60,402 nt of DNA from an uncultured Bacteroidales bacterium (GTDB taxonomy: Bacteria; Bacteroidota; Bacteroidia; Bacteroidales; Bacteroidaceae), in NCBI GenBank assembly GCA_902760315.1, contig CACWFV010000027.1, forward strand, positions 1-60,402, written 5' to 3'. Both the position numbers and the translations under genes were made by a program. Below, piece by piece: positions 1 through 60,402 of this stretch (position 1 is the first letter of the stretch; every line of letters starts with the position of its first letter). The notes under the pieces are model-generated. The model ran no database searches and was not told the DNA's origin. It saw only the letters and a program-made list of their open reading frames with translations.

Positions 1-33
1 TTTTATGTATAATAACGTAATAATTTTAAGACA

Positions 34-251
34 ATGATGAAAAAGAACAATTTTGAGTCGCAGCTACGGCTGTATGAAGTGTTACAGAAAAAAATGTAAC
101 GAACAGAGAATTAGCCCGTCGTTTAGATCTGTCAGAACAACAGGTTGGCAAGTTTGTAAACCATCGGGTGGAACCATCACTTTTGCGACTTCATCAAATA
201 GCCGACGCCCTTAATTTGCGCGTCAAAGACCTTTTTGAACCTATAGACTAA
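34..251 (+). pseudogene. XRE-type helix-turn-helix regulator, frameshifted in an A7 run
   Basis: The ATG at 34 opens a 21-codon frame (MMKKNNFESQLRLYEVLQ...) that stops at TAA 97-99. The -1 frame then carries a clear HTH_XRE domain from about 84 to the stop at 249-251 (key stretches NVTNRELARRL, VGKFVNHRVEPS, LHQIADALNLRVKDLF). The two halves join smoothly if one A is added to the run of seven A's at 88-94, giving a regulator of about 72 aa. Alternatives to simple mutation are a sequencing error in the homopolymer or slippage that restores the frame. A strong terminator follows at 271-307. It is probably a small DNA-binding regulator; its target cannot be told. Confidence 0.7.
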
Positions 252-270
252 ACGTATAGGTTTAGTAATA

Positions 271-307
271 CTTCCGCACTGCTAATTAGTGGTGCGGAAG
301 TTTTTTT
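271..307 (+). terminator. Rho-independent terminator
   Basis: The arms cttccgcac (271-279) and gtgcggaag (292-300) pair perfectly and are followed directly by seven T's (301-307). It ends the small XRE transcript. Confidence 0.9.
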
Positions 308-396
308 ATCCCCTCATTTTTTAGTACCTTTACAGTGCAAAAAGCTAGCTTTGTGAACGAAAAAAAAACCAAAACGAAGTTTTAACGAAAACCAAA

Positions 397-735
397 ATGC
401 TTATGACAGAGAAAGAGAAGGAGTACAGGAGGGAGCGGATGGTGCGCTCGTTGACGAAGTGTAACCTGCTGACGATGGGGTGTAAGACGACGGGACAGGT
501 GGCCCGGCAACTACGGATGACGGCAAAGGAGCTGTACCGGCAACTGAAGGAACGAGACATCCTGTATAAGAGCGACGGCATCTGGATGCTGACGCCAGCG
601 TATGCATTCCAGAACCTGCTGCGTTACCGCTATACCTTATATTATACGCTGCTGGGCGAGGAGAAGGTGCGCGTGTATCCTGTGTGGACGGAGAAAGGAT
701 TGAAATTCCTTACTGAGGAATTTCAAGATGTATGA
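397..735 (+). CDS. Small phage-antirepressor (KilAC/ANT)-like protein
   Basis: 112 aa. Residues about 28-60 look like a winged-helix/KilAC-type DNA-binding segment (TTGQVARQLRMTAKELYRQL). The C-terminus (YTLYYTLLGEE, VYPVWTEKGLKFL) resembles the end of phage antirepressor KilAC domains. A second ATG lies at 403. It sits 13 bp upstream of the VapE-like gene and is probably co-transcribed with it. A TACCTTTA -7-like box at 325-332 may start the transcript, but I see no good -33 element. The role is inferred from family resemblance: DNA binding or regulation inside a mobile-element module. Confidence 0.55.
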   Translation: MLMTEKEKEYRRERMVRSLTKCNLLTMGCKTTGQVARQLRMTAKELYRQLKERDILYKSDGIWMLTPAYAFQNLLRYRYTLYYTLLGEEKVRVYPVWTEKGLKFLTEEFQDV

Positions 736-748
736 TGTCTGATGGAAG

Positions 749-2047
749 ATGGAAGAGAAGAAGATCAAGAAGAAAGCGAAGAGCACGGAGCGCACGGAAC
801 GGAAGCCTAACTGGCAGGAGGTGTATGCAACGGTGGAGGACATCCAGGCATTCCTGGATGAACGGGTGCTGCTGCGCTACAACATGGTGACACACCAGAC
901 GGAGGTACACCTGCTGACGGACTTCGGCGATGACCTGAGCAAGCCGGCAGAGTGGCAGCGCATGAGCGACCGCATAGAGAACTCGCTATGGAAGGACCTG
1001 TCGAAGGAGAAGCCGGTACGGATGCAGGACCTGCATCATGTTATCGAGTCGGACTACGTGGCAGCATACCACCCGTTCCGGTTCTACCTGGAGCACCTGC
1101 CACCCTGGACGGAGGAGCAGGGTGACAACATCATGGAGCTGTCGCTGTCGGTGAATGTGAAAGGGGATAGCGACGAGCAGTTCCTCTTCGCCGCGTACCT
1201 GAAGAAGTGGCTGGTGGCGATGGTGGCGTCGTGGATGGACGACAAGGTGGTGAATAACGTCATGCTGGTGCTCATCGGTGAACAGGGCGCGTACAAGACG
1301 ACGTGGTTCGCACATCTGTTGCCGCCCCAGCTTCGTGAGTACTTCTACACGAAGACGAACAGCGGTATGGTGTCGAAGGATGACCTCCTGACGCTGTCGC
1401 AGTACGGACTGATGTGCTGGGAGGAGCTGGACAGCATGCAGCTGAAAGAGCTGAACAAGCTGAAGGCTGCCATGACCATGCCCAGCATCAACGAGCGTGC
1501 GGCCTACGCCCGCCATCACGAGAACCGTCCGCACCTGGCATCGTTCTGCGGTACGGGCAACAACGTGCAGTTCCTGTCAGACCCCACGGGAACGCGCCGC
1601 TGGCTGCCCTTCGAGGTGGCATCGATAGACAGTCCGCTGTCGCAGCCCTTCAACTACGAGGGCATCTACAGTCAGGCCTACGCGCTCTACCGCCAGGGCT
1701 TCCGCTACTGGTTTGACAAGAACGAGATCCTCCAGCTGGCCCAGCATAACAAGCAGTTTGAGACGGCGCAGTCAGCCAATGAACTGATTGACGAGTTCTT
1801 CCGCAAACCTGTAGGCATAGAGGGTGGTGACTTCCTGCCTGCCTCCGTCATCCTGCAGCTGATTGGTGGTGCGAACATGAAAGAGCTGAGTTCCACCAAG
1901 GTGGGGCGTGCCCTTACGGAGATGGGCTTCGAGTATAAGCTGCGTGATGGCATCCGCCGCTACCGTGTGGTACGCCGCACGGAGTCGGAGAGGGAGCAGC
2001 ATCGCCATCTGCAGAGCGTGGAGTCAGAGAGTGGGGAAGTGGAGTAG
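749..2047 (+). CDS. VapE/VirE-family P-loop ATPase (D5-like replication protein)
   Basis: 432 aa. A Walker A motif (GEQGAYKTT) lies near residue 180, followed by a Walker B-like acidic stretch (MCWEELDSM) and an RRWLPFEV segment typical of the virulence-associated-E (PF05272) helicase-like fold. The C-terminus (SSTKVGRALTEMGFEYKLRDGIRRYRV) looks like a winged helix, as in phage D5-type primase-helicases. VapE proteins are common in phages, satellites and integrated elements of Bacteroidales. The separate primase/VirE_N protein often found beside them is not visible here. It starts 13 bp after the KilAC-like gene. The GC-rich codon use differs from the AT-rich flanks. A replication function is inferred. 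Confidence 0.8.
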   Translation: MEEKKIKKKAKSTERTERKPNWQEVYATVEDIQAFLDERVLLRYNMVTHQTEVHLLTDFGDDLSKPAEWQRMSDRIENSLWKDLSKEKPVRMQDLHHVIESDYVAAYHPFRFYLEHLPPWTEEQGDNIMELSLSVNVKGDSDEQFLFAAYLKKWLVAMVASWMDDKVVNNVMLVLIGEQGAYKTTWFAHLLPPQLREYFYTKTNSGMVSKDDLLTLSQYGLMCWEELDSMQLKELNKLKAAMTMPSINERAAYARHHENRPHLASFCGTGNNVQFLSDPTGTRRWLPFEVASIDSPLSQPFNYEGIYSQAYALYRQGFRYWFDKNEILQLAQHNKQFETAQSANELIDEFFRKPVGIEGGDFLPASVILQLIGGANMKELSSTKVGRALTEMGFEYKLRDGIRRYRVVRRTESEREQHRHLQSVESESGEVE

Positions 2048-2169
2048 TGGGGTAGATTTCCAAACTCCCTCGCGTACATACGCACACATGTACGCGTAAA
2101 CTTTTACTTTCTTACCACACTACCACACTTCCACACTTAAAACACTAATATTTATTATAATCCAAAACT
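2048..2169. other. Spacer with CCACACT repeats
   Basis: Between the VapE-like and M15 genes. It holds short direct repeats of the type accacact/tccacactt (about 2115-2140) and AT-rich DNA before the M15 start. No Bacteroidales promoter match is seen. Confidence 0.5.
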
Positions 2170-2688
2170 ATGAACAAACCGAATTTACTTCTATCGCCTC
2201 ATTTGACTTCGTCGAATGAGGCTACGCTCAGCCATTCGAGCAAGCTCGATGGCATTCGCTTATCGCCTCATTTTACATTGGGCGAATTTACCAAGAGTAT
2301 TACTGCTGAGAGACTGGGCATCAGGAATGAACCGAACTATGAGCAAGTGTTGGCCATGCGCCAACTGTGCCAAGAGGTCTTGGAACCGTTACGCCAGCAC
2401 TATGGCCAGCCTATCCGCATCACCAGCGGTTTCCGCTGTCCTGAGCTGAACGATGCCGTGGGTGGTGTCGGTAATTCACAACATCAATACGGTGAGGCTG
2501 CCGACCTCTCAGTACCCTCAGAAGAGGTTGCCCGTGACTGGTTTCAGTGGATTGCCCACAATACCGACTTCGACCAAATGCTTTTCGAGCACAGCCGTCG
2601 ACTGAAGAACCGTTGGCTCCACCTCTCATGTCGCTGGGATCGCAGGCGCAATCGCCATCAGTCCATCTTTAATTATCAGGCACGATGA
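2170..2688 (+). CDS. M15-type D-Ala-D-Ala carboxypeptidase-like metallopeptidase
   Basis: 172 aa, no signal peptide. The Peptidase_M15_3 core is recognisable: HFTLGEFTKS, then a helix VLEPLRQHYGQPIRITSGFRCPELN, and the zinc-site segment SQHQYGEAADLSV with a late H in WLHLSC. Phage endolysin-like M15 proteins accompany the VapE/HU/smalltalk module in Bacteroidales and cut peptidoglycan cross-links. Residues about 12-34 are extra relative to the family: LSPH occurs twice because a 69-bp in-frame segment sits between two copies of a 13-bp repeat (2192-2204, 2261-2273). The catalytic core is intact, so the enzyme may still work. Confidence 0.8.
   Translation: MNKPNLLLSPHLTSSNEATLSHSSKLDGIRLSPHFTLGEFTKSITAERLGIRNEPNYEQVLAMRQLCQEVLEPLRQHYGQPIRITSGFRCPELNDAVGGVGNSQHQYGEAADLSVPSEEVARDWFQWIAHNTDFDQMLFEHSRRLKNRWLHLSCRWDRRRNRHQSIFNYQAR
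2192..2273. repeat. In-frame palindromic insertion flanked by 13-bp direct repeats
   Basis: tatcgcctcattt occurs at 2192-2204 and 2261-2273, a period of 69 bp (23 codons). The DNA between is a string of small hairpins: catttgac/gtcgaatg (2200-2216), ggct/agcc (2220-2233) and gccattcgagc/gctcgatggc (2231-2253). This looks like a small palindromic element with a target-site duplication, inserted near the 5' end of the M15 gene without breaking the frame. A tandem duplication is the alternative. Confidence 0.6.
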
Positions 2689-2704
2689 AAATACGGATGA
2701 CAAG

Positions 2705-2902
2705 ATGAGACCACGCGATGAACAACTGCGGCACGCCACCCACTTGATGTGTCGTACCTGTGGCCAGCTGTTGCCAGTCAACCGCTTCGAGCGTTACCGT
2801 ACAGGCACCTACCGTCGCGTCTGCAAGCGCTGCTACTGGTCAGTCTATGGTCAACAACTGCGTCAGCGCTACATCCTTCGCCACCTGACGAGCCATGAGT
2901 AG
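2705..2902 (+). CDS. Small two-CxxC zinc-ribbon protein
   Basis: 65 aa, very basic. Two CxxC pairs (CRTCGQ at about 15-20 and CKRCYW at about 39-44) would form one zinc ribbon; the rest is Arg/Gln-rich. The start is 16 bp after the M15 stop, so co-transcription is likely. It resembles small HNH-less zinc-finger proteins of phage regions, and no enzymatic motif is visible. The function is unknown; nucleic-acid binding is a reasonable guess. Confidence 0.6.
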   Translation: MRPRDEQLRHATHLMCRTCGQLLPVNRFERYRTGTYRRVCKRCYWSVYGQQLRQRYILRHLTSHE

Positions 2903-2957
2903 TAGGAGTCCTGTAACTAGCTGTATTAGTCCTTCAAATATAGCTATTTAGACACTT

Positions 2958-2992
2958 AATCAGCTGTATTAGGCAGTCTAATACAGCTGATT
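2958..2992. terminator. Perfect 15-bp hairpin
   Basis: aatcagctgtattag (2958-2972) pairs with ctaatacagctgatt (2978-2992) across a 5-nt loop. There is no long T tract, so it may be a weak terminator or a mobile palindrome. Its AGCTGTATTA core also occurs at 2921-2930. Confidence 0.55.
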
Positions 2993-3056
2993 TGTAGGCT
3001 TAAATGCTATCCCAACAGACTGTTTTCTTATTTTTATGCAAAAATCGATTCGATTA

Positions 3057-3088
3057 TTTGCGAATTTCGTTTATTATGTGTATCTTTG
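3057..3088 (+). promoter_or_regulatory. Promoter of the HigA-like gene
   Basis: TTTG (3057-3060), 20-bp spacer, TATCTTTG (3081-3088): a good match to the Bacteroidales -33/-7 consensus. Transcription should start near 3095, giving a leader of about 15 nt. Confidence 0.75.
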
Positions 3089-3108
3089 CAGACGTAATGG
3101 AATTGTAG

Positions 3109-3456
3109 ATGATGGTTAAGGTTAAAGACATAGCGGTAGAGAGAATTGCGAACAACATGACTTCTTCAGAACTGATTCATCCTGGTGAGATGATTAAGGA
3201 TGAAATCATGGCTCGTGGTTTAACACAGAAAGAGCTTGCTGAGCAGATGGGGGTGTCGTATACGGTATTCAATGAGATTCTGAACGGCAAGCGACCAGTC
3301 ACTACAGAATATGCCTTGCTACTTGAAGCGGCACTTGGTACGGATGCAAACATCTGGATAGGGCTTCAGTCAGCATATAACATGCAGCGAGTCAAGCAAG
3401 ACCATTCCTTTATGAAGCGACTGGAGAAGATTCGCCGTATTGCCGCCGTTTTCTAA
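3109..3456 (+). CDS. HigA-family antitoxin-like XRE regulator, no HigB partner seen
   Basis: 115 aa. After a 22-residue tail comes the HigA signature HPGEMIKDEIMARGLTQKELAEQMGV, then FNEILNGKRPVT and a C-terminal ALGTDANIWIGLQSAYN segment. HigA proteins bind their own promoter and neutralise the RelE-fold HigB toxin, which is normally encoded just upstream. Here 2903-3108 holds only a hairpin and the promoter, and the next gene downstream is HU. It is therefore a solitary HigA, transcribed alone from its own promoter and ended by the hairpin at 3486. It may now act as an autonomous repressor. Confidence 0.8.
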   Translation: MMVKVKDIAVERIANNMTSSELIHPGEMIKDEIMARGLTQKELAEQMGVSYTVFNEILNGKRPVTTEYALLLEAALGTDANIWIGLQSAYNMQRVKQDHSFMKRLEKIRRIAAVF

Positions 3457-3485
3457 GCGCTCTCGGCAGAAACGATGAGATATGG

Positions 3486-3518
3486 GTACGCAGATGTTTC
3501 CATCTGTGTACTCTTTTT
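3486..3518 (+). terminator. Terminator after the HigA-like gene
   Basis: gtacgcagatg (3486-3496) pairs with catctgtgtac (3501-3511), one G-T wobble, followed by a T-rich tract to 3518. Confidence 0.75.
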
Positions 3519-3551
3519 TATTTTTAGTATAGCACGCCGTAGGGGAAAACC

Positions 3552-3582
3552 TTGGAATCGGGGGAAAAATGTATTACCTTTG
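3552..3582 (+). promoter_or_regulatory. Promoter of the HU gene
   Basis: TTGG (3552-3555), 19-bp spacer, TACCTTTG (3575-3582). The leader would be about 125 nt and includes the repeat tract at 3643-3713. Confidence 0.65.
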
Positions 3583-3642
3583 CTGTTGAAAAGAGGTGAG
3601 AAGCTAGAAACTAGAGGATAGTTGGATAAACGCGCGCAAAAA

Positions 3643-3713
3643 CTGACCTCTCACCACTCACCTCTCACCACTAAACTCTTTAACCTTTAACCCTTAACCT
3701 TTAACCTTTAAAA
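3643..3713. repeat. Low-complexity leader with TCACCACT and TTTAACC repeats
   Basis: cctctcaccact is repeated twice (about 3648-3672), followed by four near-copies of ttaacctttaa (about 3679-3712) ending just before the HU start codon. The tract lies in the predicted HU leader. No function can be assigned. Confidence 0.6.
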
Positions 3714-3715
3714 CT

Positions 3716-4143
3716 ATGAGTGTATTTTACAGATTACATCAAGACCAGAGTACGGGGACGAAGCGCAGTGGCAAGTGGTATGCCCGCGCCGTATCCACCG
3801 CAGTGATTAACACCCGCCAGTTGGCAGAGATCATCCAGCGGTGAAGAAGTCCGACGTTATGGCGGTACTGGAGGAGCTCGTGGAGGTCATGAAAGACCAG
3901 ATGCAGGACTCGAAGCGTGTGAAGCTGGACGGCTTCGGCTCGTTCAAGATCGCTATGCAGTCGAAGGGCGCCCAGACCGCCGGCAAGTTCAGCGTCGCCG
4001 AGCATGTCAAGGGCCTGCGCGTACTGTTCCTTCCTGAGCGCTCCACGGACAGCAGTGGCAACCGCATCAAGCAGTTCCTGCAGGGTGCCCGCGTAGAGGA
4101 GTTGCCTCTGAATACCGTGGTGAAAGAAGAGCCCGAACCTTAA
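3716..4143 (+). pseudogene. HU-family DNA-binding protein split into two frames
   Basis: The ATG at 3716 encodes 42 aa (MSVFYRLHQDQS...TRQLAEIIQR) ending at TGA 3842-3844. The rest of the family's domain is in the -1 frame, from GTG 3841 to 4143 (100 aa: VKKSDVMAVLEELVEV...RVKLDGFGSFKIAM...). Together they make one Bacteroidetes HU-like protein (Bacteroidales VapE-module type), but a few residues are missing at the junction, fitting a deletion of about 10 bp. The stop of the first part and the GTG of the second overlap as GTGA, so translational coupling into two polypeptides is possible. Codon use and the protein sequence of both halves look otherwise intact. Confidence 0.7.
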
Positions 4144-4156
4144 CACCCACCCCCGG

Positions 4157-4196
4157 CCCCTCCCGGCTGGGAGGGGAGTAGGGAGGGGAGTTTTTT
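4157..4196 (+). terminator. GC-rich terminator with two alternative stems
   Basis: cccctccc (4157-4164) can pair with gggagggg at 4169-4176 or at 4181-4188. The second choice ends two bases before six T's (4191-4196). It ends the HU transcript. Confidence 0.7.
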
Positions 4197-4262
4197 AGAA
4201 AAGAGAGTTAGAGAATCAAGTATTATTAATTAAAAGAAATGGAGCCCCCATAGGTATTTACG

Positions 4263-4284
4263 CCCCTCCCTAAACAGGGAGGGG
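4263..4284. repeat. GC-rich hairpin upstream of smalltalk
   Basis: cccctccc (4263-4270) pairs with gggagggg (4277-4284) across taaaca, the same stem sequence as in the hairpin at 4157. The pair brackets a 66-bp AT-rich stretch. It would form in the smalltalk leader. Confidence 0.55.
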
Positions 4285-4300
4285 ATGGGGGAGAGTCTAA

Positions 4301-4396
4301 ATGAAAAACAAGGAATTTTGGAAGACGGTGATACAGATTGCCGTGACAGTGCTCACCGCACTGATGACATCGCTGGGTGTTACCAGCTGTATGTAA
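4301..4396 (+). CDS. Smalltalk-family small membrane protein
   Basis: 31 aa, too short for most gene callers. A Lys/Glu/Trp start (MKNKEFWKTV) is followed by one hydrophobic helix (IQIAVTVLTALMTSLGV) and the characteristic TSCM end. This matches the Bacteroidales 'smalltalk' family, usually found after HU and amidase/peptidase genes in VapE modules, as here. The role is unknown; a single-pass membrane peptide beside a peptidoglycan peptidase could be holin-like, but that is inference. The last 18 bp of the gene are part of a tandem duplication (4379-4418). Confidence 0.8.
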   Translation: MKNKEFWKTVIQIAVTVLTALMTSLGVTSCM

Positions 4397-4418
4397 AGGT
4401 TACCAGCTGTATGTAAAG
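4379..4418. repeat. Perfect 2 x 20-bp tandem duplication at the smalltalk 3' end
   Basis: gttaccagctgtatgtaaag occurs at 4379-4398 and 4399-4418 without mismatch. The first copy encodes the last codons and stop of smalltalk; the second is non-coding. Confidence 0.9.
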
Positions 4419-4421
4419 AGA

Positions 4422-4453
4422 ATAGGAGGGAAACAATAGCGTTTCCCTCCTAT
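4422..4453 (+). terminator. Strong hairpin after smalltalk
   Basis: ataggagggaaac (4422-4434) pairs perfectly with gtttccctcctat (4441-4453) across a 6-nt loop; a short T-rich run follows. It is likely the module's last terminator. Confidence 0.75.
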
Positions 4454-4632
4454 TTCTGTTATATGCTGTCAGCAGGACTATATCTGCGTGACGCCCGCCA
4501 GATATTGTTGCAAGACCTTTAGTGTTGTTGGTCCATTCTAATGAAAAAGGTACGAATTTATACCTAAAAATGCCGAGTATTGCATGGAAAAAGTGCAAAA
4601 AACAATTTTTTTCAAAAAAAACTCGAAAAAAA

Positions 4633-4664
4633 TTTGGTAGTTACATAAAAAGTGCTTACCTTTG
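4633..4664 (+). promoter_or_regulatory. tRNA-Arg promoter
   Basis: TTTG (4633-4636), 20-bp spacer, TACCTTTG (4657-4664), about 44 bp before the tRNA 5' end. Confidence 0.8.
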
Positions 4665-4707
4665 CACACGCTTTCAAGGATATGACACTTGAACAGTCGA
4701 GAACAGA

Positions 4708-4781
4708 GGTTCCGTAGCTCAACTGAATAGAGCATCTGACTACGGATCAGAAGGTTGTGGGTTTGAATCCCGCCGGAATCA
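4708..4781 (+). tRNA. tRNA-Arg (anticodon ACG)
   Basis: 74 nt. Acceptor ggttccg/cggaatc (one G-T), D arm gctc/gagc, anticodon arm tctga/tcaga with loop ctacgga (anticodon ACG), T arm gtggg/cccgc with loop tttgaat. It decodes CGN Arg codons. It lies at the right edge of the accessory module, but no duplicated tRNA 3' end was found to the left. Confidence 0.93.
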
Positions 4782-4856
4782 CAGAGAGTATAGAGAGGTA
4801 AGTTGAAAAACGAACCTCTCTAACTCGTTAAAGGAGAATATATTTAAATGTAAATT

Positions 4857-4895
4857 GGCTCAACGGATTTACCAACCAGGTAAATCCGTTGAGCC
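4857..4895. terminator. Bidirectional terminator between tRNA-Arg and tex
   Basis: ggctcaacggatttac (4857-4872) pairs perfectly with gtaaatccgttgagcc (4880-4895). It lies directly after the tex stop codon. Confidence 0.85.
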
Positions 4896-4896
4896 T

Positions 4897-7044
4897 TCAT
4901 TGCTTTACACCTTTCATGCTTAGCGAGATGCGCTGGCGGCGCAGGTCTACGGCAATGACGCGTACCAGCACATGTTGGTGGAGGTGGATAACCTGTGCGG
5001 GGTCACTGACGTAACGGTCAGCTAACTGCGATACATGGACCAACCCGTCTTGATGAACACCGATGTCGACAAAAGCGCCAAAGTTGGTGATATTGGTCAC
5101 AATGCCTGGCAACTCCATTCCTTCTCTCAGGTCATCTATGGTCTGGACGCTGCTGTCAAATTCAAACTCTTCTATCTGTTCACGCGGGTCGCGGCCTGGC
5201 TTCTCCAATTCCTGCATGATGTCTGTCAGTGTGGGTAGCCCGGTGGCGGCAGTGACGTAGCGTCGGATGTCTATTGCTTGGCGTGCCAGCTTGTTGCTGA
5301 TGAGTTCAGCAACAGTACAGCCTTGGTCTTTAGCCATCTGTTCCACTACGTGATAGCTCTCAGGGTGTACGGCAGAATTGTCCAGCGGATTCTTTGCACC
5401 GGGTATGCGTAGGAAACCTGCACATTGCTGGTAGGCGGCAGGTCCCAGGCGCGGAACTTTCTTCAGTTGTGCCCTGCTGGTAAAGGCACCATTCTCCTTT
5501 CTATAGTCCACTATGTTTTGAGCCAACACGGGGCCAAGTCCGCTGACATAGGTCAGCAGATGTTTAGAGGCTGTGTTCAGGTTGACGCCAACCTGGTTGA
5601 CGCAGCTTTCTACCGTTTGGTCAAGGGTATGCTTCAGCTGTGTCTGGTCAACGTCATGCTGATATTGCCCGACACCGATGCTTTTGGGGTCTATTTTCAC
5701 CAACTCTGCCAACGGGTCCATTAGTCTGCGACCGATGCTGACGGCACCTCGCACGGTTACATCTTCGTCAGGAAACTCGTCGCGGGCTACCTTGGAGGCA
5801 CTGTAAACCGAGGCGCCGTCTTCGCTGACGACAAATATCTGTGGGCGCTGACCGCTGCTGATAGCACTCTCTACAAATTCCTTCGTCTCGCGGCTGGCCG
5901 TTCCGTTGCCTATGGCAATAGCCTCTATCTGGTATTTTTTCAACATGTCCTGTAGGTGCATAGTGGCCTGCATGAGGTGATTGACAGGCGGGTGGGGGAA
6001 GATGGCTTCGTGGTGCAGGAGATTGCCTTGAGCATCCAGGCATACTACCTTACAACCGGTACGGAAGCCAGGGTCTATGCCCATGACTCGCTTCTGTCCA
6101 AGTGGTGCCCCCAGCAACAGCTGGCGCAGGTTTTGGGCAAAGACACGGATAGCCTCTGCGTCGGCACGTTCCTTGCTCAGGTTGGCAAACTCGGTCTCTA
6201 TGGACGGCAGCAGCAGTCGCTTGTAGCCATCCTCTACAGCCTCGCCAACGAGTTGCTGGCAGTGGCCGTTACCACGCACGTAGTTACGCTTTAAGCGGCT
6301 GATGGCATCATCGTCGTCAATGGTAATGCTAATGCGCAGAATGCCTTCACTCTCACCACGACGCATGGCCAACAGGCGGTGGCTGCTGCAACGCTTCAGT
6401 GGCTCCTCCCAGTCAAAGTAATCACTGTATTTCTGGGCTTCGTCAGTATCTTTCTTGCTTTTGACAACCTTTGACTCGATAAAAGCCTCACGACGGAATG
6501 ACGCACGCACCTGGTTGCGAGAGCGCTCGTCTTCGCTTACTTGTTCTGCGATGATGTCTTGAGCCCCCTTGATAGCGGTTTCCACATCAGCCACATCGCC
6601 TGTGACAAAGCGGCGGGCAGCCTGATTTGGGTTTGCTTCGCGTTGCATCAAGATAAGGGTAGCCAGTGGTTCCAACCCTTGTTCACGCGCCACTTGTGCT
6701 CGTGTCCTCCTCTTGGGTTTGTAAGGTAGATAGATATCCTCCAGTACTGTGCTTTCCCAGCAGTCATTGATGCGTTTTTCTAGTTCTGCCGTCATCTTCT
6801 GCTGTTCAGTAATGGTTTTGACGATGGTTTCTTTGCGTTTGGCTATTTCCTTCAGTCTCTCCCAACGGTCACTGATGGCCGTTATCTGTACCTCGTCCAG
6901 TCCTCCGGTGCGCTCTTTGCGGTAGCGCGAGATGAAGGGAATGGTACAGCCTTCGTCAAGCAGTTTCAGCGTGTTCTCCACAGCGTGTTCCTGCAGGTGC
7001 AACTCACTACTGATCAGCTGGGTGAATATCTTGATGTTTTCCAT
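4897..7044 (-). CDS. tex: Tex-family RNA-binding transcription accessory protein
   Basis: 715 aa, normal length. The N-terminal Tex helical region (LLDEGCTIPFISRYRKERTGGLDE) is followed by a YqgF/RNase H-like domain (MGIDPGFRTGCK), helix-hairpin-helix repeats (LLTYVSGLGPVLAQNIVDYR) and a C-terminal S1 domain (LPGIVTNITNFGAFVDIGVHQDGLVHVS). Tex binds RNA and is linked to transcription and stress tolerance in other bacteria. It is probably monocistronic: the next gene upstream is 47 bp away and a terminator follows its stop. Confidence 0.95.
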   Translation of the reverse strand: MENIKIFTQLISSELHLQEHAVENTLKLLDEGCTIPFISRYRKERTGGLDEVQITAISDRWERLKEIAKRKETIVKTITEQQKMTAELEKRINDCWESTVLEDIYLPYKPKRRTRAQVAREQGLEPLATLILMQREANPNQAARRFVTGDVADVETAIKGAQDIIAEQVSEDERSRNQVRASFRREAFIESKVVKSKKDTDEAQKYSDYFDWEEPLKRCSSHRLLAMRRGESEGILRISITIDDDDAISRLKRNYVRGNGHCQQLVGEAVEDGYKRLLLPSIETEFANLSKERADAEAIRVFAQNLRQLLLGAPLGQKRVMGIDPGFRTGCKVVCLDAQGNLLHHEAIFPHPPVNHLMQATMHLQDMLKKYQIEAIAIGNGTASRETKEFVESAISSGQRPQIFVVSEDGASVYSASKVARDEFPDEDVTVRGAVSIGRRLMDPLAELVKIDPKSIGVGQYQHDVDQTQLKHTLDQTVESCVNQVGVNLNTASKHLLTYVSGLGPVLAQNIVDYRKENGAFTSRAQLKKVPRLGPAAYQQCAGFLRIPGAKNPLDNSAVHPESYHVVEQMAKDQGCTVAELISNKLARQAIDIRRYVTAATGLPTLTDIMQELEKPGRDPREQIEEFEFDSSVQTIDDLREGMELPGIVTNITNFGAFVDIGVHQDGLVHVSQLADRYVSDPAQVIHLHQHVLVRVIAVDLRRQRISLSMKGVKQ

Positions 7045-7091
7045 ACTTTTTATTTTGTCTTATCATCTTTTGCAGGGATCTTCTTCTCTCA

Positions 7092-7274
7092 CTAAATCGC
7101 ACTTTCTTGCTTGATGCTGCGAATGTGTAGCCAGATACCAACTACGATAAGCAACAATCCCGTGATAAGCAGTGAATTGCTGCCTGCCAATGTCTCTATG
7201 CGTGTCAGTATCAAGGCCAACGTTCCTAATATAATAAGGAGTAGCCCTGCGTAGTGTCTGAGTGTTTGAATCAT
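7092..7274 (-). CDS. Small two-helix membrane protein
   Basis: 60 aa from the ATG at 7274 (MIQTLRHYAG...). A longer reading from 7313 adds 13 residues that overlap the araA terminator, so the shorter start is preferred. Two hydrophobic helices (AGLLLIILGTLALIL and SLLITGLLLIVVGIWLHI) form a hairpin with a short loop and a charged C-tail. It resembles small uncharacterised Bacteroidetes membrane proteins. It is 47 bp upstream of tex on the same strand. Function unknown. Confidence 0.6.
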   Translation of the reverse strand: MIQTLRHYAGLLLIILGTLALILTRIETLAGSNSLLITGLLLIVVGIWLHIRSIKQESAI

Positions 7275-7296
7275 CGTTTCAGCGTTCTTAGAAAAT

Positions 7297-7330
7297 GACT
7301 CCTGAAAGAGCACAATTACTTTCAGGAGCC
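7297..7330 (-). terminator. Terminator after araA
   Basis: gactcctgaaag (7297-7308) pairs with ctttcaggagcc (7319-7330) with one wobble. On the minus strand the stem is followed by a T-rich stretch. Confidence 0.75.
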
Positions 7331-7351
7331 ATTGAAGTGAGGATAGAAGTT

Positions 7352-8890
7352 TTAGCGTAGAGCTTTATTCAGCATGTAGTACATTTCGTTGTTCTGTAAC
7401 TGCTGTTTGAACTCGTAAGTCTTCGTTTCCTTGTTGATTTTGACATACTCAATGCCCACCATTTCGGCAAAGTCTTCCCAGTACTCTTCAGTGATGTCGT
7501 AAGAGAAAGCACTATGATGAGTACCACCTGCCAGAATCCATGCACCGGCACCAATCTCGAAAGTAGGCTGGGGAACCCACAGAGCGCTGGCCACGGGCAG
7601 ATTGGGCATGGGTTTGGGTTCAATGCATTCTACCTCCTGAGAAATCAGACGGAAGCGGTTACCCAGGTCAACAACTGTAGCCTTGATGCCACGACCCACC
7701 TTTGAGGTAAAGACGAGTCGTGCCGTCTGCTGCTTGCGAATGCCGATGCCCAGGAAGTGTACCTCCAACTTGGGCTTGTCTACTGCAATGAGCGGACAGA
7801 CTTCGAGCATGTGGCTTTGCAGACAGCTGGAACGGTCACCGGCAAAGTTGAGCGTATAGTCCTCCAGGAACGAGCAACCCTGGGGCATGCCTTGCTGAAT
7901 GACCCACAGCGTGCGATAGAGGCAGGCCGTCTTCCAGTCACCCTCGGCACCGAAACCAATACCCTCAGCCATCAGACGCTGTGATGCAAGACCTGGTATC
8001 TGATCGAAACCGCAGAAATCAGGCTGGTTGATGTCAGCATCGCCAAGGTCGTCGAAGTTGGTGGTAAACGCTGTTGCACCATTGTCCTTCAGCACGCGAC
8101 GGATGGCAATCTCAGCTTTGGCAGCATTCTTCACCTTCTGCCAATAGACCTCCTCACCGCTTTCATCAATCTTGATGGTGTAGAGCTTCTTGTATTCTTC
8201 TACCAGTTCGTCGGCTTCGGCATCAGTCACCTTCTTCCAGTACTCCATCAGCGAGCTGACGGGATAGTAGTCTACGTGATAACCCAGACGCTGTTCGAAC
8301 TCTACGCGGTCTCCGTCTGTAACAGCTACGTTGTTCATGTTCATACCGAACATTAGGCAACGGACCTGTTTGGCATCAGCTACACCTGCTGCAACGCGAG
8401 CCCAGACTGCAATCTGCTTTTGTGCTGCCTGGTCCTTCCAATAGCCACACACAACTTTACGGGCAACGCGCATACGGGTACAGATATGTCCAAACTCGAT
8501 GTCTCCGTGGGCAGACTGGTTCAGGTTCATGAAGTCCATGTCCATGGTCTCCCAGGGAATTTCTGCGTTGTACTGAGTATGGAAGTGAAGTAGGGGCTTC
8601 TGCAATGCCTGTAAACCTTTAATCCACATCTTAGCGGGTGAGAAGGTGTGCATCCAAGTGATGATACCCACACACTTTGCATCGTTGTTGGCAGCCTTCA
8701 TCACGTCCTCAACCTCCTGAGAACTGTTGGCGGTACCTTTATAAACTATCTTTACCGGAATGATACCCGTTTTGTTCAGTCCGTCAACCATTTCCTGTGA
8801 GTGACCGTCTACTATCTTCACGGTTTCACCACCATAGAGCAACTGCGCACCAGTTACCCACCATAGTTCTAAATTCTCAAATGCTTTCAT
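7352..8890 (-). CDS. araA: L-arabinose isomerase
   Basis: 512 aa, within the usual range. The N-terminus (LELWWVTGAQLLYG) and the segment MHTFSPAKMWI are diagnostic of AraA. The Mn-site and active-site residues in ETMDMDFMNLNQSAHGD, the central EGDWKTACLYR motif and the late HHSAFSYD are present. It converts L-arabinose to L-ribulose in the cytoplasm. It is the last gene of galM-symporter-araR-araD-araA, 20 bp after araD and followed by a terminator. Confidence 0.97.
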   Translation of the reverse strand: MKAFENLELWWVTGAQLLYGGETVKIVDGHSQEMVDGLNKTGIIPVKIVYKGTANSSQEVEDVMKAANNDAKCVGIITWMHTFSPAKMWIKGLQALQKPLLHFHTQYNAEIPWETMDMDFMNLNQSAHGDIEFGHICTRMRVARKVVCGYWKDQAAQKQIAVWARVAAGVADAKQVRCLMFGMNMNNVAVTDGDRVEFEQRLGYHVDYYPVSSLMEYWKKVTDAEADELVEEYKKLYTIKIDESGEEVYWQKVKNAAKAEIAIRRVLKDNGATAFTTNFDDLGDADINQPDFCGFDQIPGLASQRLMAEGIGFGAEGDWKTACLYRTLWVIQQGMPQGCSFLEDYTLNFAGDRSSCLQSHMLEVCPLIAVDKPKLEVHFLGIGIRKQQTARLVFTSKVGRGIKATVVDLGNRFRLISQEVECIEPKPMPNLPVASALWVPQPTFEIGAGAWILAGGTHHSAFSYDITEEYWEDFAEMVGIEYVKINKETKTYEFKQQLQNNEMYYMLNKALR

Positions 8891-8910
8891 TGTTTTAGTA
8901 ATATCATTTA

Positions 8911-9621
8911 TTAGTGTTTTTGTCCTTTCTGTCCGTAGTATGCGTTAGGACCGTGCTTGCGCATGTAGTGCTTCTCAACGAGCAACGGATTCATGGTGGT
9001 GTTTGGATTGACCGAGAATGACACGAAGGCCATCTTAGCACACTGTTCCATCACCTTAGCATTGTATACTGCATTGTCTGGCGACGTACCCCATGAGAAC
9101 GGTCCGTGGTTTTTGACCAGCACAGCAGGTGTGTGGTCAGGGTTAATCTTGCGGATATTGAGAATCTCGTCAACGATGACGTTGCCGGTTTCCAACTCAT
9201 ACTGTCCTTTCACCTCTGCCTCCGTCATGTCGCGTGTGCAGGGAATATCCTTGTAGAAATAGTCCGCATGGGTTGTTCCGATATTGGGAATATCGCAACC
9301 AGCCTGTGCAAACGCCGTAGCATAGGTGGAGTGGGTGTGTACCACGCCCTGGATGTTGGGGAAGGCCTTGTATAGTACAAGGTGTGTGGGCGTATCGCTG
9401 CTGGGATTGAGGTCGCCCTCTACTACTTTACCACTCTCCAAGTCTACCACGACCATATCTTCAGCCTTCATCTCGTCGTAGCTGACGCCGCTGGGCTTGA
9501 TGACTACCAGTCCCTTTTCACGGTCAATGCCTGACACGTTGCCCCATGTAAAGATGACCAGTCCTTGCTTGACCAGGTCCAGGTTGGCTTTAAATACTTT
9601 CTGTTTAAGTTCTTCTAACAT
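8911..9621 (-). CDS. araD: L-ribulose-5-phosphate 4-epimerase
   Basis: 236 aa starting at [10 protein letters not shown]; the frame is open 10 codons further up, but the hydrophobic extension is not typical of the family. The class II aldolase/epimerase zinc motif [11 protein letters not shown] and the later GTTHADYF are present, as is NHGPFSWG. It converts L-ribulose-5-phosphate to D-xylulose-5-phosphate, feeding the pentose phosphate pathway. No ribulokinase (AraB) gene is seen between the ara genes, so that step must be encoded elsewhere. Confidence 0.95.
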
Positions 9622-9659
9622 AATTATCAATAGTATAATGTCAATAATCAAATGATGAC

Positions 9660-10340
9660 TTACAATTTGAAGTTAGCGTCTTCTTTGTTGTAAGCATGTT
9701 TGTTAAAACGATAGAGGTAGGCGCCACGCTTGGAACCGGTTTTGTCTATCAAATCGGTCTTCTCAATGAAGTCCATTTCTTTGATGCGCTTACGGAAGTT
9801 GCGCTTGTCGACCTCCTCGCCATTGACTGCCTCATAAAGACGCTGCAATTGTGTGAGGGTAAACAGTGCAGGAAGCAACTGGAAACTGATGGGCTCCGTG
9901 CGGATTTTTTGCTGCATCAGTTTGCGGGCTTTCCGAATCATCTGTTTGTGGTCTGAGAACATTTCAGGAAGTTCCTCTATATCTACCCACTCAACGTCGT
10001 GTTCTGCCAACATCTTTTGGTCATAGTCTTTAACGTTTATGAGTGCGTAGTAAGCCACACTGACCACGCGTGCACCAGGGTCGCGGTCTACACTGCCAAA
10101 GGCACCCACCTGACGCATATAGACATTGCGCATGCCTGTCAGCTCGTAGAGTGTACGGTTAGCAGCTTCGTCCACACTTTCCTTGTTGCCCACGAAACCT
10201 CCATAGAGGCTCCATAGGCCTTTCCCTGGGTCAATGTGCCGGTGGCCCAGCAACACCTTCAGCTTGTTTTGTTCGAAGCCGAAGATGATGCAGTCCACCG
10301 ATACAAGAATTTTCTGATGCTCAATATAATATTGGGTCAT
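9660..10340 (-). CDS. araR: NUDIX-type arabinose regulator, AraR-like
   Basis: 226 aa. An N-terminal NUDIX-fold domain (about 1-145) is followed by a winged-helix domain ([30 protein letters not shown]). The Nudix box [24 protein letters not shown] keeps G, the first E, R and one later E, but has T and L in place of two catalytic Glu residues (REUXEE reads RTLYEL), so hydrolase activity is unlikely. This fits the characterised Bacteroides AraR, where the degenerate NUDIX domain binds L-arabinose and controls DNA binding. It lies between symporter and araD in the operon it presumably regulates. Confidence 0.88.
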
Positions 10341-10356
10341 GGTTGTTTCAGAAGAT

Positions 10357-12303
10357 TTACCAAAGTGCGATGTAGAGGATAGTCAGGATGGCTATCACAC
10401 CAAAGGCACCAAAGTTGAATACACGGTCTGTCTTGAAGATGTTCAGGTCAATAGCTACCAGCTTCGGATCCTGCACCTTGTCCAGGGCGTTGGAGCGCAG
10501 ATACAGACCTATGGTTGCTGTGATAGCGGCAAAGAAGATCATGGCGCCCTCAAAACCGTGTACATGCATTGTCTCGTTAAAGAATCCACCAATAAACAGC
10601 ACGAACGATACTGCTGCTGTACAGAACATGATAGTGCTCCAGCGCAGTTGCGTCTTAATGGTGTTCTCGTCCAACTCGTCAGCAGGCACTGCCTTGTTGC
10701 TCTTCAGCGAAATCCATACGAACAGGATTACCAGTGTGATGAACACCACACCTGAACGTACCAAGAACGGCATATCGGGGAAGGCGAACTTGTAGATGAT
10801 GGAGAAGGCGAATGTACCTATGGCACATACTACGGCCGCTGTACCGCTTGCACGCTTCCACAACAGTCCGAGACCGAAGATGACTACCACACCGGGATAG
10901 ACGAATGCCGAATATTCCTGGATGAACTGGAATGCCTGGTCAATACCACCCATCAGTGGATATACAGCAATCAGGGCAATAATCAGTGCGCTGACAGAAG
11001 TCAGACGACCCACGTTCACCAAGCGGCGCTCAGAGGCGTTCTTGTTGATGAACTGCTTGTAGATATCCATAGTGAAGAGGGTAGAAGTAGAGTTGAACAT
11101 GGAAGCCAGTGACGAAATAACGGCGGCAGCCAGCGCTGCAAAGCTCAGACCCTTGACCACAGTAGGTGTGAAGTTGCGAATCAAGAAAGGATAGGCGTCG
11201 TCTGAACGGCCAATAGAACCGGCCAGCGTCTCGCGCAGTCCGTCGCACTCAGGAGCATTCATAATATAGAAAGCGCACACACCGGGGATGCAGACAATAA
11301 ACGGAATCAAAATCTTCAGGAAGGCAGCAAATACCATACCCTTCTTAGCCTCGTCCAGCGACTTGGCAGCCAGACCCTTCTGGATGATGTACTGGTTGAA
11401 ACCCCAGTAGCCCAGGTTGGTCAGCCACAGCGCACCAAAGATAAGTACAATGCCAGGGTTGGTGAAGAACGGGTCGTCCTGAATATTAGGATAAGCCCCC
11501 TCATTGCGTGTCACCACCAAGTTGAAGTGCTTGTCTGCTGGGTTCTGTGCCAGATAGTCCTTGATATGGCTCAGTGCGTCCCAGGCTCCTCCTAAGCCCA
11601 TCTCGTCGCCAATTACTGACAGGGCAGCATAGGCCGTAATCAGACCACCACCCACCAGGAATGTCACCTGCATGACGTCAGTCCATGCGACAGAAGCCAG
11701 ACCGCCATAAATAGAGTAAATACCGGCTATGAGGAACAGACACAGGATGATGCACATGCGCACCTGGTCTATTTCCATACCGGCCACGTTGATGGTCATG
11801 TCTGTGGGCAGACCCAGAATCTGCTGGATAGCCAGAGCGCCCAGCCATGCTACTGAGGTCAGGTTGACGAAGACATAAAGGAACAGCCACAGCAGCGAGA
11901 AGGCCAGACCCACCCCCCAGTTATAGCGCTCGCGCAGGAACTGCGGAATAGTGAAAATCTTCTTCTCAATCATCAGCGGCAGCAGGAACTTACCCACTAC
12001 CAGCAGTGTGGCGGCAGCCATCAACTCATAGGCAGCCTGGGCAATACCTGAGGCATAGGCCGAACCTGACATTCCGATGAACTGCTCCGCCGAGATGTTA
12101 GCAGCGATGAGCGATGCACCGACAGCCCACCACGTCAGTGTGTTACCTGCCAGGAAGTAGTCAGTAGATGATTTCTCTTCTCCCTTCTTGCTGCGCGATA
12201 GAAACAGTCCCATGCCGACAAGAATGATGATGTAGACGACAAAGACCAGATAGTCCGCTGTCGCAAAGCCATTGTTACTAAGGGCTTCAATAATTTTGTC
12301 CAT
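10357..12303 (-). CDS. Sodium/solute symporter (SSS family), probable arabinose transporter
   Basis: 648 aa with about 14 hydrophobic helices. SSS signatures are present: DYFLAGNTLTWWAVGASLIAANIS, EQFIGMSGSAYASG, TIPQFLRERYN and WTDVMQVTFLVGGG. The family co-transports Na+ with sugars, amino acids or vitamins across the inner membrane. Its place between galM and araR in the ara operon makes L-arabinose the likely substrate, as for AraT/AraP-type symporters in other Bacteroidetes. The C-terminal extension after about residue 560 has two further helices. Confidence 0.92.
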   Translation of the reverse strand: MDKIIEALSNNGFATADYLVFVVYIIILVGMGLFLSRSKKGEEKSSTDYFLAGNTLTWWAVGASLIAANISAEQFIGMSGSAYASGIAQAAYELMAAATLLVVGKFLLPLMIEKKIFTIPQFLRERYNWGVGLAFSLLWLFLYVFVNLTSVAWLGALAIQQILGLPTDMTINVAGMEIDQVRMCIILCLFLIAGIYSIYGGLASVAWTDVMQVTFLVGGGLITAYAALSVIGDEMGLGGAWDALSHIKDYLAQNPADKHFNLVVTRNEGAYPNIQDDPFFTNPGIVLIFGALWLTNLGYWGFNQYIIQKGLAAKSLDEAKKGMVFAAFLKILIPFIVCIPGVCAFYIMNAPECDGLRETLAGSIGRSDDAYPFLIRNFTPTVVKGLSFAALAAAVISSLASMFNSTSTLFTMDIYKQFINKNASERRLVNVGRLTSVSALIIALIAVYPLMGGIDQAFQFIQEYSAFVYPGVVVIFGLGLLWKRASGTAAVVCAIGTFAFSIIYKFAFPDMPFLVRSGVVFITLVILFVWISLKSNKAVPADELDENTIKTQLRWSTIMFCTAAVSFVLFIGGFFNETMHVHGFEGAMIFFAAITATIGLYLRSNALDKVQDPKLVAIDLNIFKTDRVFNFGAFGVIAILTILYIALW

Positions 12304-12337
12304 TGGTAATATTAAAGTTATTTGTTATTGATGTTTG

Positions 12338-13504
12338 TTACTTCACCGAGAATTTGTAGGCAGCGTGGCTGTAGTATTTCTCACCCGGCTTCAGCACGGG
12401 GCTGGCCCATTCAGGATGATTGGGGGAGTCTGGATACTTCTGGCTTTCCAGGCATACGCTGACGTGCTTCGGATATTTCAGGCCATTCTTGCGTACGATG
12501 TCGGCATCACGTCCTACACCCTGGAAGTTGCCAGAATACACCTGTACGCCGGGCTCGTTGGTAAACATCTCCATGAAGATGCCCGTCTTGGGTGAATAGA
12601 GCGAAGCGCAAACCTGTTTGTCGTCACCAGCGGTGTTTAGGCAGTAGTTATGGTCATAGCCGGTAGCGTTCTGTACCTGGTCATAGCTGGAATTGATGGA
12701 GTCACCTACGGCGTGCGGTGTGCGGAAATCCATGGCTGTACCCTCTACGTCGCGTATCTCGCCTGTAGGAATGTACAGCTTGTCAGAAGCCGTGAACTTA
12801 TCTGCATTGACATAGAGAACCTGGTCGTAGGCAGCCTGTGTGAAGTCGCCTGACAGGTTATAGTAGTTGTGGTTTGTCTGGTTGATGATGGTCTCCTTGT
12901 CGGTAGTAGCCTCCCAGACCATGTCCAGCGTGTTGTCTGCTGTCACCTTATAAGTGGTAGTGGCTGTCACGGTACCGGGGAATCCGTTCTCGCCGTCTGC
13001 AGCCACGATGGTCAGTTTCAAAATCGAGTCGCCAATCTGCTCAGCGTCGTACACCTGGTTCATCCAACCCGTCGTGCCGCCACCATGCAGGCAGTTAGGA
13101 CCGTCGTTGCGCTTCAGCTGATACACAGAGTCGCCCAGCTGGAACTGTCCATTCTTGATGCGGTTGGCGTAGCGGCCTACGCTGGAACCATAGTCCGAGG
13201 GCGAATTCAGCGTGTCGGCATACTGCTGGATGTTGTCGAAACCCAGTACCACGTCGGTGGGCTTGCCATCCTTGTCGGGTACTACCAGCGACACGATTCG
13301 TCCACCGTAGTTGGTGATGCATACCTCCATGCCGTTCTCGTTTTTCAACGTGTAGAGCTTGACGGGCTTTTCGTTGATGAGGGTGTCAAACTTGGCAGGA
13401 TTCAGTCCTGACAATGTCGTTGTCTGCTCAGTAGCAGAGCCACAAGCTGTAAGCATAGCGACTGCGATACCTACAAGCCCAAATGTTGCTTTGATGCTTT
13501 TCAT
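12338..13504 (-). CDS. galM: Aldose 1-epimerase (mutarotase), predicted lipoprotein
   Basis: 388 aa. A lipoprotein signal peptide ends in LTACG (Cys at about 21), so the enzyme is exported and lipid-anchored, facing the periplasm or surface. GalM motifs are present: ITNYGGRIVSLVVPDKDG, SVGRYANRIKNGQF, NDGPNCLHGG, TNHNYYNL with the catalytic His, and a late acidic catalytic residue in SVCLESQKYPDSPNH. It interconverts sugar anomers before uptake. It is the first gene of the ara operon, and its start codon lies inside one arm of a 19-bp inverted repeat. Confidence 0.93.
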   Translation of the reverse strand: MKSIKATFGLVGIAVAMLTACGSATEQTTTLSGLNPAKFDTLINEKPVKLYTLKNENGMEVCITNYGGRIVSLVVPDKDGKPTDVVLGFDNIQQYADTLNSPSDYGSSVGRYANRIKNGQFQLGDSVYQLKRNDGPNCLHGGGTTGWMNQVYDAEQIGDSILKLTIVAADGENGFPGTVTATTTYKVTADNTLDMVWEATTDKETIINQTNHNYYNLSGDFTQAAYDQVLYVNADKFTASDKLYIPTGEIRDVEGTAMDFRTPHAVGDSINSSYDQVQNATGYDHNYCLNTAGDDKQVCASLYSPKTGIFMEMFTNEPGVQVYSGNFQGVGRDADIVRKNGLKYPKHVSVCLESQKYPDSPNHPEWASPVLKPGEKYYSHAAYKFSVK

Positions 13505-13593
13505 TTTTTAGGTGTTTTAAGTTGTATAGTCAAATTTGGGTGTAAAATTACAATTTAAATTTGATATAACAAAATAAAACACCTAAAAAATGA
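13501..13593 (-). promoter_or_regulatory. Operon control region bounded by perfect 19-bp inverted repeats
   Basis: tcattttttaggtgtttta (13501-13519) has its exact reverse complement at 13575-13593, with 55 bp between. The left arm covers the galM start codon. Inside, the minus strand reads TTTTG, 19 bp, TAATTTTA (a fair promoter for the ara operon). The plus strand reads TTTG, 17 bp, TAAATTTG. It could be an operator pair, an mRNA hairpin, or a small invertible promoter. Confidence 0.6.
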
Positions 13594-13618
13594 AATATTA
13601 ATGATAATTCAGCGCTTC

Positions 13619-16069
13619 TCAGTCTTCTTTAGGCTCTTCAGCAGCCTGTTGATTGTTGGGTAGTGCCTGTTGGTTAGCTTTTTGTTCAGCCGGTACGGTG
13701 ACGATGTTACCTGCTTCGTCAACGACCTCTGTCATCTCTTCTGCACCCACTGCCAGCGAGTCTATGGCCAACGAGTCTGAGTCTGCCGGAGCCTTGAAGT
13801 ATCCGCCACAATTGTAGTCGTTGGCCGTGAGTCCGTCCATTTTGCCAAACTTGGCATGATACTTCTTGAAGTTCTTGTCCTCCAAGACACTCTTCAAGAA
13901 ATATCCGCAGATGGGCAGTGCCGTGCGGTTGCCTTGTCCTAGTTCGCCGGTACGGAAGTGTATGCAGCGATACTCACCACCTACCCAGGCTCCCACCACC
14001 AGTTTGGGCGTGGTGCCAATGAACCATGCGTCGGAGTGGTTGTTTGAAGTACCGGTTTTTCCGCCAAAGTCTGTATCGGTGTCGTAGCCTACAAAGCCTC
14101 TCAACCTTGACGAGGTGCCGCTCATGCCGCCCATCAGCAGCTGTTGCACCATAAATGCCGACTTCTCGGAAAGTGCCTGCTTCTCGTCGTCAGGTGCTGT
14201 GTAGATTTCGTTGCCGTCTCTGTCCAAAATGCGTGTCACGAGCACCGGACTGCGGTGTACACCGTTGTTGCATGGTGTGCAGTAGGCGTTGACTAACTCT
14301 TCCAGCGTCACGTCGCTAGAACCCAGCGGCAGTGAAGGGGTGGGGTCAAGGTGGCTGTTGATGCCCATGTCGTGGGCTGTCTTGGCAATACGTTCTATAC
14401 CGCACTCCTGACCTAGTCTCACAGCTACTGAGTTGATGCTCATGGCGAAGGCCTGCTTCAGTGTGATGTTGACGCCTGAGAAGCGGCCGTCGGCATTGGT
14501 CGGTGCCCACGTGACCTCTTTTTTCTGCTTAGCGTCGTACACCTGCATGGCAAAATACTCGTCCTTGCGCGTGTCACACGGCGTGATACCCTGGTTCATG
14601 GCCTCTGCATAGACAAAGAGCTTGAATGTGGAGCCTGGCTGTCGCATGGCCGTCACTTTGTCGTATTTCCAGGTTTTGAAGTCTACGTCACCTACCCATG
14701 CCTTGACGTGTCCCGTCTGTGGCTCCATGGCTATGAATCCACAGTGCATGAAGTGTTCCATGTAGCGAATAGAGTCCATGGTAGACATTTCTTTCTCTAT
14801 CGTACCTTGCTCATAGTCAAAGAGTTTTACTTTATGAGGCAAGTTTAGGTAGAAGTCTATGCTGTCTTGGTTGTTGTCGTATTTCTGTGCCAGAATCTTG
14901 TTGTATGGCGTCTTCTTGGCCAGGTCCTCTATGAAGTGAGGTATCTCCACGTGGTGCTCATCCTGCCAGGGGTTTGTGTTTCCCCAGTGGTTGTTGAAGG
15001 TTCTCTGAACCTGTTTCATCTGCTTGATGGCTGCCTCTTCCGCATACTTCTGCATGCGTGTGTCAATGGTGGTATAGATTTTCAGTCCGTCCTTGTAGAG
15101 GTCGTAGTCGTTTTCTGCACACCATTTCTGGAGGTGGTTTTTCACAGCCTCGCGGAAGTACAGAGCCTGGCCGTCGTAGTTGTTTTCTACGCTGAAGTCC
15201 AGCTTCACGTTCTTCGTCTTCAGCGTGTCGTAGGCCTCCTGAGTCAGGTGTCCGTGTCTCAGCATGTTGTTGAGCACCACGTTACGTCGGTTCATGGAGT
15301 TCTTGGGATTGATGCGCGGATTGTAGTAGGTAGTGGCCTTCAGCAGTCCTACGAGTATGGCCGCTTGGTCGGGCGTCAGTTCTTTAGGTGTGGTGCCAAA
15401 GTAGGTCTTGGCAGCCGTTTTGATGCCAAAGGCGTTGGATCCGAAGTCTACGGTGTTGGCATACATGGTGAGAATCTCCTGCTTGTCGAAGAACAGCTCG
15501 ATTTTCACTGCCGTTATCCACTCCTTACTTTTCATAATCAGGAGTTTCAAGCCCGGAATGTAGCCTAAGAGTCCTGTAGAGTATTCCGTTCTGACGCGGA
15601 ACATGTTTTTCACCAACTGCTGGGTGATGGTGGACGCACCGCGTGCATCGTGATGGACCACGTAGTCCTTCAAGGCCGCGAAGACTCCCTGGAAGTCAAT
15701 ACCTATGTGGTGGTAGAAACGCTCGTCCTCTGTATCCACCAATGCCTGCCAGAAGACAGGGTTAATCTCTTCAAACTCCACCGGTGTACGGTTTTCGCTG
15801 AAATACTTGCCTATCAGCACTCCGTCGGCACTATACAGCTCCGAGGCCTGCACGGTTTTCGGGTTGCGTATGGAACTCAGGCTTGGCGAACGTCCGAAGA
15901 GCCACAGGAAGTTGATGTCCACCAGAAAGAGGTAGAGCAGGAAGGCTACGATGAGCGAAGCGAAGGCTAGCCCCGCCTTGTTGTACCATTTCTTGTTCAG
16001 GTACAGACTTTTATACCATGGCCAGAAGCCTTTGACGGCATTCCAGCAGTAGACTAAGTATTTATTCAT
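13619..16069 (-). CDS. Class A penicillin-binding protein 1a
   Basis: 816 aa. An N-terminal cytoplasmic tail is followed by a transmembrane helix (about 33-55), a GT51 glycosyltransferase domain with the [12 protein letters not shown] catalytic motif and [13 protein letters not shown], and a transpeptidase domain with SxxK (S480TFK483), SIN (MSINSVAVR) and KTG (K671TGTS). The C-tail is Pro/Ala/Asp/Glu-rich. It polymerises and cross-links peptidoglycan at the inner membrane. It overlaps miaA by 8 bp and is the last gene of the lpx-miaA cluster. Confidence 0.95.
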
Positions 16070-16958
16070 AGTGCTTCAGATAGTTCAGTATTTCTTCAAT
16101 TTGGTCTGGGTGAAACCACCTCATTTTTTCGTCGCGTTTATACCACGTCAGTTGTTTGCGGGCGTAGCGCCGCGTGTTACCCTTGATGCGTTCCACGGCT
16201 TCGTCGAGTGTCCATAGTCCGTCAAGATAGTTGAACAGTTCTTTGTAACCTACTGTATTCAAGGCATTTGTTTCTCTTTTGTCTATCAGGCCTCTTACCT
16301 CTTCCAACAGTCCGTCCTGCATCATCTGGTCTACGCGTTGGTTGATGCGTTGGTAGAGCTCCTCGCGCTCTCGGTTCAGTCCTATCTTAACAATGCGGAA
16401 GGGACGCTGTTTCTTTTGCTGTGTGCGAAACGACGTGTAGGTTTGTCCTGTCTGGTGACAGATTTCCAGGGCGTGGATGACGCGTCGGTGGTTCTTGAGG
16501 TCCACGACGGCATAGTGTTCCGGGTCCAGCTGTCTGAGTTCGTCGCACAGTGCCTCCAGGCCTTCATCTTCGTAGCGTCGCTTCATCTCTCGGCGTATGT
16601 CGTCACGCACGGTAGGTATGTCGTCTATGCCGTTACAGACGGCGTCGATGTACATCATGGAGCCCCCGCTTAAGACGTGGACTGTTGAACGCTCGCGGTG
16701 AGTGTCCAACAGTTTCATCACCTCTTGTTCGTACATGGAGGCGTTATAATAGTCGTCAATGCTTTTTGTCCCCACGAAGTAGTGTTTCACCTGTTGTAGC
16801 TGCTCTGCAGTCGGTGCTGCAGTACCTATTTTCAGTTCCCGGTATATCTGTCTGGAGTCAGCATTGATGACGGGTACGTTGTAGTATTGTGCCAACTTGA
16901 TAGTCAGCGCTGTCTTTCCCACAGCCGTAGGCCCCGTGATGACAACCAGCGTGTCCAA
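16062..16958 (-). CDS. miaA: tRNA dimethylallyltransferase
   Basis: 298 aa. The P-loop GPTAVGKT at the N-terminus, the [17 protein letters not shown] motif and the RRVIHALEI segment identify MiaA. It adds a dimethylallyl group to A37 of tRNAs reading UNN codons. It is 26 bp downstream of lpxA and overlaps the PBP1a gene by 8 bp, so it is probably part of the same transcript. Confidence 0.96.
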
Positions 16959-16984
16959 TGTCGAAAGTTCTTCTGTTAGTATTG

Positions 16985-17755
16985 TTATCTGATGACTCCG
17001 CGCTTGGAGTTTTCGATGAACGAGCAGATATAGTCTATCTCCTTGGAGTCCGGATATTTGGCGCGAGCCTCAGTCACGCCGTCTTTCAGTATTCCCTTGG
17101 AGTAGATGATTCGGTAGGCATCGTGTATGGCGTCAATGACATCGTTGGGGAATCCGCGGCGTCTGAGTCCGATGAGGTTGACACCGGCATAGCGAACGGG
17201 CTCCTTGCCTGCGATGACGTAGGGTGGGATGTCCTGCGAGGTGCGTGTGCCTCCCTGGAACATGATATAGCCGCCGACACGCGTAAACTGGTGGAACAGG
17301 CACGTTGCCGAAATGATGGCATAGTCGTCGACGACAACCTCACCGGCAAACTTTGTCGAGTTGCCTATGATGCAGCCGTTGCCAATGACGCAGTCGTGGC
17401 CTATGTGCATATTCTCCATCAGCAGGTTGCCGTTGCCAACAACGGTTTTACCCTTCGACGCCGTTCCGCGGCTGATGGTGACATTCTCGCGGATAGAGTT
17501 GTTGTCACCGATTTCGCACGTAGTTTCTTCGCCTTGGAATTTCAAATCCTGAGGCTTGGTAGAGATGCTGGCACCGGGGAAAAACTCGTTGTTGCTGCCG
17601 ATGCGGGCGCCATAGTGTATGGTGACGTTGTTCAGAAACTTGTTGTTGTCGCCAATGACGACGTTCTTGTCGATGACGCAGAAGGGGCCAATGATGTTGT
17701 TGTCGCCCAGTTGTGCTTCAGGGTCGACGACGGCCATGGGGTGTATTTGGTTCAT
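16985..17755 (-). CDS. lpxA: UDP-N-acetylglucosamine acyltransferase
   Basis: 256 aa from [17 protein letters not shown]; 30 further in-frame codons upstream have no family counterpart and would overlap lpxC/fabZ. Hexapeptide repeats of the left-handed beta-helix fill residues 4-190; the catalytic His lies in [13 protein letters not shown]. The C-terminal helical domain ends [13 protein letters not shown]. It transfers the 3-hydroxyacyl chain to UDP-GlcNAc, the first step of lipid A synthesis. It follows lpxC/fabZ by 28 bp. Confidence 0.96.
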
Positions 17756-17783
17756 GCGCGTACAATAATTATATAGTGTTTTT

Positions 17784-19166
17784 TTATTTGTTCTTGACAA
17801 TCTGGGCTGTGAAGGTAGCCTCCGCCACGATGTGGTCGCCAACAAAGATGTAACCCTTCATGGACGATATGCCGTGGCGTACCGGTGCCAGCAGGTCTAC
17901 CTTGAAGATGAGTGTGTCGCCAGGTACCACTTTTTGGCGGAATTTCACATCGTCAATCTTCATAAAGTATGTCGACCAGCTTGACGGATCCTCCAACATG
18001 TTCAGCACTAGAAGTCCGCCACACTGTGCCATAGCCTCTATCTGCAGAACGCCTGGCATAACCGGTTCCTCAGGGAAGTGGCCTTGGAAGAAAGGCTCAT
18101 TGGCCGTTACGTTCTTGATACCCACAATGGTGTTGGCACCCAGTGCCGTGACTTTGTCTACCAGTTGCATGGGGTAGCGGTGGGGCAACAACTCGCGTAT
18201 GCGGTTGACGTCCATCACCGGTTCCTCGTTGGGGTCGTAGATGGGTGCCTGTATTTCGTGCTTGCGTATTTCCTTGCGCATCTGGCGTGCGAACTTATTG
18301 TTGATGGTGTGACCCGGACGGGTGGCGATGATGCGTCCCTTGATGGGTTTGCCAATGAGTGCCATGTCGCCGATAACGTCCAGCAGTTTGTGGCGTGTAC
18401 ACTCGTTCTCCCACTGCAAGGGTTTGTGCTGTATGTAGCCCAGTTCGTTGGCGTTGCGGTGCTCTACACCCAGCATGTCTGCCAGTTTGTCCAATCGCTC
18501 CTGGGTGGTTTGTCGCTCATAGATGACGATGGCGTTGTCCATGTCGCCGCCCTTGATGAGGTTCGCCTCCAGCAGCGGTTCTATGTCGCGCACGAATACG
18601 AAGGTGCGTGCAGGTGCTATCTCTGTAGGGAAACTCTCCACCTTGTCGATGGTAGCAAACTGGGAATTGATGATTTTCGAGTCGAACGAGCACATGGCCG
18701 TTATGGAGAATTCGTCGTCGGGCAGTATGGTGATGCACGAGCCCGTCTGTTCGTCCTTGACTTCTATCTTCTTGCGTATGATGTACCAGTCCTTGGGCGC
18801 GTTGAGTTCCTCGATGCCCACTTCCTTGATTTTCTCAACATACTGTATGGCTGATCCGTCCAGTATGGGAAATTCGGGACCGTTGACCTGAATGTTGCAG
18901 TTGTCGATGCCTAGTGCGTAGAGTGCTGCCAGGGCGTGCTCCACCGTCGATACGCGGACGTCGCCCTTTCCCAGTACGGTGCCTCGCTGTGTGTCAACCA
19001 CGTTTTCCGCTATGGCGTCGATGACGGGCTCGCCCTCCAGGTCGATACGCTTAATCTTGTATCCCGTGTTCTCCGGTGCCGGATTGAAGGTGACGGTCAG
19101 GTTCAGTCCCGTATGCAGTCCTTTGCCAAACAGCGAGAAGCTGCCTTTCAGTGTACGTTGTTTCAT
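17784..19166 (-). CDS. lpxC/fabZ: Bifunctional LpxC deacetylase / FabZ dehydratase
   Basis: 460 aa. Residues 1 to about 290 are LpxC: TVEHALAALYALG and HKLLDVIGDMALIG carry the zinc-binding His, His and Asp. Residues about 315-460 are a FabZ hot-dog domain with the active-site PFFQGHFPEEPVMPGVLQIEAMAQ. The fusion is characteristic of Bacteroidetes and couples lipid A commitment to 3-hydroxyacyl-ACP dehydration, balancing LPS and phospholipid precursors. It lies between lpxD (9 bp) and lpxA. Confidence 0.97.
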   Translation of the reverse strand: MKQRTLKGSFSLFGKGLHTGLNLTVTFNPAPENTGYKIKRIDLEGEPVIDAIAENVVDTQRGTVLGKGDVRVSTVEHALAALYALGIDNCNIQVNGPEFPILDGSAIQYVEKIKEVGIEELNAPKDWYIIRKKIEVKDEQTGSCITILPDDEFSITAMCSFDSKIINSQFATIDKVESFPTEIAPARTFVFVRDIEPLLEANLIKGGDMDNAIVIYERQTTQERLDKLADMLGVEHRNANELGYIQHKPLQWENECTRHKLLDVIGDMALIGKPIKGRIIATRPGHTINNKFARQMRKEIRKHEIQAPIYDPNEEPVMDVNRIRELLPHRYPMQLVDKVTALGANTIVGIKNVTANEPFFQGHFPEEPVMPGVLQIEAMAQCGGLLVLNMLEDPSSWSTYFMKIDDVKFRQKVVPGDTLIFKVDLLAPVRHGISSMKGYIFVGDHIVAEATFTAQIVKNK

Positions 19167-19175
19167 ATAGCTTTT

Positions 19176-20159
19176 TTATTTTGATTTCTTCAGTTCTTCT
19201 ATCTCTCTGCGCAGTGCGGCAATCTCCTTGTACATCTCCGGTAGTTTGGCGTCAAGCGCTCTTGCCTTGAAGTACATTTTGGGGTTGACGGCCGGGGCGC
19301 CGATGAGTTGCTCGCCGTTGCCCTTGGTATTGCTGATGACGCCACTCTGTGCTCCCACAAAAGTCTTGTCGGCTATCTTGATGTGGCCGGAGAAACCAGC
19401 CTGTCCGCCTACCATGCACCAGGCACCAATCTTTGTCGAACCGGCCATGCCGACCTGTGCCGACATCACTGTGTTCTCGCCGATTTCGCAGTTGTGGGCC
19501 ACCTGTATGAGGTTGTCCAGCTTGACACCCTTGTGGATGACGGTCTGTCCCATGGTCGAGCGGTCTACGCACGTGTTGGCACCAATCTCCACATCGTCCT
19601 CAATGACCACGATGCCTATCTGAGGTATCTTGTCGTAGCCCTCTTGGTTGGGGGCGAAGCCGAAACCGTCGGCGCCAATGACACTGCCGGCATGAATGGT
19701 GACGTTCTTACCGATTTTGCAGCCGTCGTAGATGGTGACGTGGGGGTAGATGCGCGAGCCGTCGCCGATGGTGACGTTGTCACCGATGTAGGCAAAGGGC
19801 GCTATGTAGACGTTCTCGCCAATCTTGGCCGACTTCGAGACGAAGGCCAGCGGGTCGACGCCCGTCTTCTGAGGCATCATCGAGGCATAGAGCTGCAGCA
19901 GTTTGGCCACGCTTTCGTAGGCATTCTTGACGCGTATCAGCGTGCAGCTGACGGGCTGCTTCAGTTCCACGTCTTCATTGATGAGCACTACACTCGACTT
20001 GGTCTCGTAGATATAGGGGGTGTATTTCGGGTTCGAAAGGAAAGAAATGGCGCCCTCGCGTCCTTCTTCGATTTTTGCAAAGGTGTTGATTTTGGCATCC
20101 GGATTGCCCTCAACGCGGCCGCTGATCATGTCGGCTATTTGCTTGGCTGTAAATTCCAT
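19176..20159 (-). CDS. lpxD: UDP-3-O-acyl-glucosamine N-acyltransferase
   Basis: 327 aa. An N-terminal uridine-binding domain ([17 protein letters not shown]...) is followed by hexapeptide repeats with the catalytic His region in [17 protein letters not shown], and a C-terminal helix ([12 protein letters not shown]). It N-acylates UDP-3-O-acyl-GlcN in lipid A synthesis. It is the first gene of the lpx set, with its own TAACTTTG box at 20188-20195. Confidence 0.96.
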
Positions 20160-20187
20160 AGTATACTAGTTGTTTCTTATAACGCTG

Positions 20188-20195
20188 CAAAGTTA
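20188..20195 (-). promoter_or_regulatory. -7 promoter box upstream of lpxD
   Basis: TAACTTTG on the minus strand, 28 bp before the lpxD start and inside the gap after the HD hydrolase gene. No clear -33 TTTG is seen. Confidence 0.5.
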
Positions 20196-20206
20196 CGAAA
20201 AAAATC

Positions 20207-21430
20207 TTAAACTCGTTGATAACAGAGGTAATATTTACGTATTTTTTTTGAAAGTAGTTGCACATTCAGTATTTCCGAGGCTTCGGCAATGTCTCTCACC
20301 GTGCCGTCTTTGTAGAGTATGCCTATGCTGTCGTCCTCTGGGTTGTACATGTCCTTGCCTATCTCCGTCAGCGACATCATGTAGCGGCGCGCATCCTGCT
20401 GGCTGATGTCCATGGCCAGGGCTATCTGCTGGCTGATGTGCTGCAGGTGCTCGTCACTGGGCGGCTCCGTCGTCACCTCCACTTTGAACAGGCGGCGGTC
20501 CACCAGGTCGGTGGCCAGCGTCGACAGTATGCGGTCGTCGTGGTGGCGCCATACCTTCAGTGCGCTCCAGATGTCGGAGTCGTCCAATTCGGCATAGTTG
20601 TCGAGGGCTTCCGGGTGGGTGCTGAACCAGTGGGCGTCGACTTGGTTGCGCAGAAAGTAGTCCAGCGAGGGCGAGGCAAACAGGCTGACGCCCTCGCGGG
20701 TCAGCTGCTTGGCTCTGGTCAGTGCGTTGACCAGTATCTTCTCGTAGCCCACGGTTGTCTTGTGCAGATATACCTGCCAGTACATCAGCCGTCGCGTCGT
20801 CAGATAGTTTTCTACCGAGTAGATGCCTTTTTCTTCGACCACCAGCCGGTCGTCCGTGACATTGAGCATCTTGATGATGCGCGCCGACCCGATGTTGCCC
20901 TCGGTGACCCCGGTGTAGAACGAGTCGCGCCGCAGGTAGTCCAGCCGGTCCATGTCCAGTTGCGAGGAAATGAGCTGGTGGTAGATTTTGTTAGGATACT
21001 CGTCTTTGAAGATGCGTATGGCCAGGTTCAGCTGTCCCTTCAGGTCGCTGTTGATGCGCTCCATCATCAGCAGTGAGATGTCCTCGTGCGAGATGTCATG
21101 GATGAGCGTGTGCTCCAGCACATGCGAGAAGGGACCGTGCCCAATGTCGTGCATGAGAATGGCGGCTTCCACGGCCTCCTCCTCTGAGTCGAAAATGTAG
21201 ATACCTTTCTCCGTTAGCGACTTCACAGCCTCCGTCATCAGGTGCAGGGCGCCCAGCGAGTGCTGGAAGCGTGTGTGGCGTGCACCGGGGTAGACAACCG
21301 AGGCCAGCCCCAGCTGTACGATGCGGTTTAGCCGCTGAAACAGCGGGTGACTCACAATGTTGTAGAGCAGTCCACGGCGTATCTTGATAAATCCGAAGAC
21401 GGGGTCGTTGATAATCTTGTGTTCGTTCAT
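20207..21430 (-). CDS. HD-domain (SAMHD1/dGTPase-like) phosphohydrolase
   Basis: 407 aa. HD motifs are present: H in RHTRFQHSLGALHLM, HD in AILMHDIGHGPFSHVLEH, and a later conserved D in SSQLDMDRLDYLRRD. This places it with the SAMHD1/dGTPase-like family, which splits nucleoside triphosphates or related nucleotides; the exact substrate is not known. The gene precedes the lpx cluster on the same strand, an arrangement also common in other Bacteroidales. Confidence 0.88.
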   Translation of the reverse strand: MNEHKIINDPVFGFIKIRRGLLYNIVSHPLFQRLNRIVQLGLASVVYPGARHTRFQHSLGALHLMTEAVKSLTEKGIYIFDSEEEAVEAAILMHDIGHGPFSHVLEHTLIHDISHEDISLLMMERINSDLKGQLNLAIRIFKDEYPNKIYHQLISSQLDMDRLDYLRRDSFYTGVTEGNIGSARIIKMLNVTDDRLVVEEKGIYSVENYLTTRRLMYWQVYLHKTTVGYEKILVNALTRAKQLTREGVSLFASPSLDYFLRNQVDAHWFSTHPEALDNYAELDDSDIWSALKVWRHHDDRILSTLATDLVDRRLFKVEVTTEPPSDEHLQHISQQIALAMDISQQDARRYMMSLTEIGKDMYNPEDDSIGILYKDGTVRDIAEASEILNVQLLSKKIRKYYLCYQRV

Positions 21431-21438
21431 ACAATCTG

Positions 21439-21446
21439 CAAAGTTA
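21439..21446 (-). promoter_or_regulatory. -7 promoter box of the HD hydrolase gene
   Basis: TAACTTTG on the minus strand, only 8 bp upstream of the ATG, implying a very short leader. No consensus -33 is seen. Confidence 0.45.
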
Positions 21447-21559
21447 CTAATTTCTTCTCAATTAGACGAGCAATTTCCCTGTCTTTTCGTCAATTTTTTT
21501 GTATGATAACGAAAATCAGTCGCCGTGGGACGCTCTTTTTCTAGGCATGTAACAACTAA

Positions 21560-21664
21560 ACCGGCGCCGTATCAGCTGTAGCCGGCGCCGTATTAGCTGT
21601 AGCCGGCGCCGTATTAGCTGTAGCCGGCGCCGTATTAGCTGTAGCCGGCGCCGTATTAGCTGTA
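21560..21664. repeat. Five tandem copies of a 21-bp unit
   Basis: Units at 21560-21580, 21581-21601, 21602-21622, 21623-21643 and 21644-21664. Each holds the palindrome GGCGCC and the core ATTAGCTGTA. Copies 2-5 are identical; copy 1 differs at two bases. Twenty-one bp is two helical turns, so every copy presents the same face. It lies in the 457-bp gap between the HD hydrolase and GH3 genes. Confidence 0.92.
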
Positions 21665-21682
21665 TTTTTAGGGGCCCCTTAA

Positions 21683-21752
21683 GAAGCCCCACCCCTTATA
21701 TAGTAGTTCCCCTTTATAGGGGAACGGAAATATAAGGGGGGTAGGGGGCTTC
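21683..21752. repeat. Compound nested hairpin
   Basis: Outer arms gaagcccc...cttatat (21683-21701) and atataagg...gggcttc (21730-21752) pair with small bulges. An inner perfect hairpin gttcccct/aggggaac sits at 706-713/718-725 of the same block (21706-21725). It may be a bidirectional transcription barrier or a mobile palindrome. Confidence 0.65.
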
Positions 21753-21812
21753 GGAAGGCCGCTGGCGAATTTCCAAAAATTCGCAGTTGGCTTAAACTTT
21801 TCTACCAAATGC

Positions 21813-21843
21813 TTGCTTTTGCTACAAAAAAATTGTACCTTTG
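21813..21843 (+). promoter_or_regulatory. Promoter of the GH3 gene
   Basis: TTGC (21813-21816), 19-bp spacer, TACCTTTG (21836-21843), about 45 bp before the ATG. Confidence 0.65.
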
Positions 21844-21887
21844 TAGGCGCTAACTAACATTTCAACATTCAATACCCATCAGTAAAA

Positions 21888-24566
21888 ATGATTCAATCAA
21901 GAACAAACCTCAAGACCCTCATTGCTGCTTCGATTACGGCCCTCAGTCTGAGCACTACTGCCACGGCCCAGGTAAAGTATCCGTTTCAGAACCCGTCGCT
22001 CACCAATAAGGAGCGTGTGGAAAACCTGTTGTCGCTGTTGACACCCGACGAGAAAGTGGGACTAATGATGAACAAGTCGCAGTCCATAGATCGTCTGGGC
22101 ATCCCTAGCTACAACTGGTGGAGCGAGGCCTGCCACGGCGTGCGTCAGGGCGGCTACACTGTCTATCCGCAGCCCATCGGCATGGCGGCAGCCTTCAACC
22201 GACAGTTGGTCTACGACGTCTTCTCGCAGGTCAGCGACGAGGCTCGTGCCAACTGGAACCGCACCAACCACCAGGACCCCAAGCTGTTCAACGTGCCCCA
22301 GGGCGTCACCTACTATCCCGGCAATCCGGAGCTTACCTTCTGGTGCCCCAATGTCAATATCTTCCGTGACCCACGCTGGGGACGCGGCCAGGAGACCTGT
22401 GGCGAGGATCCCTACATGAACGCCGTGCTGGGCGTTGAGACCGTGCTGGGCATGCAGGGCAACAACGACCGCTACTTCAAGACCCACGCCTGCGCCAAGC
22501 ACTATGCTGTACACAGCGGTCCGGAGCCACTGCGCCACTCCATGAACGTGGAGCCCTCGAACCGCGACCTCTGGGAGACCTATCTGCCGGCATTCAAGGC
22601 ACTGGTCAAGAAAGCCAACGTGCGCGAGGTGATGTGCGCTTACCAGCGTTTCGAGGGCAGACCCTGCTGCACCAGCGACCGTCTGCTCATCGACATCCTG
22701 CGCAACAAGTGGGGCTACGACGGACTGGTGGTGACCGACTGCGACGCCATCAACAACTTTTACAATCGGGGGCAGCACGAGACCCACAAGGACCCGCTAT
22801 CGGCCTCGGTCGACGCCGTGCTGAACGGTACTGACCTGGAGTGCGGCAAGGTGTTCATGACGCTGGCCGAGGGTCTGAAGAAAGGACTCATCAAGGAGAC
22901 TGACCTTGATCAGCACCTGCGCAAGACACTCATGGGACGCTTCGAACTGGGCATGTTCGACCCTGCCGACATGCTGCCCTGGGCAAACATTCCAGCCTCC
23001 AACATCAGCAGCGAGGAGCACGACCAGCTGGCTACCCAAGCTGCACGTGAGTCGATGGTGCTGCTGGAGAACCGCAGCCTGGCCAACGCTGCGCAGGGTG
23101 GAGCCATGCTGCCCGTACTGCCTCTGTCGAAGAACGTCAGGACGCTGGCCGTCATCGGTCCTAACGCCGACGACGTGGAACTGCTGAACGGTAACTATGG
23201 CGGCACACCTACCGAGGCTCACCAGCACTCGCTGTTGGCAGGCATCAGGGCTGCTGTGCCCACGGCCAACATCATCTACGAGAAGGCTTGCGAACTGAAT
23301 GACGAGTACCAGACTGTTCACCATCTGCAAGACTTCAACGGCGGCAAGGGTGTCCGGGTTGACTTCTTCAACAATAAGGAACTGGCTGGCGAGCCCGCCA
23401 AGACCGACTACTACAAGGAACTGGACTTCTCGACCTTCGGAGCCTGGGGTTTCGCGCAGGGCGTCAACCGGGACACACTCTCCGTGCGCATCAGCGGACA
23501 GTATAAGGCAACGTTTACAGGTGACATGAAATACACTTTGTCTACTGACAACGGCTACGTGCTGAAGGTGAACGGACAGGTGGTCGAGGAGAATAACGGC
23601 GGCGGACGTCGCCGCGGATTTGGCTTTGGCCGCAGGGTGGAGTACAAGTCGTTTCCCGTGGTTGAGGGGCAGACTTATGACGTCGTTATCGAATATCGTC
23701 ATGGCAACGGTCAGTTTGCCATGCTGCGCGGCGACATCTGCGAGCGCAAATTCGTTGACTTCACGGCACTGGCCAACAAGGTGCGCCAGGCTGACGCCAT
23801 CATCATCATTGGCGGCATCTCAGCACGCATGGAAGGCGAGGGTGGCGACAAGCAGACCATCGAACTGCCCAAGGTACAGCAGATGCTCCTCAAGGCCATG
23901 CACCAGACAGGACGTCCCGTCGTCTTCGTCAACTGTTCCGGCTCAGCCATCGCTTTTGGCAGCGTCGAGGGGCAGTACGACGCACTGCTCCAGGCGTGGT
24001 ATCCCGGTCAGGGTGGTGCCAAGGCGCTGGCCGAGGTGCTCTTTGGCGACTATAACCCCGGCGGCAAGCTGCCCGTGACGTTCTATCGCAGTAACGACGA
24101 CCTGCCCGACTTCCTGGACTACTCCATGAAGAACCGCACCTACCGCTACTTCACCGGCAAGCCGCAGTATGCCTTCGGCTATGGACTGAGCTACACCACG
24201 TTCCAGGTGGGCAAAGGCACCATCAGTCGCAAGTCGGCCAAGGCCAGCCAGAAGGGTAAACCCTTCGCCCAGGTCACAGTGCCCGTCACCAATACCGGCA
24301 AGCGTGAAGGTACTGAGACAGTACAGGTCTACGTGAAGCGTCTGGGCGACCCCGGTGCTCCCATCAAGGCGCTGAAAGGATTCCAGAAACTCAGCCTGAA
24401 GCCTGGCGAGACCCGGAAGGCAGTCATCACGCTGGACAGCGAGGCCTTTGAATACTATGACGAGATGCAGGACGAGTTGGCCGTCAAGACTGGCAACTAC
24501 CAGATACTCTATGGCACGTCGTCAGAAGACAAAGACCTGCAGAAGCTGGACTTTGTCGTGAAATAA
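21888..24566 (+). CDS. Exported GH3 glycosidase with PA14 insert (xylosidase/glucosidase type)
   Basis: 892 aa with a signal peptide ending near STTATAQ. The GH3 N-domain includes SYNWWSEACHGV and the nucleophile Asp284 in VVTDCDAI. The GH3 C-domain begins about 390 (VLLENRS, LAVIGPNADD). A PA14-like domain is inserted at about 485-615 (ADGSQL-type sheet with STDNGYVLKVNGQVVE), and an Fn3-like domain closes the protein. WWSEACHG is typical of beta-xylosidase/beta-glucosidase enzymes acting on plant glycans, so together with the ara operon it points to hemicellulose use. It stands alone, with its own promoter and a terminator at 24601. Exact substrate uncertain. Confidence 0.92.
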   Translation: MIQSRTNLKTLIAASITALSLSTTATAQVKYPFQNPSLTNKERVENLLSLLTPDEKVGLMMNKSQSIDRLGIPSYNWWSEACHGVRQGGYTVYPQPIGMAAAFNRQLVYDVFSQVSDEARANWNRTNHQDPKLFNVPQGVTYYPGNPELTFWCPNVNIFRDPRWGRGQETCGEDPYMNAVLGVETVLGMQGNNDRYFKTHACAKHYAVHSGPEPLRHSMNVEPSNRDLWETYLPAFKALVKKANVREVMCAYQRFEGRPCCTSDRLLIDILRNKWGYDGLVVTDCDAINNFYNRGQHETHKDPLSASVDAVLNGTDLECGKVFMTLAEGLKKGLIKETDLDQHLRKTLMGRFELGMFDPADMLPWANIPASNISSEEHDQLATQAARESMVLLENRSLANAAQGGAMLPVLPLSKNVRTLAVIGPNADDVELLNGNYGGTPTEAHQHSLLAGIRAAVPTANIIYEKACELNDEYQTVHHLQDFNGGKGVRVDFFNNKELAGEPAKTDYYKELDFSTFGAWGFAQGVNRDTLSVRISGQYKATFTGDMKYTLSTDNGYVLKVNGQVVEENNGGGRRRGFGFGRRVEYKSFPVVEGQTYDVVIEYRHGNGQFAMLRGDICERKFVDFTALANKVRQADAIIIIGGISARMEGEGGDKQTIELPKVQQMLLKAMHQTGRPVVFVNCSGSAIAFGSVEGQYDALLQAWYPGQGGAKALAEVLFGDYNPGGKLPVTFYRSNDDLPDFLDYSMKNRTYRYFTGKPQYAFGYGLSYTTFQVGKGTISRKSAKASQKGKPFAQVTVPVTNTGKREGTETVQVYVKRLGDPGAPIKALKGFQKLSLKPGETRKAVITLDSEAFEYYDEMQDELAVKTGNYQILYGTSSEDKDLQKLDFVVK

Positions 24567-24600
24567 ACAGTGAAGGAAGATATAATAAACAAATAAAAAA

Positions 24601-24639
24601 GACAGGCGGGGAGAATTCAACTTATTCTCCCCGCTTGTC
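24601..24639. terminator. Bidirectional terminator between convergent genes
   Basis: gacaggcggggagaat (24601-24616) pairs with attctccccgcttgtc (24624-24639), one wobble. The right arm overlaps the last codons of the LolA-like gene. Confidence 0.8.
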
Positions 24640-25254
24640 AATATACTCAAGGTCTGCGTAGTTCTCGCGCGGAAAACGGAACAGGTCGTCGTTGATGCCA
24701 CCCACGCGGACGTCGCTAATTTTGATGGTAGTATGGAAGATGCCCACCTTGATGCGCACGCTGACCGGATAGCGGTGTTTCTTGTCCAGCAGGCAGCGCG
24801 CCTCCTTGATGCCTGACACGCCCTTCTTGGCCTTCAGCGTGATATAGTAGCCCTCTTTGGAGTCCTTGATGCTGTAGGTGTAGTTGTCGGGGTCGAACTT
24901 AAACTTCGTGGCATACTTGTCGCGCTTCTCGGAGTGTGCGTCGTAGATGACTACGCGCTCCTTCTTGCGCTCCAGACGGTAGTATGTCACATCGTCGTTC
25001 CAAGCTATGTAGCGCTCGTCAATGAATTTGCTTTTCTTGCCCTTGGTCCAGATGGTGCCCTCGGTCTTGTAGATACCGATGATGTTTACCTTGTAGTGCA
25101 GCTGCGAACCCTCGTCGCCAAAAATCTTCTGGTAGGTTTCGTTAAACAGCCGGCGGGCCTGCTGCGCATTGGGTGTCTCGTGTTTATCCTTGCGCTGAGC
25201 CGGCAGGCTGGTAACGAAGCACAAGGCAGTCAATAACAAAAGTATCTTTTTCAT
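24622..25254 (-). CDS. LolA-like periplasmic protein
   Basis: 210 aa from MKKILLLLTALCFVTSLPAQ, a signal peptide; four extra in-frame codons upstream are unlikely. The rest is beta-rich (YKVNIIGIYKTEGTIWTKGKKSKFID, YSIKDSKEGYYITLKAKKG, YPVSVRIKVGIFHTTIKISDV), as in the LolA-like outer-membrane lipoprotein carrier fold of Bacteroidetes. Such paralogues may shuttle lipoproteins or sense the envelope; this one's function is not established. It is divergent from truA with a TAATTTTG box at 25264-25271. Confidence 0.65.
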   Translation of the reverse strand: MKKILLLLTALCFVTSLPAQRKDKHETPNAQQARRLFNETYQKIFGDEGSQLHYKVNIIGIYKTEGTIWTKGKKSKFIDERYIAWNDDVTYYRLERKKERVVIYDAHSEKRDKYATKFKFDPDNYTYSIKDSKEGYYITLKAKKGVSGIKEARCLLDKKHRYPVSVRIKVGIFHTTIKISDVRVGGINDDLFRFPRENYADLEYIDKRGE

Positions 25255-25263
25255 AACGGGGTG

Positions 25264-25323
25264 CAAAATTACAAAATAATTGCGAATTTCGGCCTATGAA
25301 TTATGAATAATTTAGTACCTTTG
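25264..25323. promoter_or_regulatory. Divergent promoters of the LolA-like gene and truA
   Basis: Minus strand: TAATTTTG at 25264-25271, about 9 bp before the LolA-like ATG. Plus strand: TACCTTTG at 25316-25323, 23 bp before truA. Both -33 boxes are weak. Confidence 0.55.
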
Positions 25324-25346
25324 CAGCTAAATTCAGAAAAAACGAC

Positions 25347-26075
25347 ATGAGATACTTCATTTGGTTTGGCTACGACGGCACCCAGTATCACGGTTGGCAG
25401 ACGCAACCCAACGGCGTCACCGTGCAGAGCGAACTGGAGCGGTGCCTGTCGCTGCTGCTGAGAGAACAGGTGGCCGTGACGGGAGCCGGGCGCACCGATG
25501 CCGGTGTGCATGCGCGCCAGATGGCAGCCCACTTCGACACCGACGGCGAGCTGGACGCACCCCTGCTGACCAAGAAACTCAACGGACTGCTACCCGCCGC
25601 CATCAGTGTGGACCGCATAGAACCTGTGGCCGCCGACATGCACGCTCGTTTCTCGGCCACGTCCAGAACCTACCATTATTACATACATACACGCAAGAAC
25701 CCTTTCATCCGGCAGTATTCGCAGGAGATGCACTACCAGCTGGACTTCGACTTGATGAACGAGGCGGGACGGATACTGATGGAGTACGACGACTTTGGTG
25801 CCTTCTGCAAGGCTGGCAGCGACGTGAAGACCACGCTGTGCCGCGTGACCCACGCACATTGGCACCAGACGTCGGACACGGAGTGGTATTTCGAGATTAC
25901 GGCTAACCGCTTCCTGCGCAACATGGTACGCGCCGTGGTGGGCACACTGATAGAGGTGGGGCGCCGCCGCATGACGCTTCAGGAGTTTCGCCAGGTAATA
26001 GAGGGCGGACGGCGTACACAGGCTGGTGAGTCGATGCCCGCCAAGGCTTTGTTCTTAGAGAGGGTTACCTATTGA
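25347..26075 (+). CDS. truA: tRNA pseudouridine(38-40) synthase
   Basis: 242 aa. The catalytic Asp lies in VTGAGRTDAGVHARQMAAHFD; FSATSRTYHYYIHTRKNPF and NRFLRNMVRAVVGTLIEVGR complete the TruA pattern. It converts U38-U40 in tRNA anticodon arms to pseudouridine. A DMT transporter gene follows 32 bp downstream. Confidence 0.96.
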   Translation: MRYFIWFGYDGTQYHGWQTQPNGVTVQSELERCLSLLLREQVAVTGAGRTDAGVHARQMAAHFDTDGELDAPLLTKKLNGLLPAAISVDRIEPVAADMHARFSATSRTYHYYIHTRKNPFIRQYSQEMHYQLDFDLMNEAGRILMEYDDFGAFCKAGSDVKTTLCRVTHAHWHQTSDTEWYFEITANRFLRNMVRAVVGTLIEVGRRRMTLQEFRQVIEGGRRTQAGESMPAKALFLERVTY

Positions 26076-26107
26076 TATTTCGTGATTGGCATGAACAGAT
26101 TATTGAT

Positions 26108-27028
26108 ATGTGGTTAGTATTAGCATTCTTGTCTGCAGCTCTACTGGGCTGCTATGATTCGTTTAAGAAAGAAGCATTGAAGCAGAATGCCGTCATTCCG
26201 GTACTGTTTCTGAACACGCTCTTCTCGTCGCTCATCTTCCTGCCATTCATCGTTCTGAGTGCCACGGGCAATACTCTCGACGGCACCATCTTCCACGTAG
26301 CCAGCGGTGGTTGGGAAGTTCACAAATACGTCGTGTTGAAAGCCATTATCGTGCTGAGCAGTTGGATATTGGGCTACTTCGGCATGAAACACCTGCCGCT
26401 GACCATCGTCGGCCCCATCAACGCCACACGTCCCGTCATGGTACTGGTGGGAGCCCTGCTGGTGTTTGGCGAGCGACTGAACGGGTGGCAATGGCTGGGA
26501 GTGGGGCTGGCCGTGGCTTCATTCTTTATGCTGAGTCGTAGCGGTAAGAAGGAGGGCATCGACTTCAAGCACGACCACTGGATATGGATGATAGTGGGTG
26601 CAGCTGCCCTGGGAGCCGTCAGCGGACTCTACGACAAGTATCTCATGGCACCCGTAGAAGCCGGTGGCGTCGGACTGGACCGCATGCTGGTGCAGTCGTG
26701 GTACAACATCTACCAATGTTTTATGATGCTGGCCATGCTTGTGATGTTGTGGTGGCCCAAGCATCGGGAGACGACTCCCTTCCACTGGCACTGGAGCATC
26801 ATCTTCGTCAGCCTGTTTCTGTCGACGGCTGACTTCGTCTACTTCTACTCGCTGTCGTTGCCCGACGCCATGATTTCCATCGTCTCCATGGTGCGCCGTG
26901 GCTCGGTGGTGGTCAGCTTCCTCTTTGGCGCACTCATCTTCCACGAGCACAATCTGAAGTCGAAAGTCGTAGACCTGGCACTGGTGCTGCTGGGCATGCT
27001 TTGCTTGTATATCGGCACCAACAGCTGA
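26108..27028 (+). CDS. DMT-superfamily (EamA-type) transporter
   Basis: 306 aa from the ATG at 26108 (MWLVLAFLSAALLGCYDSFKK). A TTG at 26072 overlapping the truA stop would add 12 polar residues, which is less likely. About ten hydrophobic helices are arranged as two EamA-like halves (AVIPVLFLNTLFSSLIFLP, IVGPINATRPVMVLVGALLVFGE, SLPDAMISIVSMVRRGSVVVSFLFGALIFHE). The substrate cannot be told. It is likely co-transcribed with truA. Confidence 0.85.
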   Translation: MWLVLAFLSAALLGCYDSFKKEALKQNAVIPVLFLNTLFSSLIFLPFIVLSATGNTLDGTIFHVASGGWEVHKYVVLKAIIVLSSWILGYFGMKHLPLTIVGPINATRPVMVLVGALLVFGERLNGWQWLGVGLAVASFFMLSRSGKKEGIDFKHDHWIWMIVGAAALGAVSGLYDKYLMAPVEAGGVGLDRMLVQSWYNIYQCFMMLAMLVMLWWPKHRETTPFHWHWSIIFVSLFLSTADFVYFYSLSLPDAMISIVSMVRRGSVVVSFLFGALIFHEHNLKSKVVDLALVLLGMLCLYIGTNS

Positions 27029-27061
27029 CATTATTCGCGTTCCTGAAGTAGATGTGTGAGT

Positions 27062-27508
27062 CTATGGCTTCTTCTTGAGGGTCTCGATAATCGAGTCTAA
27101 GTCTAATGCCATGTGGTGGTAGTCATCCTGCTGCAGCGGACAAGACTGGAGCTCCTGGCTCATGCCCTGCGGAATCAGCCGGTAGGCCTGCTCCTCCAGC
27201 GCTTTGCCCTTGTCGGTCAGGCTGACAATCTGTTGGCGCTTGTCCTGTGTGCCTTTCTTCCTGATTACGAGTCCCAGTTTCTCCATGCGTTGCAGCAGGG
27301 GAGTCACGGTGTTGGTTTCCAGCAAGAGCCGGTGCGCGATGTCGTTGACGGGCAAGACGTCTTGTTCCCATAACACCATGAGCACAAGGTATTGAGGATA
27401 GGTGATGCCCAGTGCTGTCAGCATCGGGGTGTATGCCTGTGTTATCAGTCGAGAGGCTGTATAGAGGCGAAAGCAAAGCTGATTGCCAAGTTGTAATTCT
27501 TTGTGCAT
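27062..27508 (-). CDS. MarR-family transcriptional regulator (OhrR-like)
   Basis: 148 aa. A winged helix spans about 30-105 (YPQYLVLMVLWEQDVLPVNDIAHRLLLETNTVTPLLQRMEKLGLVIRKK, DKRQQIVSLTDKG). There is a Cys at residue 12, close to the position used for peroxide sensing in OhrR (QLCFRLYTASR), so redox sensing is plausible. No ohr gene is adjacent. It begins 5 bp after the FHA gene on the same strand and is likely co-transcribed with it. Confidence 0.87.
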   Translation of the reverse strand: MHKELQLGNQLCFRLYTASRLITQAYTPMLTALGITYPQYLVLMVLWEQDVLPVNDIAHRLLLETNTVTPLLQRMEKLGLVIRKKGTQDKRQQIVSLTDKGKALEEQAYRLIPQGMSQELQSCPLQQDDYHHMALDLDSIIETLKKKP

Positions 27509-27513
27509 AAAAA

Positions 27514-28062
27514 CTAATCTGTGTCGCTGGCGTGCAGAATGATGCTGGTGGCACCCAGTGTAAACAGTGTGCCGTCCTCGATGATGCGACGCTCGCGGGG
27601 TTTCAGTTCCACGTCGCCAACGAAAGTGCCGGTATTGCTGTTGTTGTCGCTGAGCGTATAGCGCAATTGTCCGGTTTTGCTACGTGAAACGGTAAGCGTA
27701 CAGTGGTTGAGGTCGACGCTGGGGTCTACCGTCTCGAAGGGGGTGTTGATGGGATTGCCTTTCTGGTAGCGGCCTATGACGTTGTCGCCCATCTGCAGAG
27801 GAATGACCTGCTTGAAGTGGAACACGTTTTCAATGACCACAATGGAACCACAGGGGGCGCTCTCTGCACTTGGCTGTGCGCTGTCGGAATTCAGTTCGGC
27901 TGTCTCTTGTTTCTGGGTGTTGCGCAACTTGGAAACTCCCATGCGAATGCCAAACTCCTTGCCACACTGATCACACTTGAACACCAAAGACTGTCCGGCC
28001 TCATAACGGGTTTCGTCAAAGGTGATGTAATTGTCGCACTTAGGACATCTGACACGCTTCAT
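27514..28062 (-). CDS. Zinc-ribbon plus FHA-domain protein
   Basis: 182 aa. A zinc ribbon at residues 4-36 (RCPKCDN, KCDQCGKEF) is followed by a linker rich in Ser/Glu/Ala and an FHA domain at about 75-180 (GDNVIGRYQKGNPI, NHCTLTVSRS, LSDNNSNTGTFVGDVELKPRE). FHA domains bind phosphothreonine peptides, implying a Ser/Thr kinase partner that is not in this window. It lies between the HU/SPOR gene and marR on one strand. Confidence 0.85.
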   Translation of the reverse strand: MKRVRCPKCDNYITFDETRYEAGQSLVFKCDQCGKEFGIRMGVSKLRNTQKQETAELNSDSAQPSAESAPCGSIVVIENVFHFKQVIPLQMGDNVIGRYQKGNPINTPFETVDPSVDLNHCTLTVSRSKTGQLRYTLSDNNSNTGTFVGDVELKPRERRIIEDGTLFTLGATSIILHASDTD

Positions 28063-28102
28063 AGTTCATCAACGGGAATAATGAAAAAAACGGAAATCGG
28101 CT

Positions 28103-29221
28103 TTATACCTCTGGTTTCTTTTTGTAAACCCATGCTTCGTAGAATTCTTCCTGCATGCTCATCTTGTTGAGTGTGCGATAAGCCTCGGCCTCGCTACTGA
28201 ACTCGTCGCTCACTACGCGTACCACATTGTGGGACACAAGGACGTAGGCGTTGGGGTAGCCTTCCTTCTTCAGTTTCTCTACATACTGTTCGGCGTTAGC
28301 CAACTTTACTTGGCTAGCTACAATAATGCAATAAGTCGTTGTATTTGTGGACTTTGCTGATGTTTCGGCAACTTTTGCTTCAGAAGCTTTTGGGGTTTTG
28401 CCTGCTTTCGTGGTTTTCTGGACTTTTACGGTTTCCAGTAATTCCTTGCGGGCAACAGTACGCTCTTCTACCACCGGTTTTGCTACAAACGAGTCTACGT
28501 CGGGCAGGGTAGTGTCCTGCGGTATGAGTTTATAGAGTAGCGAGTGCTGCAGATGAGTCATGGCCTCCGTGCCTAAATTGCTGTTGGCTACGGGAGTGGC
28601 AATGAAGAAGAAAGCTACAACGGCAGCTGCTACGGCAACGGCATTGCGTACCCACGACATCTTTATATAAATGGCAGAGTCGGAGTTGCTGGTGTCGGTA
28701 AAGTCGATGAGCCGCGGCTCGTTGGAAACAACGGGCTCGTCCGTTATCACCTGCGGCTGCTTTTGTTGCAGAATCTCCTGTTGTTGTGGAATCTCGCCAC
28801 CTTTCAGCGTTTTGAATGAGACAGTCCCCAGACCATATAATTCTGGCGAGAGTATGCCCGATTCGCAAGGCGAGAACTCATAGTTGCCGTCTTGGTTGAT
28901 GGTCAGTTCACCTAGGTTTTCCAGCGTATAGCGCCCCTTGTCCTCCAGGCATTGTCTTAGTTCTGCGACTTCTCCTTCTATCCGTCGTAATGCCTCCGGG
29001 TAAGAAAAGTCGTAGGCTTCTACGTAGGACTGAACGAGCACGGAGTCGTTCATCTGCAGTTGCGGATTGAACCCTAAGGTGCGCAATGGTGGCAGGAAAC
29101 AGTTGTCATTGTACTCATAACGTGCAGGGATGCTGTGTGTTATGAATCCACCAAAGCCCGGAACAATCACGCAGTCATTGTTCAGCAGCAGTATTTCAAT
29201 ATGTCTTTGCAACTCAATCAC
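28103..29221 (-). CDS. HU-CCDC81-type and SPOR-domain membrane protein
   Basis: 372 aa using GTG 29219-29221 (VIELQRHIEILLLNNDCVIVPGFGGF), which is the family's usual start. A longer frame to 29254 would run through a perfect promoter, so it is rejected. An N-terminal pair of HU/IHF-like CCDC81 domains (1 to about 130) is followed by a linker, one transmembrane helix (NAVAVAAAVVAFFFIA, about 218-233) and a C-terminal SPOR domain (YCIIVASQVKLANAEQYVEKLK). SPOR binds denuded peptidoglycan at division sites; the HU-like part faces the cytoplasm. It probably links nucleoid or DNA to the septum. Confidence 0.85.
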   Translation of the reverse strand: MIELQRHIEILLLNNDCVIVPGFGGFITHSIPARYEYNDNCFLPPLRTLGFNPQLQMNDSVLVQSYVEAYDFSYPEALRRIEGEVAELRQCLEDKGRYTLENLGELTINQDGNYEFSPCESGILSPELYGLGTVSFKTLKGGEIPQQQEILQQKQPQVITDEPVVSNEPRLIDFTDTSNSDSAIYIKMSWVRNAVAVAAAVVAFFFIATPVANSNLGTEAMTHLQHSLLYKLIPQDTTLPDVDSFVAKPVVEERTVARKELLETVKVQKTTKAGKTPKASEAKVAETSAKSTNTTTYCIIVASQVKLANAEQYVEKLKKEGYPNAYVLVSHNVVRVVSDEFSSEAEAYRTLNKMSMQEEFYEAWVYKKKPEV

Positions 29222-29226
29222 GAGTG

Positions 29227-29257
29227 CAAAAGTACTATTTTTTTCGCAAATCACAAA
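29227..29257 (-). promoter_or_regulatory. Consensus promoter giving a near-leaderless mRNA
   Basis: Minus strand TTTG (29254-29257), exact 19-bp spacer, TACTTTTG (29227-29234). The box ends only 5 bp before the GTG start of the HU/SPOR gene, so transcription should begin at or beside the start codon. Confidence 0.8.
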
Positions 29258-29325
29258 TAAAAATCGACGAAATATAAAAAAATCTCATTTTTTATTACTA
29301 CTTTTGCACGGTTAAAACAAGTTGA

Positions 29326-29463
29326 ATAGCAAATTATGGAGTATATAGTATCCATTGGCCCATCGACCCTAAAGATGTCATCACCAGCGAGAAAGACCTG
29401 AAACAGCCTTTTTTGCGTGACGCAGAACTATTTGACAAACAACTTTTTATCAAAATATATTAA
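29326..29463 (+). pseudogene. 3' remnant of an rmlC/rfbC-like epimerase gene
   Basis: A 45-codon frame without a good start reads YGVYSIHWPIDPKDVITSEKD, then LKQPFLRDAELFDKQLF, ending at TAA 29461-29463. The WPID..ITSEKD..P.LRDAELF pattern is the C-terminus of dTDP-4-dehydrorhamnose 3,5-epimerase. The N-terminal two-thirds is absent, so this is a gene remnant that ends 2 bp before ugd. It suggests ugd once sat after a nucleotide-sugar gene. Confidence 0.55.
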
Positions 29464-29465
29464 AG

Positions 29466-30788
29466 ATGAATATAGCAATTGTAGGAACTGGATATGTAGG
29501 ACTGGTGTCAGGAACGTGTTTTGCTGATACCGGAGCCAATGTTACTTGTGTGGACGTAGACACGCAGAAGATAGAACGCCTGAAGAATGGCGAGATTCCC
29601 ATTTTTGAGCCAGGCCTCGATGAATTGGTGAAAAAGAACGTTGCCGCCGGCCGTCTGAAGTTTACCACCGACCTGGCCAGCATACTGGACGACGTCCAGA
29701 TAGTATTCTCGGCTGTGGGCACTCCGCCCGATGAGGACGGTTCGGCCGACCTGAAATATGTGTTGCAAGTGGCACGCACTATTGGTCAGCACATGAACAA
29801 CTATCTTGTGGTGGTTACCAAGTCTACGGTACCCGTAGGAACGGCCCAAAAGGTGCGTCAGACGATTGAGCACGAACTGGAGAAGCGAGGCATGAAGGGC
29901 TTCGAGTTCGACGTGGCTTCCAATCCCGAATTCCTGAAAGAGGGCAACGCCATCAAGGACTTCATGTCACCCGACCGCGTGGTGGTGGGCGTTGAGTCGG
30001 AACGTGCCAAGAAAGTACTCACCAAACTCTACAAGCCCTTCCTAATTAATAATTTCCGCGTCATCTTCATGGACATTCCCTCTGCCGAGATGACCAAATA
30101 TGCTGCCAACTCCATGCTGGCCACTCGCATTTCGTTCATGAACGACATTGCCAACCTCTGTGAGCGTGTGGGTGCCGACGTCAACATGGTACGTGCCGGC
30201 ATAGGTGCCGACACACGTATAGGTCGAAAGTTTCTCTACGCCGGTTGCGGCTATGGTGGTTCCTGTTTTCCAAAAGACGTGAAGGCACTCATCAAGACTG
30301 CCGACCAGAACGGCTACTCCATGGAGGTGCTGAAGGCTGTTGAGCGCGTCAACGAGCGACAGAAGTCCATCCTCTTCGAGAAACTCGTCAAGGCTTTCGG
30401 CTCCAAGGAGGCACTCAAAGGCAAGACTATTGCCATGTGGGGACTGTCGTTTAAGCCTGAGACCGACGACATGCGCGAGTCTACGGCACTGGTTATGATC
30501 CAGCTGCTGCTCGATGCTGGCTGCCAAGTGCGAGCCTACGACCCTGTGGCCATGCAGGAGTGTCGGCGCAGGATAGGCGACAGTATCGTCTACTGCAAAG
30601 ATATGTACGACGCCGTGCTTGAAGCCGACGCCCTACTGCTACTGACGGAGTGGAAAGAATTCCGCCTGCCCAGTTGGGCTGTCATCAAGAAGGCCATGCG
30701 CCACGCACTGGTTATCGATGGTCGCAACATCTTCGACGCTGAGGATTTGGACGAAAACGGATTTGAATATCATTGCATAGGTAAATGA
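29466..30788 (+). CDS. ugd: UDP-glucose 6-dehydrogenase
   Basis: 440 aa. The NAD-binding motif GTGYVGLVSGTCFAD opens the protein; the catalytic Cys lies in GCGYGGSCFPKDVKAL; SKSTVPVGTA-like and NPEFLKEGNAI motifs are present. It oxidises UDP-glucose to UDP-glucuronate for capsule or LPS sugars. Its stop overlaps the next gene's start by 4 bp (ATGA), so the two are translationally coupled. Confidence 0.97.
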   Translation: MNIAIVGTGYVGLVSGTCFADTGANVTCVDVDTQKIERLKNGEIPIFEPGLDELVKKNVAAGRLKFTTDLASILDDVQIVFSAVGTPPDEDGSADLKYVLQVARTIGQHMNNYLVVVTKSTVPVGTAQKVRQTIEHELEKRGMKGFEFDVASNPEFLKEGNAIKDFMSPDRVVVGVESERAKKVLTKLYKPFLINNFRVIFMDIPSAEMTKYAANSMLATRISFMNDIANLCERVGADVNMVRAGIGADTRIGRKFLYAGCGYGGSCFPKDVKALIKTADQNGYSMEVLKAVERVNERQKSILFEKLVKAFGSKEALKGKTIAMWGLSFKPETDDMRESTALVMIQLLLDAGCQVRAYDPVAMQECRRRIGDSIVYCKDMYDAVLEADALLLLTEWKEFRLPSWAVIKKAMRHALVIDGRNIFDAEDLDENGFEYHCIGK

Positions 30789-31579
30789 GCAAGAACTACG
30801 GGGTTTTCTGGATGTGCCTGCTACTATTGACGGCACTTTGGGGGTGTGGACGGCAACCATCGTCTACGCCTCCTGAAAGTGAGGCTGCCAAAAAACTGTT
30901 GCAAGGCATCTGGAGCGACGAAGAAACAGAGACACTTGTGTTCCAGATACGTGGCGACTCCGTCTACTATCCTGACACCACTAGTCTGCCGGCCTATTTC
31001 CGCATTTATGAGGACACGCTCTATATTGGCACGTCAGCCCGCTATCATATTGAGAAACAGTCTGAACACGTCTTCTGGTTCAAGAGTGCCGACGGCGAAC
31101 TGGTGAAACTGGTGAAGGACGACGCCACCGAGGACAACAAGGTCTTTGAGCAAAGCCGTACAAAGGTGCTGACGTTGACAGAAGTGCTGAAAAAGGACAC
31201 GGTGGTAATGTTCGAAGGCCAGCGTTACCATCTGTATATTGCCGTCAACCCCACGAAGTATAAAGTGGTGCGCCACGCCATCAACGACGACGGTCTGGAC
31301 GTAGAAAATGTGTATTACGACAACATTATCCACTTGAGCGTCTTCAACGGTTCTCGCCAGCTCTTCTCCAGCGACTTCCGCAAGCAGCGCTACCGCCAAC
31401 GCGTTCCGCCGCAGTTCTTCGAGCAGGCCATACTGAACAATATGGAGTTTAGCGGCGTCGATGCCAACGGCTTGCATGTCAACGTGTCGCTCTGCATTCC
31501 TGACGATGCCAGCTGCTACCTGATAGAGCACGTTGTAAACTTCCAGGGACAATTGTCGACGCAACTGCTGGAATACTGA
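30785..31579 (+). CDS. DUF4738-like lipoprotein
   Basis: 264 aa. A lipoprotein signal peptide (VFWMCLLLLTALWGCG, Cys at about 21) is followed by a beta-rich soluble domain (LVFQIRGDSVYYPDTTSLPAYFRIYEDTLYIG, then HLYIAVNPTKYKVV). It resembles a Bacteroidetes domain of unknown function (DUF4738). It overlaps ugd by 4 bp, although no shared function is obvious. Location: periplasm or outer membrane. Confidence 0.7.
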   Translation: MSKNYGVFWMCLLLLTALWGCGRQPSSTPPESEAAKKLLQGIWSDEETETLVFQIRGDSVYYPDTTSLPAYFRIYEDTLYIGTSARYHIEKQSEHVFWFKSADGELVKLVKDDATEDNKVFEQSRTKVLTLTEVLKKDTVVMFEGQRYHLYIAVNPTKYKVVRHAINDDGLDVENVYYDNIIHLSVFNGSRQLFSSDFRKQRYRQRVPPQFFEQAILNNMEFSGVDANGLHVNVSLCIPDDASCYLIEHVVNFQGQLSTQLLEY

Positions 31580-31664
31580 TGTTGCGACTATTTGAATAAT
31601 GTAGTCACGATAAATATGGATGCCGCAGCTATTGGAATAAGAAAGGTAAAAGATTTTATTTCTG

Positions 31665-32438
31665 ATGAATAACCAACAACTGACCGTCACGCTGTTGCAG
31701 ACTGACATCCAGTGGGGCGACTGTGCCCTGAACATCGAGCACGCCGAACTCCTGATGAACCGTCAGCCCGGCAGCGACCTCTACGTGTTGCCCGAAATGT
31801 GGAGCACGGGGTTTGCCACCGAGCCTCACGGCATAGCCCACGACGAGTCCGACAATCCGGCACTCCAGTGGATGCGTCGTGCTGCCGGCTTGCGCCATTG
31901 TGCCATTAGCGGCAGTGTCGCCGTCCGACTGGCTGACGGTAGCTTCCGCAACCGCCATTATTTTGTCGACGGGCGGGCTGGCCAGACCTATTTCTACGAC
32001 AAGCACCATCTCTTCAGTTATGGCCACGAAGACCAATACTACACAGCCGGCAACGAACACTTGGTGGTGGAGTACGGCGCCTGGCGCCTGCTGTTGCTCA
32101 CGTGCTACGACCTGCGTTTCCCCTGCTGGAGCCGCTATGCTACGGGGCGCGAATATGACGCCATCCTGCTGGTAGCCAACTGGCCCGTTTCGCGCCAGGA
32201 GGCCTGGCAGGTGCTGACACGTGCCCGTGCCATTGAGAACCAATGCTATCTGGTCGGCGTCAACCGCACTGGCGACGACCATAAGTGCCACTATGTTGGC
32301 GAGAGTGTAGCCGTCGACTTCAAGGGCCACGTCATGGCCCGTTGCGGGGCCGATGAAGAGGCCTTGAGCACCACGTTCAGCATGGAGGAACTATTGGCTG
32401 TTCGCAGCAAATTTCGCGTGCTGGACGAGCGTGACTGA
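31665..32438 (+). CDS. Nitrilase-superfamily amidohydrolase (omega-amidase-like)
   Basis: 257 aa. The Glu-Lys-Cys triad is visible: E44 (LPEMWSTGF), K113 (YDKHHLF) and C147 (LLTCYDLRFPCW). The family hydrolyses C-N bonds; the MWSTGF and DLRFP forms match omega-amidase/YafV-type enzymes that deaminate 2-oxoglutaramate analogues. It has an 85-bp gap from the lipoprotein gene and is convergent with the Dcu transporter, with no strong terminator between. Confidence 0.88.
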   Translation: MNNQQLTVTLLQTDIQWGDCALNIEHAELLMNRQPGSDLYVLPEMWSTGFATEPHGIAHDESDNPALQWMRRAAGLRHCAISGSVAVRLADGSFRNRHYFVDGRAGQTYFYDKHHLFSYGHEDQYYTAGNEHLVVEYGAWRLLLLTCYDLRFPCWSRYATGREYDAILLVANWPVSRQEAWQVLTRARAIENQCYLVGVNRTGDDHKCHYVGESVAVDFKGHVMARCGADEEALSTTFSMEELLAVRSKFRVLDERD

Positions 32439-32481
32439 ATTCTCCCCTCGCACCATCATAGCAGTAACGCTTTCAGCTCAT

Positions 32482-33813
32482 TCAATAGAATATCATGGCC
32501 AGCATGTAGGCCACTATGGTTGATGTGACGACGCTGACGAGTCCGGGCATCATGAACGAGTGGTTCAGCAAATATTTCCCGATAACGGTAGTGCCTGAGC
32601 GGTCAAAGTTGACGGTGGCGATGTCACTGGGGTAGTTGGGTATGAAGAAGTAGCCGTAGACAGACGGAAAGACACCCAGCAGCACGGCACCTTCAATGCC
32701 CAGCGAGTAGGCCAGCGGCAGCATGGCCACCACCACGGCACCCTGAGAATTGATGAGCACAGAGACCAGGAAGAATACGATGGCAATAGCCCATGGATAC
32801 TCCTTGACAATGTCGGTCATCATGGTTTGAATCTCGTTGGTATAGTTAGAGAAATAGGTGTCGGCCATCCATGCTATGCCGTAGATGGCTACCACGGCCA
32901 CCATGCCAGACTGCCACACGGGGCCGGCGACAGCAGTCTTGGGCGACGCTTTGCAGAAGATGATCATCAATGCGGCAGCGCTGATCATGACTATCTGAAT
33001 GACGATGTTCATCTTCAGTCGGCCACTTTCCCACACGGGCAGCAATGAGGGAAACGCCGCCAGAATCACAATGACCAGCAGAGCCGCCAGGAAGATGTAT
33101 ACCGCAAGCTTGGCCTCCTGGGGTATCTGCTTGTCGAGTGTGGTGGCTGACGAACCGTAGATGTAGTTATACTGTTCGGGGTCTTTCAGCTTGGCCTGGA
33201 ATTGCGGGTCTTTGTCCAGGTCCAGTCCGCGGTGATAGGAAGCGGCTGCGGCCGCCATCAGTCCGCAGAGGCAGGCCGGGATAGACACCATGAGTACTTG
33301 CGGAATGGTGATGTCAAACCCGTTGGCATTGCTAATGCTGACGAAGGCCACCACTGCAGCGGCTATGGGCGAACACGTAATGCCCACCTGCGAGGCAACA
33401 GAGGCCACAGCGCAGGGGCGCTCAGGGCGAATGCCTTTCTTCAGCGCTATGTCGCAAATTATAGGCATCAACGTGTAAACCACGTGTCCCGTACCAACCA
33501 GTATGGTCAGAAAGAATGTAGACAGCGGTGCCAGGAAGGTGATGCGGTCGGGGTGTCTGCGCAGCGTCTTCTCGGCTATCTGGATGAGCCAGTCCATGCC
33601 TCCCGACGCCTGCATAATGCCGGCGCAGGTGACGGCGGCTATGATGATGTAAATGACGTCCGTAGGCGGTGTACCGGGCTTGAGTCCGAAACCGAAGACC
33701 AGCAGCGCCAGTCCGATGCCGGAGATGGCACCCAGCGCCAGACTGCCATACCGAGAACCTACCCATAGTGCACCGAGCACTATCAGTAGTTGGATAATCA
33801 TAGTAATTGTCAT
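32482..33813 (-). CDS. Anaerobic C4-dicarboxylate transporter (Dcu family)
   Basis: 443 aa with about 11-12 hydrophobic helices. Dcu signatures are present: GTGHVVYTLMPIICDIALKKGIRPERPCAVASVASQ and FIPNYPSDIATVNFDRSGTT. It exchanges fumarate, succinate, malate or aspartate across the inner membrane and suits fumarate respiration or succinate export in an anaerobe. It is transcribed alone from a promoter at 33863-33893. Confidence 0.93.
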   Translation of the reverse strand: MTITMIIQLLIVLGALWVGSRYGSLALGAISGIGLALLVFGFGLKPGTPPTDVIYIIIAAVTCAGIMQASGGMDWLIQIAEKTLRRHPDRITFLAPLSTFFLTILVGTGHVVYTLMPIICDIALKKGIRPERPCAVASVASQVGITCSPIAAAVVAFVSISNANGFDITIPQVLMVSIPACLCGLMAAAAASYHRGLDLDKDPQFQAKLKDPEQYNYIYGSSATTLDKQIPQEAKLAVYIFLAALLVIVILAAFPSLLPVWESGRLKMNIVIQIVMISAAALMIIFCKASPKTAVAGPVWQSGMVAVVAIYGIAWMADTYFSNYTNEIQTMMTDIVKEYPWAIAIVFFLVSVLINSQGAVVVAMLPLAYSLGIEGAVLLGVFPSVYGYFFIPNYPSDIATVNFDRSGTTVIGKYLLNHSFMMPGLVSVVTSTIVAYMLAMIFY

Positions 33814-33862
33814 AAATCCTATTGTTTTTGTTATTGATAAAGTTTATACGAATACGTGTCTG

Positions 33863-33893
33863 CAAAATTAGACATTTTATTCGAAACAGCCAA
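33863..33893 (-). promoter_or_regulatory. Promoter of the Dcu transporter gene
   Basis: Minus strand TTGG (33890-33893), 19-bp spacer, TAATTTTG (33863-33870), about 50 bp before the ATG. Confidence 0.7.
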
Positions 33894-34074
33894 GTATTTT
33901 TTTTGCTTTTTCTGTTGAAATGTTTGGAAGTTACCGAAAATCTTTTTATCTATGCCCTGGCAAACATTCAATGCAAAGGTTAAGGTCTTCAGAACGCAGT
34001 TAAGAGGCGTGTGTGACCTACCGTTCTTCGTCTTTAGACTGAAAAAACTCTTCAGTTAATTTAGACTCTATGCA

Positions 34075-34109
34075 CCGGAAAATCGGCTGACCCGGAAAAA
34101 TCGGCTGAC
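34075..34109. repeat. Tandem 17/18-bp repeat
   Basis: ccggaaaatcggctgac (34075-34091) is followed directly by ccggaaaaatcggctgac (34092-34109), differing by one A in the run. Confidence 0.85.
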
Positions 34110-34162
34110 CCCTTTTCTTATTCTTGGTTAAGATTAACACCTTATTAACACCCTAATAAAGT

Positions 34163-34199
34163 AAAATCCCCTGCAAATCAGTGATTTGCAGGGGATTTT
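34163..34199. terminator. Bidirectional terminator after the tRNA cluster
   Basis: aaaatcccctgcaaat (34163-34178) pairs perfectly with atttgcaggggatttt (34184-34199) across 5 nt. It lies 14 bp beyond the tRNA-Glu 3' end in the direction of transcription. Confidence 0.9.
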
Positions 34200-34212
34200 C
34201 GGATATTCTAAG

Positions 34213-34284
34213 TAGTCGATAGGGGAATCGAACCCCTATGCCAAGATTGAGAATCTTGTATCCTAACCATTAGATGAATCGACC
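34213..34284 (-). tRNA. tRNA-Glu (anticodon CTC)
   Basis: 72 nt. Acceptor ggtcgat/atcgact, anticodon arm caaga/tcttg with loop ttctcaa (CTC), T arm with ttcgatt loop. Last of four tRNAs on this strand. Confidence 0.92.
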
Positions 34285-34325
34285 AACATGTCAAAGATGC
34301 GCTCGCAGAGAAATCCCACCGGCTG

Positions 34326-34407
34326 CGGAAGGAGGGGGATTCGAACCCCCGGTACGGGAACCCGTACGGCAGTTTAGCAAACTGCTGGTTTCAGCCACTC
34401 TCCTTCC
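34326..34407 (-). tRNA. tRNA-Ser (anticodon GCT)
   Basis: Acceptor ggaagga/tccttcc, anticodon stem gcagt/actgc with loop ttgctaa (GCT), and the long variable arm of class II tRNAs (gtacggg/cccgtac). Confidence 0.92.
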
Positions 34408-34564
34408 AGATGTCTCAGCTGCAAACCGTGGGGTTATCTCCTTGATTGCGGGTGCAAAGGTACGACTATTTTTTGAACTTTGCAAATTTTTAAGCGACTT
34501 TTTTTACTTTTCTTTGATTTTTTCTATGTTTCCCGCTATTTACAGATTTTCTATACCGTTTTTG

Positions 34565-34637
34565 AGCGGATTACGGGACTCGAACCCGCGACCCTCGGCT
34601 TGGGAAGCCAATGCTCTACCAACTGAGCTAAATCCGC
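34565..34637 (-). tRNA. tRNA-Gly (anticodon CCC)
   Basis: Acceptor gcggatt/aatccgc, D arm gctc/gagc, anticodon arm ttggc/gccga with loop ttcccaa (CCC), T loop ttcgagt. The 157 bp between it and tRNA-Ser is AT-rich and holds no gene. Confidence 0.92.
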
Positions 34638-34693
34638 TTGTGGGAAGAAAAAGGAGCCAAACTATCAGTAAGTTTGACTCCGGAAGAAAAGCG

Positions 34694-34766
<73 letters not shown>

Positions 34767-34801
34767 AGTCTTTCAAAGAACTCTTTGCTTGAAAGCGGTT
34801 G

Positions 34802-34833
34802 CAAAGGTAATACTTTTTTCTGTAATCACCAAA
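34802..34833 (-). promoter_or_regulatory. Promoter of the tRNA cluster
   Basis: Minus strand TTTG (34830-34833), 20-bp spacer, TACCTTTG (34802-34809), between the uvrA stop and tRNA-Thr. Confidence 0.78.
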
Positions 34834-34843
34834 TGTTTTATGC

Positions 34844-37675
34844 TTAAAGTTTTTCTTTCAGGAATTTTCCGGTCAAACTCTTTGTGTTTGCTGCTATTTG
34901 TTCTGGGGTACCGGTTGCTACCACTTCTCCACCGCGGTCTCCTCCATCTGGTCCCATGTCGATGACATAGTCGGCACACTTGATGACATCCAGATTATGC
35001 TCGATGACGAGAATGGTGTGGCCACGGTCAATCAATGCGTTGAAGGCCTGTAGCAGTCGGTTGATGTCATGGAAGTGTAGTCCGGTGGTAGGCTCGTCGA
35101 AAATGAAGAGGGTAGGTTCTTGGCGTTCTTGTCCGATAAAGTAAGCCAGTTTGACACGCTGGTTCTCGCCACCGGAGAGGGTTGAGGAGTTCTGTCCAAG
35201 TTTGATGTAACCCAAGCCTACATCCTCCAGGGTTTTCAGTCTGCTGACGATGGTACGGCAGAGTGGGGTGGCGTCTGCTTCAAAAAAGCTGATGGCTTCC
35301 GAGATGGTCATATTGAGTACATCGTCAATATTCTTGCCGCGATAACGTACGTCCAGAATGTCGTGTTTGAAGCGGTGACCATGGCATGCTTCACACTCTA
35401 ATACGAGGTCGGCCATGAATTGCATTTCGACTGTGATGACGCCGGCACCCTTACATTCGTCGCAACGACCTCCATCAGCATTAAAAGAGAAGTATTGGGC
35501 GGTAAAGCCCATCTGCTGAGCCAGGGGTTGTTCGGCGAAGAGGTCGCGGATGGCGTCGTAGGCTTTGACGTAGGTGGCCGGATTAGAGCGTGTGGATTTA
35601 CCTATTGGGTTTTGGTCGACGAACTCTACATGGCTGATGGATTGAAAGTCGCCTTCCAATCCGACGAATTCGCCGGGTGCATCGAATACTTCGCCCAGAT
35701 GACGCTTGACGGCAGGGTAGAGGATACCTTTGACGAGGGTTGACTTTCCACTACCGGAAACGCCTGTAACCACGGTCATCACGTTGAGTGGGAAGTCTAC
35801 GGTAATTCCTTTGAGGTTGTTCATTCGAGCTCCTTTTACCGTCAGTTTGAGGTTCCATGGACGGCGGCTCTTTGGCAGGGTAATTTCCGCCTGGTGGGTA
35901 AGATAGCGCAAGGTGTGACTCCTTGAATAGCTGCCTGCAGACATCTGTTGCTTGAGTGTGTTATCGTCGGGGACGGGGCCTGCATACATGATTTCGCCAC
36001 CCAGCCGGCCTGCGTCGGGGCCAACGTCAATGAGGTAGTCGGCAGCTCGCATAATGTCCTCGTCGTGTTCAACGATGACAACAGTATTACCAATGTCGCG
36101 CAGTTCTTTGAGAACCTTTAGCAGCCGGTCAGTATCACGCTGATGAAGGCCGATGCTTGGTTCATCGAGTATATATAGTGAACCGACCAGCGAGGAACCC
36201 AGCGAGGTGGTCAGATTGATGCGCTGGCTTTCGCCACCGCTCAACGTGTTGGACATGCGATTTAACGTGAGGTAGCCCAGTCCCACATCAAGCATGAACT
36301 GTAGACGGGTGTTGATTTCAGTCAACAGTCGTTTTCCGATTTGCTGTTCCTGCTCTGTTAGTTCAAGGTGGCCTAACCACTCTTTCAGCCGTACGACAGG
36401 CATTTCAACCAAGTCGGAGATGCTGCGTCCGCCAATCATTACATAGTTGGCTTCCGGCTTAAGACGTGTGCCGTGACACTTGGGGCAGGTGGTCTTGCCC
36501 CGATAGCGTGACAACATGACGCGATACTGAATCTTGTATTGGTTCTCCTTGACCATCTGGAAGAAATCGTCAATGGAGACGCGTTCGTACTTGTCACGTT
36601 TTTGGTCTGAGGGCAGTCCATGCCACAACATGTCTTTCTGCTTCTGAGTAAGATTGTAGTAGGGCTCAAAGATAGGGAAATCGTCTTTTACGGCACGACG
36701 GCAGAACTCTTCTTTCCATATCTTCATCTTTTCGCCATGCCAGCATACCACACAACCGTCATAGACGGAGAGCGATGTGTTGGGTATAACGAGGTGCTCG
36801 TCGATGCCAATAATCTTTCCAAAGCCTTGACACTCTGGACAGGCTCCTACGGGAGAGTTGAAAGAGAACAGGTTGTCGGTAGGTTCTTCAAAGGTTATGC
36901 CGTCAGCTTCAAAGCGTATGGAGAAATCGTAACAGATATTTGATGGCAAGAACATCAGACGACACTCGCCATTGCCCTCATAGAAGGCAGTCTCAGCAGA
37001 GTCGACGAGGCGAGAGATAGCATCTTTGTTATCATCGACAGATATGCGGTCAATGACAAGATAGAGCGTTGAGAAATCGTGGTCTTGAGATTCTGCCATG
37101 AAGTCATCTATCCGCAGAATTTCACCGTTGACGGCTATACGGGTATAACCGTTCTGCACATAAATCTTGAGTTGCTGCTCCAGCGTGCGACCTTCCGCCA
37201 GTTGAATGGGAGCCAGAACTGCAAACTTTGTACCCTTGGCATATTGGCGAGTACAAGTGATGATGTCTTCCGTGGAATGTTTCTTCACCTCTTGGCCGCT
37301 GATGGGGGAATAAGTACGTCCAATACGGGCATAGAGCAAGCGTAAGTATTCGTAGATTTCGGTGGTAGTGCCTACGGTAGAGCGTGGATTGCGCGAGATG
37401 ACTTTTTGTTCGATGGCAATGGCGGGGGGAATGCCTTTGATGAAGTCGCACTCAGGTTTGTTCATGCGGCCAAGAAACTGTCGGGCATAACTGGACAGAC
37501 TCTCGACATAGCGACGTTGTCCCTCGGCATAGAGAGTGTCGAAAGCCAAGGACGACTTACCGCTGCCAGACACGCCGGCAATTACCACCAACTTGTTGCG
37601 AGGTATCTTGACGTCAATATTCTTCAGGTTGTTAACTTTGGCGCCTTTAATCTCGATATAGTCTGTCTTCTTCAT
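34844..37675 (-). CDS. uvrA: UvrABC excinuclease subunit A
   Basis: 943 aa, normal length. Two ABC modules: Walker A GVSGSGKSSLAFDTLYAEGQRR near residue 36 and GVSGSGKSTLVKG in the second half; signatures LSGGESQRINL and LSGGENQRVKLA; zinc fingers with CPECQGFG..CPKCHG and CDECKGAG..CEACHGHRF. It recognises DNA damage for nucleotide excision repair with UvrB. It starts 20 bp after the lysA stop. Confidence 0.97.
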   Translation of the reverse strand: MKKTDYIEIKGAKVNNLKNIDVKIPRNKLVVIAGVSGSGKSSLAFDTLYAEGQRRYVESLSSYARQFLGRMNKPECDFIKGIPPAIAIEQKVISRNPRSTVGTTTEIYEYLRLLYARIGRTYSPISGQEVKKHSTEDIITCTRQYAKGTKFAVLAPIQLAEGRTLEQQLKIYVQNGYTRIAVNGEILRIDDFMAESQDHDFSTLYLVIDRISVDDNKDAISRLVDSAETAFYEGNGECRLMFLPSNICYDFSIRFEADGITFEEPTDNLFSFNSPVGACPECQGFGKIIGIDEHLVIPNTSLSVYDGCVVCWHGEKMKIWKEEFCRRAVKDDFPIFEPYYNLTQKQKDMLWHGLPSDQKRDKYERVSIDDFFQMVKENQYKIQYRVMLSRYRGKTTCPKCHGTRLKPEANYVMIGGRSISDLVEMPVVRLKEWLGHLELTEQEQQIGKRLLTEINTRLQFMLDVGLGYLTLNRMSNTLSGGESQRINLTTSLGSSLVGSLYILDEPSIGLHQRDTDRLLKVLKELRDIGNTVVIVEHDEDIMRAADYLIDVGPDAGRLGGEIMYAGPVPDDNTLKQQMSAGSYSRSHTLRYLTHQAEITLPKSRRPWNLKLTVKGARMNNLKGITVDFPLNVMTVVTGVSGSGKSTLVKGILYPAVKRHLGEVFDAPGEFVGLEGDFQSISHVEFVDQNPIGKSTRSNPATYVKAYDAIRDLFAEQPLAQQMGFTAQYFSFNADGGRCDECKGAGVITVEMQFMADLVLECEACHGHRFKHDILDVRYRGKNIDDVLNMTISEAISFFEADATPLCRTIVSRLKTLEDVGLGYIKLGQNSSTLSGGENQRVKLAYFIGQERQEPTLFIFDEPTTGLHFHDINRLLQAFNALIDRGHTILVIEHNLDVIKCADYVIDMGPDGGDRGGEVVATGTPEQIAANTKSLTGKFLKEKL

Positions 37676-37695
37676 ACTAACTTATGTTATAATGA

Positions 37696-38853
37696 TTACA
37701 GTTCTTCACTGATATACCCTACGGGCAATGGCCGACAATTGTACTGTGAGGCCATGATTTCGCCATAGGCACCAGCGGAACGAATGGCTATGAAATCACC
37801 TCGGTGCACGCGATTGAGGTCTATCTGCTTGGCAAAGACATCTGTTGACTCACAAATGGGACCCACTACGTCGTATGTTTCAAGTGGCTCGTCACTTGAC
37901 AGGTTCTCGATTTTATGATAAGCCTGATAAAGTGCAGGGCGAATCAGGTCGGTGAAACCGGCATCAACAATACAGAATTTCTTGACATAGCCTTCCTTTA
38001 TATATAATGTACGCGTAATCAGTGTGCCGCACTGGGCAACGACAGCCCGCCCCAGTTCGAAATGGAGCGTCTGGCCATTACGTAGTTTGAGCTTCTTGGC
38101 ATAGGTGTCGAAATAAGCCTTGAAGTCAGGAATGCTGACACGGTTCGGGTGTTGATAGTCTACCCCCAGACCGCCACCTACGTTGATGTGTTCTACGTGG
38201 ATGCGATGGCGCTCTAGTTCATCTTGTAATTCGTTAATCCGGTTACAGAGGGCCTCGAAATCGCCCATGTCAAGTATTTGACTGCCAATGTGAAAGTGCA
38301 GTCCAACAACTTTGACGTGTGACATCTGATTGGCTTTATTGATAACCGCCAACATGTCGCGCATGTCGATGCCAAACTTGTTTTCAGCCAAACCGGTAGT
38401 GATATTGGCATGGGTATGGGCACCAACGTTGGGATTCAGACGGAAAGCCACGCGAGCTACCTTATCCTTAGCTGTTGCCAGTTCGTTGATAACTTCCAGT
38501 TCAGGAATGCTCTCAACGTTGAAACAGAAGATGTCGTTGTCCAGTCCGAGATTGATTTCCCAATCGCTCTTGCCGACGCCGGCATAAACGATCTTGCTGC
38601 TGGGAAACCCTGACTTCATGCTGGCTGCTATTTCACCGCCACTGACACAGTCAACACCCAGTCCGGCCTCGCGAATTATCTTCAACACCTTAGGATTGGC
38701 GTTGGCCTTGACAGCATAGTGTACGCAGAATCCCTCATGTTTACTGACTTCCTGCTGGATTGTATGAAGGGTTGACCGCAACAATTCTACATCATAATAG
38801 TAGAATGGTGTGCGTAACTGCTTCATTTTGTCTAAAGGAAATTTTCCTTTCAT
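37696..38853 (-). CDS. lysA: Diaminopimelate decarboxylase
   Basis: 385 aa. The PLP lysine lies in HYAVKANANPKVLK; the HFHIGSQI and GGGLGVDY motifs and the catalytic Cys in VGPICESTDVFA are present. It makes L-lysine from meso-diaminopimelate. It is 31 bp after lysC, completing a lysine block in the long minus-strand run. Confidence 0.95.
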   Translation of the reverse strand: MKGKFPLDKMKQLRTPFYYYDVELLRSTLHTIQQEVSKHEGFCVHYAVKANANPKVLKIIREAGLGVDCVSGGEIAASMKSGFPSSKIVYAGVGKSDWEINLGLDNDIFCFNVESIPELEVINELATAKDKVARVAFRLNPNVGAHTHANITTGLAENKFGIDMRDMLAVINKANQMSHVKVVGLHFHIGSQILDMGDFEALCNRINELQDELERHRIHVEHINVGGGLGVDYQHPNRVSIPDFKAYFDTYAKKLKLRNGQTLHFELGRAVVAQCGTLITRTLYIKEGYVKKFCIVDAGFTDLIRPALYQAYHKIENLSSDEPLETYDVVGPICESTDVFAKQIDLNRVHRGDFIAIRSAGAYGEIMASQYNCRPLPVGYISEEL

Positions 38854-38884
38854 GGTTGTCTTTGTGTTGCTTTATTCTTACTGG

Positions 38885-40204
38885 TTACTTATTGAACAGT
38901 TCGTCACTCAGGGCTTGCAGAGCGCGTTTCTTGTCTTCCTCTTTGATAAGGAATGAAATATTATAGTTGGAACCGCCATAGGAAATCATGCGAACGGGAA
39001 TGTTTTTCATAGCTTCCAGTACCTGGGTCTCGAAGCCAATGTTAGACCAGTCAAGGTCGCCCACAACACATACGACACACATACCCGTATCAACGGTGAC
39101 GGTACCATACTTTTTCAGTTCATCAACAATTTCGCCCAAGTGAGCAGAGTTGTCAATGGACATGCTGACGCCAACCTCAGACGTACAAACCATGTCGATA
39201 GGAGTCTGGTAACTCTCGAAAATTTCGAAAACCTTGCGCAGGAAACCAGTAGCCAGTAGCATGCGGCTGGACTTAATCTTGATGGCAATGATATTATCCT
39301 TGGCAGCAACAGCCTTGATTTTGCCATATTCAGTCTTGTTACTGATGGTGGTACCCTCAGCATCAGGCTGCATGGTGTTGAGCAGACGGACGGGAATGCC
39401 GGCATACTTGGCCGGTTGTACACAAGTGGGGTGCAGAATCTTAGCGCCGAAATAGGCCAACTCTGCGGCTTCTTCAAAGTGTAGCTGATGAACCGGGGCA
39501 GTCTTGTCAACTACACGCGGGTCATTGTTGTGCATGCCGTCAATGTCTGTCCATATTTGGATTTCCTCTGCATTAAGGGCTGCACCAATCAGCGAGGCTG
39601 TATAGTCTGAACCTCCACGCTGTAGGTTGTCTATTTCGCCATATGCATTGCGACAAATGAAGCCCTGAGTGATATAGACCTGCTGGCCTTCATTCTTCTC
39701 CATAATGGCCATGAGCTTCTCCTTAATATATACTGGATCTGGCTCAGAGTTCTTGTCGGTACGCATGAAGTCGAGGGCGTTCAACAATACTGCATTGATG
39801 CCCTGTTCACGCATGTAGTTGACAACCATATTGGTAGACATCATTTCGCCTTGGGCTACGATGCTCTTCTCCTCAAACGAAGTGAACAGTTCTTTGGTGA
39901 AAGAGCGCAGATAGTTCATCTCTGATATCAAGAACTCGCGGGTTTGGTCTTTAGCGGCATCCGTAGAATAGAGCTCGTCGATATGTTTCATATATTTGCG
40001 CTCTAACTGGTTGATGATTTCATTAGCGCCTTCAGGATTCTTCTTGTAAAGGTAGTCGGCAATCTCAACCAGCGAATTGGTGGTTCCCGACATAGCAGAA
40101 AGCACGACAAAAACAGGCTCTCCCGACTTGGTCACTAACTTGGTTACCTCCTTCATGCGGTCCGGTGTACCTACCGATGTTCCGCCAAACTTCATTACTT
40201 TCAT
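38885..40204 (-). CDS. lysC: Aspartate kinase
   Basis: 439 aa. MKVMKFGGTSVG opens the kinase domain; GRGGSDYTASL-like QRGGSDYTASLIGAALNAEEIQIWTD follows; C-terminal ACT domains (SRMLLATGFLRKVFEIFE, CVVCVVGDL) suggest feedback control by lysine or threonine. It is monofunctional, not fused to homoserine dehydrogenase. It commits aspartate to lysine, methionine, threonine and diaminopimelate. Confidence 0.95.
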   Translation of the reverse strand: MKVMKFGGTSVGTPDRMKEVTKLVTKSGEPVFVVLSAMSGTTNSLVEIADYLYKKNPEGANEIINQLERKYMKHIDELYSTDAAKDQTREFLISEMNYLRSFTKELFTSFEEKSIVAQGEMMSTNMVVNYMREQGINAVLLNALDFMRTDKNSEPDPVYIKEKLMAIMEKNEGQQVYITQGFICRNAYGEIDNLQRGGSDYTASLIGAALNAEEIQIWTDIDGMHNNDPRVVDKTAPVHQLHFEEAAELAYFGAKILHPTCVQPAKYAGIPVRLLNTMQPDAEGTTISNKTEYGKIKAVAAKDNIIAIKIKSSRMLLATGFLRKVFEIFESYQTPIDMVCTSEVGVSMSIDNSAHLGEIVDELKKYGTVTVDTGMCVVCVVGDLDWSNIGFETQVLEAMKNIPVRMISYGGSNYNISFLIKEEDKKRALQALSDELFNK

Positions 40205-40268
40205 ACGTAAATCATTATTTTATTTGTTCTCTTTTAATCTCGTTTCAGTCTCAACAATCCTTGATAGC

Positions 40269-41027
40269 TTAAATAGACAAGTCTTCACGTGTGCTGTAGT
40301 CAACGATAGCCGTTTCAACACTTTCCTCGTCTTCGTACAAGGCCATTGAGTTGTAGGTCTTGGTGATATCTTCCAGACGGCCGTCGATACACCGATATAC
40401 GATGCCTGGATTTTCATTCAATAGAGAAATGTTGTGGGTGGTCATGATAACAGCCGTACCCGTCTGGGTTACTTGGCGAAGTAAGTGGATGATGTTTGAG
40501 GCTGTCTCCAAATCCAAGTTGCCTGTAGGCTCGTCAGCTACAATCAGTTTGGGGTGGTTCAAAATGGCGCGAGCTATAGCTATGCGTTGCTGTTCACCGC
40601 CAGACAACTCATGTGGATAACGATCCTGAAAGTCAACCATTTCTACATCTTCCAACACATCATGAATACGCTCATCAATATCTTCTTTCTTTTTCCATCC
40701 GGTTGCTTTCAATACAAATTTGAGGTTTTCGTAGACGGTACGGTCACCCAACAATTGAAAGTCCTGGAAGATGACACCCATTTGCCGCCGTAATGCCGGA
40801 ATGTATTTTTGCTTGAGTCCGCGCAGGTCGTGATTCAACACGAAAGCGTTCTCTGCGTTTTCGACGTCCATCTCGAAATAGATAGTTTTCAATAGGGAAC
40901 TCTTGCCGGAACCCACACGCCCGATGATATAGATAAACTCTCCTTCATCTACGTGGAAGTCAACGTCGTGCAGAACAGGGGCACCGTCTTTGTGGTATAT
41001 GTCTACTTTTTTGTAATCTATCAGCAT
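40269..41027 (-). CDS. ftsE: FtsE-like ABC-transporter ATP-binding protein
   Basis: 252 aa. Walker [13 protein letters not shown], signature [14 protein letters not shown], Walker [13 protein letters not shown] and H-loop TTHN are intact. The N-terminus ([24 protein letters not shown]) and overall similarity fit FtsE, partner of FtsX in division-site cell-wall hydrolase control. No ftsX is adjacent. A C-tail of about 30 acidic residues ([11 protein letters not shown]) is extra. It starts 29 bp after hisIE. Confidence 0.82.
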
Positions 41028-41056
41028 GACTTTTTACTATGGATAATTCATTGTCT

Positions 41057-41704
41057 TTACTTCATCTCGCCTTTAGCCTTAGCCAGCCGTCGCTGCTTGT
41101 CCCACTCCGGATCATGGCGGCGATGCAATTCGTTGGCGACATCCTCTATACGGAGATCTTTATGACTGAGTAGCACGATAAGGTGATACAGCAGGTCGCT
41201 GGCTTCGTAAACCAGATGTTCGTTCGTTCCGTTTGTAGCCTCAATGACTGTCTCAAGAGCTTCTTCACCCACTTTCTGGGAAATCTTGTTGACTCCCTCC
41301 TTAAAAAGCTTGGTAGTATAAGAGCCTTCAGGCATTTCGCTTTTGCGTTTGTCAATGAAATCCTGCAATTCGGTGAGAAAGAGTAGGGGACTGCTCTCGT
41401 TGCTTTCGCCCCAACAAGTATCAGTTCCCTTATGGCATGTGGGGCCTATAGGATGAACTTGAACCAGCAGCGTGTCATTGTCGCAGTCAATTTGCATGCT
41501 CACCAGTTCCAGGAAGTGACCACTGGTTTCTCCCTTGGTCCAGAGCGTCTGGCGGGTACGGCTCCAGAAAGTGACATGTCCTGTTTCTTGTGTTTTTTCA
41601 TAGGCTTCTTTATTCATGAAACCCAGCATCAAGACATTCTTTGTTTTTGCATCTTGAATGATAGCGGGTACAAGACCACCCATTTTTTCAAAATCTATCG
41701 TCAT
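41057..41704 (-). CDS. hisIE: Bifunctional phosphoribosyl-AMP cyclohydrolase / phosphoribosyl-ATP pyrophosphatase
   Basis: 215 aa. HisI part (1 to about 115): [57 protein letters not shown]. HisE part: [28 protein letters not shown]. It catalyses the second and third steps of histidine synthesis. It overlaps hisF by 4 bp. Confidence 0.96.
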
Positions 41705-42459
41705 AGTCTAACGTTTATTCCTTCGTTGTGTAGATATTGTTTAAGTTCGGGTACAGGAATCTCACCAAAATGGAACACAGAGGCTGCAAGAGCTGCATCG
41801 GCATGTCCCTCAATAAAGACATCGCGGAAGTGCTCCTTCTTGCCTGCACCACCACTGGCTATAATAGGTATGGAGAGTTCGTCTGATAATTGGCAGAGTG
41901 CTTCATTGGCATAACCGTTTTTTGTACCGTCGTGGTTCATGGAGGTAAACAGTATCTCTCCAGCACCGCGTTCTTGTGCTTCATAAGCCCACTCAAACAA
42001 CTTTCGTTCAGTACGTTCCCGGCCTCCCTTCAAGTAGCAGTGCCAACCGTCATCATCCAAACGGGCATCGATGGCAACGACACATACCTGAGAGCCAAAG
42101 CGAGTGGTGATTTCGTCAATCAGCTGAGGGCGGCGGATGGCAGCACTATTGATACTCACTTTGTCGGCACCAGCATAGAGTAAACGTTCAACGTCCTTCA
42201 GTTCGTTGATGCCGCCACCAACAGTAAATGGGATGTTCAGTGTCTCTGCTACTTTAGTAACCATCTCGGTAAACGTTTTGCGACCTTCATAGGACGCTGT
42301 AATGTCTAAGAATACCAGTTCGTCAGCTCCCTGTTCGCTATAGGCTTTACCCAATGCCACAGGGTCACCTGCGCTACGCAGATTGACAAAGTTTGTTCCT
42401 TTGACGGTTTCGCCATCTTTTACATCCAAACATGGTATTATGCGTTTTGCCAGTCCCAT
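41701..42459 (-). CDS. hisF: Imidazole glycerol phosphate synthase, cyclase subunit
   Basis: 252 aa TIM barrel. The catalytic Asp residues lie in [14 protein letters not shown] and [28 protein letters not shown] and [13 protein letters not shown] are the phosphate sites. It works with HisH. It overlaps hisA by 22 bp and hisIE by 4 bp. Confidence 0.97.
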
Positions 42460-43160
42460 AGCTTTTGTAGATTGATTTTACCTTCATAAATAGCTTTGCC
42501 AAAGACAACTGCAGGGATTCCTGCAGCCTCTAATGCTTTGATGTCTTCAATAGAGGAAACTCCGCCACTGGCTATTAGATGCAATCCAGGATAGGTCGCC
42601 ATCACGCGCTGGTACAACTCAATAGCCGGACCTGCAAGAGTGCCGTCCTTAGATATTTCAGTACAGAGCACCTTAGTAACACCTGCATCCACATATTTGG
42701 CGAGAAAGGGTAGGAGGTCTTCAGAAGAGTCTTCTTTCCAGCCATTAATACTGATTTTACCATTTCTTACATCAGCGCCCAAAATAATATGGTCTGCGCC
42801 ATATTTTTTGAGCCAGCCCATAAAACGTTCTGGTTCGCTGACGGCAACAGAACCGATAGTTACCATGGAGGCCCCTAAGCGAAAAGCTTCCTCAATGTCA
42901 TCATCAGTTTTGATGCCACCTCCAAAATCGACTATTAGTTTCGTCTTTGAAGTAATATTTTTTAAAACGGCGCCATTTACAATATGTTTTGACTTTGCTC
43001 CGTCCAAATCAACTAAATGGAGGCGTTTATAGCCGATACGCTCAAACTCCATAGCCATTTCCTGTGGTGATCCATAAATTGTCTTCATAGCATAGTCACC
43101 TTTGGTAAGTCGTACGCATTGACCGTTAATGATATCAATAGCAGGAATCAGTTCTATCAT
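42438..43160 (-). CDS. hisA: ProFAR isomerase
   Basis: 240 aa TIM barrel related to His[20 protein letters not shown] opens it; [34 protein letters not shown] and [13 protein letters not shown] follow. It isomerises ProFAR in histidine synthesis. It overlaps hisH by 4 bp and hisF by 22 bp. Confidence 0.97.
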
Positions 43161-43738
43161 AGCTCCAAAAAATTTTTAAGAATACGTTCACCAACTATTC
43201 CGCTCTTTTCAGGATGGAATTGGCAGGCATAGAAGTTGTCTCTGTGCATGGCTGCGGAATAGGGTAGGATATAATCAGCAGATGCTGCGGTGTCTTTACA
43301 AAGAGGTACGTAGAAAGAGTGGACAAAATATACGTAAGATTGTTCTTCAAACAAATGATGCTTTACATTGAAAAGCTTGTTCCACCCCATGCAGGGTACC
43401 TTGTCTCCATGCTGAGTGGGAACAAAGCGTTTAACCTCTGCATCGAAGACACCAATACAATCAACATCTCCCTCTTCTGAATGCTTACACAACAATTGTT
43501 GGCCGACGCAAATTCCTAAAACTGGCTGACTGAGGTCTCGGATTACTTCGTCCAGACGACGCGCCTTCAGATATTCCATAGCACCACGTGCTTCTCCCTG
43601 GCCGGGAAAGATGACATGGTCTGCTTTCCGTAGCTGCTCGACATCGTCCGTCAATAGGGGCTCAACACCAAGTCGCCGTAGGGCATTAACAACACTGTAG
43701 ATGTTGCCAGCATTATATTTTACAATTGCAACTTGCAT
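43157..43738 (-). CDS. hisH: Imidazole glycerol phosphate synthase, glutaminase subunit
   Basis: 193 aa class I glutamine amidotransferase. The nucleophile Cys lies in LGICVGQQLLCKHSEEG, with His and Glu in ACQFHPEKSG. It feeds ammonia to HisF. Its ATG shares one base with the purU stop (TGATG). Confidence 0.96.
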   Translation of the reverse strand: MQVAIVKYNAGNIYSVVNALRRLGVEPLLTDDVEQLRKADHVIFPGQGEARGAMEYLKARRLDEVIRDLSQPVLGICVGQQLLCKHSEEGDVDCIGVFDAEVKRFVPTQHGDKVPCMGWNKLFNVKHHLFEEQSYVYFVHSFYVPLCKDTAASADYILPYSAAMHRDNFYACQFHPEKSGIVGERILKNFLEL

Positions 43739-44601
43739 CAGCTGAAAATGATGGTTTTATTTTTAAAAGTCAGTATCTTGCGTTGAATATGTTTTGAAAC
43801 GGCATGTGACAGTACGATTTTTTCCAAGTCCTTTCCTTTCAAAACCAAGCTCTCAGGAGTGTCTTTGTGGGTAATGCGTGTCACGTCTTGTTCAATAATT
43901 GGGCCTGCATCCAACTCAGCAGTGACATAATGGCTGGTAGCACCAATAATTTTCACGCCGCGTTCCCAAGCCTGATGGTAGGGCTTGGCTCCAACAAAAG
44001 CAGGCAGGAACGAGTGATGGATATTAATAATATGATTTGGATAGGCTGCAATCATCTCATCCGATATAATCTGCATATAACGGGCTAAAACGATAAACGT
44101 GATTTTCTCTTTTTTCAGAAGTTCCATTTCGGCTGCTTCTACCTCTGCTTTGTTGGAATGGTCTTTCTTTATACTCCAGACATAATATGGAATACCAAAT
44201 TGTTCTGCTACATAGCGCAAGTCCTCGTGATTACTAATAATACAAGGAATATCTATGTCCCATTCGCCAGCTTTCCAGCGAGCTAACAAATCGTAAAGGC
44301 AATGGCTCATTTTTGAAACAAATATAGCCATTCTTGGTCTTTTATCGCTAAAATAGAGCTTGCAGGTCATCTGATAACGCTGGGCATACAGCGTGTTAAT
44401 ATATTCTTGTATTTTTTCGCGTGGAATAAGGAAGTTTTCCAGTTCCCATTCTATGCGCATAAAGAACATACCATCTTGTTTATCAACATATTGGTCAAGA
44501 TAGACAATATTTCCTTGGTTATCTGTGATAAATCTAGTTACTTCTGAAATAATGCCTTGCTGGTCTGGGCAGTGCAGAAGTAATATTGCTGTTGGTTTCA
44601 T
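43738..44601 (-). CDS. purU: Formyltetrahydrofolate deformylase
   Basis: 287 aa. An N-terminal ACT-type domain (AILLLHCPDQQGIISEVTRFI) precedes a formyltransferase-fold domain with NIHHSFLPAFVGAKPYHQAWERGVKIIGATSHYV and the catalytic Asp in LDAGPIIEQDV. It releases formate from 10-formyl-THF. It is the first gene of the his run, translationally linked to hisH. The link may balance folate one-carbon units with the purine-derived AICAR branch of histidine synthesis. Confidence 0.94.
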   Translation of the reverse strand: MKPTAILLLHCPDQQGIISEVTRFITDNQGNIVYLDQYVDKQDGMFFMRIEWELENFLIPREKIQEYINTLYAQRYQMTCKLYFSDKRPRMAIFVSKMSHCLYDLLARWKAGEWDIDIPCIISNHEDLRYVAEQFGIPYYVWSIKKDHSNKAEVEAAEMELLKKEKITFIVLARYMQIISDEMIAAYPNHIINIHHSFLPAFVGAKPYHQAWERGVKIIGATSHYVTAELDAGPIIEQDVTRITHKDTPESLVLKGKDLEKIVLSHAVSKHIQRKILTFKNKTIIFS

Positions 44602-44668
44602 TTTATTTGTCTTGTATTGTTATTCGTAATTTATGTGTATTTAATATACCTTGTTTAATTATAGGCTG

Positions 44669-44700
44669 CAAAAATACGATTTTTTTCTGATTCTACCAAA
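44669..44700 (-). promoter_or_regulatory. Promoter of the purU-his operon
   Basis: Minus strand TTTG (44697-44700), 20-bp spacer, TATTTTTG (44669-44676), about 68 bp before purU. No his leader peptide or attenuator was recognised. Confidence 0.72.
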
Positions 44701-44812
44701 TATTCTAATAATTCTTTCATTTTACTACACTAAATCTAATTGATAAGAATACACATTATGATAAATAGAGAATATTTTGTTTTTCTGCATATAGTAGAAA
44801 TATGATTAAAAG

Positions 44813-44844
44813 TTTGGCCATTAAAGAAATAATGATTATTTTTG
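44813..44844 (+). promoter_or_regulatory. Promoter of the five-gene signalling operon
   Basis: TTTG (44813-44816), 20-bp spacer, TATTTTTG (44837-44844), about 32 bp before the first ATG. Confidence 0.75.
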
Positions 44845-44875
44845 CGGCAGAATAACCTAATGAGTAATTACACAG

Positions 44876-46045
44876 ATGAATCCAGTAAAAATTCTTAGTG
44901 TCGATGACGAGATGGATCTCGAACTACTACTGACACAATATTTCAGAAGACAAATACGAAAAGGAGAATACGAATTTTTCTTTGCACACAATGGTTTAGA
45001 AGCGCTGACCTTGATGTTGAAAGAGAAAGATATCAATATTATTCTGTCAGACATAAATATGCCAGAAATGGACGGTTTGACGCTATTGACAAAGATTAAC
45101 GAGATGCAGAACCCTGCACTTAAATGCATTATGGTGTCTGCATACGGAGATATGGGCAACATACGCTCGGCCATGAATAACGGTGCCTTTGACTTTGCCA
45201 CAAAGCCCATTGACTTGGATGATTTGTCAATTACCATTTCGAAAGCCATAGAGCAGATAGACTATATACGCCAATCGCAAAAGGAACATGCACAACTTGA
45301 ATCGCTTAAAACAGATCTTGCTGTAGCTGCTGAAATTCAGCAGGCTATTCTACCCCGTATTTTTCCTCCATTCCCAGAGAATAATGATTTGCTGGACTTG
45401 GCTGCCAAGATGATTCCTGCAAAAGACGTTGGTGGTGACTTCTACGACTTTTTCCGTATCGACAAAGACCGCATTGGTTTAGTGATGGCTGATGTGAGTG
45501 GTAAAGGTATTCCCGCAGCAATTTTCATGGCAGTCAGCCGTACGCTGATACGAACCATTGGACTGCAGGGCTTGACACCTGGAGAGTGTCTAACCAAGTC
45601 AAACGAACTGCTCTGTAAAGAGTCTGTTGACTGTATGTTTGTTACGGTCTTCTTTGCCATCTATAACATTAAAACTGGCGAAATGGAATATAGTAATGGC
45701 GGCCACAATTCGCCCGTTATTATCAAAGCCGACGGTAGTGTAGAAATGTTACCGGTCAGTACCAGTTGCATGCTGGGAGCCGTGGATGGTATCACCTACC
45801 CTAACGAGAAATTGACGTTAAACGCAGGTGACACGATAGTGATGTATACTGATGGCGTAAATGAAGCCATGAATAGCGACTTCCAAGAATACGGTGACGA
45901 ACGCATGATGAAAACGTTGAGTCAGCAGTTAGGTAAAACATGTCAAGAGGTTATCGACGGCCAGCTGGCCTCGCTAAAAGATTTCGTTGGTAATGCTGAG
46001 CAAAGTGATGATATCACTATCTTGACATTGAAGCGTAAAGCATGA
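44876..46045 (+). CDS. Response regulator with SpoIIE/RsbU-type PPM phosphatase output
   Basis: 389 aa. Receiver domain 1 to about 125: acidic pocket D10-D11, phospho-acceptor D59 (ILSDINMPEMDG), Ser in MVSAYGD and Lys in FATKPID. A short coiled linker (QSQKEHAQLESLKTDLAVAAEIQQAILP) leads to a SpoIIE-like phosphatase domain with metal-binding motifs DVGGDFYDFF, MADVSGKGIPAAIFMA, YTDGVNEA and QSDDITILTL. The predicted output is dephosphorylation of a Ser/Thr-phosphoprotein, classically a STAS anti-anti-sigma factor; none is encoded here. First gene of the operon; overlaps the next by 4 bp. Confidence 0.93.
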   Translation: MNPVKILSVDDEMDLELLLTQYFRRQIRKGEYEFFFAHNGLEALTLMLKEKDINIILSDINMPEMDGLTLLTKINEMQNPALKCIMVSAYGDMGNIRSAMNNGAFDFATKPIDLDDLSITISKAIEQIDYIRQSQKEHAQLESLKTDLAVAAEIQQAILPRIFPPFPENNDLLDLAAKMIPAKDVGGDFYDFFRIDKDRIGLVMADVSGKGIPAAIFMAVSRTLIRTIGLQGLTPGECLTKSNELLCKESVDCMFVTVFFAIYNIKTGEMEYSNGGHNSPVIIKADGSVEMLPVSTSCMLGAVDGITYPNEKLTLNAGDTIVMYTDGVNEAMNSDFQEYGDERMMKTLSQQLGKTCQEVIDGQLASLKDFVGNAEQSDDITILTLKRKA

Positions 46046-47613
46046 AAATTATTAGCCGTATAGGTACCTACGTAGTGGTAAGTGGCATAGTAGCCATAGC
46101 TATTTATTTTGGTTGGCATACACATCAGAAGTATTCCGCCGAGCAGTTACGTGTGGAAGAATTGGAGCAGCAAGTGAAAAAGCTGACTCTGGACAAGCAA
46201 CGCTCGACCATCATGCAGAGTGTGAACCAGCAAATGGAAGAAATAGCCAACCAGGAGCGACTCATCAGTGAAGAGCAACGAGAAGAAGCACTTCAACAGA
46301 GCCGGATAGCCAATGAGATGCGTCTGCATGCTGAAGAGGAACAGCAGAAAGCACTCCAGGCCGAACGCAAAGCCTTGGAAGCCTCGAAGACAGCACAGGG
46401 TCAGCGTTTGATAGCTGAGAAAGAACGGAGTCAGGCAGAGTATTCTAAACGAGTGGCCGATACGCTGACCTATCGTACCATTGCTCGCAACTTGGGTAAT
46501 ACTGCCACTACGCTACAGAAAGCCGGCAACCAGGAACTTGCCTCGTTACTGGCTTATACCGCCTATTTATTTACCCAACGTTATCATGGCGATGTATATC
46601 ACCCATCCATTTACGAAGCGCTTATGTTGACTAGTGGTAGCCAACATCGTTGGACAGTAGCCCATGGCGGAATTATGAAGTTGTTACAGGTGCCAGGTTC
46701 AGGAAACTCCATAAGCGTGAGTACTTACGGTGAACTCCTTCAGCATAGCGAGAAAGGCGAAAACCTACAGACACGTATTCTTTTTAGTGATAAATCATTT
46801 GACTTTCGCGATGTCTATGGAGCTCGCAATCAGACCTACTATGCCGTCAGCCATACTGGCCACCTTCTTGTCTATAGGGAGGGAAGCCGAGCTCATGTCG
46901 TAGCAATCGAGGGAGCCACCCACCCTTTCCGTATCTTCTCAAACGATGACAAACAACTCATCGTTACAGCTGAACAGAGTATTCTTGTTATTGATGCCTT
47001 GACGCTTCATACCATCCGCACACTACCTCTCAATTTCCATGCAGTAATTGCTGGATGGAAACAAGGAGACATTGTTCTCTTCAGTGATAAAGGCGAAATG
47101 TATATGCTGGACAAAGAAATCACCAAGGTAACCAGACTGCAGCGACCTTTCAAGGGGCGCGTTATGTCGTACAGTTACGACCCCAATACTCGTCAAGAGG
47201 CCTTTGGTATGTACGACGGTACCATTTATCTGCAGTCGGCAAATGGTAAGCAGACTAAACTTGTTGGACATAACTCTCGTGTAACACGAATTATATACAA
47301 AAATCGACGGCTCTATTCATCCAGTTTTGATGGAACAGTAAAACTCTGGAACATAGAGAACGATAAGATAGATCCCATTGATATTGCAAATTCGCGTCAA
47401 TGGATCATCAGCATGACCTTCAATACCTCTCAGAGTCACATTTGGACAGGCGACCAATATGGAAACTTGACAAAGACAATGATAGACATCACACAGATGG
47501 CACAAGAAGTGAAGGCAGGCATTAACCGCAACCTGACACACAACGAGTGGGACTACTATGTCGGCCATGACATTCCTTACGAACAATTCATTAGAAAGGA
47601 GGTACACCCATGA
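46042..47613 (+). CDS. Membrane-anchored coiled-coil and WD40-like repeat protein
   Basis: 523 aa. One N-terminal transmembrane helix (about 8-24) follows Lys/Arg, so most of the protein should face the periplasm. Residues about 30-145 form a long Glu/Gln/Arg coiled coil (EEQREEALQQSRIANEMRL). A helical linker (ARNLGNTATTLQKAGNQELASLLAYTAYL) resembles the one before WD40 propellers in STAND-type proteins. Residues about 200-500 form WD40-like blades, the clearest being GHNSRVTRIIYKNRRLYSSSFDGTVKLWNIE. No enzymatic motif. It is probably a scaffold or sensor partner in the same operon, joined by 4-bp overlaps on both sides. Confidence 0.8.
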   Translation: MKIISRIGTYVVVSGIVAIAIYFGWHTHQKYSAEQLRVEELEQQVKKLTLDKQRSTIMQSVNQQMEEIANQERLISEEQREEALQQSRIANEMRLHAEEEQQKALQAERKALEASKTAQGQRLIAEKERSQAEYSKRVADTLTYRTIARNLGNTATTLQKAGNQELASLLAYTAYLFTQRYHGDVYHPSIYEALMLTSGSQHRWTVAHGGIMKLLQVPGSGNSISVSTYGELLQHSEKGENLQTRILFSDKSFDFRDVYGARNQTYYAVSHTGHLLVYREGSRAHVVAIEGATHPFRIFSNDDKQLIVTAEQSILVIDALTLHTIRTLPLNFHAVIAGWKQGDIVLFSDKGEMYMLDKEITKVTRLQRPFKGRVMSYSYDPNTRQEAFGMYDGTIYLQSANGKQTKLVGHNSRVTRIIYKNRRLYSSSFDGTVKLWNIENDKIDPIDIANSRQWIISMTFNTSQSHIWTGDQYGNLTKTMIDITQMAQEVKAGINRNLTHNEWDYYVGHDIPYEQFIRKEVHP

Positions 47614-50462
47614 AAAAACTACTGCTGGCAGCATTGTTTTTCCTGCTCCCACTTTCATGGGCACGGGCACAGGGAATTCCTTTTTTCCAGAACATTGATG
47701 CTGAAGCCTATTGTGGTCATAAGCAAAACTTCGATATTGAAATTGACCAGAACGGCATAGTCTACGTAGCCAATTTTGAGGGATTACTCTACTATGACAA
47801 TGCTCAATGGCGCATGGTCTACACTCCTCATATTACCCGTGTGACAGTACTGAAACATGATGCAAAAGGTAAGTTGTGGGTGGGAGGCTATAACTTCTTT
47901 GGCTACGTCAGCTCCAACGACCGTGGATTGTTGGAATTGAAAGAACACGACAGTAAGCATGCTTTCAAGGGGGAGGTTCAGCGCATCTGGGAGCATGATG
48001 GCGACGTTTTTTTCCGGGTAAGTAACGGTCAGACATACATCGTCGGCCAGAATCAGATAAAGTCAGTTCCGCTATCTGAAAGTGCCCCAGCTCCTCCCGA
48101 CATTCCAGCAACTGAAGGAAAGATGTCCGACATCACGGAGAAAATAGAGCTCGGTAATGCTTGGACAGCAGTTGCCACGAGTAATAACGGCATTTACATC
48201 GTAGACAAAAACGGCAACGAGATTTACCACTTGAACGAAGACAGCGGTCTCTGCTCAGAAAACGTGACGAGTCTGGCCTATAATGGTAACGGACTTTTAT
48301 GGGGAGCTACTGACAATGGACTATTCATTGTACAGGTACCATCTCCTTTTACCTGCTATCACCAGCAGGACGGACTAAAAGGCGAGGTGCTTTCATTGGC
48401 CAAGATGGGTGATGTGGTATACGCAGGTACCCAGTCAGGATTATTCCGCCAACAAGGACAGCACTTTGAGCAGATAGGCAATATGGATTATGCCGTATGG
48501 CAATTAGTCGGCCATAATGATCACCTTTTGGCCGCAACTTCCAACGGTGTGTTCCTTGTTTATGCCAACGGTAGCGTCACCCATCTGACTACAGGTAATA
48601 CTACCGCCATATTGGAGGATGAAAAAGGTTTTTATGCTGGCGAGCTGGATGGCGTCTACTACTATGGTACGGGGCAATCCTCACGTAAGGTTAGTAATGC
48701 AGAGCGTGTAACAAAATTTCTCCGAGACAAGGCTGGAGTCATCTGGTTTCAGAACCTCTACGGACTAATATGGAACAACAAGGACGGGCAGTTTGAACCA
48801 CTTGCCAGTTCCAGTACCGATGAAATGTCCACCATCGTCATGTATATGAATAAGGTGGTACCCATCTCCGTTAACTCAAAAGGCCCTATCCCCTACCCGC
48901 TTTTCTCTTATACCGATCCCTATGGTATGCTTTGGTTGACGGATGAAAAGGGGAAACAAACTTATGTTCTTGTTAACGGCGTAAGGAAAAATAAATGGAG
49001 CGAGTTAACCTATTCGCTCATGGACCACAACGTCCACGCTATATTAAATGACAGAAAAAGCGTCTGGTTAGGAGGTTCCAATGGATTGACCGTAGTAAAC
49101 ACCACGATGTCCGACCCAACCAAGAAGGCTACGCAGCAGTTACATATACGCTCATTTACCGTCAATGGAGACCACATTATCTGGGGTGGCCACACGAAAC
49201 AGGCTGACCTATTGACGTTAGAACCTGAACAGCATGAAATACTTATCCACTACTCCGTAGACTACCCCTCGCTGCTGCTGCGTACACAATATCGATATCG
49301 GATCAATGGTGGAAGGTGGAGCACCTGGGACTTTGACACCTACACAGAGTTTAACAACCAGCCCTACGGTAACTACACATTTGAAGTACAGGCTCGCGAT
49401 GCCTTCGGACGTATCACAAACACTGTAGCTATCAAGTATGAAATATTAACGCCATTCTACAGGCGTTGGTATATGCTGCTGGCTTATCTTTTGTTGCTGC
49501 TAGTGATGGGGTATGTTGTCTTCAAGTGGCGCCTCAGAAAACTTGAAAAAGCCAAGTTGCAACTGGAAGCCATTGTGCAGGAACGCACAGCAGAGGTGGT
49601 TCAGCAGAAGAATGAGATTGAGGAAAAATCAAAAAATCTGGAGTCAGCACTCCACGAACTTAGCGAAACACAAAATGAACTGGTGCGTCAGGAGAAAATG
49701 GCCACTGTTGGTAAACTGACACAAGGGCTTATAGACCGCATATTGAATCCACTGAACTACATCAACAACTTCTCCAAACTGTCAGAAGGGCTCGTGGACG
49801 ATGCAAGGCAAAACATTGAGGACGAGGAGGAACACATGGACTCCGAGAACTATGAAGACACCATTGACGTCCTTAGCATGCTAAAGGGCAATCTGCAAAA
49901 GGTAAGTCAGCATGGAGCCAGTACAACGCGCATTCTGAAGGCCATGGAAGAGATGCTAAAAGACCGTTCTGGAGGCATCGTGAAGACAGACTTGACGGGC
50001 ATTATCAAACAAAACGAACAGATGTTTGGCACCTATTATGCACAAGATATTCGTGAGTGCCATATAAAGACTGCATTCACCTACCCTGCTATACCTGTCT
50101 ATGTCAAAGCAAACCCGGAATTGCTGAGCAAGTCGTTTATGAGTCTGCTGGGCAATTCCGTCTATGCCATTGTTAAAAAAACTAAGCAGACTCAGGGTGA
50201 AGCAGAACTGACTCTCAACATTACGGTTGATGACGAAAAAGCAACAATCATTATCCGTGATACCGGAATAGGTATTGAAGAAACCATTATCAACAAAATC
50301 TTCGACCCATTCTTCACTACTAAAACGACAGGTGAAGCATCAGGAACCGGCCTCTATCTCAGTCGTGAAATCATACAGAACTATGGTGGCGACATTACGG
50401 TACGGTCTGAGAAAAACAAATTTACAGAATTTACCATCATATTACCTATTATTAAAGAATGA
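47610..50462 (+). CDS. Propeller sensor histidine-kinase homologue lacking the phospho-acceptor His
   Basis: 950 aa. A signal peptide (ends WARAQ) is followed by a periplasmic region to about 530 with two-component propeller (reg_prop) repeats (GIVYVANFEGLLYYDN, GLLWGATDNGLFIV), a Y_Y_Y domain (about 535-608), a transmembrane helix (about 620-641), a coiled coil and a HisKA-like segment GKLTQGLIDRILNPLNYINN. In the H-box the usual His-Glu is D709-R710. The ATPase domain keeps an N in LLGNSVYAI, G1 DTGIGI, F-box FDPFFTT and G2 GTGLYLS. It should bind ATP but cannot be phosphorylated on its own H-box. It overlaps both neighbours by 4 bp. Confidence 0.9.
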   Translation: MKKLLLAALFFLLPLSWARAQGIPFFQNIDAEAYCGHKQNFDIEIDQNGIVYVANFEGLLYYDNAQWRMVYTPHITRVTVLKHDAKGKLWVGGYNFFGYVSSNDRGLLELKEHDSKHAFKGEVQRIWEHDGDVFFRVSNGQTYIVGQNQIKSVPLSESAPAPPDIPATEGKMSDITEKIELGNAWTAVATSNNGIYIVDKNGNEIYHLNEDSGLCSENVTSLAYNGNGLLWGATDNGLFIVQVPSPFTCYHQQDGLKGEVLSLAKMGDVVYAGTQSGLFRQQGQHFEQIGNMDYAVWQLVGHNDHLLAATSNGVFLVYANGSVTHLTTGNTTAILEDEKGFYAGELDGVYYYGTGQSSRKVSNAERVTKFLRDKAGVIWFQNLYGLIWNNKDGQFEPLASSSTDEMSTIVMYMNKVVPISVNSKGPIPYPLFSYTDPYGMLWLTDEKGKQTYVLVNGVRKNKWSELTYSLMDHNVHAILNDRKSVWLGGSNGLTVVNTTMSDPTKKATQQLHIRSFTVNGDHIIWGGHTKQADLLTLEPEQHEILIHYSVDYPSLLLRTQYRYRINGGRWSTWDFDTYTEFNNQPYGNYTFEVQARDAFGRITNTVAIKYEILTPFYRRWYMLLAYLLLLLVMGYVVFKWRLRKLEKAKLQLEAIVQERTAEVVQQKNEIEEKSKNLESALHELSETQNELVRQEKMATVGKLTQGLIDRILNPLNYINNFSKLSEGLVDDARQNIEDEEEHMDSENYEDTIDVLSMLKGNLQKVSQHGASTTRILKAMEEMLKDRSGGIVKTDLTGIIKQNEQMFGTYYAQDIRECHIKTAFTYPAIPVYVKANPELLSKSFMSLLGNSVYAIVKKTKQTQGEAELTLNITVDDEKATIIIRDTGIGIEETIINKIFDPFFTTKTTGEASGTGLYLSREIIQNYGGDITVRSEKNKFTEFTIILPIIKE

Positions 50463-51292
50463 TGACTATGGATATACAGGTGGAAAAACTTCAGCAACAG
50501 CTTAAAGAACAAGAGAAACTTGCCTCCTTGGGCATGCTCAGCGCTGGTATCGCCCATGAGATACAGAATCCGCTGAACTTTGTCATCAACTTCAGCAAGA
50601 TGTCCGACAAACTACTGAAAGATCTGACAGAAATAGTGGAAGACCACAAAGCTGACCTGCCTGAAGACGACCGTGAAGAAGTAGAAGATATTATTGACGA
50701 TCTGAAGGGTAATCTAAGCAAAATCGTGGAGCACGGTGAGCGTGCCATTAGCATCATTCAGGGCATCCTTCTCGTATCTCGTGGCAAAGAGAATGAATTT
50801 CTTCCAGCTGATGTTGCACGTATTGTCAAGGAATACGTATGGCTTTCATACCATGCCATGCGTGCTAATCACAAGAACTTCAATATCAGCATCCACGAGG
50901 ACTATCAAGAATCGTTGCCCAAGGTAATGGTAATTCCGCAAGACTTGAGCCGGGCTATACTCAACCTGATGAATAATGCCTGCTATACCGTCTGGTACAA
51001 GTCACAAGAGACGGGCTCCGACTATCAGCCTGCCATCAGCGTTAAAGTAAGTGCTGACGCCGACAACATCACCATCACCATTGAAGACAATGGCCAAGGC
51101 ATGAGTGAAGAAGTGAAAAAGCGTCTCTATGAGAATTTCTTCACCACCAAACCAGTTGGTCAGGGCACCGGTCTTGGAATGGCTATCACCAAAGATATCG
51201 TGGAAAATAAGCACCATGGTCAGTTGTCGTTTGACTCGCAAGAGGGTCAAGGTACCACATTCTATATCACCATACCCTTGAAGAAAGCATGA
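50459..51292 (+). CDS. Soluble sensor histidine kinase with intact H-box
   Basis: 277 aa, no membrane helix or input domain. After a 20-residue coiled coil comes SLGMLSAGIAHEIQNPLNFV with phospho-acceptor H33, an acidic helical stretch, then a HATPase domain (N-box AILNLMNNACYTVW, G1 DNGQGM, F-box NFFTTKP, G2 GTGLGMAI). Its dimerisation region is similar to that of the preceding protein (NPLNFVINFSKMSD versus NPLNYINNFSKLSE). A heterodimer, in which the membrane partner senses and this one carries the phosphoryl group to the REC-phosphatase, is the simplest model. Confidence 0.92.
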   Translation: MMTMDIQVEKLQQQLKEQEKLASLGMLSAGIAHEIQNPLNFVINFSKMSDKLLKDLTEIVEDHKADLPEDDREEVEDIIDDLKGNLSKIVEHGERAISIIQGILLVSRGKENEFLPADVARIVKEYVWLSYHAMRANHKNFNISIHEDYQESLPKVMVIPQDLSRAILNLMNNACYTVWYKSQETGSDYQPAISVKVSADADNITITIEDNGQGMSEEVKKRLYENFFTTKPVGQGTGLGMAITKDIVENKHHGQLSFDSQEGQGTTFYITIPLKKA

Positions 51293-53781
51293 GAAGATTC
51301 ATATACTCCTTATTATTATTTGCAATTTACACAGGTGCCGTAGCCCAGGAAAACTACGAGCAATATCGCAGCATCTACAACATGGCCGAAGAAAACTACA
51401 ACATCGGCAAGCTGGACGATGCGGAACGCATATTGACCGACCACCTGAAGAAATTTCCTGACAACATGTTGCAAAGTGCCTACCGGCTCTTAGCGTTGTG
51501 CAGCCTTGGTAACGACAATTTGGAACAAGCCGAGCAACGCACCTTCCTACTTTTACAGCAAAACCCCTACTATACCGCCAGCACCACTGACCCTCAGCGT
51601 TTCATCGACATGGTAGAACGCATCAAGAGCGGTTTGTCTGCCACCATCACCACAGCGTCAAGCCAGGCCGAGACCCTCAGCGAAGTACCTGTTCCCACGA
51701 CGCTCATTACTCAGGAAATGATTCGCGACTGTGGGGGCTCTAACTTGCAGCAGGTATTGGCCGCCTATGTTCCCGGCATGCATATCATCGACTGCAACGA
51801 CGATATTAACATTGGCATGCGCGGCATCTATAGCAACAGTCAGGAGAAAATCCTCATCATGGTCAACGGCCACCGTCTGAACAGCTATGCCACCAATATT
51901 GCGGCCCCAGACTACAGCATCAGCCTGGAGAAGATCAAGCAGATTGAGGTACTCCGAGGTCCAGCCTCGTCACTTTATGGCGGTGTGTCGCTGACAGCTG
52001 TTGTCAATATCATCACCTGGCAAGGAGCCGACATCGATGGCATCAAAGTGAAGGCCGGCGTTGGTAACTACGGCCAGTTGCGCGGCGATGCTCTTGTCGG
52101 TAAGCGCTATTTCGATGTAGACCTTTTGCTTTGGGCCAGCATTTACCGGGCTACGGGCGAAGCACGCTTTGTTGACCGTGAAGACACCGGACTTGGCTAC
52201 GACAGCGGCGACGTGACCATCGGCAGCATTGGCAAGAAACCATCGTTTGACGTCGGACTCTCTTTGAAATACAAACAGCTGCAGTTCTTCTACAATAGTG
52301 CCTTCTCCCAGATACAGGCACCCATGACCATGCTCTACCTCTACTCACCCTATAACATAGAGAAATTCAGGACTTTAAACGGCATAGGCCCCAGTTTTGC
52401 TACACAGTCTCACCATGCTAATCTCAGCTTTCAGCATATGCTTGGCAACGTGTGGCTAAAGGGCAGCATCACCTACGACAATAGCGAGCTGACCCACTAT
52501 CAAGTGCTTACCGAGGAACCCACCACCGCCATTCTTCAAGTGCTGCCTATTCCCGATCAACTGAAGTATGCCCTTACCGACCAGCCAGGCTTATTCCGCT
52601 ACATCAATGGTCAGGAACACACTATTGGAGCCAAGATTCAGGGAGACTGGAGCTACATGAATATCAAGAATCATAAAGGTCTGCTAACCTTTGGCGCCGA
52701 ATACAGTTATTTCAATCTGAACGACGTTCGCTATACCTTTGGCTACAACTATGACAATATTGTTCCAGAAAATAGCACCATTCCCGATATTGGCAAGGGT
52801 CACGAGAGCAATCTCAATGCTTTTATCCAGCTGAAGCATCAATGGAGAGACTTCATCTTGAATGCCGGCACCCGCTTTGATTTCAAGAACCGATACGATG
52901 GCTCCCACATTCGTGAGTTCTCGCCCCGTGTGGCACTCATTTACAACCGTCCTAAGTGGAATGTCAAGTTGAGTTATTCCAAGTCTTTTATCGATGCCCC
53001 CTATCTTTATCGCAAGACCAACGAGGTGCTGCTATCCTATCTTGACATTCGCAATGTGCCCTCCACCATTGACCCGGAGTCGCTCTACTCTTGGCAACTC
53101 AGTTTCAGCTCATCAGAATGGATCAAGGGACTGAATTTCGAGGTTAACGGTTTTTATAATCATGCTAAAGACCTTATTTTCCTGTTCTTGGCCGACCACA
53201 GCAATGCCGGTATGATGGACAGCTATGGCATTGAGTTCAGCGGCAGTTACAGGACATCCCGTTTTTCGGCTCATGTCAATGCCACATGGCAAGGCTGCAA
53301 GAAGCTAGAGGTGATGTCCTATCAGATTGACAAACTCATCAATACGCCACAACTGATGCTCAACACCATCCTGTCCTGGAAAGCCACCAAGCATCTCCGG
53401 CTTCACACCCACCTGCAATACTACGGCAAGCAGCAAGTGTTCCACCTGGAACCCATTTCCTACGCCACCTATTCCGGACTGCTTGAGCATTACGCCCAGC
53501 TGCAGCTGCAAGAAATGGAATCGCCTGGTTCCATTGCTCCCGAAGAATTCAGTGAGGTAGAAACCAAACTAGAGTACTATTCCAGCAGGGCAAGTGTACA
53601 GAAAGACTATTCTGGAAGATTCCTGGTCAACGTAGGAGCCAATTACACCATCGGGAATATAGAGTTGGGCCTTGACGTGCATAACCTCTTTAACCACCAT
53701 TACACGCAGAGTGGCATGTCTACCGGTCTCATTCCCCAAAAGGGCCTCTGGCTTCTTGGAAGCATATCCTACCGATTTTAA
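51289..53781 (+). CDS. TonB-dependent receptor with N-terminal TPR-like region
   Basis: 830 aa. A signal peptide (ends GAVAQ) is followed by a helical TPR-like stretch (about 20-105: NMAEENYNIGKLDDAERILTDHLKKFPDN), a plug domain (SEVPVPTTLITQEMIRDCGGSNLQQVLAAYVPGM ... IEVLRGPASSLYGG) and a 22-strand-type barrel ending GLWLLGSISYRF with terminal Phe. There is no carboxypeptidase-regulatory N-domain and no SusD gene. The ligand is unknown. Overlapping the kinase by 4 bp, it is the last gene of the signalling operon and followed by a terminator, so it may be the surface sensor of that system. Confidence 0.9.
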   Translation: MRRFIYSLLLFAIYTGAVAQENYEQYRSIYNMAEENYNIGKLDDAERILTDHLKKFPDNMLQSAYRLLALCSLGNDNLEQAEQRTFLLLQQNPYYTASTTDPQRFIDMVERIKSGLSATITTASSQAETLSEVPVPTTLITQEMIRDCGGSNLQQVLAAYVPGMHIIDCNDDINIGMRGIYSNSQEKILIMVNGHRLNSYATNIAAPDYSISLEKIKQIEVLRGPASSLYGGVSLTAVVNIITWQGADIDGIKVKAGVGNYGQLRGDALVGKRYFDVDLLLWASIYRATGEARFVDREDTGLGYDSGDVTIGSIGKKPSFDVGLSLKYKQLQFFYNSAFSQIQAPMTMLYLYSPYNIEKFRTLNGIGPSFATQSHHANLSFQHMLGNVWLKGSITYDNSELTHYQVLTEEPTTAILQVLPIPDQLKYALTDQPGLFRYINGQEHTIGAKIQGDWSYMNIKNHKGLLTFGAEYSYFNLNDVRYTFGYNYDNIVPENSTIPDIGKGHESNLNAFIQLKHQWRDFILNAGTRFDFKNRYDGSHIREFSPRVALIYNRPKWNVKLSYSKSFIDAPYLYRKTNEVLLSYLDIRNVPSTIDPESLYSWQLSFSSSEWIKGLNFEVNGFYNHAKDLIFLFLADHSNAGMMDSYGIEFSGSYRTSRFSAHVNATWQGCKKLEVMSYQIDKLINTPQLMLNTILSWKATKHLRLHTHLQYYGKQQVFHLEPISYATYSGLLEHYAQLQLQEMESPGSIAPEEFSEVETKLEYYSSRASVQKDYSGRFLVNVGANYTIGNIELGLDVHNLFNHHYTQSGMSTGLIPQKGLWLLGSISYRF

Positions 53782-53786
53782 TATAT

Positions 53787-53820
53787 GGCAAGGAGTTCTT
53801 TTAAACTCCTTGCCCTATTT
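53787..53820 (+). terminator. Terminator of the signalling operon
   Basis: ggcaaggagtt (53787-53797) pairs perfectly with aactccttgcc (53804-53814), followed by a T-rich run, 6 bp after the receptor stop. Confidence 0.85.
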
Positions 53821-53867
53821 ATATTCGATAAAAATAAAGCCTTTTTGTAAGTTTTTGCTAACTCTAC

Positions 53868-53898
53868 TTTGCAATTTCAATATTTCTTTGTACCTTTG
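53868..53898 (+). promoter_or_regulatory. Promoter of the AAA ATPase gene
   Basis: TTTG (53868-53871), exact 19-bp spacer, TACCTTTG (53891-53898), about 28 bp before the ATG. Confidence 0.8.
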
Positions 53899-53925
53899 CA
53901 CATGTTTATTTAAACAAATCATGTA

Positions 53926-55113
53926 ATGGAAGCTTTCTTCAGGACGCATAGGTACTTGGTAGAGCATGTTAATGCACCGGTTCGTCGCACCCTCATGGAC
54001 GAAATCAATTGGAGTGACCGCATGATTGGCATCAAGGGTACGCGCGGCATTGGTAAGACAACTTTTTTGTTGCAATATGCCAAAGAAAAGTTTGACGTCA
54101 ACGACCGCCAATGTCTGTATATCAACATGAACAACTTCTATTTTCAGGGGCACGGCATAGCAGACTTCGCTGGCGAATTCTGTAACCATGGCGGCCGGGT
54201 GTTGCTTATCGACCAAGTGTTCAAACAACCCGACTGGAGTCTGGAGTTAAGAAAATGTTATGACCAATACCCCTACCTAAAGATTGTTTTCACGGGCAGT
54301 AGTGTGATGCGACTGAAAGATGAGAATCCGGAACTGAACGGAATCGTCAAGTCCTATAACCTTCGCGGTTTCTCATTCCGTGAGTTCATCAATCTGCTTA
54401 CAGGCAACAGTTTCCGTCCCTACTCACTAGAGGAAATACTGAAAAACCATGAGCACATCATCAAGGAGATACTGCCCAAGGTGTCGCCCCATCGTTACTT
54501 CCAGGACTATATCCACCATGGATTCTATCCGTTCTTTCAGGAACACCGTAACTATTCGGAGAATCTCTTGAAAACCATGAACATGATGACCGAGGTAGAC
54601 ATACTGCTTATCAAGCAGATTGAACTGAAGTACCTCAACAAAATCAAAAAATTGTTCTATCAGTTGGCTGAAGAGGGACCCAAGGCTCCCAACGTCAGCA
54701 AGCTGGCCCAGGATATTGAAACCAGCCGTGCTACGGTTATGAACTATATCAAGTATCTGACTGATGCCCGCCTGCTCAACATGATCTACCCCGCCGGTGA
54801 GGATTTCCCCAAGAAACCTTCCAAGGTCATGCTTCATAACTCCAATCTGCTCTATGCCATCTACCCTATTCACGTTGACAAACAGACAGCCATGGAGACA
54901 TTCTTTGTCAATTCGCTATGGAAGGACCATAAAGTCAACCAGCAGGGGCGTGACCAGTTCTATCTTGTCGACGAGCGGTTGAAGTTTCGCGTCTGCGATG
55001 CCAACAGTAAAACCAAGATACGCTATGCTCCCGACACCATATATGCACGTTACAATACCGAAATAGGCAAAGACAATCAGATTCCACTCTGGCTGTTGGG
55101 CTTTCTGTATTAA
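53926..55113 (+). CDS. AAA_14/DUF4143-type ATPase with altered Walker B
   Basis: 395 aa. Walker A GTRGIGKTT (K44) is intact. Walker B reads VLLIDQVFKQPDW: D96 is kept, but the catalytic Glu normally next to it (IDEVHK) is Q97. Sensor-like IVFTGSSVMRL follows. A winged-helix segment (NVSKLAQDIETSRATVMNYIKYL) and the DUF4143-like C-terminal domain complete it. The family is widespread in anaerobes with no settled function. The Gln suggests slow or absent ATP hydrolysis with retained binding. It is transcribed alone. Confidence 0.88.
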   Translation: MEAFFRTHRYLVEHVNAPVRRTLMDEINWSDRMIGIKGTRGIGKTTFLLQYAKEKFDVNDRQCLYINMNNFYFQGHGIADFAGEFCNHGGRVLLIDQVFKQPDWSLELRKCYDQYPYLKIVFTGSSVMRLKDENPELNGIVKSYNLRGFSFREFINLLTGNSFRPYSLEEILKNHEHIIKEILPKVSPHRYFQDYIHHGFYPFFQEHRNYSENLLKTMNMMTEVDILLIKQIELKYLNKIKKLFYQLAEEGPKAPNVSKLAQDIETSRATVMNYIKYLTDARLLNMIYPAGEDFPKKPSKVMLHNSNLLYAIYPIHVDKQTAMETFFVNSLWKDHKVNQQGRDQFYLVDERLKFRVCDANSKTKIRYAPDTIYARYNTEIGKDNQIPLWLLGFLY

Positions 55114-55170
55114 AACGTCCAAGCAAAATGCACAAACGCAAACGTTTTAGCATTATTTTGCCAACTACGC

Positions 55171-55201
55171 TTTGCACATTGCGATTTTATTCGTAACTTT
55201 G
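55171..55201 (+). promoter_or_regulatory. Promoter of nifJ
   Basis: TTTG (55171-55174), exact 19-bp spacer, TAACTTTG (55194-55201); the leader would be about 66 nt. Confidence 0.82.
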
Positions 55202-55258
55202 CAGGGTTTTAAAAGCACAAGACTACAGATAATATTGAAATATAACAAATATTTTTAA

Positions 55259-58761
<3,503 letters not shown>

Positions 58762-58805
58762 TCATCACGAAAAGTTTAGGGCTAATCCCCTATCCTATCT
58801 ATATC

Positions 58806-58842
58806 AAAGGAGCATCCGAATCTTTCGGATGCTCCTTTTCGT
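58806..58842. terminator. Bidirectional terminator between nifJ and the LytTR gene
   Basis: aaaggagcatccgaa (58806-58820) pairs perfectly with ttcggatgctccttt (58824-58838) across 3 nt; T's follow. Confidence 0.88.
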
Positions 58843-58846
58843 TATA

Positions 58847-59755
58847 CTACATAATCCCCTTAATTATCTCCTTGACGGCTACAACTTTGCTGCGGGAGAC
58901 GGGTATGGCATCATGGTTGTACTTCATTACAAGTTGCATGGAGCCAGACTTCGAAACAATATGTTCCACTTGGCCGAGGTTGACAATGAAAGCACGATGA
59001 CTGCGTACTATCATGGGATAGGCATGCAAAGTATCTTCCATCTGTTTCGATGTGGCGCGGAGCATGTCTGAACGAACCTGGCCTTCATGCCAGTGAACCA
59101 CTTTGACATAATTGCCAACCGCCTCTATATATAATAAGTGGGAGACGGAAAGCATAACTTTCTCATTGGTAGATCCCGTGAGAGTGATAACGTCTAGCTG
59201 CTCTATGGATGTGACTAAACCAGTCTTTTCTTCCTCGTATTTCTTCACACGATTTTCAGTCTCTTTCTGCAACAGTTGAAGCCGGCAGTTCAATTCTCGT
59301 GTTTCCTCCAACTCTAATGCCAGAAATCTGGTACGAAATTTATATCGCCAATAGAGCCCAACAATGAAGGAGCAGAAAGCCAGAAGCAGGATAGCCTGAA
59401 GGATTCCTTTCCACGTCAGCGGATCTGAGGCTCCTATGCTACTCATGGGGAAATGGAGGTAGGCGCAGATAAGAAGTGCCTCCAAGGGCGTATTAATCAG
59501 TTGAAACCACAAATTGCGGCGAATAATATACTCAACACCCTTGTCAAGCGATGTCGGTATGCTCAGGATATGGGTAACGACAGCCTCTGTGACATAACAG
59601 ACGCCGACCCCAAGTACCCAAATAGCCAAAAAGTGCAGATATAGCATCAGCCCTAACGCGTCTAAGCCAATAGGCTTGAACACGACAAAGGCAAGGCAGG
59701 TTATGCCTACGCTGATGATGCGTACCCTAAGAGTCTCTTTTTGAATTCCGTTCAT
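58847..59755 (-). CDS. Membrane-bound LytTR-domain regulator
   Basis: 302 aa from MNGIQKETLRVR (59755). The frame is open for 22 more codons, but these overlap a TACTTTTG promoter box at 59764-59771. Four transmembrane helices (about residues 12-150) are followed by a coiled coil (LELEETRELNCRLQLLQKETENRVKKYEEEK) and a C-terminal LytTR DNA-binding domain (VMLSVSHLLYIEAVGNYVKV, IVRSHRAFIVNLGQVEHI). There is no receiver domain, so signals probably arrive through the membrane part. The divergent LiaF-like gene is a likely target. Confidence 0.88.
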   Translation of the reverse strand: MNGIQKETLRVRIISVGITCLAFVVFKPIGLDALGLMLYLHFLAIWVLGVGVCYVTEAVVTHILSIPTSLDKGVEYIIRRNLWFQLINTPLEALLICAYLHFPMSSIGASDPLTWKGILQAILLLAFCSFIVGLYWRYKFRTRFLALELEETRELNCRLQLLQKETENRVKKYEEEKTGLVTSIEQLDVITLTGSTNEKVMLSVSHLLYIEAVGNYVKVVHWHEGQVRSDMLRATSKQMEDTLHAYPMIVRSHRAFIVNLGQVEHIVSKSGSMQLVMKYNHDAIPVSRSKVVAVKEIIKGIM

Positions 59756-59763
59756 ATCGGGTG

Positions 59764-59885
59764 CAAAAGTACGAAAATAAATCGAGATAGCATATGCGTT
59801 TCGTAACAGATTGACTGCCATTCGTCACATTTCCATGCAGGATATCCCAGAAAGTTGCGGGAAATGCTGTACCTTCGTAATTTTG
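59764..59885. promoter_or_regulatory. Divergent promoters between LytTR and LiaF-like genes
   Basis: Plus strand: TTGC (59855-59858), 19-bp spacer, TAATTTTG (59878-59885), about 44 bp before the LiaF-like ATG. Minus strand: TACTTTTG at 59764-59771, 8 bp before the LytTR ATG, with a weak -33. The 173-bp gap would also hold any LytTR binding sites. Confidence 0.6.
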
Positions 59886-59928
59886 CACTCGCAATCGTGC
59901 AACAACTATCAAATGTTTTAATGAGGTT

Positions 59929-60402
59929 ATGAAAAGAAGAACTGTTATTGGCAGCATTTTTATCGTGGCTGCCCTGTTAAAGTTGGCTACACTATGGGGT
60001 ATTCTCCATTGGAGATGGTTTGAAACCATGTCGGAAGGCCGATGGGCCATGTATTTCAGCATATTCGTTTTGCTATATGTCGGGGTACATCTTGTTATCG
60101 ACAGTTATCGTAGCAATCCAGACCAATGGCTGCATCGACCTATTCCACCGGCAGAAGAGGGCAAGCGCATCTGCTGTTCGGTTCATTACGGCGGCGACGA
60201 ATATATATATAAAGGTGAGCCCTTCCACGGTGCCCGACTTGATGCTTTCTGCGGTGGCATCCGCATGGATCTGCGCAATGCTGCAATTACGGAGGATGAG
60301 GAGATAGAGATTCATACTTTCTGTGGCGGAGTGGAACTCTTAGTGCCGCAGACGGTGAATGTGGTGGTCAAGAGTCGCACCTTTATTGGTGGCGTAGGCA
60401 AT
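59929..60402 (+). CDS. LiaF-like envelope protein, truncated by the window end
   Basis: 158 codons visible, no stop before the edge. Two transmembrane helices (GSIFIVAALLKLATLWGIL, about 8-26, and MYFSIFVLLYVGVHLVI, about 43-59) are followed by a soluble beta region with repeated CGG motifs (LDAFCGGIRMDLRNAAI, HTFCGGVELLVP). That pattern fits the LiaF/cell-wall-active antibiotic response C-terminal domain. It is divergent from the LytTR gene. Partners such as LiaS/LiaR are not in view. Confidence 0.8.
   Translation, partial: MKRRTVIGSIFIVAALLKLATLWGILHWRWFETMSEGRWAMYFSIFVLLYVGVHLVIDSYRSNPDQWLHRPIPPAEEGKRICCSVHYGGDEYIYKGEPFHGARLDAFCGGIRMDLRNAAITEDEEIEIHTFCGGVELLVPQTVNVVVKSRTFIGGVGN

Follow-up and report, generated by a model that had tools for sequence, protein, structure and literature searches.

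A conserved Bacteroidales gene set that appears to connect an outer-membrane receptor with a cytoplasmic regulatory phosphatase

Five consecutive genes of an uncultured Bacteroidales bacterium appear to relay a signal from an outer-membrane receptor, through a periplasmic arm and a sensor devoid of the phospho-accepting histidine, to a cytoplasmic regulatory phosphatase. They lie in a window of 60,402 nucleotides, the whole stretch of DNA analysed. The order and strand of the five genes are kept in 35 of 35 non-redundant loci having all five on one contig, which exceeds chance. We infer the contacts between the proteins, the direction of signal flow and the output of the system.

Layout and conservation of the gene set

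The initial annotation had described five genes joined by four 4-bp overlaps behind one promoter, with a terminator at 53787. The ORF list confirmed that each ORF shares 4 bp with the next (Table 1). The upstream site corresponds to the Bacteroides-type promoter pattern, TTTG-N19..21-TAnnTTTG, and a terminator-like hairpin is indeed present. This promoter pattern occurred at 12 sites in the window as compared to 0.49 expected, and the next plus-strand match after the one preceding the operon is at 53868. A sigma-70 scan of the region was uninformative (25 sites vs 20.9 expected, about chance), and terminator-like sites in the region were at chance level (9 vs 9.6 expected). Using Pfam with a cut-off of E<=0.001 for window proteins, the neighbours were a formyltransferase gene (purU-like) and an AAA_14 gene.

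Table 1. Features of the five-gene operon (window positions)
Feature	Position	Strand	Remarks
Bacteroides-type promoter TTTG-N20-TATTTTTG	44813..44844	+	pattern scan
REC-SpoIIE phosphatase ORF, response regulator	44876..46045	+	phospho-acceptor Asp59; ORF scan and Pfam
Coiled-coil arm and seven-blade WD40-type propeller, inner-membrane-anchored, predicted periplasmic	46042..47613	+	
PropHK: periplasmic propeller, Y_Y_Y-like, TM, kinase-like domain without phospho-accepting His	47610..50462	+	
Asp709 codon, position of phospho-accepting His in PropHK	49734..49736	+	
solHK: soluble HisKA histidine kinase, His33	50459..51292	+	
TonB-dependent-type receptor: N-terminal TPR-like helices, plug, barrel	51289..53781	+	
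Receptor TPR-like segment, residues 22-116	51352..51636	+	receptor part covarying most with WD40 protein and propeller
Intrinsic-terminator-like stem-loop, 11 pairs	53787..53814	+	

All five genes were found in 37 loci, namely 28 of the 37 loci L104-L140, eight of L064-L083 and the window; L123 and L124 were left out as duplicates of L071 and L066, giving 35 unique full loci. Within L104-L140, we did not count L105, L120, L136 and L139, truncated by contig ends, L112, with its receptor 8.4 kb distant, or L129, L132, L135 and L138, which have the core without the envelope genes. The full loci belong mostly to Prevotella/Prevotellaceae, and carriers of the conserved set include some rumen and gut bacteria. 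The 4-bp overlaps are partly conserved (16, 16, 2 and 22 of the 35 at the four junctions); some intergenic gaps in this comparison are distorted because the ORF start was taken as the first ATG, GTG or TTG after a stop. One relative of another class has all five genes in a different order, plus HATPase_c_2 and STAS genes. The possibility, raised in the initial annotation, that the order is unique to this genome is ruled out by the identical order in 35 of 35 loci. As for its other doubt, that the genes might occur separately in most relatives, the set stays together where it is present, although 99 of 150 genomes of the genus lack solHK.

In these 150 genomes, judged by eye and with the Asp of PropHK read in the fetched loci only, PropHK-type and solHK matches stand side by side on one contig in 50 of the 51 solHK-bearing genomes; in G315 they are on two separate contigs. 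PropHK and solHK co-occur in 51 of 52 genomes. Because both genes belong to one operon, this co-occurrence is trivial and was not used as evidence; extra copies alone were used. One 85% complete genome (G424) has a cassette and no detected solHK. In eleven genomes there are extra PropHK copies that have no accompanying solHK, and 10 of these genomes have solHK elsewhere. Such copies occur in 10 of the 51 solHK-bearing genomes and in 1 of the 99 others (p = 9e-5, without control for relatedness). The WD40, PropHK and receptor genes stay together in 9 of 10 uncut extra copies; in the copy at L082 the receptor is split over two ORFs. The best reading is that triads of receptor, WD40 protein and pseudokinase feed one solHK together with REC-SpoIIE phosphatases that target STAS switches.

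A sensor without phospho-accepting histidine, and its putative cytoplasmic partners

PropHK matched Reg_prop and HATPase_c in Pfam, with Y_Y_Y below the cut-off and no match to HisKA; solHK matched HisKA, with its His present, and HATPase_c. Asp-Arg replaces the His-Glu of solHK in 43 of 43 aligned PropHK-type sequences (Asp709-Arg710 in the window, where Asn713 is kept), whereas His-Glu is kept in 39 of 39 solHK sequences. The ATP-site residues and the H+4 Asn are retained in all 43 rows. These rows are the window, those scoring above 300 bits with a model of Asp-type sequences, and five added by hand (L076, L077, L081, L082, L083); no His-type row exceeded about 230 bits with this model. In an unrooted tree with 59 rows, the 16 Asp-type domains all lie to one side of one branch (100/100), as do the 14 solHK for another (100/96). 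Since 43 of 43 sequences lack both the His that accepts the phosphate and the acidic residue of the kinase, PropHK is not a second kinase, and its reading as a propeller kinase is ruled out. Propeller kinases with an intact His exist in other Bacteroidota, so that loss of the His is unnecessary for such a sensor. The idea that PropHK is simply a decayed kinase and the operon an eroding relic draws on the missing His and acidic neighbour; against it, Asp-Arg and the flanking residues are fixed in all 43 sequences, the frames are open in the 35 full loci and the Asp-type domains form one group in the tree. Already disfavoured, this idea is scarcely credible.

For HisKA kinases, excerpts of PMC3510030 describe the acidic residue as required for kinase activity only, Asn/Thr as required for phosphatase activity only, and a His-to-Ala mutant as still having phosphatase activity. 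The residue pattern of PropHK, with His and Glu lost and Asn kept, gives a clean prediction. We give an even chance to PropHK being a receptor-gated phosphatase of the phosphorylated receiver (REC~P) that opposes solHK. It may also form a heterodimer with solHK and gate it, to which we assign somewhat short of an even chance and which is compatible with the phosphatase reading.

We initially favoured a different explanation, in which PropHK and solHK work as a kinase only when paired as a heterodimer: PropHK, by its ATP-binding domain or its conformation, would drive phosphorylation of solHK His33 and then of REC-SpoIIE, and would be no phosphatase. The retained ATP-site residues speak for it, as do the lack of a TM and of a Pfam sensor domain in solHK and the covariation of the C-terminal part of PropHK with solHK (0.60). 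There is also a precedent in FasB/FasC, where, in the available part of PMC12675982, the kinase domain of one partner is proposed to phosphorylate the His of the other. However, PropHK retains the H+4 phosphatase Asn in 43 of 43 sequences, and in an exploratory comparison, whose controls differ, covariation of its DHp was stronger with REC (0.52, controlling for solHK) than with solHK-DHp (0.40, controlling for REC-SpoIIE). The covariation with REC is itself not clean, because the SpoIIE domain covaries with PropHK-DHp too (0.31). The residue roles in the excerpts of PMC3510030 led us to rank the heterodimeric kinase second, as a serious prospect that falls slightly under an even chance.

The response regulator matched Response_reg and SpoIIE. 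REC residues Asp10, Asp11, Asp59 and Lys110 and SpoIIE acidic residues Asp188, Asp206, Asp326, Asp378 and Asp379 are retained in 35 of 35 cassettes. Crude hydropathy showed one TM-like stretch in 13 of the 35 proteins, presumably a helix or strand buried in the fold. Covariation between solHK-DHp and REC (0.32) fell to 0.10 (p 0.23) in a main group of 24 loci, chosen by hand without L077, L125-L128, L130, L131, L133, L134, L137 and L140; not being robust, it was dropped as support. A sensor kinase with intact His adjoins REC-SpoIIE as a two-gene form in other Bacteroidota and beyond.

STAS and HATPase_c_2 genes both adjoin the cassette on the same strand in L067, L077, L206, L247, L248 and L292. 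Four of the 35 full loci have such neighbours (two both, two STAS alone); neither was detected in the stretch examined beside the other 31, window included. Beyond the full loci, these partners are at the cassette in L206, L246-L249 and L292. Of five Tannerellaceae-type loci, four (L132, L135, L138, L146) likewise have them next to the Asp-type/His-type/REC-SpoIIE core, and neither was found in L129. In the window genome, STAS and HATPase_c_2 genes are on other contigs. Stand-alone STAS genes, counted by hand among ORFs up to about 140 aa with G308 counted as absent, are commoner in cassette-bearing genomes of the genus (10/11 vs 10/25, p 0.009, relatedness not controlled). The next step of the chain is likely a STAS/HATPase_c_2 partner switch. 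Because these genes adjoin the set or its core in some relatives, the five-gene set is probably incomplete. Therefore, of the complete transduction unit without DNA-binding protein proposed in the initial annotation, the conserved envelope-to-cytoplasm set stands, and its completeness probably does not.

The receptor and the WD40 arm

Pfam matched Plug in the window receptor and no TPR. Among the 35 receptor relatives, Plug was matched in 35, the TonB barrel in 19 and each TPR model in one. The AlphaFold model (pLDDT 87.4) shows plug and barrel strands, preceded by TPR-like helices at residues 42-55, 58-74, 78-91 and 103-116. Plug and barrel of the expected TPR-TonB receptor were thus recovered, whereas its TPR part is seen as TPR-like helices in the AlphaFold model only. 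The WD40 match of the second protein was just under the Pfam cut-off. Its model (pLDDT 85.9) has a helix at residues 7-31, a single helix at 43-160, modelled with low confidence up to about residue 70, and seven four-strand blades made of 28 strands. The TPR stretch of the receptor covaries with the WD40 protein (0.27) and the propeller (0.26); plug and barrel do not. In the 24-locus group these values drop to 0.18 (p 0.03) and 0.08 (p 0.19). A contact between the receptor TPR stretch and WD40 protein, a pair for which a co-evolution check had been proposed, is suggested by this sequence covariation, weaker in the restricted sample.

It is improbable that the locus serves nutrient uptake, with the receptor importing a substrate and the other four genes regulating their own uptake locally. 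In its favour, the receptor most resembles, by profile, the colicin I receptor and transporters of the enterobactin type, and its plug is highly conserved (0.68). However, by ORFs and Pfam none of the five genes encodes a SusD-like protein, a binding protein or a hydrolase, the receptor N-terminus is TPR-like, the signalling core is retained in Tannerellaceae-type loci without an adjoining receptor, and the operon has no DNA-binding output. Proteins of the nSTAND1-TM-coiled-coil-WD40 type (TM check: 17 of 21 taken) resemble the window WD40 protein in their TM, coiled coil, WD40 part and adjoining outer-membrane protein gene. Such nSTAND proteins serve defence, and the WD40 protein and receptor might derive from a conflict system of this kind and still serve defence rather than nutrient or stress sensing. 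Indeed, in 20 of 20 nSTAND1-coiled-coil-WD40 loci examined, the neighbouring gene encodes either an outer-membrane protein homologous to that of L078 (15) or a window-like receptor (5), and L090 combines these genes with solHK and REC-SpoIIE. Nevertheless, Pfam found no nSTAND1 NTPase in the window proteins, the WD40 protein included, the operon has no effector, and PADLOC gave no match for the five proteins at E<=0.001, by which an anti-phage locus was ruled out; we hold a defence role to be quite unlikely. In PADLOC, the L078 nSTAND1 protein itself had two matches, one of its WD40 part to a HEAT/ARM-type model and a weak one to mad3.

Comparison with known systems and proposed mechanism

A literature search by title and abstract, with subscription journals and preprints outside its scope, gave no description of the five-gene set. 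In FecA-FecR-FecI, signalling to an inner-membrane protein starts at a TonB-type outer-membrane receptor that carries a periplasmic domain at its N-terminus. The window receptor is likewise TonB-type, in the outer membrane and with an N-terminal periplasmic domain, but STN is absent from it (E<=0.001) and from the 10 families matched by its 35 relatives (E<=0.01), and no FecR or ECF sigma factor gene adjoins it among the Pfam-scanned neighbours; instead there are a TPR-like domain, a WD40 arm and a two-component/partner-switch route. Bacteroides hybrid two-component systems have a Reg_prop propeller, a Y_Y_Y-like domain, TM and HATPase_c, all shared by PropHK, which differs in its missing His and in having no REC or AraC-type DNA-binding domain in the same chain (no Pfam match at E<=0.001). 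The phosphatase domain of the regulators SypE and PA3346 is presumably of PP2C type. SypE/SypA of Vibrio fischeri and PA3346/PA3347 of P. aeruginosa likewise involve a regulator with Ser phosphatase activity on a STAS protein, according to part of PMC8256260, where SypE and PA3346 are also kinases; the window regulator carries no kinase domain itself, HATPase_c_2 is encoded by its own gene, and the input would come from a triad that spans the envelope and contains a sensor lacking the His. Partner switching in Bacteroidota is known at sequence level from an rsbU/rsbV/rsbW cluster in a marine flavobacterium single-cell genome, for which the available part of PMC2668756 mentions no receiver, soluble kinase, WD40 or receptor. 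Paired sensor kinases of which one is proposed or shown to be without catalytic function include FasB/FasC of group A Streptococcus and the laboratory-evolved ChrS pseudokinase of Corynebacterium glutamicum (excerpts of PMC12675982 and PMC9491836); in these the kinase domain is broken or can be dispensed with, whereas here 43 of 43 sequences have other residues in place of the His and the acidic residue beside it, and the partner is soluble.

Overall, we consider that the gene set probably encodes a trans-envelope system in two modules, a sensor triad and a hub. In the triad, the periplasmic TPR-like domain of the outer-membrane receptor would meet the WD40 propeller, carried on its inner-membrane-anchored coiled coil beside the membrane protein PropHK. 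In the hub, one solHK would phosphorylate the receiver of the REC-SpoIIE phosphatase, which would dephosphorylate a STAS protein and so flip a STAS/HATPase_c_2 partner switch, putatively encoded elsewhere in the window genome and beside the cassette in some relatives. The most extended version, with exchangeable receptors docking by their TPR on the WD40 arm, the His-less sensor acting purely as a receptor-gated phosphatase, several triads sharing one sensorless solHK and output by partner switching rather than DNA binding, is rather doubtful as a whole.

If true, the two-module system would let a surface receptor of these Gram-negative bacteria control a Ser/Thr-type switch without a DNA-binding response regulator in between. 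It would also represent a split of the kinase and phosphatase activities of one sensor kinase, maintained over much of a phylum, and a modular receptor system with several sensors per kinase.

Layout and conservation of the cassette

The cassette is a real, conserved signalling gene set. ORF reading of the window exactly confirmed the positions of the five genes and four 4-bp overlaps reported in the initial annotation. According to Pfam, the first ORF carries REC and SpoIIE domains (REC-SpoIIE), the membrane propeller protein (PropHK) carries Reg_prop and HATPase_c without HisKA, the soluble kinase (solHK) carries HisKA and HATPase_c, and the receptor carries Plug. The WD40 match of the second ORF was slightly under the Pfam cut-off. 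The upstream promoter-like site matches the Bacteroides promoter pattern, found at 12 sites in the window as compared to 0.49 expected. An AAA_14 ATPase gene, 3′ of the terminator-like hairpin at 53787 and with its own promoter-like site, recurs close to the cassette in 11 of the 35 loci.

Features of the cassette region
Feature	Position	Strand	Detail
Promoter-like site	44813-44844		TTTG-N20-TATTTTTG, upstream of cassette
Five-gene cassette	44876-53781	+	
Next promoter-like site	53868	+	Belongs to AAA_14 gene
AAA_14 ATPase gene	53926-55113		

In the window's genus, the PropHK-type domain was detected in 52 of 150 genomes and solHK in 51, all among these 52; in both searches, 17 of the 69 better genomes were positive. 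Relatives of solHK were the best 80 loci from one genome-contig search, plus those of further genome searches. Gene order and strand were the same in all 35 unique loci carrying the five genes on one contig (L066 and L124, like L071 and L123, are duplicate sequences), showing that the order is not unique to the window genome. These 35 include L077, from another family. Mean pairwise identity was 0.67 for REC-SpoIIE, 0.66 for solHK, 0.60 for the PropHK C-terminal part and 0.68 for the plug, the more variable parts being WD40 (0.38), propeller (0.38), TPR (0.42) and barrel (0.34). Tandem receptors downstream of solHK, two in L110, L111, L114 and L115 and three in L247 (the third cut by the locus end), suggest receptor turnover. 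No published description of the cassette was found in the literature searched.

Envelope proteins and their relatives

The AlphaFold model of the WD40 protein (pLDDT 85.9) begins with a helix at 7-31, followed by one long helix (43-160), poorly modelled in its initial part, and 28 strands making seven blades. At 1.5 angstrom per residue, helix 43-160 would reach up to ~18 nm and may thus extend far into the periplasm. The receptor model (pLDDT 87.4) has paired N-terminal helices, then plug and barrel.

Topology was called with a crude hydropathy script. WD40 proteins had one TM segment in 33/35 cases and none in 2, the N side being more positively charged in 28/35. PropHK had a TM-like segment ahead of the kinase-like part in 33/35, solHK had none in 35/35, and REC-SpoIIE had none in 22/35 and one putative segment in 13/35. 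The cassette WD40 protein is similar to nSTAND1-TM-coiled-coil-WD40 proteins over their C-terminal half (nSTAND1 was Pfam-tested in L078, the remaining relatives being alike by BLAST). In the 17 analysed of 21 such proteins, the TM segment lies between NTPase and coiled coil, with greater positive charge on the NTPase side; that of L097 has one additional weak TM prediction. The nSTAND1 NTPase should be cytoplasmic. From the TM and charge patterns of both protein groups, we infer that the WD40 domain of the cassette protein would be periplasmic.

Twenty nSTAND1-WD40 loci, taken from the better matches of a search with hits in 81 of 295 genomes, all adjoin either a gene homologous to that of the outer-membrane protein in L078 (15/20) or a window-like receptor (5/20). 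This L078 outer-membrane protein is OMP_b-brl by Pfam, and its N-terminus shares ~30% identity with the TPR-like stretch of the receptor. The L090 locus adjoins solHK-like and REC-SpoIIE genes. These twenty loci (L084-L103) represent a separate cassette, in which a gene for an outer-membrane protein or receptor comes after the nSTAND1-type TM-coiled-coil-WD40 gene (20/20); HAMP-SpoIIE homologues occur in 9/20 and TIR-like ones in 12/20.

With the distances of REC-SpoIIE and solHK controlled for, those of WD40 and propeller correlated at 0.61, and at 0.56 in a 24-locus subset. Along the receptor, the TPR segment stood out, with 0.28 for WD40 and 0.25 for the propeller as compared to -0.17 to 0.15 for the 17 other segments. 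It showed no correlation with the PropHK cytoplasmic half (0.07), even though this half is encoded closer to it. In the subset, the TPR value fell to 0.18 for WD40 (p 0.03) and to 0.08 for the propeller (p 0.19), so that the TPR signal is no more than suggestive. Eleven cytoplasmic comparisons were exploratory.

The propeller sensor and the soluble kinase

In all 43 aligned PropHK-type sequences, window included, Asp-Arg replaces the His-Glu of the DHp helix, which is present in 39/39 solHK. All 43 retain the N-box Asn, the Asp and glycines of G1, Thr-Thr-Lys, two glycines of G2 and, four residues past the His position, the Asn. According to PMC3510030, HisKA proteins depend on the acidic residue beside the His to act as kinases, not as phosphatases; with the Asn/Thr it is the reverse, and phosphatase activity persists in a His-to-Ala mutant. 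Read with this, the replacement and the kept Asn make PropHK look kinase-dead and phosphatase-competent. It may act as a phosphatase, as a dimer partner of solHK, or in both roles. In a 59-row kinase-domain tree (midpoint root for drawing; His-type rows collected using His-type patterns), 16 Asp-type domains formed one group (100/100) and 14 solHK another (100/96). Searched against 395 genomes of the phylum, the Asp-type domain gave matches in 83; among the 30 loci read, 4 were Asp-type (window, L257, L258, L259) and 26 His-type.

Extra PropHK copies that lack a solHK of their own were seen in 10 of the 51 solHK-bearing genomes vs 1 of the 99 others (p = 9e-5, kinship ignored), the latter being G424, 85% complete. 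Copies without solHK keep REC-SpoIIE (L206, L082, L242, L246, L248, L249), consist of WD40-PropHK-receptor only (L250, L252, L253) or are contig-cut (L243/L244); L083 adjoins neither WD40 nor receptor. WD40, PropHK and receptor stay together in 9 of 10 uncut extra copies. solHK is single-copy in 50 of 51 genomes, with two matches in G375. Extra copies without solHK, together with a single-copy solHK, suggest that one soluble kinase may be common to several sensors.

In Tannerellaceae-type loci, an Asp-type kinase-like protein (no propeller match), solHK and REC-SpoIIE are consecutive, and no envelope genes adjoin the row. STAS and HATPase_c_2 precede this core in L132 (Parabacteroides acidifaciens), L135, L138 and L146, and are absent ahead of it in L129. 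In G633, a genome of the same class, L290 has PropHK (Asp), solHK and REC-SpoIIE consecutively. L288 and L289 of G633 encode Asp-type kinase-like proteins away from a solHK and with no propeller match, one adjoining three His-type kinases.

Probable output through partner-switch proteins

Among the 35 full loci, STAS and HATPase_c_2 adjoin the cassette in L067 and L077 (in L077 with one further gene in between), STAS only in L071 and L130, and neither lies within the stretch examined in 31. Beyond these, both adjoin L206, L247 (571 bp off) and L248, and STAS only L246 and L249. Eight same-strand genes of G571, a genome belonging to another class of the phylum, include the whole set: WD40, TPR-type receptor, GNAT-like, PropHK (Asp), solHK (His), REC-SpoIIE, HATPase_c_2 and STAS (Pfam-confirmed except TPR, a model match). 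Recurring two-gene relatives pair a lone His-type sensor kinase with REC-SpoIIE, some also with STAS and/or HATPase_c_2 (L074, L142, L147, L151). In the window genome, STAS/HATPase_c_2 genes are on other contigs; L194 carries consecutively HATPase_c_2, a fused ABC transporter, a lipoprotein-like gene, STAS and a LuxR-type regulator. STAS and HATPase_c_2 genes lie close to isoamylase-like genes in L077 (Pfam) and in L208, L209 and L210 (judged from sequence appearance), perhaps connecting them to glycogen use.

The closest described output is a SypE/SypA-like switch (PMC8256260). The cassette looks like a receptor-gated two-component control, probably of partner switching.
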